DNA from: Candidatus Nitrosopumilus sp.
GTDB taxonomy: Archaea; Thermoproteota; Nitrososphaeria; Nitrososphaerales; Nitrosopumilaceae
Direction of reading: 5' to 3'
NCBI GenBank assembly: GCA_018263505.1
Contig: JAANXA010000056.1
Span: 1-43,362 of the forward strand
Length of the DNA stretch: 43,362 nt
Part shown: piece after piece, positions 1 through 43,362 of the stretch
How positions within the stretch are numbered: position 1 is the first letter of the stretch
Layout of the letters: each line of letters starts with the position of its first letter
Notes under the pieces: model-generated
The model's database searches: none
The model's input: the letters and a program-made list of their open reading frames with translations, nothing else
Told to the model about the DNA's origin: nothing
Made by a program: the position numbers and the translations under genes

Positions 1-4
1 ATGT

Positions 5-115
5 CTAAAAGCAAGTTAGTTTATTGTTCATACATCCTGACTTTCAGGTCAGACGGGTAGAGAGTCGGGATTCACTCCAAGAACAGTGTTTTTGAAGTTA
101 TTCCCGTCTGATCAA
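5..115 (+). repeat. Left 111-bp inverted repeat of the recombinase element
   Basis: Exact reverse complement of 1771-1881. It has internal symmetry: TCAGACGGG at 49-57 faces CCCGTCTGA at 103-111, and CCTGA at 36-40 faces TCAGG at 44-48. These nested arms look like recombinase binding sites or a cruciform. Identity stops at 4/5 on the outside and 115/116 on the inside, which gives sharp ends. Confidence 0.9.
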
Positions 116-176
116 ATCTTGACAGGTCCAAACATTTCAAGTTCTTTTTATGGTTCCACCATCTTAGGAGAAACAA

Positions 177-1763
177 TTGAAGATAAACAGAGACGAGTTC
201 AAAAGAAGCGAGGAAAAGTCAGCCCTAGAGCTGTTCATGCAGGGAATAAAGGCAGAAGAAACTAGGGAAAAATACACTAGAACCCTCAAAAGAATACTTT
301 GTGTCATACTGGAGGATTTTCTTGAAGGGTCATTTGATCAAAGGGCAAACCAATTGGTAAAGATGGCAAAGGATGATCCAAAATGGATAATAGACATTCT
401 GCTAAACCTATCAAAGAAACTAAGAGAGCGAACCACTCTCCCAAAAGATCATGCAGACTATCTCAACCCATCATCTGTTACCAATTACTTCAAACCAATC
501 AGGAAATTACTTGACATGAATGATGTGGCAATACCATGGAAACGAATCCAGACAACGTTTCCAGAGATTGACAACATTACACAGTCCAGGGAATGGAGGA
601 GAGTAGAAATTCAAAACATGCTAAACTATGCAAACGGTGCAATAGACAGGGCAATAGTCCTGATTGCAGCCAGTTCCGGTATTCGTGCAGGTGCGTTTAA
701 CCTGAACTGGGAGGATGTCATTCCAATTTACAACGTCAATGATCAATTAAAGACGGAAATCTCAGAGTCTGAAACTAAAGATTCCATAATTGCATGTGCA
801 ATGATAATGATATACAAGGGAACAAGTGCACAATATCCTGCATTTATCACGGCAGAAGCATATGAGGCACTACAGAATCACAAAAAAGAATGGAAAAACA
901 GAATCGGACGAGAGTCAAATCCAGATGAGCCAGTATTCATCAAGGAAGGAATGCTTGTAAGAAAGGCAAGTACCGTATCCATCAAAAGAAGAATAGAGAG
1001 GATGATTGAAAGAGCAGGACTGAGGGCACCACTTACAGAGGGCAAAAAAAGACACGAAGTTCCCATCATGAACGGCTTTAGGAGATTCTTCAACAAGACA
1101 ATCAAGCAAGAGATTTCAAGTGACTCGGCCCTTGCATCATTAATTAAAAAAGAGTACATGATGGGTCACACGGGCCTGGTGAAACTTGACAAGAATTATT
1201 TTAAGACAAATGTCATCGAGCTGGCAAAAGAATACTTGGAAGCATCAAAATCACTGACCATCAGTGATGAGCACATACTAAAAGTTGAAAACAAGAGCCT
1301 GAAACTACAGAAAAATGATTTGGAAAATACAAACTTGATTCGTAGTCTACAAAAACGAATTGAAGATTTGGAATACGGTAAGGATGCACGTGAAGGCGAG
1401 TATGCAAAAAACGCCTTACAGGCAAAAACACCGTTGGAAAAAGCAATTTCCAATATCTTAGTCCCAATATTTGAATGGGGCAATGATGAAAAATACAAAA
1501 GAAAATTCTGGAAGGAGAATCTTGCAGCAAAAAAAGAAGACAGGCCCATGAACAGATCAGCATATGCACGTGATTATGTCAAACGAAGCGATGAGGAGAA
1601 AAGAGAGATTTATGAATCTGCCACAAAGAGACTTGAATACCTGGAAAAACATCCATACAAAGATGAAGCACCAAAACGTTCCGGAAAACTTGGCAGCAAA
1701 AAAACACGATACCATGAAGAGAGAATACTAAGAGAATTGATTTTAGAGTGCAAGCCTACATAG
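177..1763 (+). CDS. Tyrosine recombinase/integrase of the inverted-repeat element
   Basis: 528-aa protein. The TTG start is supported by TTAGGAG just upstream (164-170). Residues 1-120 look like a SAM-like core-binding domain and 140-345 like the catalytic domain. Visible catalytic candidates are R170 in SSGIRAGAFNL, K214 in IYKGTSA, R312 in MNGFRRFFNK, H331 in MMGHTG and nucleophile Y341 in KNYFKT. The usual box II His is replaced (N309-x-x-R312); non-His residues there are known in some archaeal virus integrases. After Tyr341 comes a long charged extension with a predicted coiled coil (about 360-410) and a basic C-terminus, more than most Xer/integrase proteins carry. It is the only gene between the inverted repeats, so it is probably the enzyme that mobilises or inverts the unit. 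A specific subfamily cannot be assigned by eye. Confidence 0.8.
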   Translation: MKINRDEFKRSEEKSALELFMQGIKAEETREKYTRTLKRILCVILEDFLEGSFDQRANQLVKMAKDDPKWIIDILLNLSKKLRERTTLPKDHADYLNPSSVTNYFKPIRKLLDMNDVAIPWKRIQTTFPEIDNITQSREWRRVEIQNMLNYANGAIDRAIVLIAASSGIRAGAFNLNWEDVIPIYNVNDQLKTEISESETKDSIIACAMIMIYKGTSAQYPAFITAEAYEALQNHKKEWKNRIGRESNPDEPVFIKEGMLVRKASTVSIKRRIERMIERAGLRAPLTEGKKRHEVPIMNGFRRFFNKTIKQEISSDSALASLIKKEYMMGHTGLVKLDKNYFKTNVIELAKEYLEASKSLTISDEHILKVENKSLKLQKNDLENTNLIRSLQKRIEDLEYGKDAREGEYAKNALQAKTPLEKAISNILVPIFEWGNDEKYKRKFWKENLAAKKEDRPMNRSAYARDYVKRSDEEKREIYESATKRLEYLEKHPYKDEAPKRSGKLGSKKTRYHEERILRELILECKPT

Positions 1764-1770
1764 ATACAGA

Positions 1771-1881
1771 TTGATCAGACGGGAATAACTTCAAAAACAC
1801 TGTTCTTGGAGTGAATCCCGACTCTCTACCCGTCTGACCTGAAAGTCAGGATGTATGAACAATAAACTAACTTGCTTTTAG
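1771..1881 (-). repeat. Right 111-bp inverted repeat of the recombinase element
   Basis: Exact reverse complement of 5-115. It starts 7 bp after the recombinase stop codon, so the gene is packed tightly against this end. A degenerate copy in the same orientation as this end occurs at about 5559-5645. Confidence 0.9.
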
Positions 1882-2048
1882 CGTTTTTTACAATTCTTTT
1901 CAAAAATCATTTTGGATAATGTACATGTAATGTTTGCTGATATTTCTGAAAAGATTGATTTTTACAATATTCATACTATAAGAGTATTACTTCAATACAA
2001 ATTGAATCAATGCTTAACAACCTCATACAATATGAGGATGATAATAAC

Positions 2049-2672
2049 ATGAATAACAAAAAAACAATGACTTCGATAATTGCATTAAGTGCATTAATTG
2101 TAACCTTTGCAATGCCAAGTGCTTTTGCATCAGAAACTCCTATAGAGAGTTACTATTGGCAAACTAATCCTGAAACATGCTACTTAGAAACAGAGTTAGA
2201 TGATATTGACTTTAACGGAAGTAGATCAACATCAAACCAAGCAGATATCATATCTGAATTAGAAGTTACTAGATCCACATACAATACAGAAATGGGTACT
2301 ATTGATATATTAGGTGAAGATAGTGGTTCTTGTAGTGATACTAGAAGAATTGAAGTAGGCGCCTTTGATTTCGGTAATTGGTGGACATATGGCCAAGAAT
2401 CTACTGCATCTTCAGGAACTACTATGCTCAGATCATTTATTGACTTCAATACAAATTGGCTTGTAGGATTCGATAAAGATAGCGAAGCATGTAATAGGTT
2501 AGATGTTGATATGGAATGGATCTATAATCACGAACTAGGACACGGAATTGGATTGAAACATCATTCACACGTATTTGGAACTGCTGATACTCTAATGGGA
2601 TCATCATGTAGTTCTCAGTGGGATAGTTTTGGTGCAGATGATCATGGTGCAGTAGATCAGCACTACCCATAG
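2049..2672 (+). CDS. Secreted metzincin-type zinc metalloprotease
   Basis: 207 aa from the ATG at 2049. An in-frame ATG at 2010 would put 13 polar residues before the signal peptide, so it is less likely; GAGG at 2034-2037 also favours 2049. Residues 1-27 form a signal peptide ending MPSAFA|SETP. The zinc motif HELGHGIGLKH spans about 161-171 (H161, E162, H165, H171), followed by a Met-turn TLMGSS (M183): the HExxHxxGxxH plus Met layout of metzincins, closest to small matrixin-like proteases. Four cysteines in the mature part could form disulphides. There is no obvious propeptide with a cysteine switch. The next gene begins 6 bp downstream, suggesting a protease/partner operon. The substrate is unknown and the enzyme presumably acts outside the cell. 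Confidence 0.8.
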   Translation: MNNKKTMTSIIALSALIVTFAMPSAFASETPIESYYWQTNPETCYLETELDDIDFNGSRSTSNQADIISELEVTRSTYNTEMGTIDILGEDSGSCSDTRRIEVGAFDFGNWWTYGQESTASSGTTMLRSFIDFNTNWLVGFDKDSEACNRLDVDMEWIYNHELGHGIGLKHHSHVFGTADTLMGSSCSSQWDSFGADDHGAVDQHYP

Positions 2673-2678
2673 GAGATT

Positions 2679-3272
2679 ATGAAAATGCAAAAAAATACAA
2701 AAACACTTTCTATTTCAGCTATCATTGCAATAGTGGCAATAGCTTCTGTTTCATTGACAACTGTTGATTTTTCTAGTCAACAAACTGAATTAGAAACCCA
2801 AGAGACAATTGTTCAAACAATAAGTGGCTCTATGCCTGCTTACACACTTGAAGAATTAGCTAGTGGAACAAAATATGCAATTATTGGAACAGTCAAACAA
2901 ATCACACCTATAGCAGTCGAATCTGAGAGAATGCAGCAAACCATCTTTTCAGATGTTGTTGTAAAAGTCAAGGAAGATCTAAATGGCTTGTATGACCAAA
3001 AAGAGATCTCTGTTAGAATTCAAGGAGGTACTATTGATAACTTACAAACAATTTCTGAGCCAAGTGCAGAATTTGAAGTAGGAGAGAAAGTATTATTCTT
3101 TGTAGCTGACAAAGAACCTGATTCAATGTGGGGCGATAATTACTATGTTGCAGGTGGGTATTTAGGAAAATACAAACTTGATGACAATGGTAACGCACAC
3201 AGAGATAAAATCAATGATTCTATTGGTGAGCAAGATTTAGTTTCCAAAATCAAAAAATTCCGAGGTAACTAA
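2679..3272 (+). CDS. Membrane-anchored or exported protein, partner of the metalloprotease
   Basis: 197 aa with an N-terminal hydrophobic helix (about 8-28) and a soluble outer domain. The core YAIIGTVKQI ... VVVKVKEDLNG ... ISVRIQGG ... VGEKVLFFVADKE ... YYVAGGYLGKYKL is all-beta in character and resembles small secreted domains often encoded near extracellular proteases; no named family is recognised with certainty. AGGAG at 2671-2675 lies 3 nt before this ATG and 9 nt before an in-frame ATG at 2685, so the true start may be 2685. Only 6 bp separate it from the protease gene. Inference: it may modulate, anchor or protect against that protease. Confidence 0.65.
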   Translation: MKMQKNTKTLSISAIIAIVAIASVSLTTVDFSSQQTELETQETIVQTISGSMPAYTLEELASGTKYAIIGTVKQITPIAVESERMQQTIFSDVVVKVKEDLNGLYDQKEISVRIQGGTIDNLQTISEPSAEFEVGEKVLFFVADKEPDSMWGDNYYVAGGYLGKYKLDDNGNAHRDKINDSIGEQDLVSKIKKFRGN

Positions 3273-3291
3273 CCTCTTTTTTTATTTTAAA
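3271..3291 (+). terminator. Oligo-T terminator after the protease operon
   Basis: An eight-base T run directly follows the stop codon of the preceding gene, typical of archaeal intrinsic termination. No stem-loop is needed or seen. Confidence 0.5.
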
Positions 3292-3318
3292 TAAAAGATT
3301 AATCACAGACAATTAAAC

Positions 3319-3627
3319 ATGAATAAAAAACATTTAATTTTTGCAGTTGTTGGAATATCTTTGTTTATCTTTGGTATGACATTTGTAATTCCAGGAGGAG
3401 ATAGACATGGACCTGATATAGACGTTAATGAATTGCCTTATTCAGAAGCATGTACAATATTATCGGGAGAACAAGCCTGGAATGAAGTAGAAAATAGTTG
3501 TTTACTTTATGGTGATAATGCAGATCTTTGTAATGGTTTAGGAGGAAAAATGAGAGTCGAGAGAGAATGTACTACTGACGAATGTTTTATTGAATGTCTA
3601 TTTCCAATTGAAATAATTGATACATAA
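3319..3627 (+). CDS. Small anchored Cys-rich protein, function unknown
   Basis: 102 aa. One N-terminal transmembrane helix (about 5-25) precedes an outer domain with six cysteines, including the closely spaced set RECTTDECFIEC, suggesting disulphides outside the cell. No family recognised. It follows the protease operon after a T-rich terminator and so is probably transcribed separately. Confidence 0.55.
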   Translation: MNKKHLIFAVVGISLFIFGMTFVIPGGDRHGPDIDVNELPYSEACTILSGEQAWNEVENSCLLYGDNADLCNGLGGKMRVERECTTDECFIECLFPIEIIDT

Positions 3628-3762
3628 AACTAGAAATTCACAAAAATCCCAAAAATTAACTAATCTTTTTTGCACTAAATCTAAAATTTTAATAACTGAA
3701 ACTTAAGACCAAACCCATTAGGGTTCACACAACACAGTTCAAACCTGTTGAGATTTGATCAT

Positions 3763-3891
3763 CTATTTTTTAGATAATTCATTTTCAAGTGCCTTTGTAA
3801 CAAATTCTTTGATAGTTACACCGTCATCTACAATTCTATGCTTTAACTTTCGTTGGAGTTCTTCATCTATTTCGACAATTAATTTTGGCAC
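3763..3891 (-). CDS. Ribbon-helix-helix DNA-binding protein (42 aa)
   Basis: Very short GTG-initiated frame. The protein starts MPKLIVEIDEELQRKLKHR and continues VTIKEFVTKALENEL: a beta strand followed by two helices, the arrangement of CopG/ParG-type ribbon-helix-helix proteins. An AT-rich TATA-like stretch (TTATAAT type) lies about 25 bases upstream, consistent with a leaderless transcript. It diverges from the 59-aa gene at 3982 across a 90-bp spacer with tandem ATATGGGA units that could be its operator. Such proteins commonly autoregulate and are frequent on archaeal mobile DNA. Confidence 0.6.
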   Translation of the reverse strand: MPKLIVEIDEELQRKLKHRIVDDGVTIKEFVTKALENELSKK

Positions 3892-3934
3892 AGATTATGC
3901 TTTGTATAATATTATAAATACTAGATTATAAATA

Positions 3935-3950
3935 TATGGGAATATGGGAA
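3935..3950. promoter_or_regulatory. Tandem ATATGGGA repeats in a divergent promoter
   Basis: Two adjacent copies of ATATGGGA lie in the spacer between the ribbon-helix-helix gene and the 59-aa gene, next to TATA-like sequences for both directions. Short direct repeats are typical operators for ribbon-helix-helix dimers. The functional assignment is inference. Confidence 0.35.
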
Positions 3951-3981
3951 TATTTATGATTGCCTTTGTAGCAAATATTGT

Positions 3982-4161
3982 ATGTATTTACGCATAAAAT
4001 CAACCCAATCTACAACCAATTTATCAGAACAAGAAAAAATCATCAAAGCAGAACTCGAATCATGGATTGCAGATATCTACAAACATGCAGAGCTAGAAGA
4101 AAAACTGCAAAAGGCATTTGAGAACAGCAAGAGTCATGTTCAATCTTTGAGTGAATTGTAG
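3982..4161 (+). CDS. Small helical protein (59 aa), function unknown
   Basis: ATG start, reading MYLRIKSTQSTTNLSEQEK and then a charged, helix-forming stretch (LESWIADIYKHAELEEKLQKAFENSK) up to TAG at 4159. A TATTTAT box lies about 30 bases upstream, fitting a leaderless mRNA. Divergent from the ribbon-helix-helix gene. Composition is strongly coding-like for its length, but no family is recognised; a partner role to the regulator is only a guess. Confidence 0.45.
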   Translation: MYLRIKSTQSTTNLSEQEKIIKAELESWIADIYKHAELEEKLQKAFENSKSHVQSLSEL

Positions 4162-4217
4162 AATTTGAATCTAAAAGATTAGTACACTTTATGAGTATCA
4201 TATATCGAGTTTGAATA

Positions 4218-4451
4218 ATGCAAGTATATGTTCGCAAAGATGTTCAGGCGTTTGAATATGTCTCTTTTACTGAATTTAAAAGTGAAGATGAATTAGATTT
4301 TTGCTGTGAGAAATTAAAGAAATACGTATCAAGTGTAAAAGCCTGGAGTGGAAAAATTGGGAAATTCTGTATTGTAGAAAAAGATGTTCTTACTCCAATT
4401 GATTATTGTCCTTTTTGCGGTGAGAAAATAGAGTACATTTCTGTGGAGTGA
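4218..4451 (+). CDS. Small zinc-binding-like protein, function unknown
   Basis: 77 aa with cysteines C29, C30, C51, C64 and C67. The C-terminal YCPFCGEKI is a zinc-knuckle-type half-site, and C29/C30 could supply the other ligands. No signal peptide, so probably cytoplasmic. It lies 4 bp upstream of the next gene and may share its transcript. Family not recognised. Confidence 0.5.
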   Translation: MQVYVRKDVQAFEYVSFTEFKSEDELDFCCEKLKKYVSSVKAWSGKIGKFCIVEKDVLTPIDYCPFCGEKIEYISVE

Positions 4452-4455
4452 ATAA

Positions 4456-4842
4456 ATGAAAACTAGACTCTTGATAATTGCAGGAATTGTGATCATTGCA
4501 ATTATTATTGTGACTATAATAATTCCTGCATATCTATACAGACAATCAAATGATCTTATGACAATAAATTATGTTTGTGCAACTGGATTAAAACCAAATG
4601 CTTTTTCGGCTTACAAGATTTTTGATAATGGAACACACACCATTGATATGGACTCTTGTGGTTGGATTCCAAATAATCTGCGAAATACATCTAGTGGGGA
4701 ATATCAAGACCTAGCAAAAATGACCTGCGATGAAATCAAAATAAGATCTGAATCTGACATTCCATATAAGAACAAAGAAAACAGGTTATTTGCAGAGCAT
4801 CGATTATCTTTGTGTGCTTTTGTTGATCAGATTGAAAAATGA
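4456..4842 (+). CDS. Membrane-anchored protein with MKTRLLII leader
   Basis: 128 aa. A long N-terminal hydrophobic helix (about 4-28) anchors an outer domain with paired cysteines. The first residues, MKTRLLII, are nearly the same in the proteins starting at 8040 and 9384 and similar in the one at 4839. The last four bases overlap the next start (ATGA), implying translational coupling. Function unknown. Confidence 0.55.
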   Translation: MKTRLLIIAGIVIIAIIIVTIIIPAYLYRQSNDLMTINYVCATGLKPNAFSAYKIFDNGTHTIDMDSCGWIPNNLRNTSSGEYQDLAKMTCDEIKIRSESDIPYKNKENRLFAEHRLSLCAFVDQIEK

Positions 4843-5132
4843 AAACCAAACCACTTCTTGTTGTAATTGCAATACTGCACTGGATGTTTTACGGATTTTG
4901 GATAATTCCAGTAATCATAAATCCCGAAATATGGTTTTTTGGAGAAAAATTCAGCGGATATGATGCAATGGCAATTCATTTTACCATTGGAATTGCAGGA
5001 TCTGTTTTGGGATGGTTAATCTACAGAAAGACCAAATTTGCATATCTTGCAGGAATTGCCTTGTTTGGGATTGTATTGTTCAGTGTTTTGGTAAACCACC
5101 TTACCTGCTGGGAATTTGACCTTTATTGCTAG
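4839..5132 (+). CDS. Small multi-pass membrane protein
   Basis: 97 aa with about three membrane helices (5-26, 45-62, 66-86) and a Cys-containing tail CWEFDLYC. It overlaps the upstream gene by 4 bp. Family not recognised. A 590-bp stretch without a gene follows, holding a relict mobile-element end at about 5559-5645 and otherwise nothing identifiable. Confidence 0.5.
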   Translation: MKTKPLLVVIAILHWMFYGFWIIPVIINPEIWFFGEKFSGYDAMAIHFTIGIAGSVLGWLIYRKTKFAYLAGIALFGIVLFSVLVNHLTCWEFDLYC

Positions 5133-5558
5133 TATGCTCCTAGAATGAAAAATTCGCCAAATAGTGCAAAATCTTAAGTCGTGGCTATATTCCCCGCGCC
5201 ATTTGTGGTAGAGGTGAATTTGAACTTCTAGGAATAGATTGTTTGAAAAAATTGAATTTTCAATAATAATTTGTATTGGAATTTGAACCATAAACAAAAC
5301 TCTCTTACCAAATCTATTAGGATTTGGACTTTCTAATCTTGTATGTGATTACGAATCGGTTGTGGATTATTTACACAAGTTACAACTAACACATAGTATT
5401 TTTTTTGTTTTTTATAAAATCCTAAATATATAATTTTGACACAAACTTTAAACTATTTGGTAGTTTGAAACTGATTTGATTGTATCTTGAACTGAAACAA
5501 CAAAATCAAAAAAGATTCAACAATTAGAAAAGAAGATCCATTTGGTTAATCAAAAGTT

Positions 5559-5645
5559 GTTGGTCAGACGGAAATGACTTCAATAAACATTCGTCTTTGA
5601 AGTGAACCCTTAACTTTCTACCATCTGACCTGAAAGTAAGGGTAT
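5559..5645. repeat. Relict copy of the 111-bp element end
   Basis: Aligns with the right repeat from 1771 onward: shared blocks are GTCAGACGG, GACTTCAA/AACTTCAA, AGTGAA, TCTACC and TCTGACCTGAAAGT, with scattered substitutions and small indels (roughly three quarters identical by eye). Similarity fades at about 5645, so the outermost part of the 111-bp end is lost. It has the same orientation as the right end at 1771-1881. Confidence 0.7.
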
Positions 5646-5733
5646 CTTGGAATCCTTTTACTTGTATATATTGCGATTGGTTCAAAATATTTTTAATCAA
5701 ACGCTATAAGCAAATTGTTTTATGATATTTTTA

Positions 5734-6117
5734 ATGACATCTAAAACGATAAAAACAATATTGTTTGCTGGACTCATTGCTGCAATGATTCTTCCATTCT
5801 CGATGGTTGACTTTGCTGATGCTGATAAAGTAAATGACAAAGACAAGAATGTGAAAGCAATTGAAAAAGAAGCAAAAAACACTTCTAAGCAACTAACGAA
5901 AGCTGATAAAGAAAACTTAGATCAGAAAATTAAATCTACCAAAAAAGTACAAGATTTACTTAAAGGTAAAAATGTAGTTTTAATTGATGAAAGTTATCAC
6001 GGCAATCTATTAGAATTAGAAGCAAATCCTGATACCCCATTAGATATCATTATGCACTACGAAGTTGATGGTCAACCATTTACTGTAGTAGTTGATGGTA
6101 CTACTAATGAAATATAG
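5734..6117 (+). CDS. Exported protein, N-terminal part of an amber-split reading frame
   Basis: 127 aa from the ATG at 5734; an ATG at 5722 adds MIFL, but CTATAAG sits about 28 bases before 5734 and the signal peptide reads better from there. Residues 1-30 are a signal peptide (LIAAMILPFS...DFADA), then a Lys-rich segment and a small domain ending YEVDGQPFTVVVDGTTNEI, resembling a PepSY-like propeptide. The TAG at 6115 is followed in the same frame by GGT and ATG of the next open stretch, which lacks its own signal peptide. The two may once have been, or may still be, one pre-pro-protein. Confidence 0.6.
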   Translation: MTSKTIKTILFAGLIAAMILPFSMVDFADADKVNDKDKNVKAIEKEAKNTSKQLTKADKENLDQKIKSTKKVQDLLKGKNVVLIDESYHGNLLELEANPDTPLDIIMHYEVDGQPFTVVVDGTTNEI

Positions 6118-6120
6118 GGT

Positions 6121-6879
6121 ATGAAATTGTATGAAGAAAACGGACCATTATTACCAAATAATGGTATTGTGGCAGCTTACCCAAATTGGAACAATCAAGC
6201 TATTGATGGACTCAGAATGGATATAGACAACACACCAGACTGGACATACCAATTTGGTTATGGTTGGAATGCACTTTTGTTAAATGGACAAAAGGCTGGC
6301 CAGAATTGGGGTTTATGCACTCCAACACAATTTCCTAATGCATACTTTGCACAAGTCGGATTAATTTTCGATAGTACAGGTGCTGATTTTGCTTGGGCTG
6401 ACACACAAACATCATGCAATCCACAAAGAATATTTACATCAGTATTTACTGGATTATCCGGTGATCCTGCACCAGCAAGTACAGGTGACGATCTGATTTT
6501 CCAGATAACTGTTGATGATTCAACAGATACTTGGATATTGTATGCATACAATATTACAACCTCTGACTATTGGTACAAATCCAAAGTCGTATCCAGTTCA
6601 AATCTTCTCGCAATAGGCACACCAAATACAAGTGTCTTTTACGAAAATCCTAGAGTAGCTGGTACTGGTTGGAGTAATGGTTTTGCAGCAGATCCTGTAG
6701 TGGATAATGCATATGAAAGACGAGATTCAAACGGTGGCTGGTATAATTGGAGTTCAGAAGCACAAAATGATTTCCAATGTAATCCAGGTCTTCTATCTAT
6801 AGGAGATTATCTTAGTGGTACAACCGTAACTGGTCTAACATTTGATGTATCAGACATAGATGCTGACTGTGGAATCTAA
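6121..6879 (+). CDS. Exported-type domain protein lacking a signal peptide (downstream of in-frame amber)
   Basis: 252 aa, rich in W, Y, N, D and T, with cysteines in CTPTQF, TSCNPQ, QCNPG and DCGI, the composition of a secreted beta-rich domain. Repeated Gly/Asn/Trp segments such as FGYGWNALLLNGQ suggest a globular sandwich, but no family name is secure. There is no signal peptide and no convincing separate ribosome-binding site. The frame is continuous with the preceding gene except for one TAG, so it is either translated by reinitiation or readthrough, or is the stranded half of a broken gene. Confidence 0.55.
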   Translation: MKLYEENGPLLPNNGIVAAYPNWNNQAIDGLRMDIDNTPDWTYQFGYGWNALLLNGQKAGQNWGLCTPTQFPNAYFAQVGLIFDSTGADFAWADTQTSCNPQRIFTSVFTGLSGDPAPASTGDDLIFQITVDDSTDTWILYAYNITTSDYWYKSKVVSSSNLLAIGTPNTSVFYENPRVAGTGWSNGFAADPVVDNAYERRDSNGGWYNWSSEAQNDFQCNPGLLSIGDYLSGTTVTGLTFDVSDIDADCGI

Positions 6880-6910
6880 AATAATTTAAATCCCTCTTTT
6901 CTTTTTTTGA
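6880..6910 (+). terminator. T-rich terminator before 6912
   Basis: A pyrimidine tract with runs of four and seven T follows the 6879 stop codon and ends just before the next ATG, consistent with intrinsic archaeal termination. Confidence 0.4.
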
Positions 6911-6911
6911 T

Positions 6912-7784
6912 ATGACTAAAAAATCCATAATAATATCATCTACTTTTGTAATAATAACAATAATTGTCATTGCATTATACTTTAACAATACTATCTATTT
7001 TGATGAATCAGATAGATATGATTTACAAAACACAATTGTTTTAGAAAATCGTGTTACTGTAGAATCTCATAGTGGAGAACATTTAATCGAATATAATTTA
7101 AAAGGAAAAACAGTTAAAAAAATTGAATTTAATAAATATGCCAATACTCTAGATATGGTATTAGATGGTAAAGACCCTGGACAAATGACAATAAAAATTC
7201 CAAGAAGTTTAATGGATAACAATGAAATTAATCAAGATAAACCATATGAAACTTGGCCACGTACAGAAATTACGGAAGAAAAAAATTCAGATTTTAGATT
7301 ATTATCTTTTGTTATTCCATATGATTCAAGTTTGTTGATTTTACATCACAAAAAAATTATTGACTTTGATGAAGATTATGGTTTTGCTTTAACGTTTACT
7401 CCTCAATATATGACAGGACTTGTACGTGAACTGGAAAAATTTGCTATTGAAGTAGATAATATTGCTTTATCTAATGTACCAAAAATCCAAGATTCAATGG
7501 AAATATCATTAACATATGCTGATAGAGTGGAAAATGAGTTCATTGAAACTCATGATATAAAAAATATAATTGGTAATTACAGAGTCATGAATCCTGGCCC
7601 TGCTACATTTGTGTTACACTCATTCATTAATCAAACAAATGAATTTGATTTTTACAAAAAATGGGCATATGATAATTTAGAAGCTGTACCACTTTATGAC
7701 AAACCAGATCATTTTTACATTAAATACAAAGGCGAAGTATTTGAATTAAAATTTGAAAATCTTGATTTAGAATTATATGATTAA
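6912..7784 (+). CDS. Membrane-anchored extracellular protein, function unknown
   Basis: 290 aa. N-terminal transmembrane helix (about 5-24) followed by a large hydrophilic outer domain of beta-rich composition, no cysteines and no recognisable catalytic motif. AT-rich codon use matches its neighbours. It is preceded by a T-rich terminator, so its own promoter must lie within the previous gene's tail. Family not recognised. Confidence 0.5.
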   Translation: MTKKSIIISSTFVIITIIVIALYFNNTIYFDESDRYDLQNTIVLENRVTVESHSGEHLIEYNLKGKTVKKIEFNKYANTLDMVLDGKDPGQMTIKIPRSLMDNNEINQDKPYETWPRTEITEEKNSDFRLLSFVIPYDSSLLILHHKKIIDFDEDYGFALTFTPQYMTGLVRELEKFAIEVDNIALSNVPKIQDSMEISLTYADRVENEFIETHDIKNIIGNYRVMNPGPATFVLHSFINQTNEFDFYKKWAYDNLEAVPLYDKPDHFYIKYKGEVFELKFENLDLELYD

Positions 7785-7805
7785 TAATTATTAAATCCTC
7801 TAGAG

Positions 7806-8043
7806 GATCACAATAAAACAAAAATCAAAAATCCAAGAAGATGAAGCTAAATATGAATCTAACAAAGATAAATTAAAAACTATGAAAAATTTATCTCCAT
7901 CTTTGAAAAGGATCTCAAAAAAATATCTGATTTTGACCCTTCAGAATACACTTCCTCCTAAATTTGGTATGGTGGACCTGTCAAAACTCAAACAAAAGAT
8001 TAGAAGTATTTATGAATGTCATATCTTTAGCTTGAATAATTGA
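7806..8043 (+). pseudogene. Possible decayed coding remnant
   Basis: Coding-like peptides occur in different frames of the same strand: QEDEAKYESNKDKLK in one, then YEKFISIFEKDLKKISDFD up to a TAA in another, then a further open stretch running into the TGA at 8041. No intact start exists and at least one frameshift is needed to join them. This looks like a degraded gene rather than a promoter region, but it could be chance in AT-rich DNA. Confidence 0.2.
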
Positions 8044-9338
8044 AAACTAGAATTCTAGTACTGCTTATTGCAATTATTTCAACAGGCATCATTGCAATCA
8101 TTACATCAACTGTATTGTATAGTTCAAACAATGCCGGCGACGGGGAAAAATTCCTGGAAGAAAATGACAAATTGAGATCAAATCCTATGTTTGACGATCT
8201 GCTCAAGGCGGATTCGCTTAATTTTTCTGATCATGCTTCGTTAAGTTCTAATAACTTTGGTTTCAAATTTTACAAACATCTATCTGATTCTGATGAAAAC
8301 TTGTTTTTTTCGCCCATTAGCATTGATATTGTTTTTGCAATAATCTATGAAGCTGCACAAGGTGAGACTAGAGAAAACATGCATCAGATATTTGCATTTG
8401 AACAAGATTCGGAAAAAAGGCGACTAGCTTACAAAAACACAATTCAAAACCTAAACCAGAAAAATCATGACTTTGAATTAAGTGTCAAAAATGGGATATG
8501 GGTTTCAGACATGTATGAGCTAAATCCTGAATATGCAAAAATAGTAACAAATGATTATGCTGCATCCTCTCAAAATGTTGACTTTGTCTCCAATGAAGGC
8601 GTTCAAACCATAAATCAATGGGTCAAAGAAAACACTAACGGTAAAATCGAAGAAATTTTTGAAGACAACAGCACTGAACCGCTAACTTTGATGGCTGCAA
8701 CTAACACAGTTTACTTTAATGGGCTATGGGAAAAACAATTTCCTGCTGGGAAGACATATGAAAGGAAATTTTTTGTCACTCCTGACAATGTACAAATGAT
8801 AGATATGATGAAGATTAAAAATCACCATTTTAATTATTATGAAGACGATGCAGTAAAAATTGTTGAACTTCCTTACAAGGGTAACAGGGCATCCATGTAT
8901 CTTTTACAATCCTTTGAAATGCATAATCTAAAACAATTAGAAGGCAATCTGACTGCAAATTATTTCAATGATCTAAAATCCAAGTTATCTGAAAAAATGG
9001 TATCAGTGATCATTCCAAAATTTTCAATGGAGATGGATTACGATCTCAGAGAAATTCTAAAAGAAATGGGGATGACTCATCCATTTTCCAAGGAATTATC
9101 TGATCTAAGTGGAATGGCAAATTATCGGGGCATCTTCATAGATGAAGCAGTCCACAAGACTGCAATTGATCTTCATGAGTTGGGAACAGAGGCCGCTGCT
9201 GCAACTGGAGCAATGGCCGAATTACAATCTGGTTCTCCATACACGTTTTATGGCAATCACCCTTTTGTCTACATTATACAAGATCATGAAACTGATCAAA
9301 TATTGTTCATGGGGCGATTTGTTAATCCTGAACACTGA
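8040..9338 (+). CDS. Membrane-anchored serpin (protease inhibitor)
   Basis: 432 aa from a TTG start. Residues 1-28 form a hydrophobic anchor or signal (MKTRILVLLI...), and the serpin fold follows from about 65. Family hallmarks: FFSPISI near 90, NTVYFNGLW at 222-230, the reactive-loop hinge LGTEAAAATG at 381-390, and the C-terminal signature HPFVYIIQDHETDQILFMGR at 407-426. The Ala-rich hinge is the form found in inhibitory serpins. Counting from the hinge puts the scissile bond near LQ|SG (P1 about Gln396, uncertain). Serpins trap serine or cysteine proteases, so it may protect the cell surface against external or its own proteases. It is close to, but not in an operon with, the metalloprotease at 2049, which serpins would not be expected to inhibit. 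Confidence 0.92.
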   Translation: MKTRILVLLIAIISTGIIAIITSTVLYSSNNAGDGEKFLEENDKLRSNPMFDDLLKADSLNFSDHASLSSNNFGFKFYKHLSDSDENLFFSPISIDIVFAIIYEAAQGETRENMHQIFAFEQDSEKRRLAYKNTIQNLNQKNHDFELSVKNGIWVSDMYELNPEYAKIVTNDYAASSQNVDFVSNEGVQTINQWVKENTNGKIEEIFEDNSTEPLTLMAATNTVYFNGLWEKQFPAGKTYERKFFVTPDNVQMIDMMKIKNHHFNYYEDDAVKIVELPYKGNRASMYLLQSFEMHNLKQLEGNLTANYFNDLKSKLSEKMVSVIIPKFSMEMDYDLREILKEMGMTHPFSKELSDLSGMANYRGIFIDEAVHKTAIDLHELGTEAAAATGAMAELQSGSPYTFYGNHPFVYIIQDHETDQILFMGRFVNPEH

Positions 9339-9383
9339 AACTGTAAAGTCAAAAAATGACTTTGTTTATGTTTGGAGAGGAAA

Positions 9384-9557
9384 ATGAAAACCAGACTTTT
9401 GATAATTATTGGAATTTTGCTATCTCTTGTCATTATCATAATTTTTACTTCATCCTTCACTATTTTTGGTTCATTGTTATTTCCATCAGAGCACTGCCCG
9501 GATTTAGGAATGAAAAAACTTTTGGGATTAGTTGATCCAACCGCTGCATGTCTTTAG
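9384..9557 (+). CDS. Small membrane-anchored peptide with MKTRLLII leader
   Basis: 57 aa from the ATG at 9384, preceded by GGAGAGG at 9374-9380. A hydrophobic helix (4-35) is followed by a short tail with two cysteines (EHCPDLG, AACL). The leader matches that of 4456. It follows the serpin by 45 bp in the same direction. Function unknown; could be a truncated relative of the larger anchored proteins. Confidence 0.45.
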   Translation: MKTRLLIIIGILLSLVIIIIFTSSFTIFGSLLFPSEHCPDLGMKKLLGLVDPTAACL

Positions 9558-9636
9558 AATTTAGATTGAAGAAGGGTATTTTTCATCATAAATGTGAATT
9601 ACATCAGCACATATCATTTCATTTTGATTCATTTCT

Positions 9637-9879
9637 TCATGCTCTTGTTTTATCAATTCTCTTTTTCAATAACCAGATACCAGGGATGAAAAATATCAAA
9701 AAGAAAATCACTTGAACAAATAATACGGTGTGACTTGCAATCTCATGCAACATTTCTGTAAATACTCCGCCTACTGTATGATGTAAGATCATCAATGCAA
9801 TAGGATAAAAAAAGTAACTTGACACACCAATTAAACCAATTCCACAAAATACAAAAAGATAGAATTTCTTATTTGTCAT
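9637..9879 (-). CDS. Small two-helix membrane protein
   Basis: 80 aa from the ATG at 9879, starting MTNKKFYLFVFCGIG. An upstream in-frame start at 9951 would add 24 unlikely residues and overlap the neighbouring gene. Two transmembrane helices (about 5-29 and 50-72) and a basic C-terminus LLKKRIDKTRA. Downstream of the candidate lipoprotein gene at 9912-10100 in the same direction. Family not recognised. Confidence 0.45.
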   Translation of the reverse strand: MTNKKFYLFVFCGIGLIGVSSYFFYPIALMILHHTVGGVFTEMLHEIASHTVLFVQVIFFLIFFIPGIWLLKKRIDKTRA

Positions 9880-9911
9880 GTTCAGAAAACAGTTTAGAAA
9901 AATAAAAAAGG

Positions 9912-10100
9912 TTAGTTGGCAATATGCCAAGCTATTACGTAAGTGTCCCACCAGATAACAGGTGCTGTATAGGACAATATCTCTGGATTTGGTTCTGGTT
10001 GTTGAGAATTGAAGTTGGTGTAAGATGTTACAACTCCTTGTGCTCTCATCTCACCATTACTGCATCCAAATACAAAAAGGTGTATTTGTAAGCAAATCAT
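9912..10100 (-). CDS. Candidate short lipoprotein
   Basis: 62 aa. The hydrophobic start runs into LFVFGCSNGE, a plausible lipobox (FVFG|C), then a Pro/Tyr/Trp-containing tail PVIWWDTYVIAWHIAN. The N-terminal hydrophobic stretch is short for a lipoprotein signal, so the gene may be truncated at its 5' side. It would be the first gene of a two-gene transcript with 9637-9879. Confidence 0.35.
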   Translation of the reverse strand: MICLQIHLFVFGCSNGEMRAQGVVTSYTNFNSQQPEPNPEILSYTAPVIWWDTYVIAWHIAN

Positions 10101-10162
10101 ATCAAGAGATGCTTAAGATGGTTGAAATGATAGGTTCTTGAAAATCCCTATAACTTCTACAC

Positions 10163-10434
10163 CCCTAAATTAGGCCCTAAATTAGCCTAATTTTTCCCTA
10201 AATTAGCCTAAACCAAAACCTAATTTAGCCTACTTTGCCCTAAATTAGCCTAAATTAGGATTAAATTTAGCCTAAACCTTAAAACACGCACGATTTTTTT
10301 AGCCTAATTTTAACTAAATTTAATTAAATTTAGCCTAAACCAACTAATTTCCCTAATTTTTCCCTAAATTAGGCCCTAAATTAGCCTAATTTTTCCCTAA
10401 TTTCCCCTATTTCTTCATTAATTTTTCCCTAAAC
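10163..10434. repeat. Dense cluster of CCCTAA / CCTAAATTAG repeats
   Basis: The 270-bp non-coding stretch holds nine CCCTAA and about eight further CCTAA units on the plus strand, many followed by ATTAG so that near-palindromes such as CCTAAATTAGG form. A 39-bp segment is repeated exactly at 10163-10201 and 10362-10400. No gene is present between 10101 and 10576. It precedes purC by about 140 bp. Function unknown; candidates are a protein-binding array, an origin-like element or a decayed repeat expansion. Confidence 0.8.
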
Positions 10435-10576
10435 TGAAATTAAAGTAAATTAAGTTAGAATAATTTATTTAATCAAAAATCAATTTTGAGAAATTTTTAA
10501 CAATTGTTTCAAAATATTTAGAATCGGTATTTCATCTCCCCAGCAGTTAAATTTCATCACCATCCATCAAAATTAA

Positions 10577-11401
10577 TTGAAGTTCCTCACTAGTGGTAAA
10601 GTAAAGGATCTATACGATATAGATGGAGATACAATTCTTTTCAAATTCTCAGATAGAGTATCAGCTTATGATGTGAAATTTCATCAAGACATTCCACAAA
10701 AGGGCAAAGTCTTGTGCAGTTTTGCACAATTTTGGTTTGATAAATTAGATGTACCAAATCATTTTGTTGAGAAAAAATCTGACACTGAAATCACTGTTAA
10801 AAAAATGAAAATGATTCCAATGGAGTGCGTGGTGAGGGGTTATTTTTATGGCAGTTTGATTAATCGATGGAAGAAAGGTGAAGTGTCTATCCCTTCTGGT
10901 GCTGATACTACGATGGCTGCAAAATTACCTGAACCAATTTTTGATCCTACTACAAAGTCAGAGCATGACATTCCTGTAAACAAAGAAAAAGCATTAGATA
11001 TGAAACTAGTAACTGAGGAACAATTTGAATATCTCAAAAAAACATCTCTTGAGATTTACAATAAAATGGCAAGAATTGCAGATGATGCTGGCTTTATTTT
11101 GGCTGATTTGAAATTGGAATTTGGATTACTTGATGGGGTGATAACTTTGGGTGATTCTATTGGTCCTGATGAATATAGATTATGGCCTAAAGATTCCTTT
11201 GAAGTCGGTAAAATCCAAGAAGCATATGACAAACAACTGTTACGCGACTGGTTAACTGCTAATGGATATCAAAAACAATTTGATAATGCACGTGATGCTG
11301 GAAAAGAACCTATAGCTCCTCAAATCCCATCTGATGTAATTTCAAAAATGACCCAACGATACATTACAGCATATGAGAAATTATCTAGAAAATCTATCTA
11401 A
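10577..11401 (+). CDS. purC: Phosphoribosylaminoimidazole-succinocarboxamide synthase (SAICAR synthase)
   Basis: 274 aa from a TTG start; no ATG fits. It catalyses ATP-dependent condensation of CAIR with aspartate in purine synthesis. Family features: SGKVKDLYDIDGDTILFKFSDRVSAYD at the N-terminus (phosphate/ATP-binding), ECVVRGYFYGSL near 82, IFDPTTKSEHD near 118, LADLKLEFGL near 175, and LGDSIGPDEYRLWP near 193. Length fits the bacterial and archaeal type. It stands alone, with no other pur genes around. The repeat cluster 10163-10434 lies directly upstream. Confidence 0.95.
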   Translation: MKFLTSGKVKDLYDIDGDTILFKFSDRVSAYDVKFHQDIPQKGKVLCSFAQFWFDKLDVPNHFVEKKSDTEITVKKMKMIPMECVVRGYFYGSLINRWKKGEVSIPSGADTTMAAKLPEPIFDPTTKSEHDIPVNKEKALDMKLVTEEQFEYLKKTSLEIYNKMARIADDAGFILADLKLEFGLLDGVITLGDSIGPDEYRLWPKDSFEVGKIQEAYDKQLLRDWLTANGYQKQFDNARDAGKEPIAPQIPSDVISKMTQRYITAYEKLSRKSI

Positions 11402-11566
11402 TACTCTATTTGATTCATTCTTGACTAAAAGTTAACTTTCAACTCGAATTAATTTTTTTATCCTATCTCATTTGATTCTTTAATGTCTCAATACCATGCA
11501 TCTTGCCCTATTTTCTGACCTATCTTTTTCAAAAATCCTTTTTTTGCTATTTTATGATATTTTTCA

Positions 11567-11614
11567 TACCGTTACAATGATTATCTTACCAATATCATAT
11601 CTATTGTAATGGTA
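11567..11614. promoter_or_regulatory. Inverted repeat upstream of the winged-helix gene
   Basis: TACCGTTACAAT (11567-11578) and ATTGTAATGGTA (11603-11614) pair over 11 of 12 bases. The site is in the 367-bp gene-free spacer between purC and the regulator at 11769, which otherwise is AT-rich with nothing else identifiable. Possible operator for the downstream regulator; inference only. Confidence 0.3.
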
Positions 11615-11768
11615 TTGGAATTATTGCATATGCTACAATAATTATGATAATGGTTTGCATAAAAATAGTACCGCTATGAAATATTTAGAAACAAAAAAAA
11701 ATTAATGCGATAGATCAAAAAAATATGATACAAGGATCTTTTAGATCACATTTGAAGGTAAAATTGAC

Positions 11769-12269
11769 ATGTCAACGCTACTAGAAAAGCCAATCAAAGT
11801 AAATCGTATTGTTACGACAAGTACTGGACATGCACGCGCTATAGAAGACCCAGCTCGTGCAAAAATTCTAGAACTATTGTATCGCCAGCACCTATCTGCA
11901 GACCAAATCTGTACCTCTCTAAAAAAAGCTGGATTCAAAAAAGCACTAACTACAGTAAGACATCATCTAGAGATTCTCAAAGAATCTGGACTCATTGAAA
12001 TCGTAAAAATCAAAGAATCGCGTGGTGCAATAACAAAGTTCTATAGCACATCAACTAAATTGCTTGACTTTCAGACCCCTGATGATTTTGATTCAAAATA
12101 CTCAAAAATCATCGATAATACCTCGACAAAAATAGAGACGATCCTCAAAGGATTAACACCAAAAACAAAATCAAAAAGCAAAAAATCTGAAAGCTATTCA
12201 CAGTATTTGGTAATGGAAATAATGAATCGTGCCATGACTAACGTACTTGAGCACTCTGGCAAGAAATAA
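11769..12269 (+). CDS. Winged-helix (ArsR-like) transcriptional regulator
   Basis: 166 aa. Residues 22-90 read as a winged helix: IEDPARAKILELLYRQHLSADQICTSL (helices 1-2), TTVRHHLEILKESGLIEIVK (recognition helix and start of wing), then ITKFYSTSTKLL as the wing strand. A Lys/Ser-rich linker and a C-terminal helix (YLVMEIMNRAMTNVL) follow, perhaps for dimerisation. No metal-binding Cys motif, so the ligand is unknown. The stop TAA shares one base with the next ATG, so it is coupled to the split-barrel protein downstream. Confidence 0.75.
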   Translation: MSTLLEKPIKVNRIVTTSTGHARAIEDPARAKILELLYRQHLSADQICTSLKKAGFKKALTTVRHHLEILKESGLIEIVKIKESRGAITKFYSTSTKLLDFQTPDDFDSKYSKIIDNTSTKIETILKGLTPKTKSKSKKSESYSQYLVMEIMNRAMTNVLEHSGKK

Positions 12270-12673
12270 TGGATGATAAAGTAATTTCATTATTTTCTGC
12301 AAAGAATCTGGTCTTTATTGCAACAGTGATGAAAGATGGCTCTCCACAGGTGTCTCCAGTATGGGCAAACTTTGAAGATGGCTACGTATTGGTAAATACT
12401 GCAGAAGGTCGAATAAAACACAAAAATGTTTTACGTGATCCTAGAGTTGCAGTATCTGTTGTATCTCATGATAACCCTCTTGATATGACTACTATTCGTG
12501 GTACTGTTGAGGAAATAATTTCTGACAGTAATTATTCTCATGCAGACAAATTAACACAACAATACATGAATCGACCGCATTATCCATTCAAACGTGACGG
12601 TGAAAAAAGAATTATTTTAAAAATTAAACCTAGCCGAATCTTTGTTTTACCTGAATTAAAGGCAAGTGAATGA
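12269..12673 (+). CDS. Pyridoxamine-phosphate-oxidase-like split-barrel protein (PPOX class, probably F420/FMN)
   Basis: 134 aa. The profile LVFIATVMKDGSPQVSPVWANFEDGYVLVNTAEGR, then KHKNVLRDPRVAVSVVS, fits the FMN-binding split barrel of the PPOX family. The short form with these motifs is usually classed as F420-dependent, which suits an archaeon. It probably reduces or binds a small redox substrate; the substrate cannot be predicted. Its start overlaps the regulator's stop (TAATG), indicating co-expression. Confidence 0.75.
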   Translation: MDDKVISLFSAKNLVFIATVMKDGSPQVSPVWANFEDGYVLVNTAEGRIKHKNVLRDPRVAVSVVSHDNPLDMTTIRGTVEEIISDSNYSHADKLTQQYMNRPHYPFKRDGEKRIILKIKPSRIFVLPELKASE

Positions 12674-12679
12674 TTAATA

Positions 12680-12707
12680 ATATTTCTAAATTCGAATTTA
12701 GAAATAT
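12680..12707. repeat. 28-bp perfect palindrome, TTCGAA core (copy 1)
   Basis: Centred on TTC|GAA at 12693/12694; 14 bases on each side pair perfectly with no loop. The core TCTAAATTCGAATTTAGA recurs at 14504-14525 and 15141-15160. This copy lies between the convergent ends of the PPOX gene and the H1-like gene. Confidence 0.85.
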
Positions 12708-12753
12708 AGAATTCATTGTACTTTGAATCTTAAAAAATAAAATTAAGACAGTG

Positions 12754-13032
12754 CTAACGACGACGTTTTGCTGCTGCCTTTTTAGCTGCAGGTTTTCTCT
12801 TGGGTGCTGCCTTTTTAGCTGCAGGTTTTCTCTTGGGTGCTGCCTTTTTAGCTGCAGGTTTTCTCTTGGGTGCTGCCTTTTTAGCTGCATTTTTTCTTCG
12901 AGTTGCTGCGGCCTTTCTTTTTTTAGCTGCTGCAGCTTTTAGTGCTTCAGCTGCCTTTTTAGCTGCATTCCTCTTTCGAGTTCTTGCTGCCTTTTTAGCT
13001 GCTTCAGCTCTTTTGGTTTTAGCTGTAACCAT
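12754..13032 (-). CDS. Histone H1-like Lys/Ala/Pro-rich DNA-binding protein
   Basis: 92 aa from the ATG at 13032; a TTG four codons upstream is also possible. A TATA-like element about 25 bases upstream suggests a leaderless mRNA. The sequence is almost only K, A, R, P and T: an N-terminal part with AKKAARTRKRNAAKKAA blocks, then three tandem 11-residue repeats AAPKRKPAAKK encoded by three exact 33-bp DNA repeats (12772-12870). It resembles eukaryotic H1 tails and bacterial HC1/AlgP-type proteins, implying nonspecific DNA or RNA condensation. No globular domain. Repeat copy number may vary between strains. Confidence 0.7.
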   Translation of the reverse strand: MVTAKTKRAEAAKKAARTRKRNAAKKAAEALKAAAAKKRKAAATRRKNAAKKAAPKRKPAAKKAAPKRKPAAKKAAPKRKPAAKKAAAKRRR

Positions 13033-13132
13033 GATTTTTTTCAAAAATTATAGATGTTATATGGTAAAAGTCATACAATATTGTGTAAATACCAGTATAA
13101 TTTGACACTATTTTGATATTTATTGAAAATTT

Positions 13133-13621
13133 TTACTCACAATTTGTTAAACAAACTAATGCAGTATCAGTAGTTGATTGATCTTTTTGCGGTCTTATGA
13201 TTATTTTGTATTGACTATCTTCATCAAATGGAATATCAAATTGTGTACTTCTTTGAATTGGTTTACCCGGGTCTAATCCTTCAAAGAGTAGATCTTTTGG
13301 AGAAAATTCCCCATAGATTGCCTCATGCTTCAACTCTTTTTCATCTACAATGTAAAATTGTCCTCCTGAAATTGGAGTTCCTTCATCTGAGATGTTTTTT
13401 GCAACAATTCCAATCATCACAAATGTATTTTCTGGAATTGTTTCTTTATCACCTTCATGTGTTCCTTCAAATGTTATGACGTATTCTACAGGGCCAACAA
13501 CTACTGATTCTCCTGCAATTGCAGTAATGTAATTAGTTTGATATTGTGTGTACATGTACATACCTGCCCCAATTGACACAAAAATTGCAACAAATACAAT
13601 CACTATGCCAAAATTCACCAT
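13133..13621 (-). CDS. Anchored extracellular Ig-like protein (DUF4352/telokin-like)
   Basis: 162 aa. One N-terminal transmembrane helix (about 5-25) is followed by a beta domain. ENTFVMIGIVAKNISDEGTPISGGQFYIVDEKE has the pattern of DUF4352-type domains found in exported archaeal and bacterial proteins. The terminal CLTNCE pair may form a disulphide. Monocistronic and convergent to nothing; the 365-bp spacer on its 5' side carries the direct repeats at 13750 and 13916. Role unknown. Confidence 0.6.
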   Translation of the reverse strand: MVNFGIVIVFVAIFVSIGAGMYMYTQYQTNYITAIAGESVVVGPVEYVITFEGTHEGDKETIPENTFVMIGIVAKNISDEGTPISGGQFYIVDEKELKHEAIYGEFSPKDLLFEGLDPGKPIQRSTQFDIPFDEDSQYKIIIRPQKDQSTTDTALVCLTNCE

Positions 13622-13749
13622 AATTTTATGATATAATTTTGGTATATAGTTGCAACGTAAATGGTATTTTTTTGCATTTTATCTTGTATTATTGATGTGA
13701 ACTATTTTCACAATATCTCTTTTTTGAATGAATTTTTATCCAGTTTTAA

Positions 13750-13935
13750 GGGGTTTAACATCTAGGCATAATTCGAAAAGATATGTCATGTTTAGCTGGG
13801 AGACCTTGGTGGTTTGTTGCTTGGTTTTTGTATCTAGGCACAAGTGTTCAACCCCCCCAAAAAATACATGATAATGAAAATTTGCTATTGTGCCTACATG
13901 CCTTAATTTTAGAGGGGGGTTTAACATCTAGGCAT
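13750..13935. repeat. Paired 20-bp direct repeats with internal TCTAGGCA copies
   Basis: An identical 20-bp word containing TTTAACATCTAGGCAT is found at 13750-13769 and 13916-13935. Between them lie a forward ATCTAGGCA at 13832-13840 and an inverted TGTAGGCA around 13890-13898, plus a C7 run facing G-rich flanks that could pair. No open frame is credible in 13622-13986. It could be a small structured RNA, an operator array or a MITE-like remnant. Confidence 0.65.
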
Positions 13936-13986
13936 GATTTAGCAAAATTACCTTTTTTCTAATATTGATCAGAAATTACTCATTTT

Positions 13987-14436
13987 TTAAAATGTTTTTA
14001 ATAGAAATCTTGACGTTTTTTCATGCATTTCTGATACCCTTTCTATGGCATCAAACACTGTCTGTTGATTGATGTTCTCTTTGTCATCTAATACCACATA
14101 AACTCCAACTTTTTGTTTTCCGTCTTCTGTGATCATTTTACTAATTGCTTGTAGAGAATAACAAAAATCTGACACTTTTTGTTCAAATTTCTTTTTTTCA
14201 TCCTCACTAAACCCCAAATATCTTGAAATCTGACTGTTTTTCATAACTACTTTGGCGCCAATTACTAAAATTCCTGGCTGTGCTTTTGGTTCAAAAATGT
14301 CTGCTGGAATCCCATATTGTCCTGCATGTTTTATTAGAATTTGAAAGGAGTTTTCTGGATTCTTTATTTCATCAAAGGATAATCCTTCATGTATCATCCA
14401 TCTTTCTATATTATCACGCATTCTTGAGACTGCCAT
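13987..14436 (-). CDS. DUF2299-like archaeal protein
   Basis: 149 aa. DNIERWMIHEGLSFDEI at the N-terminus, a central IFEPKAQPGILVIGAKVVMKNSQ and a helical FSEDEKKKFEQKVSDFCYSL match my memory of the archaeal DUF2299 family (small cytoplasmic alpha/beta proteins of unknown role). No signal peptide or membrane helix. A TTCGAA palindrome lies 68 bases upstream of the start codon (14504-14525). Confidence 0.6.
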   Translation of the reverse strand: MAVSRMRDNIERWMIHEGLSFDEIKNPENSFQILIKHAGQYGIPADIFEPKAQPGILVIGAKVVMKNSQISRYLGFSEDEKKKFEQKVSDFCYSLQAISKMITEDGKQKVGVYVVLDDKENINQQTVFDAIERVSEMHEKTSRFLLKTF

Positions 14437-14503
14437 TACAATTTTTTTAAAATTAGTTCTATATGATTCTAAATCTAATGTCTATCACTCTAAATTTAAG
14501 TTG

Positions 14504-14525
14504 TTTCTAAATTCGAATTTAGAAA
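14504..14525. repeat. 22-bp perfect palindrome, TTCGAA core (copy 2)
   Basis: Eleven bases on each side of 14514/14515 pair perfectly; the central 18 bases equal those of copy 1. Sits between the 5' end of the DUF2299-like gene and the 3' end of the gene at 14559-14786. Confidence 0.85.
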
Positions 14526-14558
14526 TATCCTTTATTCCCTATATATGCACTGAATAAA

Positions 14559-14786
14559 TCAAATATTCACATTTAATCCTGTATCAAATTCAGGAATAGT
14601 GTCTGCAATCAAAACATTAAGAATTATTCCTATAAACATGAAAATGATTCCTAAAATCAAACAATTTCGTGCCTTTGGAGGATCATCTTTTCTAATTATT
14701 AAAAATGCAGCAATTCCTCCAATTAACCCAAAAAGAATTGGCAACAAAAACCATGCATTACTCCTTGTTTTTTGGGGATACGACAT
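14559..14786 (-). CDS. Small two-helix membrane protein (lineage-specific type)
   Basis: 75 aa with helices at about 12-30 and 43-62. The signature NAWFLLPILFGLIGGIAAFLI and RKDDPPKARNCLILG is familiar from short thaumarchaeal membrane proteins of unknown function. Thirteen bases separate it from the zinc-ribbon gene upstream, suggesting one transcript. Confidence 0.55.
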   Translation of the reverse strand: MSYPQKTRSNAWFLLPILFGLIGGIAAFLIIRKDDPPKARNCLILGIIFMFIGIILNVLIADTIPEFDTGLNVNI

Positions 14787-14799
14787 TACTAATTTGCAA

Positions 14800-15048
14800 T
14801 TATCTTGCAGTTATTACTTTTTTCTGTAGTTGTGTGATCTCAATTTCGACTGTTTCTAAAGGATCTTCTACTTGATTACGTTTTATTGAAAACATTTTTG
14901 GTTTTTCAAAGTCATCTGTACAATCTGGACATGCATAAACTAGTACTCTGTGTTCATTTGGTGCTTTTGGGTTTGATAATCTAGGGTAATACACTAGTCT
15001 TGCACCACAATCAACACAATATCTGTTGGCCCTTCTAGTTCTGACCAA
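14800..15048 (-). CDS. Small zinc-ribbon protein
   Basis: 82 aa. Cysteines C11, C14 (YCVDCG) and C40, C43 (ACPDCT) form a four-Cys zinc ribbon, with a basic N-terminus MVRTRRANR and a helical C-terminus. Likely nucleic-acid or protein-binding; no specific partner. An AGGAGG-type site precedes the start. A TTCGAA palindrome lies about 93 bases upstream (15141-15160). Confidence 0.6.
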   Translation of the reverse strand: MVRTRRANRYCVDCGARLVYYPRLSNPKAPNEHRVLVYACPDCTDDFEKPKMFSIKRNQVEDPLETVEIEITQLQKKVITAR

Positions 15049-15140
15049 TGTAAACCTCCTGCATTATATTGTATCGGCGATCGTCTATTAGATCTATATT
15101 GTCTAATTGAGTAAACCATTTGCTATCAATGGATCAATGT

Positions 15141-15160
15141 TTCTAAATTCGAATTTAGAA
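15141..15160. repeat. 20-bp perfect palindrome, TTCGAA core (copy 3)
   Basis: Ten bases on each side of 15150/15151 pair exactly and match copies 1 and 2. It lies between tRNA-Asn and the zinc-ribbon gene. A diverged fourth copy follows 70 bp away at 15211-15230, and both are preceded by CAATG. Confidence 0.8.
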
Positions 15161-15210
15161 CTATGTTTTTTTCTATTGTAGTATGATGTATAATGATGTG
15201 AAAACAATGT

Positions 15211-15230
15211 TTCAAAACTCGAATATAGAA
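15211..15230. repeat. Degenerate TTCGAA-type palindrome (copy 4)
   Basis: TTCAAAACTCGAATATAGAA aligns with copy 3 with four substitutions that break the symmetry. It ends 6 bp from the 3' end of tRNA-Asn. Probably a decayed duplicate of copy 3. Confidence 0.55.
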
Positions 15231-15235
15231 AGAAG

Positions 15236-15309
15236 CGCCGCCCATCAGACTTGAACTGACGACCGTCCGATTAACAGTCGGATGCTCTACCACGCTGAGC
15301 TAGGGCGGC
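15236..15309 (-). tRNA. tRNA-Asn (anticodon GTT)
   Basis: On the minus strand the 74-base cloverleaf reads: acceptor GCCGCCC pairing with GGGCGGC, D arm GCTC/GAGC, anticodon arm TCCGA-CTGTTAA-TCGGA with anticodon GTT, T arm GTCAG-TTCAAGT-CTGAT (one weak pair), discriminator G. CCA is not encoded and there is no intron. Confidence 0.95.
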
Positions 15310-15381
15310 AACATGTTTGTACCTCGGTAAAAGTGATTTAATCCTTGCTACTGTTACAAATTAGACAAAAGTGTGTGAATG

Positions 15382-15669
15382 TTAGTTAAATTTTGCAAAA
15401 AATTCTTTGATTTCTTTTGAATGACTTTCAACTAATTCAATAATTTCCAAATGTTCATCAGCTGTTGGTTCTCTTTTATGAACAATTTGAAATGCACTAA
15501 GTGCCGAACCTACCATTTCTCCTACAAAAAATCCACACAAAAAATCGCCCACATTTGAACAGTTCCATGTATCTCCAATCCTTGGTGAAGCCCCTGCAGT
15601 TTTGTAAAGTTCTAAAGTCTGTAAAATTAATTCAGTAGTTTGTTTTGAAAATTCTGAATCAAGGGTCAT
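15382..15669 (-). CDS. Small helical protein, function unknown
   Basis: 95 aa, mostly helical. A central Cys-containing segment WNCSNVGDFLCGFFVGEMVGSALSAF, then a charged C-terminal helix. It follows rpl6 by 18 bp on the same strand, so it probably belongs to the ribosomal transcript, ahead of tRNA-Asn. No family recognised; in most archaea rpl32e would stand here. Confidence 0.55.
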   Translation of the reverse strand: MTLDSEFSKQTTELILQTLELYKTAGASPRIGDTWNCSNVGDFLCGFFVGEMVGSALSAFQIVHKREPTADEHLEIIELVESHSKEIKEFFAKFN

Positions 15670-15687
15670 GGATAGAAATATGCGATT

Positions 15688-16245
15688 CTATTTTTCTATG
15701 CCTTTCTTTTTTTCAAAAATATAGATACCATCAAGGAAAACTCTATGATCTTTATTTTTTACTTTGGTCTTTAATTCAATATTTGCAGCTGTTTGAGTAA
15801 CATCTGTCCAAACTTCACCTGTAAGGATGACATCTTCTCCCTTTGGTGAAACTTTTGTGTTACCTACAATTCTTGTTTTTCTTGGTGCACGTTCACCTTG
15901 GAAGTTTTCAATAAGAATTTCTTTTCCTTCAACTTTAACTGTAATTGGAAAGTGTGCAAAAACAACTTTCATCTTTATTGTGTATCCTTTGATTAATCCC
16001 TCACAGATATTTCTGATAATTGATCTTGCAGTATGTAAAATTGCATAATCTCTTTTTTTCTGTTCGATTGTTTTTAACAGAACTTTGTTTTCTACAATTT
16101 CAACATTTACTGGAATACTGCGGAAACTTTTGAAAGTTTTACCTAAAGGTCCTTCAAATGTTAACATATGTTTTTTTTGAGTAATTGTCACTCCTTCAGG
16201 AATTTCTACTTCATCTGTAAATTTTTCAACTTGACTAGTAGACAT
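15688..16245 (-). CDS. rpl6: Large ribosomal subunit protein uL6
   Basis: 185 aa. The two-fold L6 architecture is seen: IPEGVTITQKKHMLTFEGPLG in the N-terminal half; the second half carries FAHFPITVKVEGKEILIENF, and RAPRKTRIVGNTKVSPKGEDVILTG. Binds 23S rRNA near the sarcin-ricin loop and factor site. Its start overlaps the end of rps8 by 11 bp. It is the last ribosomal gene of the block here. Confidence 0.95.
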   Translation of the reverse strand: MSTSQVEKFTDEVEIPEGVTITQKKHMLTFEGPLGKTFKSFRSIPVNVEIVENKVLLKTIEQKKRDYAILHTARSIIRNICEGLIKGYTIKMKVVFAHFPITVKVEGKEILIENFQGERAPRKTRIVGNTKVSPKGEDVILTGEVWTDVTQTAANIELKTKVKNKDHRVFLDGIYIFEKKKGIEK

Positions 16246-16627
16246 ATCCGATTAAAAATCCTCCAATTCCTTTTTGTAGTGCTTCATGATGTGACATGAC
16301 ACCTTGATTAGTTGTAACTAGTAACATTCCTCTGTCATATGCTGGCAAATATTGTTGTTCCCAACTATTGTATTCATCAGTTTTTACTTTGAATCTTGGT
16401 GAAATTGCACCACATTTTGTAATTTTTGCCAATAGTTTAATTTTGAATTTACCTCCTCTTTTATCATCAATGTGTTCAAATTCTCCAATGTACCCATCTT
16501 TTTGGAGTGTTTTTAGAACTTCAATTCCCAATTTTGATGTTGGAAGAATCACACAATCCCCTTTTCTTCTTAATTCATTATTTGTAAGTGTAACAAACAA
16601 GTTTGCTAAAATATTAGTTGCAGGCAT
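16235..16627 (-). CDS. rps8: Small ribosomal subunit protein uS8
   Basis: 130 aa, the normal archaeal length. MPATNILANLFVTLTNNELRRKGDCVI is the N-terminal rRNA-binding part, and the C-terminus GMLLVTTNQGVMSHHEAL with IGGFLIGYVY is the conserved S8 end. Binds the central domain of 16S rRNA. Follows rps14 by 6 bp and overlaps rpl6. Confidence 0.95.
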   Translation of the reverse strand: MPATNILANLFVTLTNNELRRKGDCVILPTSKLGIEVLKTLQKDGYIGEFEHIDDKRGGKFKIKLLAKITKCGAISPRFKVKTDEYNSWEQQYLPAYDRGMLLVTTNQGVMSHHEALQKGIGGFLIGYVY

Positions 16628-16633
16628 ACTATA

Positions 16634-16813
16634 TCATCGATTTTTCCTGAACCCTAAAGATGTTGCTACTTCTCTGAAGCATCGTCTACATAACATTAAA
16701 TCATATTTTTGAATAACTGCTGTATAATCTCCACATCTTTTACACCATTTGGAACCTCTACCAAAATCATGTTTTTTTCTTCCTGTGGCTTCGTAGGATC
16801 TATCTTTTGCCAT
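16634..16813 (-). CDS. rps14: Small ribosomal subunit protein uS14 (zinc-binding form)
   Basis: 59 aa, short but unmistakable: MAKDRSYEATGRKKHDFGRG, then two CxxC pairs WCKRCG and LCRRCF that bind zinc, ending TSLGFRKNR. Its ATG shares one base with the rpl5 stop (TAATG). The order rpl5-rps14-rps8-rpl6 is the standard archaeal spc order. Confidence 0.95.
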   Translation of the reverse strand: MAKDRSYEATGRKKHDFGRGSKWCKRCGDYTAVIQKYDLMLCRRCFREVATSLGFRKNR

Positions 16814-17334
16814 TATGCTATTGTCACTCCAAATTCTTTTACTAGATAATCCTTTGCTTCCTGATTTGTAATTACGTGTGATTTTCCTACACTTGCTTTG
16901 TGTTTACTTCTTGTTCTAATTCCATAACCTGGTCTGGACAATGTAACTGAAATACCTAGACCTAAAATTCCAATTGAAGGTTCATACTTTACATCTGGAA
17001 TATCTATGTGTTCTTTAATTCCAAATGAATAATTCCCAAAATTATCAAATGATTTTCCATTAACTGTATTTCCTTTTGCTTCTAACAATCTTTTTAGTAA
17101 CACCATTGCATCCTTTCCTCTAACTGTAACTGCAACACCTATTGGTTCTCCTTTTCTTACTCCCCAATCTCTTTGTGTTTCTTTTGCAAGACGTGCTGTT
17201 GGTTTTTTACCTGAAATTTGTTCTAGTGCTCTTTTTGCAATTTCAATAACATCGCCTGATTTTCCTACACCCATATTTAGGACTACTTTGTCTAAGAAAA
17301 TTTTCTTCATTGGGGATTCTGTTGCTTGAGACAT
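16813..17334 (-). CDS. rpl5: Large ribosomal subunit protein uL5
   Basis: 173 aa. Motifs KVVLNMGVGKSGD, RALEQISGKKPTARLAKETQRDWGVRKGEPIGVAVTVRG, and the C-terminal LGISVTLSRPGYGIRTRSK match archaeal L5, which binds 5S rRNA and contacts P-site tRNA. Four bases separate it from the end of rps4e; its stop overlaps the rps14 start. Confidence 0.95.
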   Translation of the reverse strand: MSQATESPMKKIFLDKVVLNMGVGKSGDVIEIAKRALEQISGKKPTARLAKETQRDWGVRKGEPIGVAVTVRGKDAMVLLKRLLEAKGNTVNGKSFDNFGNYSFGIKEHIDIPDVKYEPSIGILGLGISVTLSRPGYGIRTRSKHKASVGKSHVITNQEAKDYLVKEFGVTIA

Positions 17335-17338
17335 ATGA

Positions 17339-18055
17339 TCACTTTATTTGAATTACAGGCTCCTCTTTACCTACTGGCATAATAATATCTGCTGGAATTT
17401 CGATTTTTCTATCTCCTAATGAAAGAATCACTCTTTTTGGGAGAATGAATGTTCCTTCTTCTATGGTTTCAATCTTGCCTATTTGTCCGGAGTTGACTCC
17501 TCTTGTAACTAATCCTTGAACTCCTTTTTCTAATTTGATAACTTCTAGAATTTTTACTTCTGGGATTTGAATGAGACATGTATCTCCAATACTTACTTTG
17601 GTGTCTGAAATAATTGAACGACCATCATGGAAACCTATTTGCATTTTTCCCTTGTTAATTGTAGTTTTACTTACAACTCTAACAAGTTTTTTCGATTTTT
17701 CTGAATCATTAATTTTAATTGGTTTTAGAATTTTTCCTTCTGTTGGTACTAGTCTGTAAACATCTGTGACATCTTTTAATTCTACAATATCCATTAATCC
17801 AATTGCATGATGAAGTGATTTTCTTACTACTCCATCAACTTGTACTCTACCTGAATAAATTGCAGTTTTTGCTTCCCTTAAACTTGTAACAATCTTCAAT
17901 GTATCTCTTAGAAACACTGCTGTTGGAATTGCATATTCTTTCTTATGTGGTCCTGGTTTTACGGTAATAACAAATCGTTTGTCTTTTCTTCCAATTCCCC
18001 AAAACAATGGAGCCATTTGACGTTTGAGTTTTTTACTACCTGCAATACTTACCAT
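17339..18055 (-). CDS. rps4e: Small ribosomal subunit protein eS4
   Basis: 238 aa, archaeal/eukaryotic S4e. N-terminal GSKKLKRQMAPLFWGIGRKDKRFVITVKPGPHKK, an S4-like RNA-binding segment (TAIYSGRVQVDGVVRKSLHHAIGLMDIVEL), a central domain, and a KOW-like region (GVNSGQIGKIETIEEG). Start overlaps the rpl24 stop by one base. Confidence 0.95.
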   Translation of the reverse strand: MVSIAGSKKLKRQMAPLFWGIGRKDKRFVITVKPGPHKKEYAIPTAVFLRDTLKIVTSLREAKTAIYSGRVQVDGVVRKSLHHAIGLMDIVELKDVTDVYRLVPTEGKILKPIKINDSEKSKKLVRVVSKTTINKGKMQIGFHDGRSIISDTKVSIGDTCLIQIPEVKILEVIKLEKGVQGLVTRGVNSGQIGKIETIEEGTFILPKRVILSLGDRKIEIPADIIMPVGKEEPVIQIK

Positions 18056-18516
18056 TATTTCTCATCTTCCTTTTTTTCGGTTTCAGTTGTTACTTTTGTT
18101 TCTTTAGGGGCTTCTTTCTTTACTTCTTTAGGGGCTTCTTTCTTTACTTCTTTAGTTTGTTTACTTGGATTTTTACCTTCTAATTTTGACATTCTCCATT
18201 TGTCACTTGTGTTAAGCGATGTTACCACTAAATTAGATGTGTGGATGTATACGTCAAATTTGTCCCCTTTTGTTTTCTCTTTTTTAACCCCTTCGACTGC
18301 AACACTGCTTTTTTCTGTTGAAACTTTAGCAACTTTACCATCTACTCCTTTAAACTCTCCTCTAAGTATTGTAATACTGTCACCTTCTACAACTCTGGTA
18401 CTTCTCTTTCCATATTTTTTTTGTAGATCTTTTGAAAGAGCACTTCCTAATTGTTTACTACGTAATTGATATGTTGCACGATAAATTTGATTATTGCGCA
18501 TTTTTGTTGGTTTCAT
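18055..18516 (-). CDS. rpl24: Large ribosomal subunit protein uL24 with charged C-terminal extension
   Basis: 153 aa. The N-terminal [41 protein letters not shown] and the KOW motif [18 protein letters not shown] define archaeal L24, an early assembly protein at the exit tunnel. After about residue 118 there is a lineage-type tail of repeated KKEAPKEV units (internal DNA repeat near 18100-18145) ending in a Glu/Lys-rich stretch. It follows rpl14 by 4 bp. Confidence 0.93.
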
Positions 18517-18520
18517 TTTA

Positions 18521-18943
18521 TTATACCACCATTGATGCCAAGTTAGCTACTCTTGGCCATTTTTCTGAAGCTTCAGCTGCTACTGGTCCTTTGATGTCCG
18601 TTCCTTTTGTTTCTCCTTCTGGAGTAATTAATACTGCTGCATTATCTTCAAAACATACTCTAACACCGTTTAATCTTCTAACTGCATACTTTTGTCTTAC
18701 AATTACTGCACCATACACTTGTTTTCTTAATTCTGCTGGTCCTTTCTTTACAACAACATTACAAAAATCACCCACTGATGCTGATGGTAATCTTGATGCT
18801 CTTGTTTTATGTCTTGGAACGTTAATTACTTCTAAAATTTTAGCGCCTGAATTATCAGCACATACAATGTTTGCACCTACTGGGATTACTTTAGTTACAT
18901 ATGGACGGAATTCTTCTACTCCTTTACCTGCTTGTTTTGCCAT
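18521..18943 (-). CDS. rpl14: Large ribosomal subunit protein uL14
   Basis: 140 aa. Conserved segments [79 protein letters not shown]. Binds 23S rRNA and intersubunit bridge elements. Its start shares one base with the rps17 stop (TAATG). Confidence 0.96.
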
Positions 18944-19266
18944 TATGCTTTAACCTCCACAACAACATATGAAACAGATTTTGATATTGGTCTACATTCT
19001 GCAGTCAATACATGATCTCCTGATTCAACATCAATACATCTAGGAACATGTGCATGGATAGTACTCTTACCTCTTGCATATCTTTTGAATTTGTTAAAGT
19101 ATATTGGCTCATCTTTTTGTAATGTGATTGTTTGTTTTGCTTTGTTACCTGTCACTTTACCATCAAAGAGTTTTCCTCTGACTGATAACCCTCCATGAAA
19201 TGGACAATTTTTGTCTGTACATTCTTTTTTAGGTTCATTTACTTTGATTCCTATATTTTTAGTCAT
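18943..19266 (-). CDS. rps17: Small ribosomal subunit protein uS17
   Basis: 107 aa. Archaeal-type N-terminus with CTDKNCPFHGGLSVRGKLFDG, OB-fold with IYFNKFKRYARGKSTIHAHVP and the C-terminal SGDHVLTAECRPISKSVSYVV. Overlaps the Rpp29 gene by 4 bp (ATGA). Confidence 0.95.
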   Translation of the reverse strand: MTKNIGIKVNEPKKECTDKNCPFHGGLSVRGKLFDGKVTGNKAKQTITLQKDEPIYFNKFKRYARGKSTIHAHVPRCIDVESGDHVLTAECRPISKSVSYVVVEVKA

Positions 19267-19529
19267 AGTTTTGCTCCTATTCTATCAAATGGTCTTTTTG
19301 TGATTTTAGAACCTTCTACAATTACATCCTTGTCTTGAACTGAAAACTTCCAACTATTTGTTGATTTTGCAATTGATTTCATTCCATTTTCTGTATTAAT
19401 TTTAAACATTGATTTTGTTTCATCCATTATCCTTCCATTTAATCCTATTATTTGTGGATTGGTAGATTGTGTGATCTCTGTATGTAGTCCAATAAATTCA
19501 TGTGCTATGATGTTATCTGCAGTAATCAT
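19263..19529 (-). CDS. rnp1: RNase P protein component 1 (Rpp29/Pop4)
   Basis: 88 aa. The Sm-like barrel of archaeal Rpp29 is seen in ADNIIAHEFIGLHTEI, IIGLNGRIMDETKSMFKI and VIVEGSKITKRPFDRI. It is a subunit of RNase P, which trims the tRNA 5' leader. Its position between rpl29 and rps17 is the canonical archaeal one, and it overlaps both neighbours by 4 bp. Confidence 0.92.
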   Translation of the reverse strand: MITADNIIAHEFIGLHTEITQSTNPQIIGLNGRIMDETKSMFKINTENGMKSIAKSTNSWKFSVQDKDVIVEGSKITKRPFDRIGAKL

Positions 19530-19732
19530 TTCTCTTTTTTCATCTCCGTTAATCTGGTAAGCATTCTTGCAATGTCATGTCTGAGTGGTTTTAGTTTACC
19601 GCTTTCTTTTCTTAATGTACCTTTGGCTGCATCTACTTTGAGTTTTGCAAGTTCACTTTTTGATTCTTGAATTTTACTTTTAAGATCTTTTTCATTAAAT
19701 TTGTTTATTGTTTTATTGCTAAGTCTGGTCAT
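19526..19732 (-). CDS. rpl29: Large ribosomal subunit protein uL29
   Basis: 68 aa. Two-helix protein with [47 protein letters not shown]. Sits at the exit tunnel. Overlaps rps3 and rnp1 by 4 bp on each side, indicating tight translational coupling. Confidence 0.93.
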
Positions 19733-20526
19733 TTCATATTTGCCTCCTCTTCTTCTAATGTGTCAATTTCTTCTATTTTGGCCTCTTCTTTTGCAATTAC
19801 TTCTGACTCTGATTTAGCATCATCTTTCTTTCCTTCAACTTCAACTATTTCTACTTTGGACTCTTCAACTAGTACTTCCTTGACTTTTTTCTTTACCTCT
19901 TTTGGTTTTTCACTTTTTTTAACTTTCTTTGGTGAATCTTGTTTCATTTCAAATTCTGGTACCACTTTTTCTTTTCTTGCAATTCTAATTCTAATTCCAA
20001 TTAATCCCATGGCAGTTCCAACATGTGCAATATCTTCATCTACAATCACTTCTGCATGATGTCCTGCTCTTGGCAAAATTCCTGCAGTATGTTTCTCAAA
20101 TGCTGAACGGTCACCTCTTAATTTACCTGAAATTGTAATTTGTACTCCCATTGCTCCTCCTTCCATAATTTGTTTTAATGTCCACATTGTAGCTCTTCTG
20201 AATGCAGTTCCTCTTTCAAGATGTGATGCCATTCTATTACACATTACACTTGGTGCAAGTTCTGGTTTTTCAATTTCAACTACAGAAATTTGTGGACTCT
20301 TTAATCCAAAGTCTACTGCTAGTTTATCTGTAAGGTCTCTAATTCCTGAACCTTTTCTTCCAATTACAATTCCTGGTCTGGTCACATGTAATGCAACTCT
20401 TGTTCCAGTAGGTGTCTTTGAAATTTCTGCATGTGAAAATCCTGCATCCTTGATTGCATCCCTTAGATAATCTTTGAGTAGCATCATGTTGTAATTGTCT
20501 TTGATTACATTTTTGACTGCTGACAT
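19729..20526 (-). CDS. rps3: Small ribosomal subunit protein uS3 with acidic/basic C-terminal tail
   Basis: 265 aa. KH domain with [22 protein letters not shown] and the C-terminal S3 domain with [51 protein letters not shown]. From about residue 205 an extra Lys/Glu-rich tail ([19 protein letters not shown] ... EEEEANMK) extends it, comparable with the tail on uL24 in the same operon. Part of the mRNA entry channel. Confidence 0.95.
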
Positions 20527-20528
20527 TT

Positions 20529-20996
20529 CTAAATCTCCTGAGCCACCAACTCTACATGTGTTAAGACGTTGTTCTTTGGAGTTGCTCTACCCATTGCTCT
20601 TGGAGTAAATCTTTTTACCATAACTCCTTTGTGAACTGTTGCGTTTACAATTTTTAATCTATCTAAATCCATTCCTTTGTATTCTGCATTTGATTCTAAA
20701 TTATCTAAAACTTTGATGAATTCTTTTGCAGTTTTTTGTGGATAACGTCCAGACATCATTCCTGGGTCTGCTCTATGTCCTACTTGATTTTTATATCTTC
20801 CAAATGCGATTGCTCTTTGTTTGTTAATTACTGCTAACAAGTAATCTCTTGCTTTTTCAATTGATAATCCTTTTACTGCAACTGCAACTTCACGTGCATG
20901 TTTATGTGAAATGTCTTTTTCTCTAACTGAAGAACGTACGTGTCTTGTTGCATCGTAATTTTGGAAAGCATAATCAAATCTACCCATAATAATCAC
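20529..20996 (-). CDS. rpl22: Large ribosomal subunit protein uL22
   Basis: 155 aa. Archaeal form with [54 protein letters not shown] and [21 protein letters not shown]. Lines the exit tunnel. Overlaps rps19 by 4 bp. Confidence 0.95.
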
Positions 20997-21388
20997 TTCA
21001 ATGGTACATAAAGACTGGATCTTGATGCTCCTACTCCTGGTGCACCATGGTTGACTTTTCGGTTTGTTATGACATATTCTCCAAGATAGTGTCCAATCAT
21101 CTCAGTTGTCATTGCAACTGGTTGGAACTCTTTTCCTGAAAAAACATTTACTGTAACTCCTACCATGTATGGTAGAATAATCAAATCTCTAAGGTGAGTC
21201 TTGATTGGATTTTTTAATTTGCCAGCTTTTGCTGCTTTGATCTCTTCAATTAATTTTCTTTTACCATCTGTAATTCCTCTTGTAAGTGATCTTCTTTGTC
21301 TGGCATTGAATAACTGGAATAATTTTTCTAATGATGTATTATCTAATTCCTCTTTTGAAAGTCCTCTGTATAAAAATTCTTTAACCAA
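20993..21388 (-). CDS. rps19: Small ribosomal subunit protein uS19
   Basis: 131 aa from a TTG start, preceded at seven bases by GGGGAG, which fixes the start. Conserved HLRDLIILPYMVGVTVNVF and EMIGHYLGEYVITNRKVNHGAPGVGASRSS. A 16-codon ATG frame (21431-21381) ends just inside the gene in another frame and might couple translation. The 44-bp gap to rpl23 is where rpl2 normally stands; rpl2 is absent. Confidence 0.95.
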   Translation of the reverse strand: MVKEFLYRGLSKEELDNTSLEKLFQLFNARQRRSLTRGITDGKRKLIEEIKAAKAGKLKNPIKTHLRDLIILPYMVGVTVNVFSGKEFQPVAMTTEMIGHYLGEYVITNRKVNHGAPGVGASRSSLYVPLK

Positions 21389-21432
21389 TTCTATTCTCCC
21401 CTGTTATCGTGCTTGCATCTTTACCTGCCATA

Positions 21433-21699
21433 TTATAGCATTCCTATCTTTGTTGCCAAATCTCTGGCTTTTTCTGTATTTTCAAACTGAACAAATGCTT
21501 TTTTGCCGTAAATTGTTCTTGCAGTGTTTACTTTGGTAACTTTTTCTTTGTAAAGTGTTTTTACAGCTTCTGCAATTTCTGGTTTACTTGATGATCGTTC
21601 AACAATAAAACAAATTTTGCTTTCATTTTCGATCATAGCAAATGTCTTTTCAGTAATGTATGGTTTAACAATAATTTTCATAGCTTGATCTACATTCAT
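21433..21699 (-). CDS. rpl23: Large ribosomal subunit protein uL23
   Basis: 88 aa. IIVKPYITEKTFAMIENESKICFIVERSSSKPEIAEAVKTLY and TVYGKKAFVQF-like end (TIYGKKAFVQFENTEKARDLATKIGML). Docking site for SRP and nascent-chain factors. Overlaps rpl4 by 4 bp. Confidence 0.95.
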   Translation of the reverse strand: MNVDQAMKIIVKPYITEKTFAMIENESKICFIVERSSSKPEIAEAVKTLYKEKVTKVNTARTIYGKKAFVQFENTEKARDLATKIGML

Positions 21700-22511
21700 T
21701 GTGATTTCACCATTAATTCTAGATGTGTTGATTTAATTTTTGCAATTTCTTCTATTGCAGATTTTGAATATACTGTTAATCTACCTGAATCAGATCCTGG
21801 TGCTAAATCTAAAACACTCAAATTTTTCACACTTTTTGCATCTACTCCTGGTAGTGCTCCAATTGCTTTAGATACATTTGTTGCATCCTTAGTTACAAAC
21901 AAAACACTCTTTCCGACTTTCTTACTTCTTCCTCTAAGTCTTGATTGTCCTGAACGTGGTTTTCTTGTTTGCAATCTTTCTACGTCCTGTGATAGTTTTA
22001 ATGAATCTAATATTTTGGTCATTTCATTTGTTTTGTTAATTGACTCAATGTCGTCTGAAACTATGATTGGTAATGATTCTATTCCTTCTATTTTGTGTCC
22101 ACGTAATTCAACTCTGTCTTTTAATGCAGTTGCAGCAATTGCAGAACATAATGCTAACTTGTTTTCTTTTTTGTTTAATTTTTTGTAAATTACTTTTTCA
22201 ACAATTGGTGGATGAGCTTGTCTTCCCCCTCTAGTTGACGCAACTTCTGCACCTTGACCTTGTCTTCCACCCCCACCACCTTGTGCTCTTGCTACACGAG
22301 ATACACCTTGACCTGTTGGTGGATCATTTGAATCTGCTACAACATCTTGTCCTGCAGATGGATGTCTTCCTTGTGGTTGGAATTTATGTGAAGTAAGATT
22401 AGTAACTGCTTTGTGGATTAATTCCCTTCTGAGTGGCGTTGAGAAAATAATTGGTAATTCCATTTCACCATCTTTTGCACCTGTTGTAGTGTATGTTGTA
22501 ATTTTTGTCAT
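21696..22511 (-). CDS. rpl4: Large ribosomal subunit protein uL4 (archaeal L4/L1e type)
   Basis: 271 aa. The tunnel-loop region GQGVSRVARAQGGGGGRQGQGAEVASTRGGRQAHPPIVEK is typical; also KENKLALCSAIAATALKDRV and TRKPRSGQSRLRGRSKKVGKSVLFV. Overlaps rpl3 by 4 bp. Confidence 0.96.
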   Translation of the reverse strand: MTKITTYTTTGAKDGEMELPIIFSTPLRRELIHKAVTNLTSHKFQPQGRHPSAGQDVVADSNDPPTGQGVSRVARAQGGGGGRQGQGAEVASTRGGRQAHPPIVEKVIYKKLNKKENKLALCSAIAATALKDRVELRGHKIEGIESLPIIVSDDIESINKTNEMTKILDSLKLSQDVERLQTRKPRSGQSRLRGRSKKVGKSVLFVTKDATNVSKAIGALPGVDAKSVKNLSVLDLAPGSDSGRLTVYSKSAIEEIAKIKSTHLELMVKSQ

Positions 22512-23503
22512 ACTACAACCTCCAAAATATTTGGCTTTGTTACTTTTGCTGGTGCATTTCTAATTTGACTTCTTAATTTGATTAATCTTCTATATGTTCC
22601 TGGAACTGAACCTTTGAGAATGATAAAGTCTCCTTTAACCAAACCAAAGTGTTTGAATCCTCCATCTGGATTGATTTTGGTTTGCTCATCTCCTGCATTA
22701 CCCATTACCATAATTCTTTTATCATATTCAACTCTTTGATGAAATCCCATCTGTCCTGCTCTTGGAACTGTGTACATGATACTTTGTGGAGATATAGGAC
22801 CTAATGAACCAACTTCTCTGACAGTTTTTCTTGATTTATGTTGTTTCTTTTTGACTCCCCATCTTTGAATAACTCCTTGCCATCCTTTACCTTTTGTAAT
22901 TGCTGCAACATCTACTGTTGCACCTGTCTCAAAGATTTGATCAATTTTGATTTCTTTTCCAAGTAATTCTTTAACATGAGTAAATTGTTTTGGAATGTCT
23001 CCGCCGCTTACTGATGCTTCAAAGACATATGGTTTCTTTTGTTCTAATCCTGCAGCTCTTGGAGATACTGCAACAATTGCAAAAATCTCTTTAATTTTTT
23101 TTAATCCTTTTTCTGCATTCTCTAATGCATTTTCTTGTTTATTTTTTAATGAAATTTCTTTTGAAATACTTTTTGGAATGTCTTCAGCATATACGTCAAA
23201 TTCTGCATGTCTTCCGTTGTGATCTTTTGAATATCCTCTAATTCCTAAAATTAACACTGGTGGTGTAACTAATACTGTACCGAGACTTACAAGTTGTTTT
23301 CCTGCGTTTGGAACTTTATCACGATCATCAATACTGACAATTTGAACACAACCTGCTTTGAATCCACAATGAGCTAAAATTTTTGGTTCTTCTGAATTCA
23401 GTTTTGGCCATGCACGAATTCTTGCTTCCATACTTTTTGCACGAATTCTTGGTGAATATGCAAGACTTCCTCTACGTGGTGAATGTCTTTTTCTAGCTCC
23501 CAT
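22508..23503 (-). CDS. rpl3: Large ribosomal subunit protein uL3
   Basis: 331 aa. RKRHSPRRGSLAYSPRIRAKSMEARIRAWP at the N-terminus and ITKGKGWQGVIQRWGVKKKQHKSRKTVREVGSLG, RAGQMGFHQRVEYDKRIMVMG in the core. First gene of the S10-type block; reaches the peptidyl-transferase centre. The upstream spacer carries GTTAAC-N16-GTTAAC at 23551-23578 and, about 14 bases nearer the gene, a TATA-like GTTTAATA, so rpl3 appears to have its own promoter. A GAGGGGA and the start ATG follow. Confidence 0.96.
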   Translation of the reverse strand: MGARKRHSPRRGSLAYSPRIRAKSMEARIRAWPKLNSEEPKILAHCGFKAGCVQIVSIDDRDKVPNAGKQLVSLGTVLVTPPVLILGIRGYSKDHNGRHAEFDVYAEDIPKSISKEISLKNKQENALENAEKGLKKIKEIFAIVAVSPRAAGLEQKKPYVFEASVSGGDIPKQFTHVKELLGKEIKIDQIFETGATVDVAAITKGKGWQGVIQRWGVKKKQHKSRKTVREVGSLGPISPQSIMYTVPRAGQMGFHQRVEYDKRIMVMGNAGDEQTKINPDGGFKHFGLVKGDFIILKGSVPGTYRRLIKLRSQIRNAPAKVTKPNILEVVV

Positions 23504-23548
23504 TGTTAATTCGAACCTCGATTCCCCTCTATTAAACCATGTGAGACA

Positions 23549-23580
23549 TCGTTAACCAGTAAAAAAATTCAGGTTAACCA
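23549..23580. promoter_or_regulatory. GTTAAC-N16-GTTAAC operator-like site upstream of rpl3
   Basis: Reads TCGTTAACC-N14-GGTTAACCA, a dyad matching the TTGTWAACC-N14-GGTTWACAA form known for BirA operators. The spacer contains TAAAAAAATTCAGG. The almost identical site at 31825-31856 (TAAAAAATTCAGG spacer) lies upstream of bioB. It ends 46 bases before the rpl3 start and sits about 14 bases upstream of a TATA-like element, the BRE/activator position. Confidence 0.55.
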
Positions 23581-23594
23581 TCTGTGCTTAATTT

Positions 23595-23705
23595 TTAGAG
23601 TTTTAGAAGATCTGCTAACATATTCCAAATTGTAATTGTTCCGATAACTACACCAACAACTCCTAAACCAATTGCTAATAATAAAAAATTTTTACGTTCA
23701 GCCAT
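23595..23705 (-). CDS. 36-aa single-helix membrane protein
   Basis: MAERKNFLLLAIGLGVVGVV then IGTITIWNMLADLLKL: charged N-terminus, one membrane helix, short end. The ATG lies one base after the stop of the SPOUT methyltransferase gene, so it is coupled to it. Clean coding frame in a spot where annotation often leaves a gap. Helical hydrophobic profile is reminiscent of small translocon-type subunits, but no homology is claimed. Confidence 0.5.
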   Translation of the reverse strand: MAERKNFLLLAIGLGVVGVVIGTITIWNMLADLLKL

Positions 23706-23706
23706 T

Positions 23707-24522
23707 TTACGACATACTTTGAGCATTAATAATTGCTAATGTACCAAGAATTGCTTCTTCTAATCGTACTGTTTCTGTTGCTTGATTTGGGAAAAAGTTT
23801 AATGATTTTGCATTTTGTACATTTTTCATTCTTCCTCCAATAATTTCATGAACTCCTTTATCTGGTGAACCAAACACCACTAGTGTTGGTTTTTCTGATG
23901 TTGTGTATTTTGAAATCTGTTCTTTTGTAGCTGTTCTTCCTTTTCTAGATGTAATTATGATATTTCCTTTCCATTCTGATAACAATGAAAATAGATTTGA
24001 TCTTTCTTTAACTGAATATCCCCAATATGTTGGGGCTTCTTTTTTTTCTATCTCTTTTACTGATAATCTTGGATACCCTTCTTTGAATTGAACTGTGATT
24101 CTTTTCCCTATTGCTGTTTTTCCAAAAAATTGAATTAATTGATTTACTCCTACATCTACAAATTTTTTACCTTTTACACTTACCACAATTCCTTCTCTTA
24201 CATCTCCACGGTTAATTTTTTTTTGATTTGAAGGTGTTATATGGCTTGGAATTTTTAATGGTTGAAGAACTCCTGCAAATTTTAAATCATTCATTTTTGG
24301 AAACAATCTTCTTCGTAAAAATTGTGGTGTTTCTAAATATTTCAAAATCATTACCATCAAGTTTCCATCTTGTTTATAGTTCCCTCCCTCTTGATAGACA
24401 TAGATTGTGTCTATTTTGAAAATTGAACATGCTCTTGCAAGAACTGAAATTTTTCTTGTTTTATCAATTTTGAGTGATTCATCTGATAATGAAGATTCAG
24501 GAATAGCTACAGATAATTTCAA
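23707..24522 (-). CDS. SPOUT-class RNA methyltransferase (DUF171/C9orf114 type)
   Basis: 271 aa from a TTG start. N-terminal LSVAIPESSLSDESLKIDKTRKISVLARACSIFKIDTIYVY and FLRRRLFPKMNDLKFAGVLQPLKIPSH begin the SPOUT fold, an inserted OB-like domain (about 105-160, REGIVVSVKGKKFVDVGV) follows, and the knot end FGSPDKGVHEIIGGRM carries the SAM-binding loop. The archaeal/eukaryotic family is thought to methylate rRNA. Placement just upstream of rpl3 is common in archaea. It follows psmA by 29 bp on the same strand. Confidence 0.85.
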   Translation of the reverse strand: MKLSVAIPESSLSDESLKIDKTRKISVLARACSIFKIDTIYVYQEGGNYKQDGNLMVMILKYLETPQFLRRRLFPKMNDLKFAGVLQPLKIPSHITPSNQKKINRGDVREGIVVSVKGKKFVDVGVNQLIQFFGKTAIGKRITVQFKEGYPRLSVKEIEKKEAPTYWGYSVKERSNLFSLLSEWKGNIIITSRKGRTATKEQISKYTTSEKPTLVVFGSPDKGVHEIIGGRMKNVQNAKSLNFFPNQATETVRLEEAILGTLAIINAQSMS

Positions 24523-24551
24523 TGTACTTTATTCTCACACGTAATTGATAA

Positions 24552-25289
24552 TTAGTTTTTGTTATGTGGATATTTTTCTTTAGCAGTTTTTGAATAATTT
24601 TCAACTTGTTCATCATTTACTAATTCGTATAAGCCTGTTTCTGCTTTGATATGTGCCATTCTGATATGGTTTCTTTCATCTTTATCATCACTTGATAGAT
24701 AAATTCCTGCAGCTGCTAAAGCTGATGCTTCATCTAATGACATATTATCTTTGTATGTTTTTTCTAAAAAGTCTGTAACTTCATCTGACCCTGAACCTAT
24801 TGCAATGGCATCATATGAAATGAAAGTTCCGCTAGGATCAGTTAAGAATAATTCTGGTGTGTTGTTTACAACTCCGCCTAAAATCAAAGCAACACCGTAT
24901 GGTCGTACACCTGCATATTGTGTATATTGTTGTGATTGATCTGCTAAGTGTTTTGCAATTGTTTCAACTTCAACTGGTTCATCATAAATCATTTTGTTAC
25001 TTTGTGAAAAGAATCGTGCATTGTCAACTTGACTTCTTGCATCTGGAATGTATCCTGCAGCTGCTACACCAACATGATCATCAATTTGAAATATTTTTTG
25101 TGCAACATCTGAAACTTGTAATTTTCTTGCTTTTTCTTCTACTGCAATAATGATGCCTTCTTTACATTTTACACCAATTGCAATAGTGCCTCTTCTTACA
25201 GTTTCTATGGCATATTCAACTTGGTATAATCTGCCATCTGGTGAAAATACTGTAATTGCTCTATCGTAACCTTGTTGTGCAGGAAGCAT
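24552..25289 (-). CDS. psmA: 20S proteasome alpha subunit
   Basis: 245 aa. N-terminal QQGYDRAITVFSPDGRLYQVEYAIETVRRGTIAIGVK is the alpha-subunit signature (gate-forming tail plus H0 helix), and GVRPYGVALILGGV, ISYDAIAIGSGSDEVTDFLEK complete the fold. No catalytic Thr, as expected for alpha. Forms the outer rings of the proteasome core. First gene of the minus-strand run, divergent from the DUF371 gene. The 340-bp spacer (25290-25629) is AT-rich with no recognisable gene. Confidence 0.96.
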   Translation of the reverse strand: MLPAQQGYDRAITVFSPDGRLYQVEYAIETVRRGTIAIGVKCKEGIIIAVEEKARKLQVSDVAQKIFQIDDHVGVAAAGYIPDARSQVDNARFFSQSNKMIYDEPVEVETIAKHLADQSQQYTQYAGVRPYGVALILGGVVNNTPELFLTDPSGTFISYDAIAIGSGSDEVTDFLEKTYKDNMSLDEASALAAAGIYLSSDDKDERNHIRMAHIKAETGLYELVNDEQVENYSKTAKEKYPHNKN

Positions 25290-25629
25290 TTGTTTAAAAT
25301 GCTCTGAAAGTTTAATTTAAACCGTACCCTATTTAACAAAAATTCTTTGCATGAAATACGTTTAATGATGTATTGATCGTTATTGTTATTTTCATTAAAT
25401 TCATTTTTTTATTTTTGAATGACTATTAGATCTAAATTTCTCAAAATTTATTTTTATATGATTTATTTAATTATTTACTATTCTAGATTTGTGGAATAAA
25501 AAACCACTATAGTATTGCATGTTAATGAGTAGCATATTTTTTCAAATTGGATTAATACAAAAATTGAGAATTTGATTTACGGATAATTTTCTAAAAAAGT
25601 TTATTTCATGTTTTTGTTATTTTTTAACA

Positions 25630-26046
25630 TTGAAGTTTGAGATTGAATTCTCTGGTCATGAAAATATACGTTCAAACCACCAAAAAACCTTGGAAATTAC
25701 TAAAGAGTCACATCTTACCCAACAAGGTGATTGTATAATTGGGGTTAATGCAACTTCAAGTTGTTTTGATTTACCTGAAGAATTAAAAAATAAACTAAAA
25801 TCTGACGATACTCAGGTTACTTTTTCAATAAAAGTAAATGATCAAGAGTTTGTAGTTCAAGGTAAAGGTGATCCAAAATTAACATTGACGCATCTTGAAG
25901 ACATTGTTATTCGAAAAAGTGACTTTACTTGTCCTAGAACTTTATCTGTTAAATGTGATAAGGCATCTGATTCTCTTCCTAGAGAAATGGTTAAACAATT
26001 ACAAGATCCAACCACAAAAGGAATTTTTACAATTACTGTAAATTAA
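25630..26046 (+). CDS. DUF371 family protein
   Basis: 138 aa from a TTG start. FSGHENIRSNHQKTLEITKESHLTQQGDCIIGVNAT is the hallmark N-terminal block of archaeal DUF371, whose role is unknown. No signal peptide; probably cytoplasmic. The family is widespread in archaea and usually monocistronic, as here. Confidence 0.8.
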   Translation: MKFEIEFSGHENIRSNHQKTLEITKESHLTQQGDCIIGVNATSSCFDLPEELKNKLKSDDTQVTFSIKVNDQEFVVQGKGDPKLTLTHLEDIVIRKSDFTCPRTLSVKCDKASDSLPREMVKQLQDPTTKGIFTITVN

Positions 26047-26087
26047 AACTGTGACAATTTTATATGCACTAATTATTGTTTGATAGT

Positions 26088-26207
26088 ATGGGGTTAAAAA
26101 CAAAAATTTTTCTTTTGATTCCTTTGTCTGCTTTTGGTATAGTCGTATTTGGTATAATGTTGTATGTTGGCTTGTGCAAAAACTCTTCAATCCCTTTAAA
26201 CTGTTGA
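26088..26207 (+). CDS. 39-aa membrane peptide
   Basis: MGLKTKIFLLIPLSAFGIVV then FGIMLYVGLCKNSSIPLNC. One membrane helix with a short two-Cys tail. TTTATATG about 27 bases upstream of the ATG fits a leaderless promoter. No RBS. Function unknown. The stretch 26208-26565 after it holds no convincing gene. Confidence 0.4.
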   Translation: MGLKTKIFLLIPLSAFGIVVFGIMLYVGLCKNSSIPLNC

Positions 26208-26565
26208 TGATAGTTTAATTTTTAAAATTTCGTTGCTTCATAATTCGGCAATATTCGTCATTTTTGAGGAAATCTGAGAGAACCCGTTGATATAATCATC
26301 AGCAATCTTGTATAATTTTTAACTACTAACATGAAGTTAAGATCTTATTTCTCAGAATCCTTTTCAGATTCCTTTGCTCTTTCTCTAACTTTTTTCATGA
26401 TGCAGAATTTTGACAAAGTATTGATAATTCTCATGATGATTTATGGATATTATATTCAATTAAGGGTTTGGAATCTTACTATGTTGAAATTTTTTCTATT
26501 ATTTCCTGTTTTAGTTAATTATGATTTAGCAAGATTCTCTTAAAGTATGAGCGATTAGAAATTTT

Positions 26566-26907
26566 ATGAACAAATCCACTATAGAATTACCTATTTCCAA
26601 AAAACCCACTGAACTTGAACTAAAGAAATTAAAAGAATATTTCAAAGATATGCCTGTCTCAGAAATTTTAATTGGCTTAAAATTTGCAAAAAATAGATGG
26701 ACTGCAAAAGATGCTGGAACTCTAAAAGTGGGAAGAAAAAGTATTATTCAAAAAGAAGTCCATTCTGTAACTACTGAACAAGCACAATGGAGATTAAAAA
26801 ATTGGAAGATGATGATTGCAAATTATCGAAGACGAGGTTACAGTTATCCTACGATATCTAGAATAAAGAAAATTTTGATACAAAAAAGCAAAAAGAAATC
26901 TAAATAA
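26566..26907 (+). CDS. Basic small protein, function unknown
   Basis: 113 aa, strongly basic towards the C-terminus (WRLKNWKMMIANYRRRGYSYPTISRIKKILIQKSKKKSK), so nucleic-acid binding is plausible. N-terminal half ELELKKLKEYFKDMPVSEILIGLKFAKNRWTAKDAG is helical. Ends 3 bp from the convergent cdvB gene. No family recognised. Confidence 0.5.
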   Translation: MNKSTIELPISKKPTELELKKLKEYFKDMPVSEILIGLKFAKNRWTAKDAGTLKVGRKSIIQKEVHSVTTEQAQWRLKNWKMMIANYRRRGYSYPTISRIKKILIQKSKKKSK

Positions 26908-26909
26908 TT

Positions 26910-27611
26910 CTAAATTAAGATATCTGATTTTTGGTTAACAATTTGTTGTTTTAGATTGTCTGGAATGTCTGGAATACTTTGTTTTGTTTGTCCAGCAATT
27001 ACATTGTGTGCTTCTTCAAGAATTGCTAATGAATCCTCATTTGTTTCTTGAGTGATATTCATGTTATCTCCTCCAGTCACTGATGAGCCAGACATAACAT
27101 CTCCTAGGATTTGTGACAAATCTGACATTGATGCATTTGCTTCTGGCATAATTCCACTTAGTGATGGACTAAGACCTTTAATGATTGACATACATGGACT
27201 TAATGTAACTACAACATCCCCTAATTCTGAAACTGTGTCTAATCTGAGTTTTACTTGTTCCATGGAAAGTTTTGCTCCACTTACCATGTTTTTCATTTTT
27301 CTTACTTGTGATAATTCTCCTGCATATACTTGAGCATAACTGTTTTTGTTATTTCTTTGAGCATTAACGATTTTTTCAAAAATAGTATCATCTTTCTTTT
27401 GTAATTTTTCATTGATTCCTTGTAGCTTTGAAATTTGAAGTTGTAATTTTTTCTGTGCAAAATCTATTTTATTTTTTAATGGTTCATCTGGCTTTACTTT
27501 ATTGATAACTTTTTGTGATATGCTTTCACCATTCATTTTATTCCATGAGTTACTGATCATATTAAATTCTCTAATGTGGTTTGAAACTTTTGTTTTAAAG
27601 GAATTTGTCAC
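26910..27611 (-). CDS. cdvB: ESCRT-III-like cell-division protein (CdvB paralogue)
   Basis: 233 aa. A basic N-terminal helix region (SFKTKVSNHIREFNMISNSWNK), a long coiled coil (about 45-125, KNKIDFAQKKLQLQISKLQGINEKLQKKDDTIFEKIVNAQRN), then VSELGDVVVTLSPCMSIIKGLSPSLSGIMPEANASMSDLSQILGDV, characteristic of the archaeal Snf7/CdvB core. These proteins form division-ring filaments remodelled by the CdvC ATPase. No clear winged-helix CdvA-binding domain at the C-terminus, so it resembles the shorter CdvB paralogues. cdvA and cdvC are not in the window. Confidence 0.82.
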   Translation of the reverse strand: MTNSFKTKVSNHIREFNMISNSWNKMNGESISQKVINKVKPDEPLKNKIDFAQKKLQLQISKLQGINEKLQKKDDTIFEKIVNAQRNNKNSYAQVYAGELSQVRKMKNMVSGAKLSMEQVKLRLDTVSELGDVVVTLSPCMSIIKGLSPSLSGIMPEANASMSDLSQILGDVMSGSSVTGGDNMNITQETNEDSLAILEEAHNVIAGQTKQSIPDIPDNLKQQIVNQKSDILI

Positions 27612-27652
27612 TCTACCTAGTGTAACTGGAGTTACACCTACTATTAGTTACA

Positions 27653-28750
27653 TTAACCAAACGTAAATGTGAATATATGAAATCCTTTGCCTTTGATTTT
27701 AAGTTCCATTAGGTGTGATGAACTTTCTTCATCTGAAATAATGTTGTACAAATCAGGTTTTGAGGTGTTCACGGAGCTTTCTAAATTCATGGAACTCCCA
27801 TGCATTTTTTCTGATACGAGTTTTTCATCCAGAAATATTTTCAAATGTGCCTTATTATCTGAAACAATGTTTACCTCTTTGGCATTATACAATAGTTTTA
27901 TTGTTCCTGTATCTGAAATTAACTCCATACTGTCTTTGTGATTTTTCCAATCTCCTGTCAGATAAAATTTATGCAAATCTGTATTTTCATTTTCAGAATA
28001 ATTAACTATTTTTTCAGGTTGAAATCCCTCTTTACTTCCCAACTGATTTCTGTTTTCTGCAAATTTGTATCCAAAGTATAATTCTGGTGTTCTAAACATT
28101 GTATGTTCAAACTCTTCAAGTTCTACAAGATGTTTTGATGATTTTAATTGAATTCCTAATGCTGTTGATCTTTCATCTAAAAGCTGTTGAATAATTTTTT
28201 CAGTTTCTTTGTATCCTCCTTCTCCAATATGATCATACCTGATGTATCCTTCATGATCCGCAATGTATTTTCTTGGCCAATATCTATTCTCAAATGCCTT
28301 CCATGTTTCCATATTGTTATCTAAAACAACAGGATACTTTATCTCATGTTTCTCCATTGCCATCTCTACATTTTTAGAATCTTTTTCAAATTCAAATTCT
28401 GGAGAATGAATTCCTATTACTACTAATCCTTGGTCTTCATATTTTTCATTCCATGTTGTAATGTATGGTAATGTCCTAATACAATTAACGCAACTATATG
28501 TCCAAATATCATATAGAACTACTTTATCTTCCATTTCTAGATTCAGTTTTTCTGGTGTTGTGTTTAGATAATGTTCGATTCCTACTAATTTGGGTGCTTT
28601 TTTGAATTTTGATTTATCAAGTTCAGAAATGTCCGAATTAATTTTTTCAGTAGTTGTTTCATCAAGTGTTGAAAAAACTATACTTAAAATCCCAACTCCT
28701 ACTACAATAATTGTTCCTAAAATTAACGCTGATTTTACTTCTGTCTTCAT
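27653..28750 (-). CDS. Membrane-anchored thioredoxin-like protein with DipZ-type C-terminal domain
   Basis: 365 aa from the ATG at 28750 (GGGTGA just upstream); a TTG four codons earlier overlaps the ccdA-like gene. One membrane helix (about 8-27), then a TlpA/AhpC-like thioredoxin fold with VVLYDIWTYSCVNCIRTLPYI, active-site C87-V-N-C90, and GLVVIGIHSPEFEFE. The C-terminal 150 residues (YFGYKFAENRNQ, FYLTGDWKNH, KEVNIVSDNKAHLKIFLDEK, GFHIFTFTFG) match the galactose-binding-like end of DipZ. With the CcdA-like gene upstream it makes a split DipZ: electrons pass through the membrane to this outer thiol domain. Confidence 0.82.
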   Translation of the reverse strand: MKTEVKSALILGTIIVVGVGILSIVFSTLDETTTEKINSDISELDKSKFKKAPKLVGIEHYLNTTPEKLNLEMEDKVVLYDIWTYSCVNCIRTLPYITTWNEKYEDQGLVVIGIHSPEFEFEKDSKNVEMAMEKHEIKYPVVLDNNMETWKAFENRYWPRKYIADHEGYIRYDHIGEGGYKETEKIIQQLLDERSTALGIQLKSSKHLVELEEFEHTMFRTPELYFGYKFAENRNQLGSKEGFQPEKIVNYSENENTDLHKFYLTGDWKNHKDSMELISDTGTIKLLYNAKEVNIVSDNKAHLKIFLDEKLVSEKMHGSSMNLESSVNTSKPDLYNIISDEESSSHLMELKIKGKGFHIFTFTFG

Positions 28751-28754
28751 ATGT

Positions 28755-29489
28755 TCACCCAATTAATAATAATTCCTTTAACAGTGGAAAATTTGCCAAA
28801 TATGCCAGTTGATTGGTAATTACTAACATTCCTAAAACTATGATTAACCCTCCTAAAATTAAATTATAATATTTTAGATGCCTATTCATTGAATGAATTA
28901 TTTTATTTGCTCTTGAAAAAAATATTCCTAGTAAAACAAATGGAATTCCTAATCCTAAAGAATACATCAACAATAGATTAAATGCAATTGAAGGTGTAGT
29001 TGCAGCAAGTGTGAGAATGGTTCCTAAAATGGGACCAACACATGGAGTCCACCCTGCTGCAAAAGATAATCCAAAAACAAATGACGTTAAATATCCTGTT
29101 TTCAATGTTTTTGGAAAGTATTTTTTCTCAAGATTTAATCTAGAAATTTTTATTGAAAGTAACAAAAAAACCCCAAAACCAATTATGATTATTCCTCCTA
29201 CATAATTCATTATTTCTATTATGTTTTGGCCTGATGTTGAAAGAACACTGTTGATAATTACTCCTAATGTTGAAAATACAATTGAAAAACCTAAAACAAA
29301 AAATATTGAATTTAAAATAATTTTTGATCTGTTAATTGATACTGTTTTGGTGTTTTTTGTCTGATTTATTTCTGAGAGAGTTGTTCCAGAAATATATGCT
29401 AAAAATGCGGGAATCATAGGTAAAATACATGGTGCAATAAATGATCCAAGTCCTGCAAGAAATGCTATTCCAAATGTAACTTCTACCAC
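28755..29489 (-). CDS. ccdA: CcdA/DsbD-type transmembrane thiol transporter
   Basis: 244 aa, six membrane helices. Family cysteines: C21 in IAPCILPMIPAFLAYI and C150 in AGWTPCVGPILGTIL, which carry reducing equivalents from the cytoplasm across the membrane. The next gene begins 4 bp after its stop and encodes the matching outer thioredoxin domain. In bacteria both parts are often one DipZ protein. Confidence 0.88.
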   Translation of the reverse strand: MVEVTFGIAFLAGLGSFIAPCILPMIPAFLAYISGTTLSEINQTKNTKTVSINRSKIILNSIFFVLGFSIVFSTLGVIINSVLSTSGQNIIEIMNYVGGIIIIGFGVFLLLSIKISRLNLEKKYFPKTLKTGYLTSFVFGLSFAAGWTPCVGPILGTILTLAATTPSIAFNLLLMYSLGLGIPFVLLGIFFSRANKIIHSMNRHLKYYNLILGGLIIVLGMLVITNQLAYLANFPLLKELLLIG

Positions 29490-29588
29490 AAATTCATGAT
29501 CCTAATTTTTCCATTAAAGCTTTCTTCTGAAATTTTTCTTCATGTCTAATTACAATCCGTTTTTAACTGGGTTGAATTAGATTTTAGT

Positions 29589-29693
29589 ATGAACAAACGT
29601 TTCATTATTGTTGGAGTAGCTTTGGGAATTATAATCACCGTAGCAGTACTAATTGGTTCTCCTGCATTCATGGGCTTTGATTCAATGAGATAA
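29589..29693 (+). CDS. 34-aa membrane peptide
   Basis: MNKRFIIVGVALGIIITVAV then LIGSPAFMGFDSMR. One membrane helix with a positively charged start. It ends 3 bp before the convergent bioF stop and diverges from ccdA. Good coding look for its size, no family known. Conservation in relatives would decide. Confidence 0.45.
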   Translation: MNKRFIIVGVALGIIITVAVLIGSPAFMGFDSMR

Positions 29694-29696
29694 TAC

Positions 29697-30824
29697 TCAA
29701 AATCTCTTGAATGCTTTTTCAAAAATAGATAGTGTTTTTTTGATATCTTTTCTTGTTAACCATGCTGTAACTGAAATTCTTAACCTAGCTTGATTTTTTG
29801 GTACTGTTGGGAATCTAATTGGTTGCACAAATACTCCGTTATCATTCAAAAACTTTCCAAATTTCATGGCTTCTTTTTCATTTCCAATGATTATTGGAAT
29901 AATATGTGATTTTGATTGTATATTGTACCCAATTTCTTTAAGACCTTCTGAAAGTTGTTTTGTATTTCTTTCTAAAATTTTTCTCTGTTTATCTCTATTT
30001 GATTCAAATCTTTGCAATGTATGTTCAATTAAGAATGAAGGTAATGCAGATGTGTAAATAAATGATTTTGATTTATTTATGCATAAATCAATTACATTAT
30101 TTTGTGATGCAACATATCCTCCAAATGATCCTAGACCTTTACTTAAACTACTTATGTACACATCAATTTTTTTTGAAACTTTAAAACTATTTGGTGTCCC
30201 TTTCCCATCTTTTCCTAAAACAAAATCCCCATGTGCATCATCAACAATTGTAATTGCGTTTGATTTTTCTGAAATTTCTGTAATTTGTTTTAAGTGGGAT
30301 GAGTCTCCATCCATGCTAAATACTCCTTCAGTAATTATGAATTTATTTTTCCCTTTTTGTTTTAACTTTGTTTTCAAATCTTGCATGTTATTGTGTTTGT
30401 AAATTGAAATTTTTGCATCAGATAATTTACATGACTCAATAATACTTGCATGATTCAATTCATCACTAAAAATCACATCTCCTTTTTTTGCAATTGATGA
30501 GATGACTCCTAGATTTGCCATGTATCCTGTAGGGAAAATCAAACTGTTTTGTTGTGATTTATGTTTTGCAAGAACTTTTTCTAATTTTTTATATGATTCA
30601 TCATTTCCTGAAACTGATCTAGAGCTAGACTGAAGTTGCTTAACTTGATTCTTTCTAATTGGGATTCCAAGGTAATCATTTGAACTAAGATTCAATAATT
30701 TTTTACCATTAATTGTAATGTGTGAGCCCTGAATTTTCCCATATCTTAATTTTCTATACAGATTTTTCTGCTTTATTACTTCTAATTCTAAATCAATAAA
30801 ATCTAGTTTATGCTTGAAGGCCAA
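29697..30824 (-). CDS. bioF: 8-amino-7-oxononanoate synthase
   Basis: 375 aa, PLP enzyme joining pimeloyl thioester and alanine in biotin synthesis. LNLSSNDYLGIP near 45, PTGYMANLGV near 98, DELNHASIIES near 121, VDDAHGDFVLG near 184, and the PLP lysine K229 in ISSLSKGLGSFGGYV. C-terminal PIRFPTVPKNQARLRISVTA closes the family. Overlaps bioB by 17 bp, so the two are co-transcribed. Confidence 0.93.
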   Translation of the reverse strand: MAFKHKLDFIDLELEVIKQKNLYRKLRYGKIQGSHITINGKKLLNLSSNDYLGIPIRKNQVKQLQSSSRSVSGNDESYKKLEKVLAKHKSQQNSLIFPTGYMANLGVISSIAKKGDVIFSDELNHASIIESCKLSDAKISIYKHNNMQDLKTKLKQKGKNKFIITEGVFSMDGDSSHLKQITEISEKSNAITIVDDAHGDFVLGKDGKGTPNSFKVSKKIDVYISSLSKGLGSFGGYVASQNNVIDLCINKSKSFIYTSALPSFLIEHTLQRFESNRDKQRKILERNTKQLSEGLKEIGYNIQSKSHIIPIIIGNEKEAMKFGKFLNDNGVFVQPIRFPTVPKNQARLRISVTAWLTRKDIKKTLSIFEKAFKRF

Positions 30825-31785
30825 TCTTTTCTATCATTTTAAGGTCTTTTTCAGCCTCGTTCCCTTCCATAGTCAAATACCCTGCAGTAATAATCCCGTT
30901 GGCACCACTTTGTAACAACTCTTCTCCTGAGTCATTAAGCATTGTTTCTCTTCCTCCTGAAATTTTTATCACAGATTCTGGCAATAGGAATCTAATTACT
31001 GCAAACATTCTTACAATTTCTGAATTTTTTAATTCAGCTTGTAATTCTAATGGTGTACCTGGAACTGGAACTAAAATGTTGATGGTTACTTCTTCAGGAT
31101 ATAGTCTTGCTAATTCCAATGTTAATTCTAATCTCTGTTCTCTTGTTTCTCCCAAACCAATAATTCCCCCTGTGCATAACTCTAACCCTGCTTTACGTGC
31201 TATTGCTAATGTCTTTAATCTATCCTCATATGTATGGGTAGTACAAATTTCTGCGAATTTTGATTTTGCAGTTTCTAAATTATGATTGTATCTTTTAACG
31301 CCAAGTTCTTTTAATTTTGTTGCTTGTATCGGTGTGAGAAAACCTAAACTACATTCTACACTTATTCCAACTTTTTGATTGATTTGTTCTATGATGTTGC
31401 ACACTTTTTCAAAATCTTTTGTTGATGGTTCTCTCCATGCTGCAACTAAACAATACGATTCTGCACCCTCTTCTTTTGCTTTTATCGCTTTACTTACCAC
31501 TTCTTCTGGACTGGGTAGTTGATATGTATCTACACCTGTGTCGAAAAATGCTGATTGTCCGCAAAAAGTACAATCTTCACTACATGCATTTTTTTTAATA
31601 TTGTTTAATTGTTCAACATCTATTTTTTTACCATTGAAATCTTGTGTGATCTCATTTGCACATTTTGCTAGATCTTTTAAATTTTCATCAGGAATATTGA
31701 GTAATTTTTCTGCGTCTTCTGAGGATATGTGAGTCCCTGCAAAAACTTTTTCTTGACATTCTTTGATGAATGCAACATTGTCCAT
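30808..31785 (-). CDS. bioB: Biotin synthase
   Basis: 325 aa, radical-SAM enzyme inserting sulphur into dethiobiotin. The 4Fe-4S ligands are C68, C72 and C75 in ACSEDCTFCGQSA; later family blocks are YCLVAAWREPS, VECSLGFLT, YNHNLETAKSKF, CTGGIIGLGETREQR and ISGGRETMLNDS. A TATA element TTATAAAT lies about 25 bases before the ATG, and a BirA-like dyad sits directly upstream (31825-31856). Confidence 0.95.
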   Translation of the reverse strand: MDNVAFIKECQEKVFAGTHISSEDAEKLLNIPDENLKDLAKCANEITQDFNGKKIDVEQLNNIKKNACSEDCTFCGQSAFFDTGVDTYQLPSPEEVVSKAIKAKEEGAESYCLVAAWREPSTKDFEKVCNIIEQINQKVGISVECSLGFLTPIQATKLKELGVKRYNHNLETAKSKFAEICTTHTYEDRLKTLAIARKAGLELCTGGIIGLGETREQRLELTLELARLYPEEVTINILVPVPGTPLELQAELKNSEIVRMFAVIRFLLPESVIKISGGRETMLNDSGEELLQSGANGIITAGYLTMEGNEAEKDLKMIEKIGLQA

Positions 31786-31824
31786 GCTTTTTCAATAGTT
31801 TTTCCATTTATAACAATAATGGAA

Positions 31825-31856
31825 AGGTTAACTCTAAAAAATTCAGGGGTTAACAA
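31825..31856. promoter_or_regulatory. BirA-operator-like dyad upstream of bioB
   Basis: Plus strand AGGTTAACT-N14-GGTTAACAA; the right half equals the known biotin-operator half-site and the 14-base spacing also fits TTGTWAACC-N14-GGTTWACAA. It begins 40 bases upstream of the bioB start and about 12 bases upstream of the TATA box (31806-31813), a position suited to regulating the promoter. It abuts the bioA stop codon at 31857. Regulator not in window. Confidence 0.65.
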
Positions 31857-33173
31857 TCAAATTATTTGTGGGGTTGCATTTTTTATTGTTTTAATCGTCT
31901 TATTTAGGAGTAAATTTAGTTCTTTTTCAGAAATTACTAAAGGTGGTACTAACATTACAATATTGCCTAATGTTCTGAGATAGATGCCTTGGTTTTTTCC
32001 TTCCTCAAAAAATATTTTGTTTATGGATTTTTTAGGATTGATTGGAGTCTTTTTTAATTTGTCTGATATTAATTCAATTCCCATCAACATTCCTTTGTGT
32101 CTGATATCTCCAACGATATCCATTTCTGAAATTTCTTTGTAAAAATTTGTAAAGATTTTTGATGTTTTTTGAATTTTATTAATCAAATTATTTTTTTGAT
32201 ACATTTTGAGATTCTCATTTGCTACAGCAGCAGCAATAGGATTCCCTGTGAATGTATGTCCATGAAACAAATGTTTCCATTCGTTAAATTCTCCTGAAAA
32301 TGAATCATAAACTTTTTTGTTTGTTAATGTAGCTGCCATTGTAAGATATCCTCCCGTCAACATTTTCCCAAATGCTACAATGTCTGGTGTACTTTTTTGT
32401 TCTTCATATTGTATCATAGAACCCAATCTTCCAAAACCTGTAGCAATTTCATCTAAAACAAACAAAATATCATATTTTTTACATAATTGTCTGATCTTTT
32501 TTTGAAAACTTTTTGGAAATATTATAACTCCTCCTGCCATTTGAGCTCCACTCTCCATTACAAAAGCTGCAATGTTATTATTTTTAGAAAATCTTTTTTC
32601 AATCTTTTCTAAACATTGATTTTGATAATCATTCAATGAATAATTTTTAGGTAATCTGTATTTGTTTGGAACTGGGAATTGGATTGTTGAAAATAATTGT
32701 TTTTTAAATTTACCAAAAAATTCTGGAACAAAACCAACTGACATTGCACCAAATGTATCCCCGTGATACCCATTTTCTATTGTAGCAATTTCTGTTTTCT
32801 TTTTCTCCCCTATATTTTTCCAATACTGCAATGCAATTTTGATTGAAATTTCCATTGCAGAAGACCCATTATCTGAGTAAAACACCTTGTGCATGCCTGG
32901 AGATATCTTTACAAGTCTTTTTGCTAGTTCTTCTGCAGGCTCATTTGTAAGATTAAACATCGAAGAATGCTGTAGTTTTTTACTTTGATTTGTGATTGTT
33001 TTGATTAATTCTGGATTTGAATGCCCCCACACATTACACCACATTGAACCTACTGCATCAAGTAATTTGTTACCTTTAGAATCGATTAACCATACTCCTT
33101 TCCCTTTAGTAATTTTATCAAATGAATCCCATTCTTTCATCTGTGTGTTTGGATGCCAAACCGAACTTTTCAA
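31857..33173 (-). CDS. bioA: Adenosylmethionine-8-amino-7-oxononanoate aminotransferase
   Basis: 438 aa from a TTG start. Class III aminotransferase converting KAPA to DAPA. SVWHPNTQMKEW at the N-terminus, SDNGSSAMEISIKIALQYW near 100, ENGYHGDTFGAMS near 132, FVLDEIATGFGRLGS near 238, PLP lysine K270 in VAFGKMLTGGYL, HGHTFTGNPIAAA near 305. Lies upstream of bioB on the same strand with 71 bp between, where bioB has its own promoter. Confidence 0.93.
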   Translation of the reverse strand: MKSSVWHPNTQMKEWDSFDKITKGKGVWLIDSKGNKLLDAVGSMWCNVWGHSNPELIKTITNQSKKLQHSSMFNLTNEPAEELAKRLVKISPGMHKVFYSDNGSSAMEISIKIALQYWKNIGEKKKTEIATIENGYHGDTFGAMSVGFVPEFFGKFKKQLFSTIQFPVPNKYRLPKNYSLNDYQNQCLEKIEKRFSKNNNIAAFVMESGAQMAGGVIIFPKSFQKKIRQLCKKYDILFVLDEIATGFGRLGSMIQYEEQKSTPDIVAFGKMLTGGYLTMAATLTNKKVYDSFSGEFNEWKHLFHGHTFTGNPIAAAVANENLKMYQKNNLINKIQKTSKIFTNFYKEISEMDIVGDIRHKGMLMGIELISDKLKKTPINPKKSINKIFFEEGKNQGIYLRTLGNIVMLVPPLVISEKELNLLLNKTIKTIKNATPQII

Positions 33174-33200
33174 CTACATTTGTTTAATTTCAGATCTTAA

Positions 33201-33222
33201 TAATTAACCGATTAAAATTGAC
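33201..33222. promoter_or_regulatory. Half-site AATTAACCGAT upstream of bioA
   Basis: The 11-mer AATTAACCGAT (33202-33212) is in the bioA promoter, 29-39 bases from its start. The same 11-mer is upstream of bioD at 35238-35248. It contains the TTAACC core also present in the bioB dyad, so a common regulator is possible. Confidence 0.35.
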
Positions 33223-33333
33223 AAACTCTTATTCCTTGTATCTTTCTTTTTTTGATTTTGAAAGGAAAAACGCACTAAATGTCCTAAATCGATTAAATCT
33301 CTAAATAATTCATAATATAAAATCAATTTTTAC

Positions 33334-33786
33334 TTATTTATCTGAAATTCTCATTAGGATTTGATCACATATTTTACGCATTTGTGAGTCAGATCCAACA
33401 CTTGAAATTTTGACAATATCTGTAGTTGTTATTATTCCTACAATCTTACCCTTTTCTTTCACAGGAAGTTTATGGATACCTTTGCTTTTCATAATTTCAG
33501 ATGCTTCCCAGATTGTTTCATCATGATTAACTGTGATTAATGGTTGTGACATCACTTCACATATTTCTGTAAATAATGGTATTCCTTCAGCAGCAATTTT
33601 AATTACAAAATCTCTTTCAGAAACAATTCCTATTGGTGTATCGTTATCTACTACCATCACACATCCGATGTTTGATACTTTCATTTTTTGTGCAGATTCC
33701 TGAATTGACATTGATTTGTTTACTGTTAGAATTTTTTTACTCATTACATCTTTCACAAATGTATTATTCATATTTTCATTATTCAT
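33334..33786 (-). CDS. Two-CBS-domain protein
   Basis: 150 aa, consisting of a CBS pair: FVKDVMSKKILTVNKSMSIQESAQKMKVSNIGCVMVVDNDTPIGIVSERDFV (first) and VMSQPLITVNHDETIWEASEIMKSKGIHKLPVKEKGKIVGIITTTDIV (second). Such stand-alone pairs bind adenine nucleotides and act as sensors for partner proteins. No fused domain. Monocistronic, downstream of the bioA promoter region on the same strand. Partner unknown. Confidence 0.88.
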   Translation of the reverse strand: MNNENMNNTFVKDVMSKKILTVNKSMSIQESAQKMKVSNIGCVMVVDNDTPIGIVSERDFVIKIAAEGIPLFTEICEVMSQPLITVNHDETIWEASEIMKSKGIHKLPVKEKGKIVGIITTTDIVKISSVGSDSQMRKICDQILMRISDK

Positions 33787-33890
33787 TTCAATTATTTTAA
33801 ATCAAATCAAAATTATCATAACTGAAAATCAATTCAAGAAATCAGGGTTTTTCTTTTAACTATTACTTTTGTACATTATGTTAGTTAAAA

Positions 33891-34118
33891 ATGATGAAAT
33901 TAAACTCTGGGGAAAAAACATTACTTGTTGGATTTCCTAGCAATGGCTTAGTTGGAACTTTTTCGATATCTTACTTGATTCATTATTTAAAAATGAATAA
34001 AATTGATTAAATTGTAATTGGTTCAAGAGGTATGGGATTCCCAAAAGAGTTGTTCTTTGGAAGTACATCAAACTTTGTACTACATAAAGCCAAATCTCCT
34101 GTCACCGTAATAAAATAG
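33891..34118 (+). pseudogene. Chimeric remnant: PAC2-like start joined to UspA-like end
   Basis: The first 39 codons read GEKTLLVGFPSNGLVGTFSISYLIHYLK, the N-terminal block of PAC2 (proteasome-assembly-chaperone-like) proteins. A TAA at 34008 follows NKID, and in the same frame the sequence continues IVIGSRGMGFPKELFFGSTS then NFVLHKAKSPVTVIK and TAG, the C-terminal ATP-binding end of a universal stress protein, where Leu usually precedes IVIGSRG. So two unrelated gene pieces are fused by deletion and one codon (TTA to TAA) is a stop. Broken and probably not functional. Confidence 0.75.
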
Positions 34119-34181
34119 AATTTTTCCTATAAGCACTAACAAAATATGTTGAATAATCTAAAAATTTATCCCATTAATGAG

Positions 34182-34643
34182 TCAAGCATCAATTAACAAT
34201 ACAGGACATTTTCCAATTTCGACAATTTTTCTTGATACACTGCCTAGAGATAATAGTCTCTTAATCCCAGACAACTTTTTTCTTTTTGCCATTACAATTA
34301 GATCAAATTTTTGTTTTTTGATATATTTTGTAATGACTTCATCTGCATACCCGGTAACTACTTTGGATTTGATAATGATATTTTCTGATTTGTAAAATTC
34401 TGCTTTTCTTTCCATCTCTTTTTTTCTATTAATCAATGACTGTTTTGCTGCTTTCTTAAACTCCCTTGCCAATGCCTTACTCTCTGTTCCAGATAAAGCA
34501 AATGTTGGAGGTTTTTGCAATGATTCGACAACATGCAAAATTAGAATTTCTGATGAATTATTTTTTGCAATGTGTACTGCATGTTTAAGTGCTTTATCTC
34601 CTGCAGAAGTACCTGCATGTGGAACTAGGATATTTTTATACAT
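34182..34643 (-). CDS. Universal stress protein (UspA family)
   Basis: 153 aa. MYKNILVPHAGTSAGDKALKHAVHIAKNN with the N-terminal strand and helix, central LILHVVESL, and the C-terminal FDLIVMAKRKKLSGIKRLLSLGSVSRKIVEIGKCPVLLI. The usual nucleotide loop G-2x-G-9x-G(S/T) is only partly kept (the first Gly is Ala/Lys here), so ATP binding is uncertain. The chimeric pseudogene on the opposite strand holds another UspA fragment. Confidence 0.88.
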   Translation of the reverse strand: MYKNILVPHAGTSAGDKALKHAVHIAKNNSSEILILHVVESLQKPPTFALSGTESKALAREFKKAAKQSLINRKKEMERKAEFYKSENIIIKSKVVTGYADEVITKYIKKQKFDLIVMAKRKKLSGIKRLLSLGSVSRKIVEIGKCPVLLIDA

Positions 34644-34690
34644 TGAATGTGTTGTGTATATTTGGGTATATCAACATTCAGGACAGTTTA

Positions 34691-34834
34691 TTGTTTTTCA
34701 AATTTGAACATAAGAGATTTTGTCAAGTAGTATTAATCCTATATTGTAATGTGGATAGAAAAATTAACTGTGATGGGATTTCAGCATTTGGTATAGCATT
34801 TTGGGTCTGTCCTGTTTGTAAGAAATGGAATTGA
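34691..34834 (+). CDS. Possible short zinc-ribbon protein (start uncertain)
   Basis: The open frame ends CNVDRKINCDGISAFGIAFW then VCPVCKKWN. Two Cys pairs, the second a typical CPxC knuckle, look like a compact zinc ribbon. The start is unclear: TTG at 34691, or GTG at 34751 giving only 27 residues. The rest of 34644-35282 holds one small membrane ORF (34896) and no other convincing gene. Confidence 0.25.
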   Translation: MFFKFEHKRFCQVVLILYCNVDRKINCDGISAFGIAFWVCPVCKKWN

Positions 34835-34895
34835 CAGAATGAATAATTAGAAAATACTGAACATTTTTTTTAAAGACATCAAAATTATTCTATAC

Positions 34896-34988
34896 ATGGA
34901 ACAGATGGAAATAATCATTCCAGTCCTAATTGTTTTAGCAGTAGGTATTCCAATAGGCATAAGATTGTGGATTATGTTCAAAAAATAA
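34896..34988 (+). CDS. 30-aa membrane peptide
   Basis: MEQMEIIIPVLIVLAVGIPI then GIRLWIMFKK: acidic start, one membrane helix, basic end (outside-in orientation likely). An AT-rich upstream region (AAAATTATTC) could serve as promoter. Function unknown; similar one-helix peptides occur at 23595, 26088 and 29589. Confidence 0.35.
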   Translation: MEQMEIIIPVLIVLAVGIPIGIRLWIMFKK

Positions 34989-35237
34989 ACTGTCTCAAAG
35001 AACTGGACAAATCAAAAACATTCCACCACTGAGAAATAATATGACTGGTGCTGTAATAGATACACGATACACCAAAATCGATATAAAAAAATATCTCCAA
35101 ATGGTGTTCTAATCAGTATTATGTGATATTATTTTAATTTCACCTTTAGACCATAACCTTTAAGATCAACATTTGTGTAAAATGAATTAATGACCTTGAA
35201 AAACGAAAAAACAAGGTAGTATATCAAAAATCTCTGA

Positions 35238-35256
35238 AATTAACCGATGAGTTAAT
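35238..35256. promoter_or_regulatory. Dyad ATTAAC-N6-GTTAAT upstream of bioD
   Basis: Perfect six-base arms (35239-35244 and 35251-35256) with the 11-mer AATTAACCGAT, shared with the bioA promoter. It lies 27-45 bases before the bioD start. Probable binding site of the same regulator; shorter spacing than the bioB dyad. Confidence 0.4.
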
Positions 35257-35282
35257 CAACTAATACTTGTAAATCCAGTTTA

Positions 35283-35966
35283 TTGAAATCTTTATTCATA
35301 ACTGGAACTGACACTGACGTTGGAAAAACATACGTTACTGCAGGATTAACTGTTACTCTTCGAAAGATGGGGATCGATGTTGGTGTGATGAAGCCTTTTG
35401 CAGCAGGAACTGCACAAAAAAAAGGATTCAAATCTGAAGATGTTGAAATTTTATCCAATGCTGCACAAGTCAATGATCCTGAAAATTTAGTAAATCCCCA
35501 ATTTTTCAAAATTGCAGCATCTCCTTATACTGCTTGGAAGAAATTAAAAATAAAACCAAAAGTTTCAACTGTTTTATCCAGTTTCAAAAAATTATCAAAA
35601 CTTCATGATACAATTTTAGTTGAAGGAATGGGTGGTGTTATGACTCCTGTTCTTAAGAACTATTTTATTACTGATTTAATCAAAGAAATGAAAATTCCTA
35701 CAATCATTGTAACTAGAACCAAAGTTGGGACTGTTAATCATACTGTAATGACTGTAAAAATGTGTCAAAAATACAAAATCCCAATTCATGGAATTATCAT
35801 TAATAATTTTGATAATGGATATCCTGTAAAACAACTCACATCTGATTTAGAGAATATAACGGGAATCAATGTTTTAGGTTCCATTCCATTCATTAAAGAT
35901 TTGAGTGATACCTCATTGTATAGAACTTTTAGAAAAAATATTGAATTGAAATCTTTAATGAAATAA
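35283..35966 (+). CDS. bioD: Dethiobiotin synthetase
   Basis: 227 aa from a TTG start. LFITGTDTDVGKTYVTAGL holds the P-loop (residues 8-16), GVMKPFAAGTAQKKG is the DAPA-binding part, and LVEGMGGVMTPVLKNYFITDL the family's second signature. ATP-dependent ring closure before BioB. The gene is on the other strand from bioA/bioB/bioF and about 2.1 kb away, separated by CBS, UspA and pseudogene, but its promoter shares a motif with bioA. Confidence 0.93.
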   Translation: MKSLFITGTDTDVGKTYVTAGLTVTLRKMGIDVGVMKPFAAGTAQKKGFKSEDVEILSNAAQVNDPENLVNPQFFKIAASPYTAWKKLKIKPKVSTVLSSFKKLSKLHDTILVEGMGGVMTPVLKNYFITDLIKEMKIPTIIVTRTKVGTVNHTVMTVKMCQKYKIPIHGIIINNFDNGYPVKQLTSDLENITGINVLGSIPFIKDLSDTSLYRTFRKNIELKSLMK

Positions 35967-35971
35967 TTTTA

Positions 35972-36520
35972 TCAAATTCGTAAAATTTTAAATTTGTTTG
36001 TACCGTTTACATTACTAAACTGTGCAATTTCAAAAATTATTTTTTTGAATGATAAATTCTCTTCAGATAACACAAATGATTTTCTCTCTATCTGAATTTC
36101 TTCTGATAATACTAACCAAATATTTTCTTTAATTGGTTGAATTTTTTCTAATTGAGAAATTTTTTGCTCAATTACTTTTTTGTCTGATGATTTTGGAATA
36201 CAAATAACCAAAGTCATCTTTGGGTCTTTTTCTAATGTTTTGATGTCTGGAATAACAATATCTAGTTCCTGTCCTTCATATTCGACTTTTCTTTGACTGT
36301 TTAGTAATGCATTAGTTAGTAAATAATGTAAAATTCCTGTGGCAAAAATTCCTATTGCTTCATCTTTTATGCCTATTTTACTAATTTTGTCATAACAATT
36401 GGCTGTTATCTCTTCAATAACTTTATCAAATTTTTGTTCTTTAATTAATTCTGGAATTGTTGTAGATTTTTCTATATATTCAAACAAATATTCTTTTACA
36501 GGATTAATCTCTTCATCCAT
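35972..36520 (-). CDS. Conserved-looking protein, function unknown
   Basis: 182 aa, no signal peptide or membrane helix. An N-terminal helical half (about 1-75) is followed by an alpha/beta half with strands LDIVIPDIKTL, MTLVICIPKSSDKK and IWLVLSEEI that resemble a restriction-endonuclease- or Rossmann-like core without clear catalytic residues. Ends 5 bp from convergent bioD and follows HMG-CoA synthase by 41 bp on the same strand. Family not recognised. Confidence 0.5.
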   Translation of the reverse strand: MDEEINPVKEYLFEYIEKSTTIPELIKEQKFDKVIEEITANCYDKISKIGIKDEAIGIFATGILHYLLTNALLNSQRKVEYEGQELDIVIPDIKTLEKDPKMTLVICIPKSSDKKVIEQKISQLEKIQPIKENIWLVLSEEIQIERKSFVLSEENLSFKKIIFEIAQFSNVNGTNKFKILRI

Positions 36521-36561
36521 TATTTTGTTTAATTGAAATTTGAATAAATTCGTTTGATTGG

Positions 36562-37956
36562 TTATTCATTGAAGACATAACGTCTTTCGCCTCTAGATTC
36601 TTCATCTGTTTTTACATTTGTCAATACAAATTCTCTCTTTGGTTGTAAAACTGGATCTTCTAATGTTAGTTTGTTTTCGTGTAAAATTTCATATTCTTCA
36701 AGTGTTAATCTTCTTCTGTCTCCTAACTCGTTTTCTAAATTCATATCCCTTACAATTTCTTTATACCCTGATTGAATAACTCCACTAAACACCATTGCAC
36801 TGCTTCCACTACCGTAAGAACCAAACCCTACTCTCTTCCCTTCTAACTCAATTCCTTTTTGAAACTCAAATTCTAGACTACTTCTAAATCCTAGATATAA
36901 TGATGCAGTATACAAATTCCCTATCATTGTTGATGCAATTAATGAACTTGCAAGTTTTGATTCATACACTTCTTGATATTCGGAAGTTTTTGTAAACAAT
37001 TTAGTAAATTCATGATCTTTTGTCATAAATTCTTCATCCCCTAAGACTGATTCAATTGTTCCACGAGGATCTTTTGGTACTGGTTCATCCATTCCAATTT
37101 CAGTTAACACCCTCTTCCATCTTGGAAGTTGACGCCACTCATGTCTTACTAAATATGCAAGTGCTTTTTTGCCCATGTTACTATAAGGTAAATGCATGTT
37201 GATGTAGTCCATATGATCTAAAATTGTTTCACCTTGTTCAAGTTTGACTAGTCCTGTTGAAATTATTTTTTTCTTGTATGCTTCAAGGGCTTTTCTTACT
37301 TGAATCATGTATAACATATTTGAATATTGGCCATGAACAATAGGTGTCTCTTTCCCAAATGGTCTGTAAAAGTCATATTCATCTTTAATTGATGTGGCAG
37401 TTACTTTAGGATCAAATGCTAATAATCGTGGTTGGTCATTAAGTAACATGACTACTGAACCTGCACCTTGAGTCATCTCTCCACTAGAACCTTTGTCATA
37501 TTTTGCAATATCTGATACCACAACAAGTGCATATTTCCCTTCTGCTTCCCCTGCTCTAATCCAATTTGTATTGTCATAAAGTGCATAAGAACCACTAACA
37601 CATGCAAATTTAGTCTCAATTCCACCACAATGTTCAAAGGCACCTTTACCATACACTTGTTCTAACATTCCAATAACATAGGAGTTCATTGCTTTTGATT
37701 CGTCAAATGATGATTCAGTTGAAACGTATAATCTTCCAATATCTTCTGGTGATAGTTTATTTTTCTGCATAATTTTCAAACATGCATTTGCTGCAAGAAT
37801 TGCTGGATCTTGATTAGAATCAACTAATGCCATTTGTGATACTCCTAGACCTTTTTGTAATTTTACTGGGTCTAATCCTCTAGCTTTTGCAAAATCTTCT
37901 GCATCAATGTATAATCTTGGAATGTAAATTGCAATATCGTCTATTCCAGCTGCCAT
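36562..37956 (-). CDS. Hydroxymethylglutaryl-CoA synthase
   Basis: 464 aa, mevalonate pathway step from acetyl-CoA and acetoacetyl-CoA to HMG-CoA, feeding archaeal lipid synthesis. Thiolase-fold catalytic residues visible: E81 in VSTESSFDESKA, nucleophile C119 in ETKFACVSGSYAL, H208 in PIVHGQYSNMLY. N-terminal GIDDIAIYIPRLYID and FGSYGSGSSAMVF near the C-terminus agree. Length is above the short bacterial/archaeal form and closer to the longer form. Not clustered with thiolase here. Confidence 0.93.
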   Translation of the reverse strand: MAAGIDDIAIYIPRLYIDAEDFAKARGLDPVKLQKGLGVSQMALVDSNQDPAILAANACLKIMQKNKLSPEDIGRLYVSTESSFDESKAMNSYVIGMLEQVYGKGAFEHCGGIETKFACVSGSYALYDNTNWIRAGEAEGKYALVVVSDIAKYDKGSSGEMTQGAGSVVMLLNDQPRLLAFDPKVTATSIKDEYDFYRPFGKETPIVHGQYSNMLYMIQVRKALEAYKKKIISTGLVKLEQGETILDHMDYINMHLPYSNMGKKALAYLVRHEWRQLPRWKRVLTEIGMDEPVPKDPRGTIESVLGDEEFMTKDHEFTKLFTKTSEYQEVYESKLASSLIASTMIGNLYTASLYLGFRSSLEFEFQKGIELEGKRVGFGSYGSGSSAMVFSGVIQSGYKEIVRDMNLENELGDRRRLTLEEYEILHENKLTLEDPVLQPKREFVLTNVKTDEESRGERRYVFNE

Positions 37957-38065
37957 AAGCTTGGCTCCGATAATTCATTAATAAGGTTATTGAGTAAATC
38001 TGATAAAACTAGGAAGGAGAAATTTCTTTTTTAAATAAAATTTTATTTTCAAAATGATCGATGAT

Positions 38066-38764
38066 CTATCTTTCTAACTCATTTTCAATGATATTCTCAA
38101 ATGTTTCAAAAGGCTGTGCACCAAATAATTTTGAAACTTGTCCATCAGGACCAATTATAAAAAATGCTGGAGTTCCTGTTAGTTCTAGTGTTTTTGCATC
38201 ATTATTACTTGCAAGAATAATATCTGAATAGGTTCCATTATTCATACATTCAGACCATTGATTTGTATCTAATTCTATCTCTTGAGCAAATTTAAGAAGA
38301 TTTTCTGATGATGCCCATCCATTATTTTCACCAGTCCAATTTGAGTATAACACATCATGATACTCCCAAAACAATCCTTGTTCTCCAGCACAATGTGCTC
38401 CATGGGATGCATTTATTGAATCAGGACCTATGATTGTGTAATCCTTGAAGATCATCTTTACTTTACCTGTCTCTACATATTGTTGTAATATTTTGTCTTC
38501 AGTAGAATGAAAGAAGACATTACAAAAATGACATTGATAATCTCCAAATTCAACTAGTGTTACTTTGGCATCACTATTTCCAAGAATTGGAGAACCGTTC
38601 CCGTAAAATGTATTCATGGTAATCTTTGCAGGCCCAATCTGTTTGGTAGTAGGTTCTATGACAAGTTCTGATTCATTTGTAATTCCATTAAAACCAAAAA
38701 ATATTCCTATGATCACTATTGATGCAATAACGGCACCTATACCAAGTGATGGACCATGTATCAA
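38066..38764 (-). CDS. Membrane-anchored DsbA-like thiol-disulphide oxidoreductase
   Basis: 232 aa. N-terminal helix (8-27), then thioredoxin fold with VTLVEFGDYQCHFCNVFF (C78-H-F-C81), a helical insert HGAHCAGEQGLFWEYHDVLY and cis-Pro P199 in LTGTPAFFIIGPDG. The C-H-F-C pair resembles DsbA/DsbC-type active sites, implying disulphide formation or isomerisation outside the cell, and could be linked to the CcdA/thioredoxin pair at 27.6-29.5 kb. Divergent from gap. Confidence 0.88.
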   Translation of the reverse strand: MIHGPSLGIGAVIASIVIIGIFFGFNGITNESELVIEPTTKQIGPAKITMNTFYGNGSPILGNSDAKVTLVEFGDYQCHFCNVFFHSTEDKILQQYVETGKVKMIFKDYTIIGPDSINASHGAHCAGEQGLFWEYHDVLYSNWTGENNGWASSENLLKFAQEIELDTNQWSECMNNGTYSDIILASNNDAKTLELTGTPAFFIIGPDGQVSKLFGAQPFETFENIIENELER

Positions 38765-38902
38765 TAACTTTTGAGTCTATTTTACACATTTAGTCTTTTG
38801 CGATATTTACTTTCACCTTTATCATTACATTTGACTTTGTTTTTTTATTACATCAATTCTTTGAAGTATATTCCTAAATAACCATCAGTATTTAGAATCA
38901 AT

Positions 38903-39955
38903 ATGAAAAAGATTTTTGTTAATGGTTATGGTTCAATTGGAAGTAGAATTACATCTTTTCTGAAAGATGATCCAGAAATTACAGTAATTGGTGTTGGAAA
39001 ATATTCTCCAGATGAGAAAGTAAATGTGGCAATATCTAGGGGATTAGATGTTTATGTTCCTGAAAGAAAATTAAACGATTTTTCTGATTATGAAATATCT
39101 GGGTCTATAGAGTCTGCTCTTGATCAATGTGATTTAGTTATCGATGCTGCTCCAGGCGGACATGGTTATAAAAACAAGAAAAATTTGTATGTTCCAAAAA
39201 ATATCCCTGCAATTTATCAGGGTGGTGAATCAACTACTGGTGATGAATCTGTTTCTGATTTATTGTTTAACTCCAGAGCAAATTATGATCTTGCATTAAG
39301 GCAACAACATGTCATGCAAGGTAGTTGTAATGTTACTGGAATGGGTAGGATTTTAGAACCACTACGTGAAAAATTTGGAGATAATTTAATTCGATTTGAT
39401 GTTACTTTAGTTAGAAGATGGGCAGACATTGAACAAACAGAAAAGAAAGTTTCAGACACAATTGAGATGACTGAAAAACCTCATCATGGAGATGATGTTA
39501 AATTGTATTTTGGTAAGGATACACCACTTTATGTACGTGCAATTAAAGTTCCAACCAGACAAATGCATTTGCATATTATGGATATCAGATTCAAAGAGAC
39601 AGCACCAAAACCCTCTGAAATTCATGAATTATTTACTAATGAATTTGGTGTGGCCACACTTTGGACTGCAAAAGGCACTAAAGATGTAAGGGACTATGCT
39701 GAGAATATGGGATTTAATTTTACTGACACTAACATGATTCACATTCATGCTAATATGACTACGTCAATTGGTGACACTGTTCAAATGATGTATTCAGATG
39801 ATCAAACAGGAATTGTAATTCCTGAAAATCACATGTTGTTGCAAGCAATGTTATTTGATAAATCATATGAAGATGCATTTTCTCATACTGAATCTATTTT
39901 TCACATGAAAGAAAAGAAACAAAAATTACAAGAATATTTTGCAAAAAAAGATTAA
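38903..39955 (+). CDS. gap: Type II (archaeal) glyceraldehyde-3-phosphate dehydrogenase, phosphorylating
   Basis: 350 aa. Nucleotide-binding VNGYGSIGSRI at 6-16, catalytic C142 in MQGSCNVTGMGRI, RRWADIEQTEKK and PTRQMHLHIMDIRFKE of the archaeal form. Works in gluconeogenesis in these autotrophs. A CTAAATAA element lies about 30 bases before the ATG. Its end overlaps the convergent CNNM-like gene by 4 bp. Confidence 0.94.
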   Translation: MKKIFVNGYGSIGSRITSFLKDDPEITVIGVGKYSPDEKVNVAISRGLDVYVPERKLNDFSDYEISGSIESALDQCDLVIDAAPGGHGYKNKKNLYVPKNIPAIYQGGESTTGDESVSDLLFNSRANYDLALRQQHVMQGSCNVTGMGRILEPLREKFGDNLIRFDVTLVRRWADIEQTEKKVSDTIEMTEKPHHGDDVKLYFGKDTPLYVRAIKVPTRQMHLHIMDIRFKETAPKPSEIHELFTNEFGVATLWTAKGTKDVRDYAENMGFNFTDTNMIHIHANMTTSIGDTVQMMYSDDQTGIVIPENHMLLQAMLFDKSYEDAFSHTESIFHMKEKKQKLQEYFAKKD

Positions 39956-41205
39956 GTTCTAATTTTTTCAATTCTGATTTTTTGTGGGATATTTTTTGAG
40001 ACTTTTTCCACTATGATTCTGAGTTCATCCACTTCGACCTTGTCTCCTTCTTGTGGGATATCTTGAAGTCTTTCATGTAAGAACCCATTAAGTGATGCAT
40101 AGTCGTCTCCTTCGGGAATTCTAGTTTTAAAAACTTCATTTACAATATCAATTTCAATATCGCCGTTTGTAATTATGGTGTCTTGATCAATTCTTTCGTA
40201 TCCTGTCTTTCTTGTAAGATCTGTTTCATCCTCAATTTCTCCTACAATTTCTTCTAACAAATCTTCAAGCGTAACTAATCCTTCAACTCCACCATGCTCA
40301 TCTACTACTATTGCCATGTGTGTTTTTCTTCCCTTCATTTCTTTTAATAATGAACTAACCATTTTTTCTTGCGATACAAATACTGGTTTTCTTGAAATTT
40401 CTTCTAACGTTACCATTTTGTTGTCTATTTCTAATTCTTTGAGAACATCTCTAACATGAATAAATCCTACAATATCATCTCTAGTTTCTCCATAAATTGG
40501 AATTCTTGAATGTCCACTTTGATTTATCTGTGGAAGTGCTTCAAAAAGGAGCGTCTTTGAGTTTAATGTAAACATCTTAGTTCTAGGTGTCATAACAGAG
40601 CGAATTACTGTATCATCAAATTTCAGAGCACCGTGAACTAATTCCATCTCTTCTTTCTCAATTGCTTTTTCTTCTAATCCTTGATCAATTACTCCTTTGA
40701 TTTCTTCTTCGGTGATTGGTGGAGGTGTGTAACTACTACCTGTAATTTTTACTACCCCTCGAGTAATAATTTCGAAAAATTTTACAACTGGATAAAATGC
40801 ATAACTAAACCCTAGCAAAACTGGGGCATATCTTAATGCAATTTTAGTAGAGTTTGCATTACAATATGTTTTTGGAGTAATTTCTCCAAATACTAAAATT
40901 AAAAATGTCATTACCCCTACTGCAATTCCTAAACCATCATTTCCAAAAAGTCTAATTGCAACACTTGTTGCAAGAGCTGAAGCACCAACATTTACCAGAT
41001 TATTTCCTAGATTTACACTTGACATCATCCAACTGGGATTTGTTTTTAGTTTGTGTAGTGCCTTAGATCCTTTTTTACCTTCATTGTATAATTGAATTAC
41101 TTTTGACTTCCTAATTCCAACCAGAGCTACTTCTAGACCACTAAAAAATCCAGACAATCCGATTAATACAATCAGGGCAGAAATTTCAACCCATAAATCT
41201 ACCAT
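39952..41205 (-). CDS. CNNM/CorC (TlyC-like) transporter-type membrane protein
   Basis: 417 aa. Residues 1-150: DUF21/CNNM membrane domain (FFSGLEVALVGIRKSK, VNLGNNLVNVGASALAT, LVFGEITPKT). Residues about 195-320: a CBS pair (VMTPRTKMFTLN, HSRIPIYGETRDDIVGFIHVRDVL, THMAIVVDEHGGVEGLVTLEDLLEEIVGEIEDE). Residues 340-417: CorC_HlyC domain (IDIVNEVFKTRIPEGDDYASLNGFLHERL). The family exports Mg2+ or other divalent ions; the older hemolysin name is misleading. Confidence 0.9.
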   Translation of the reverse strand: MVDLWVEISALIVLIGLSGFFSGLEVALVGIRKSKVIQLYNEGKKGSKALHKLKTNPSWMMSSVNLGNNLVNVGASALATSVAIRLFGNDGLGIAVGVMTFLILVFGEITPKTYCNANSTKIALRYAPVLLGFSYAFYPVVKFFEIITRGVVKITGSSYTPPPITEEEIKGVIDQGLEEKAIEKEEMELVHGALKFDDTVIRSVMTPRTKMFTLNSKTLLFEALPQINQSGHSRIPIYGETRDDIVGFIHVRDVLKELEIDNKMVTLEEISRKPVFVSQEKMVSSLLKEMKGRKTHMAIVVDEHGGVEGLVTLEDLLEEIVGEIEDETDLTRKTGYERIDQDTIITNGDIEIDIVNEVFKTRIPEGDDYASLNGFLHERLQDIPQEGDKVEVDELRIIVEKVSKNIPQKIRIEKIRT

Positions 41206-41349
41206 ATTTTTCTCCGATAATATTTCTGAGAATAATTATTTTCTCTATTCATTTAGTTTTTTTGCACCATCTTTTGGTAAGAATAATTTTACAAAACTAC
41301 GATTTAACTCTTAAGATCATAAATTGAGCCTGATTAATTAAAAATATCA

Positions 41350-42687
41350 TTAATTTTTAGGCGGATTTGCAAATCTGTTTTCAGAATTATTATGATAGTT
41401 TACTGGTAACATTGCATCTTTTTGTCTACCTGTTAAAATTCCTACTACTGTATCATCTTTTTTCATAACTCCTTCACTGATTAGTTTTTTAATTCCTACA
41501 ACGGATGCACCTGATGCCATCTCACAATCAAACCCATTTAATCCTACAACTGACATACCATCAAGCATTTCTGAATCTGTCACCGTTGTTACTATTCCAT
41601 TAGTGAACTCTAATGCTCGTAAACCTTTTAGAATATTTGCAGGTCTTCCAATTTGTATCGCAGTGGCTTTTGTTTTTGGTCTTAAACCTTCTTTATCTAG
41701 ATGATCATAATATCTAGAAATCAATTCTGTATTTGGTTTTCCTTTATTCCATCGTAACTCTTCATCTTCAAATTTTCCATTATACAAATCTGATAACGTA
41801 CTTGCACCTTCAGAATTGATTACTGCTATTCTGGGAATTTTTTTTATCCATCCCCATTCATATAATTCCATCAAAGCTTTTCCACAACTTGATGTATTCC
41901 CTAATGCTCCACCTGGATATACAATCCAATCTGGTGCCTCCCAGTTAAGATATTCTAATGCTCTAAATGGAATTGTTTTTTGACCTTCGATTCTAAATGG
42001 ATTTACAGAATTTACTGTGTACCCATCATGATTTTTTGCATCGTCTAAAGACTGTTTTAATGCATCATCAAAGTTTCCATCAACTTCAAGAATTTGAGCT
42101 CCATATTGATATGCTTGACTGAGTTTTCCTGGAGCAATTTGACCTGCTGGAATATACACATCACAATTAATTCCTTCATTTGCTGCAAACATTCCTGCAG
42201 CAGCTGATGTATTCCCTGTAGATGCACACACTATTTTTTTTGCACCTACCATTTTTGCATGAGTGACTGCAGTTGCCATCCCATTATCTTTGAATGAACC
42301 ACTTGGGTTGTATCCTTCTGGTTGTAACCACAAATTATCACTTTGAATCTCTATGAATTCTGAGGCTTTTGTCATGTGGTATGGTTTTGAAAGTCTACCT
42401 TCTGCACCATCTAATGAAACCAAAAATTTTGAACATTGTTCAATATCTTCTGTATCTATTTGACAAAAATTTAACAGTTCTCTGAATCGCCATACTCCAC
42501 TTTCATTGAAAATACTTCCTTGTGGATTACGCCTTTTGTAAAAAACATCTTTTAGATTTTCTGAAGGTTTGTTTTTGTATTTTACATCTAATAGATGTCC
42601 TTTTTCACATTGAACATTAGTGCTCTCTATTGGATATTCTAAACCACATTGAATATCAATACATTTGAGAAAAGCATCACCATTCAT
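41350..42687 (-). CDS. thrC: Threonine synthase
   Basis: 445 aa from the ATG at 42687; an in-frame start at 42741 adds 18 residues that do not look like the family. N-terminal zinc-ribbon-like CIDIQCGLEYPIESTNVQCEKGH, then the PLP fold with K133 in YNPSGSFKDNGMATAV, CASTGNTSAAAGMFAA, YPGGALGNTSSCGKAL and GVVGIKKL-type end (ASGASVVGIKKLISEG). Converts O-phosphohomoserine to threonine. Gene-free 42688-43070 upstream shows AT-rich sequence only. Confidence 0.9.
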   Translation of the reverse strand: MNGDAFLKCIDIQCGLEYPIESTNVQCEKGHLLDVKYKNKPSENLKDVFYKRRNPQGSIFNESGVWRFRELLNFCQIDTEDIEQCSKFLVSLDGAEGRLSKPYHMTKASEFIEIQSDNLWLQPEGYNPSGSFKDNGMATAVTHAKMVGAKKIVCASTGNTSAAAGMFAANEGINCDVYIPAGQIAPGKLSQAYQYGAQILEVDGNFDDALKQSLDDAKNHDGYTVNSVNPFRIEGQKTIPFRALEYLNWEAPDWIVYPGGALGNTSSCGKALMELYEWGWIKKIPRIAVINSEGASTLSDLYNGKFEDEELRWNKGKPNTELISRYYDHLDKEGLRPKTKATAIQIGRPANILKGLRALEFTNGIVTTVTDSEMLDGMSVVGLNGFDCEMASGASVVGIKKLISEGVMKKDDTVVGILTGRQKDAMLPVNYHNNSENRFANPPKN

Positions 42688-43070
42688 CACATTTTCAACT
42701 AAACTGTGATAATTTAAAGCAAATGTGTAATTTTTACACAACTCAAGCTATTTTTCCTTGATTGTAGATTTTTCCAAAGATAACTCGTTTTGTTATCCAT
42801 GTTATTAATTTCTGCACGACAAACAAGAATAAAAGTAGTACGAATACTATGTTTTAGAAAATAATTAATTTAATTTCACAAACTAATTTTCACAAAATCT
42901 TCCACGACAATGTTTTGTTTGAAATCCGAATGTTATCCTATATGACTTCAATATTTAATCAACATCCAACAAAGATTTTATTTTGTAGATTGAGTAATAG
43001 TATCATAGTAAGAAGAAAGAAGAAAACCTAAACAATTATTTTCAATTATCCTTAATTCTTTGTCTTTTTT

Positions 43071-43362
43071 TTAGAATATCATTTTTCCTTGATTGTGTTT
43101 TTCTAACAATTCATTGAGTGTTTTCAATGCTGATTCAATGTTGGGGGTTTCAGGTCTGGTAACTAGTTCTGATTTTATTGCCACAATGTATGGGATTTTT
43201 GCTTTCACCTTGGTGTCTTGAATTTCTTTTTCAGTGTAACCATTTGGAAGATCCTTGAAATTGGCAATAATGTCTGCCAACTTTACCACTTTACTTTGCC
43301 AAGGTGCTGTTCCTAATTGTGTGACATATTGTCTTTCTTGTTGTACTTTGACTAGTCGGGTA
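43071..43362 (-). CDS. 3' part of an HD-type hydrolase (RelA/SpoT- or Mesh1-like), runs off the window
   Basis: The frame stays open to the window edge without a credible start: TRLVKVQQERQYVTQLGTAP then WQSKVVKLADIIANFKDLPNGYTEKE. The VKLADIIANFKDL block resembles the last conserved helix (KLAD...N) of HD-domain phosphohydrolases such as ppGpp hydrolases. The metal-binding HD residues lie outside the window. A GTG at 43289 could be mistaken for the start, but the upstream residues are coding-like. Confidence 0.55.
   Translation of the reverse strand, partial: TRLVKVQQERQYVTQLGTAPWQSKVVKLADIIANFKDLPNGYTEKEIQDTKVKAKIPYIVAIKSELVTRPETPNIESALKTLNELLEKHNQGKMIF

What the first reader, a model, noticed from the sequence alone, without database searches (positions are those of the whole stretch)
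5..1881. Tyrosine recombinase packed between perfect 111-bp inverted repeats: an IS-like or self-inverting unit
Classical IS elements use DDE, HUH or serine enzymes with 10-40 bp ends. Here one tyrosine-recombinase gene fills the space between 111-bp ends that are identical in every base. A tyrosine recombinase acting on inverted sites could invert the 1.65-kb segment (flipping its own gene) or move as a unit. I know of no well-described family of this build in ammonia-oxidising archaea, though a search might show one.
Basis: partly seen in the sequence, partly recalled or inferred. Interest (0 to 1): 0.75.

Follow-up and report, generated by a model that had tools for sequence, protein, structure and literature searches.

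The report
Archaeal integrase between copied leader repeats
A DNA-joining enzyme gene in an ammonia-oxidising archaeon sits between two identical mirror-image 111-base stretches; the enzyme is an ordinary relative of ones that insert elements at transfer-RNA genes, and the mirror stretches are copies of a leader found in front of secreted-protein genes, so this is not a new kind of jumping gene, although the segment may be able to flip.

Summary
In detail: 5-115 and 1771-1881 are perfect inverted 111-mers around an intact tyrosine-recombinase gene (177-1763). The left arm begins 4 bp from a contig end.

The IS-like reading fails. The repeat is a leader element of secreted-protein genes: it recurs at 5560 and in two closed congener genomes without any recombinase, and the right arm continues as 300 bp of shared leader. 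The recombinase belongs to a Nitrosopumilaceae integrase family: 36 of 55 relatives lie just downstream of a tRNA gene, the five closest beside tRNA-Val(CAC). The window copy keeps a tRNA-Val-3'-like att core (119-130), outside both arms. That core recurs, inverted, at 7970-7984, 8 bp from where a sister genome resumes colinearity. Best reading: the integrase of a roughly 7.9-kb island of secreted-protein genes, landed at a non-tRNA site beside a duplicated leader.

Flipping of the integrase cassette stays plausible. The arms are homogenised (other copies differ by 10-20%), and one relative (Cenarchaeum, L013) has a perfect 126-bp inverted pair beside its integrase that would swap surface-protein heads. 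No reads were available, so flipping is inferred; a left-arm artefact is unlikely but not excluded.

The parts
5..115 (-). Left arm: inverted copy of the secreted-protein leader element; 4 bp from the contig end
119..130 (+). TTGACAGGTCCA, att-like core resembling the 3' end of tRNA-Val(CAC); in relatives the tRNA 3' end sits at this place
141..160 (+). GTTCTTTTTATGGTTCCACC, block conserved in relatives between the tRNA 3' end and the integrase start
177..1763 (+). Tyrosine recombinase (integrase), 528 aa, intact active site, C-terminal extension from about residue 360
1771..1881 (+). Right arm: leader element of the gene at 2049; starts 7 bp after the integrase stop codon
1882..2070 (+). Rest of the leader and start of the signal-peptide region; together with the arm, 300 bp shared with G064 (90%) and G013 (81%)
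2049..2672 (+). Secreted protein, weak matrixin-like match (Peptidase_M10, E 2.5e-4, below the Pfam cut-off)
5560..5652 (+). Third, diverged copy of the leader element upstream of another secreted-protein gene
7970..7984 (-). TTGACAGGTCCACCA, second att-like core (inverted relative to 119-130), 8 bp from where sister genome G069 becomes colinear (7992)

Best explanation
The gene encodes a tyrosine integrase of a Nitrosopumilaceae family that normally inserts elements at the 3' ends of tRNA genes, above all tRNA-Val(CAC). Here it lies at the left end of a roughly 7.9-kb island of secreted-protein genes whose edges carry two short att-like cores resembling the tRNA-Val 3' end (119-130 and, inverted, 7970-7984), so the island was inserted at a non-tRNA intergenic site. 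The 111-bp arms are not transposon ends but two inverted copies of a leader element that precedes secreted-protein genes: the left one just outside the core, the right one belonging to the gene at 2049. Their perfect identity means they were recently duplicated or are kept equal by recombination between them (host homologous recombination, or low-specificity integrase action), which would also flip the integrase cassette now and then. Shown: anatomy, enzyme family, tRNA neighbourhood of relatives, leader copies elsewhere, island edge. Inferred: integration at these cores, activity of the enzyme, and any flipping.
For: 36 of 55 distinct relatives lie directly downstream of a tRNA gene on the same strand, 26 of them at 29-51 bp; the five closest (58-61% identity) are at tRNA-Val(CAC); four have direct att repeats 4-12 kb downstream. 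The window keeps the conserved GTYCTTTTTATGGTTCC block and a GGTCCA core in the place of the tRNA 3' end. The same 12-mer recurs only at 7973-7984, at the point where sister genome G069 (98-99% identical) resumes; G069 lacks integrase and leader. The repeat occurs without a recombinase in G064, G013 and at 5560, always upstream of a secreted-protein gene, and right-arm homology runs on for 300 bp. Zero differences in 111 between the arms against 10-20% between other copies. Precedent for integrase-driven recombination of identical segments as short as 104 bp: pTN3 (PMC8371274).
Against: The two cores are inverted, whereas plain integration gives direct repeats, so a later rearrangement must be assumed. 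A 12-base match is not significant alone in 43 kb; its position carries the argument. The left edge of the island cannot be checked because the contig ends. The arms bracket the core plus integrase very tightly (3 and 7 bp), which a chance meeting of a leader and an integrase does not explain well.
Confidence: 0.55

Rival explanations
1. A dedicated DNA-inversion switch: the integrase recombines the two 111-bp sites, flips its own gene, and changes which neighbouring secreted-protein gene is transcribed, much as the central Int1 gene does for tail-fibre genes in haloviruses phiCh1 and phiH1.
For: Perfect homogenised inverted arms bracketing the gene; secreted-protein gene on the right and leader orientation implying one on the left; relative L013, 50% identical, has a perfect 126-bp inverted pair 48 bp from its start, inside two inverted copies of a stalk-and-head secreted protein, one lacking its signal peptide; archaeal precedent phiH1 (PMC6210493).
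Against: The att-like core is outside the arms and absent at the right arm; only one of 55 relatives shows such a pair; leader copies elsewhere have no recombinase; no read evidence for two orientations.
Confidence: 0.25
2. The left arm is an assembly or amplification artefact: a foldback copy of the right arm joined to the integrase at the contig end.
For: The left arm begins 4 bp from the contig end and is identical to the right arm.
Against: None of 22 other contig ends of this genome carries a terminal inverted repeat of 40 bp or more; the outward bases differ from those beyond the right arm; the bases just inside the left arm match G064 6/7 and G013 5/7, those inside the right arm do not (0.2% of window heptamers do as well), though a common intergenic motif may explain this.
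Confidence: 0.12
3. An IS-like transposon with 111-bp terminal repeats mobilised by a tyrosine recombinase.
For: One gene fills the space between perfect inverted ends.
Against: Single copy in the genome and not found as a unit in 94 congeners; the repeat occurs without the gene; right-arm homology continues 190 bp beyond the supposed end; relatives have tRNA att sites, not terminal repeats.
Confidence: 0.04

Closest known systems
tRNA-targeting tyrosine integrases of thaumarchaeal integrated mobile elements (Krupovic et al. 2019, PMC6563490)
   Same: Same enzyme type; relatives lie next to tRNA 3' ends with direct att repeats; the window copy keeps the att-proximal anatomy and a tRNA-Val-like core
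   Different: The window copy is not at a tRNA gene, its far core is inverted, and its C-terminal extension comes from another integrase type
Int1 inversion cassette of haloviruses phiCh1 and phiH1 (PMC6210493)
   Same: An archaeal tyrosine-recombinase gene lies between inverted repeats next to surface or adhesion genes
   Different: No sequence similarity between the enzymes; in the viruses inversion swaps gene bodies and is reported, here it is inferred and the arms lie in leaders, not in genes; exact arms 35-53 bp against 111 bp
pTN3 integrase of Thermococcus nautili (PMC8371274)
   Same: Archaeal integrase that recombines identical DNA segments of about this length (104 bp) and causes inversions
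   Different: Another integrase group; activity of the window enzyme is untested
Insertion sequences with terminal inverted repeats
   Same: One recombinase gene between inverted ends
   Different: Ends are shared leader sequence that occurs alone elsewhere; single copy; different enzyme class

Membership tests
Tyrosine recombinase superfamily | Catalytic fold of Xer and lambda integrases | tested here: met
   Foldseek of the AlphaFold2 model: XerA 5hxy E 4e-6, 4a8e, 1z19; model confidence moderate (pLDDT 74)
Tyrosine recombinase superfamily | Active-site Arg, Arg, His, Tyr conserved | tested here: met
   R170, R302, H331, Y341 in 47-50 of 50 aligned relatives; the first position of HxxR is N in most members
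tRNA-type integrases of thaumarchaeal elements | Sequence relatives next to tRNA 3' ends | tested here: met
   36 of 55 relatives; five closest at tRNA-Val(CAC)
tRNA-type integrases of thaumarchaeal elements | The copy itself is inserted at a tRNA gene | tested here: not met
   No tRNA near 1-2000; only a GGTCCA core remains
tRNA-type integrases of thaumarchaeal elements | Direct att repeats at both ends of the element | tested here: not met
   The second core at 7970-7984 is inverted
Insertion sequence | Terminal repeats belong to the element and end where homology to other copies ends | tested here: not met
   Right-arm homology runs on into the neighbouring leader; the repeat occurs alone
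Insertion sequence | Several copies or empty and occupied sites with target duplication | tested here: not met
   Single copy, no second locus in 94 congeners; target duplication could not be examined at the contig end
DNA-inversion system (phiCh1/phiH1-like, invertons) | Recombinase next to perfect inverted sites | tested here: met
DNA-inversion system (phiCh1/phiH1-like, invertons) | Recombinase core site present at both inverted arms | tested here: inconclusive
   The att-like core is next to the left arm only; the true crossover site is unknown
DNA-inversion system (phiCh1/phiH1-like, invertons) | Both orientations occur in the population | not testable with these tools
   No reads are held; one genome per species

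The most novel reading that the evidence does not exclude
A tRNA-type integrase has been turned into a DNA-inversion switch for secreted or surface proteins in ammonia-oxidising archaea, with two anatomically different examples: the window (integrase inside the invertible segment) and the Cenarchaeum locus L013 (integrase beside an invertible pair of surface-protein gene bodies).
Probability: 0.27. Interest if true: 0.7.

Novelty: new variant of a known kind. Interest (0 to 1): 0.42.

Why it matters
It shows where this integrase family can land when it is not at a tRNA gene: beside secreted-protein genes in a hypervariable island. It also points to a concrete, testable candidate (L013) for surface-protein switching in Nitrosopumilaceae, for which I found no described case in the papers searched. 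If inversion were shown, these archaea would have a phase-variation mechanism, for example against viruses or for life in sponges.

Tried and rejected
Rfam scan of 1-6000: one sub-threshold snoRNA-like hit inside the gene. Consensus fold of four leader copies: stems TCAGACGGG/CCCGTCTGA and ACTTCA/TGAAGT with variable loop length but no covariation, so an RNA role is only suggested. The 15-mer ACCTGTYRAGATTTG looked like an att core but is part of an intergenic motif, CAAACCTGTTRRGATTTG, found in several places. An apparent 94-bp inverted repeat in L153 was a run of N. IMG/VR scans with the leader pattern and with the protein found nothing. A sequence profile search of the PDB gave nothing useful; fold comparison did. 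My idea that the native-like bases inside the left arm prove a past inversion was downgraded, because the intergenic motif can explain them.

Full report
What is there. The two arms, 5-115 and 1771-1881, are perfect inverted 111-mers with 1655 nt between them. The longest exact inverted repeat in 100 first-order Markov simulations of the same 3 kb was 18 nt. The window is a complete contig of the genome (C52 of 68; 1.37 Mb, 97% complete), so the left arm begins 4 bp from a contig end. The gene between the arms runs 177-1763, 528 aa.

The enzyme. Pfam, NCBIfam and PHROGs do not recognise the window protein; a relative (L079) hits a PHROG integrase family at E 2e-4. The AlphaFold2 model (mean pLDDT 74) matches XerA (E 4e-6), another archaeal Xer and lambda integrase. 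R170, R302, H331 and Y341 are conserved through the family; the first position of HxxR is N299 in most members and H in distant ones. The C-terminal part, from about residue 360, extends beyond that of close relatives and is 59% identical to the C-terminus of a different integrase in G089.

Relatives. I collected 55 distinct relatives (mostly 39-61% identity) with their flanks, nearly all from Nitrosopumilaceae. In 36 a tRNA gene lies directly upstream on the same strand, in 26 of them 29-51 bp from the start codon. The targets are tRNA-Val(CAC), Lys, Arg(GCG), Ala, Thr, Ile, His and Phe; the five closest relatives are all at tRNA-Val(CAC). Four show direct att repeats 4-12 kb downstream.

Att anatomy of the window copy. 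In relatives the tRNA 3' end (GGTCCACCA for Val) is followed after 7-10 nt by a conserved GTYCTTTTTATGGTTCC block and then by the gene. The window has the block at 141 and, 10 nt before it, GGTCCA within TTGACAGGTCCA (119-130). The same 12-mer occurs once more in the window, on the other strand, as TTGACAGGTCCACCA at 7970-7984. Sister genome G069 becomes colinear with the window (98-99% identical nearby) from 7992 and lacks the integrase and the leader. G069 carries the intergenic motif CAAACCTGTTAGGATTTG at that place. I read 119-7984 as an inserted island with att-like edges. A 12-base match alone would not be significant in 43 kb; its place at the island edge makes it so. The inverted orientation is not explained by plain integration and needs a later rearrangement.

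The arms. The repeat is not tied to the integrase. A copy about 80% identical is at 5560-5652, and single copies are in the closed genomes G064 (90%) and G013 (83%) with no recombinase beside them. In all of these it lies roughly 70-250 bp upstream of a secreted-protein gene. The right arm, G064 and G013 share about 300 bp, from the repeat to the start of the signal peptide, after which the gene bodies differ. So the arms are copies of a leader element. The left arm lies 3 bp outside the core, and the right arm starts 7 bp after the integrase stop. Zero differences in 111, where other copies differ by 10-20%, has a probability of about 8e-6 under 10% divergence. The arms are recent duplicates or are kept equal by recombination.

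Is the left arm real? None of 22 other contig ends of this genome has a terminal inverted repeat of 40 bp or more. The bases just inside the left arm match G064 6/7 and G013 5/7, those inside the right arm do not (0.2% of window heptamers do as well). These bases also fit the intergenic motif, so they speak for a genuine arm more than for a past inversion.

Could it flip? Three points favour it. The arms are homogenised. The pTN3 integrase recombines identical segments as short as 104 bp (PMC8371274). And in locus L013, from a Cenarchaeum genome, an integrase 50% identical to the window's starts 48 bp from a perfect 126-bp inverted pair (1718-1843 / 4827-4952). That pair lies inside two inverted copies of a secreted protein with a coiled-coil stalk and a variable head, one of them lacking the signal peptide. 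Inversion there would swap heads, as reported for haloviruses phiH1 and phiCh1 (PMC6210493). Against it, in the window the core lies outside the arms and is missing at the right arm, and only one of 55 relatives shows such a pair. The phiH1 Int1 protein has no detectable similarity to the window enzyme.

Verdict. This is an ordinary integrase family at an unusual site, bracketed by duplicated leaders. It is not an insertion sequence. Flipping is possible and easily tested with reads. The most interesting lead is L013 rather than the window itself.

Noticed in passing
L013 (VYCS01000017.1) 1203-6389; same locus as L145 (G311:C44): A Cenarchaeum secreted protein (coiled-coil stalk, variable head) and a silent inverted copy without signal peptide share a perfect 126-bp site 48 bp from a tyrosine integrase: a likely invertible surface-protein switch.
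   Followed up: partly
window 1260-1763; G089:C28 2531-3037 (L101): The C-terminal 170 residues of the window integrase are 59% identical to those of a G089 integrase whose catalytic part is different: a swapped C-terminal domain.
   Followed up: partly
window 5737-6879: A secreted-protein gene behind the third leader copy is split by one in-frame TAG at 6115-6117.
   Followed up: no
window 3740, 5309; L184 3432; L077 7298: Intergenic motif CAAAYCTRTTRRGATTTG recurs near these secreted-protein genes, 42 bp upstream of the leader in G064 and at the G069 junction.
   Followed up: partly
L081 (G000:C31) 9570-10801: In the window's genome tRNA-Val(CAC) is occupied by a different integrase (about 30% identical), which may be why the window copy sits elsewhere.
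   Followed up: no
L008 and L019 (CATQGX010000001.1): A contig labelled uncultured Gammaproteobacteria encodes two integrases of this thaumarchaeal family; probably a mislabelled or misbinned record.
   Followed up: no
L192 and L206 (starts of G000 contigs C2 and C34): The two contig starts overlap head to head by about 160 bp at 98%, so they could probably be joined.
   Followed up: no
window 42412-42507: ARAGORN reports a tRNA with a four-base anticodon (gtta) overlapping the 41350-42741 gene on the same strand; probably a false call.
   Followed up: no
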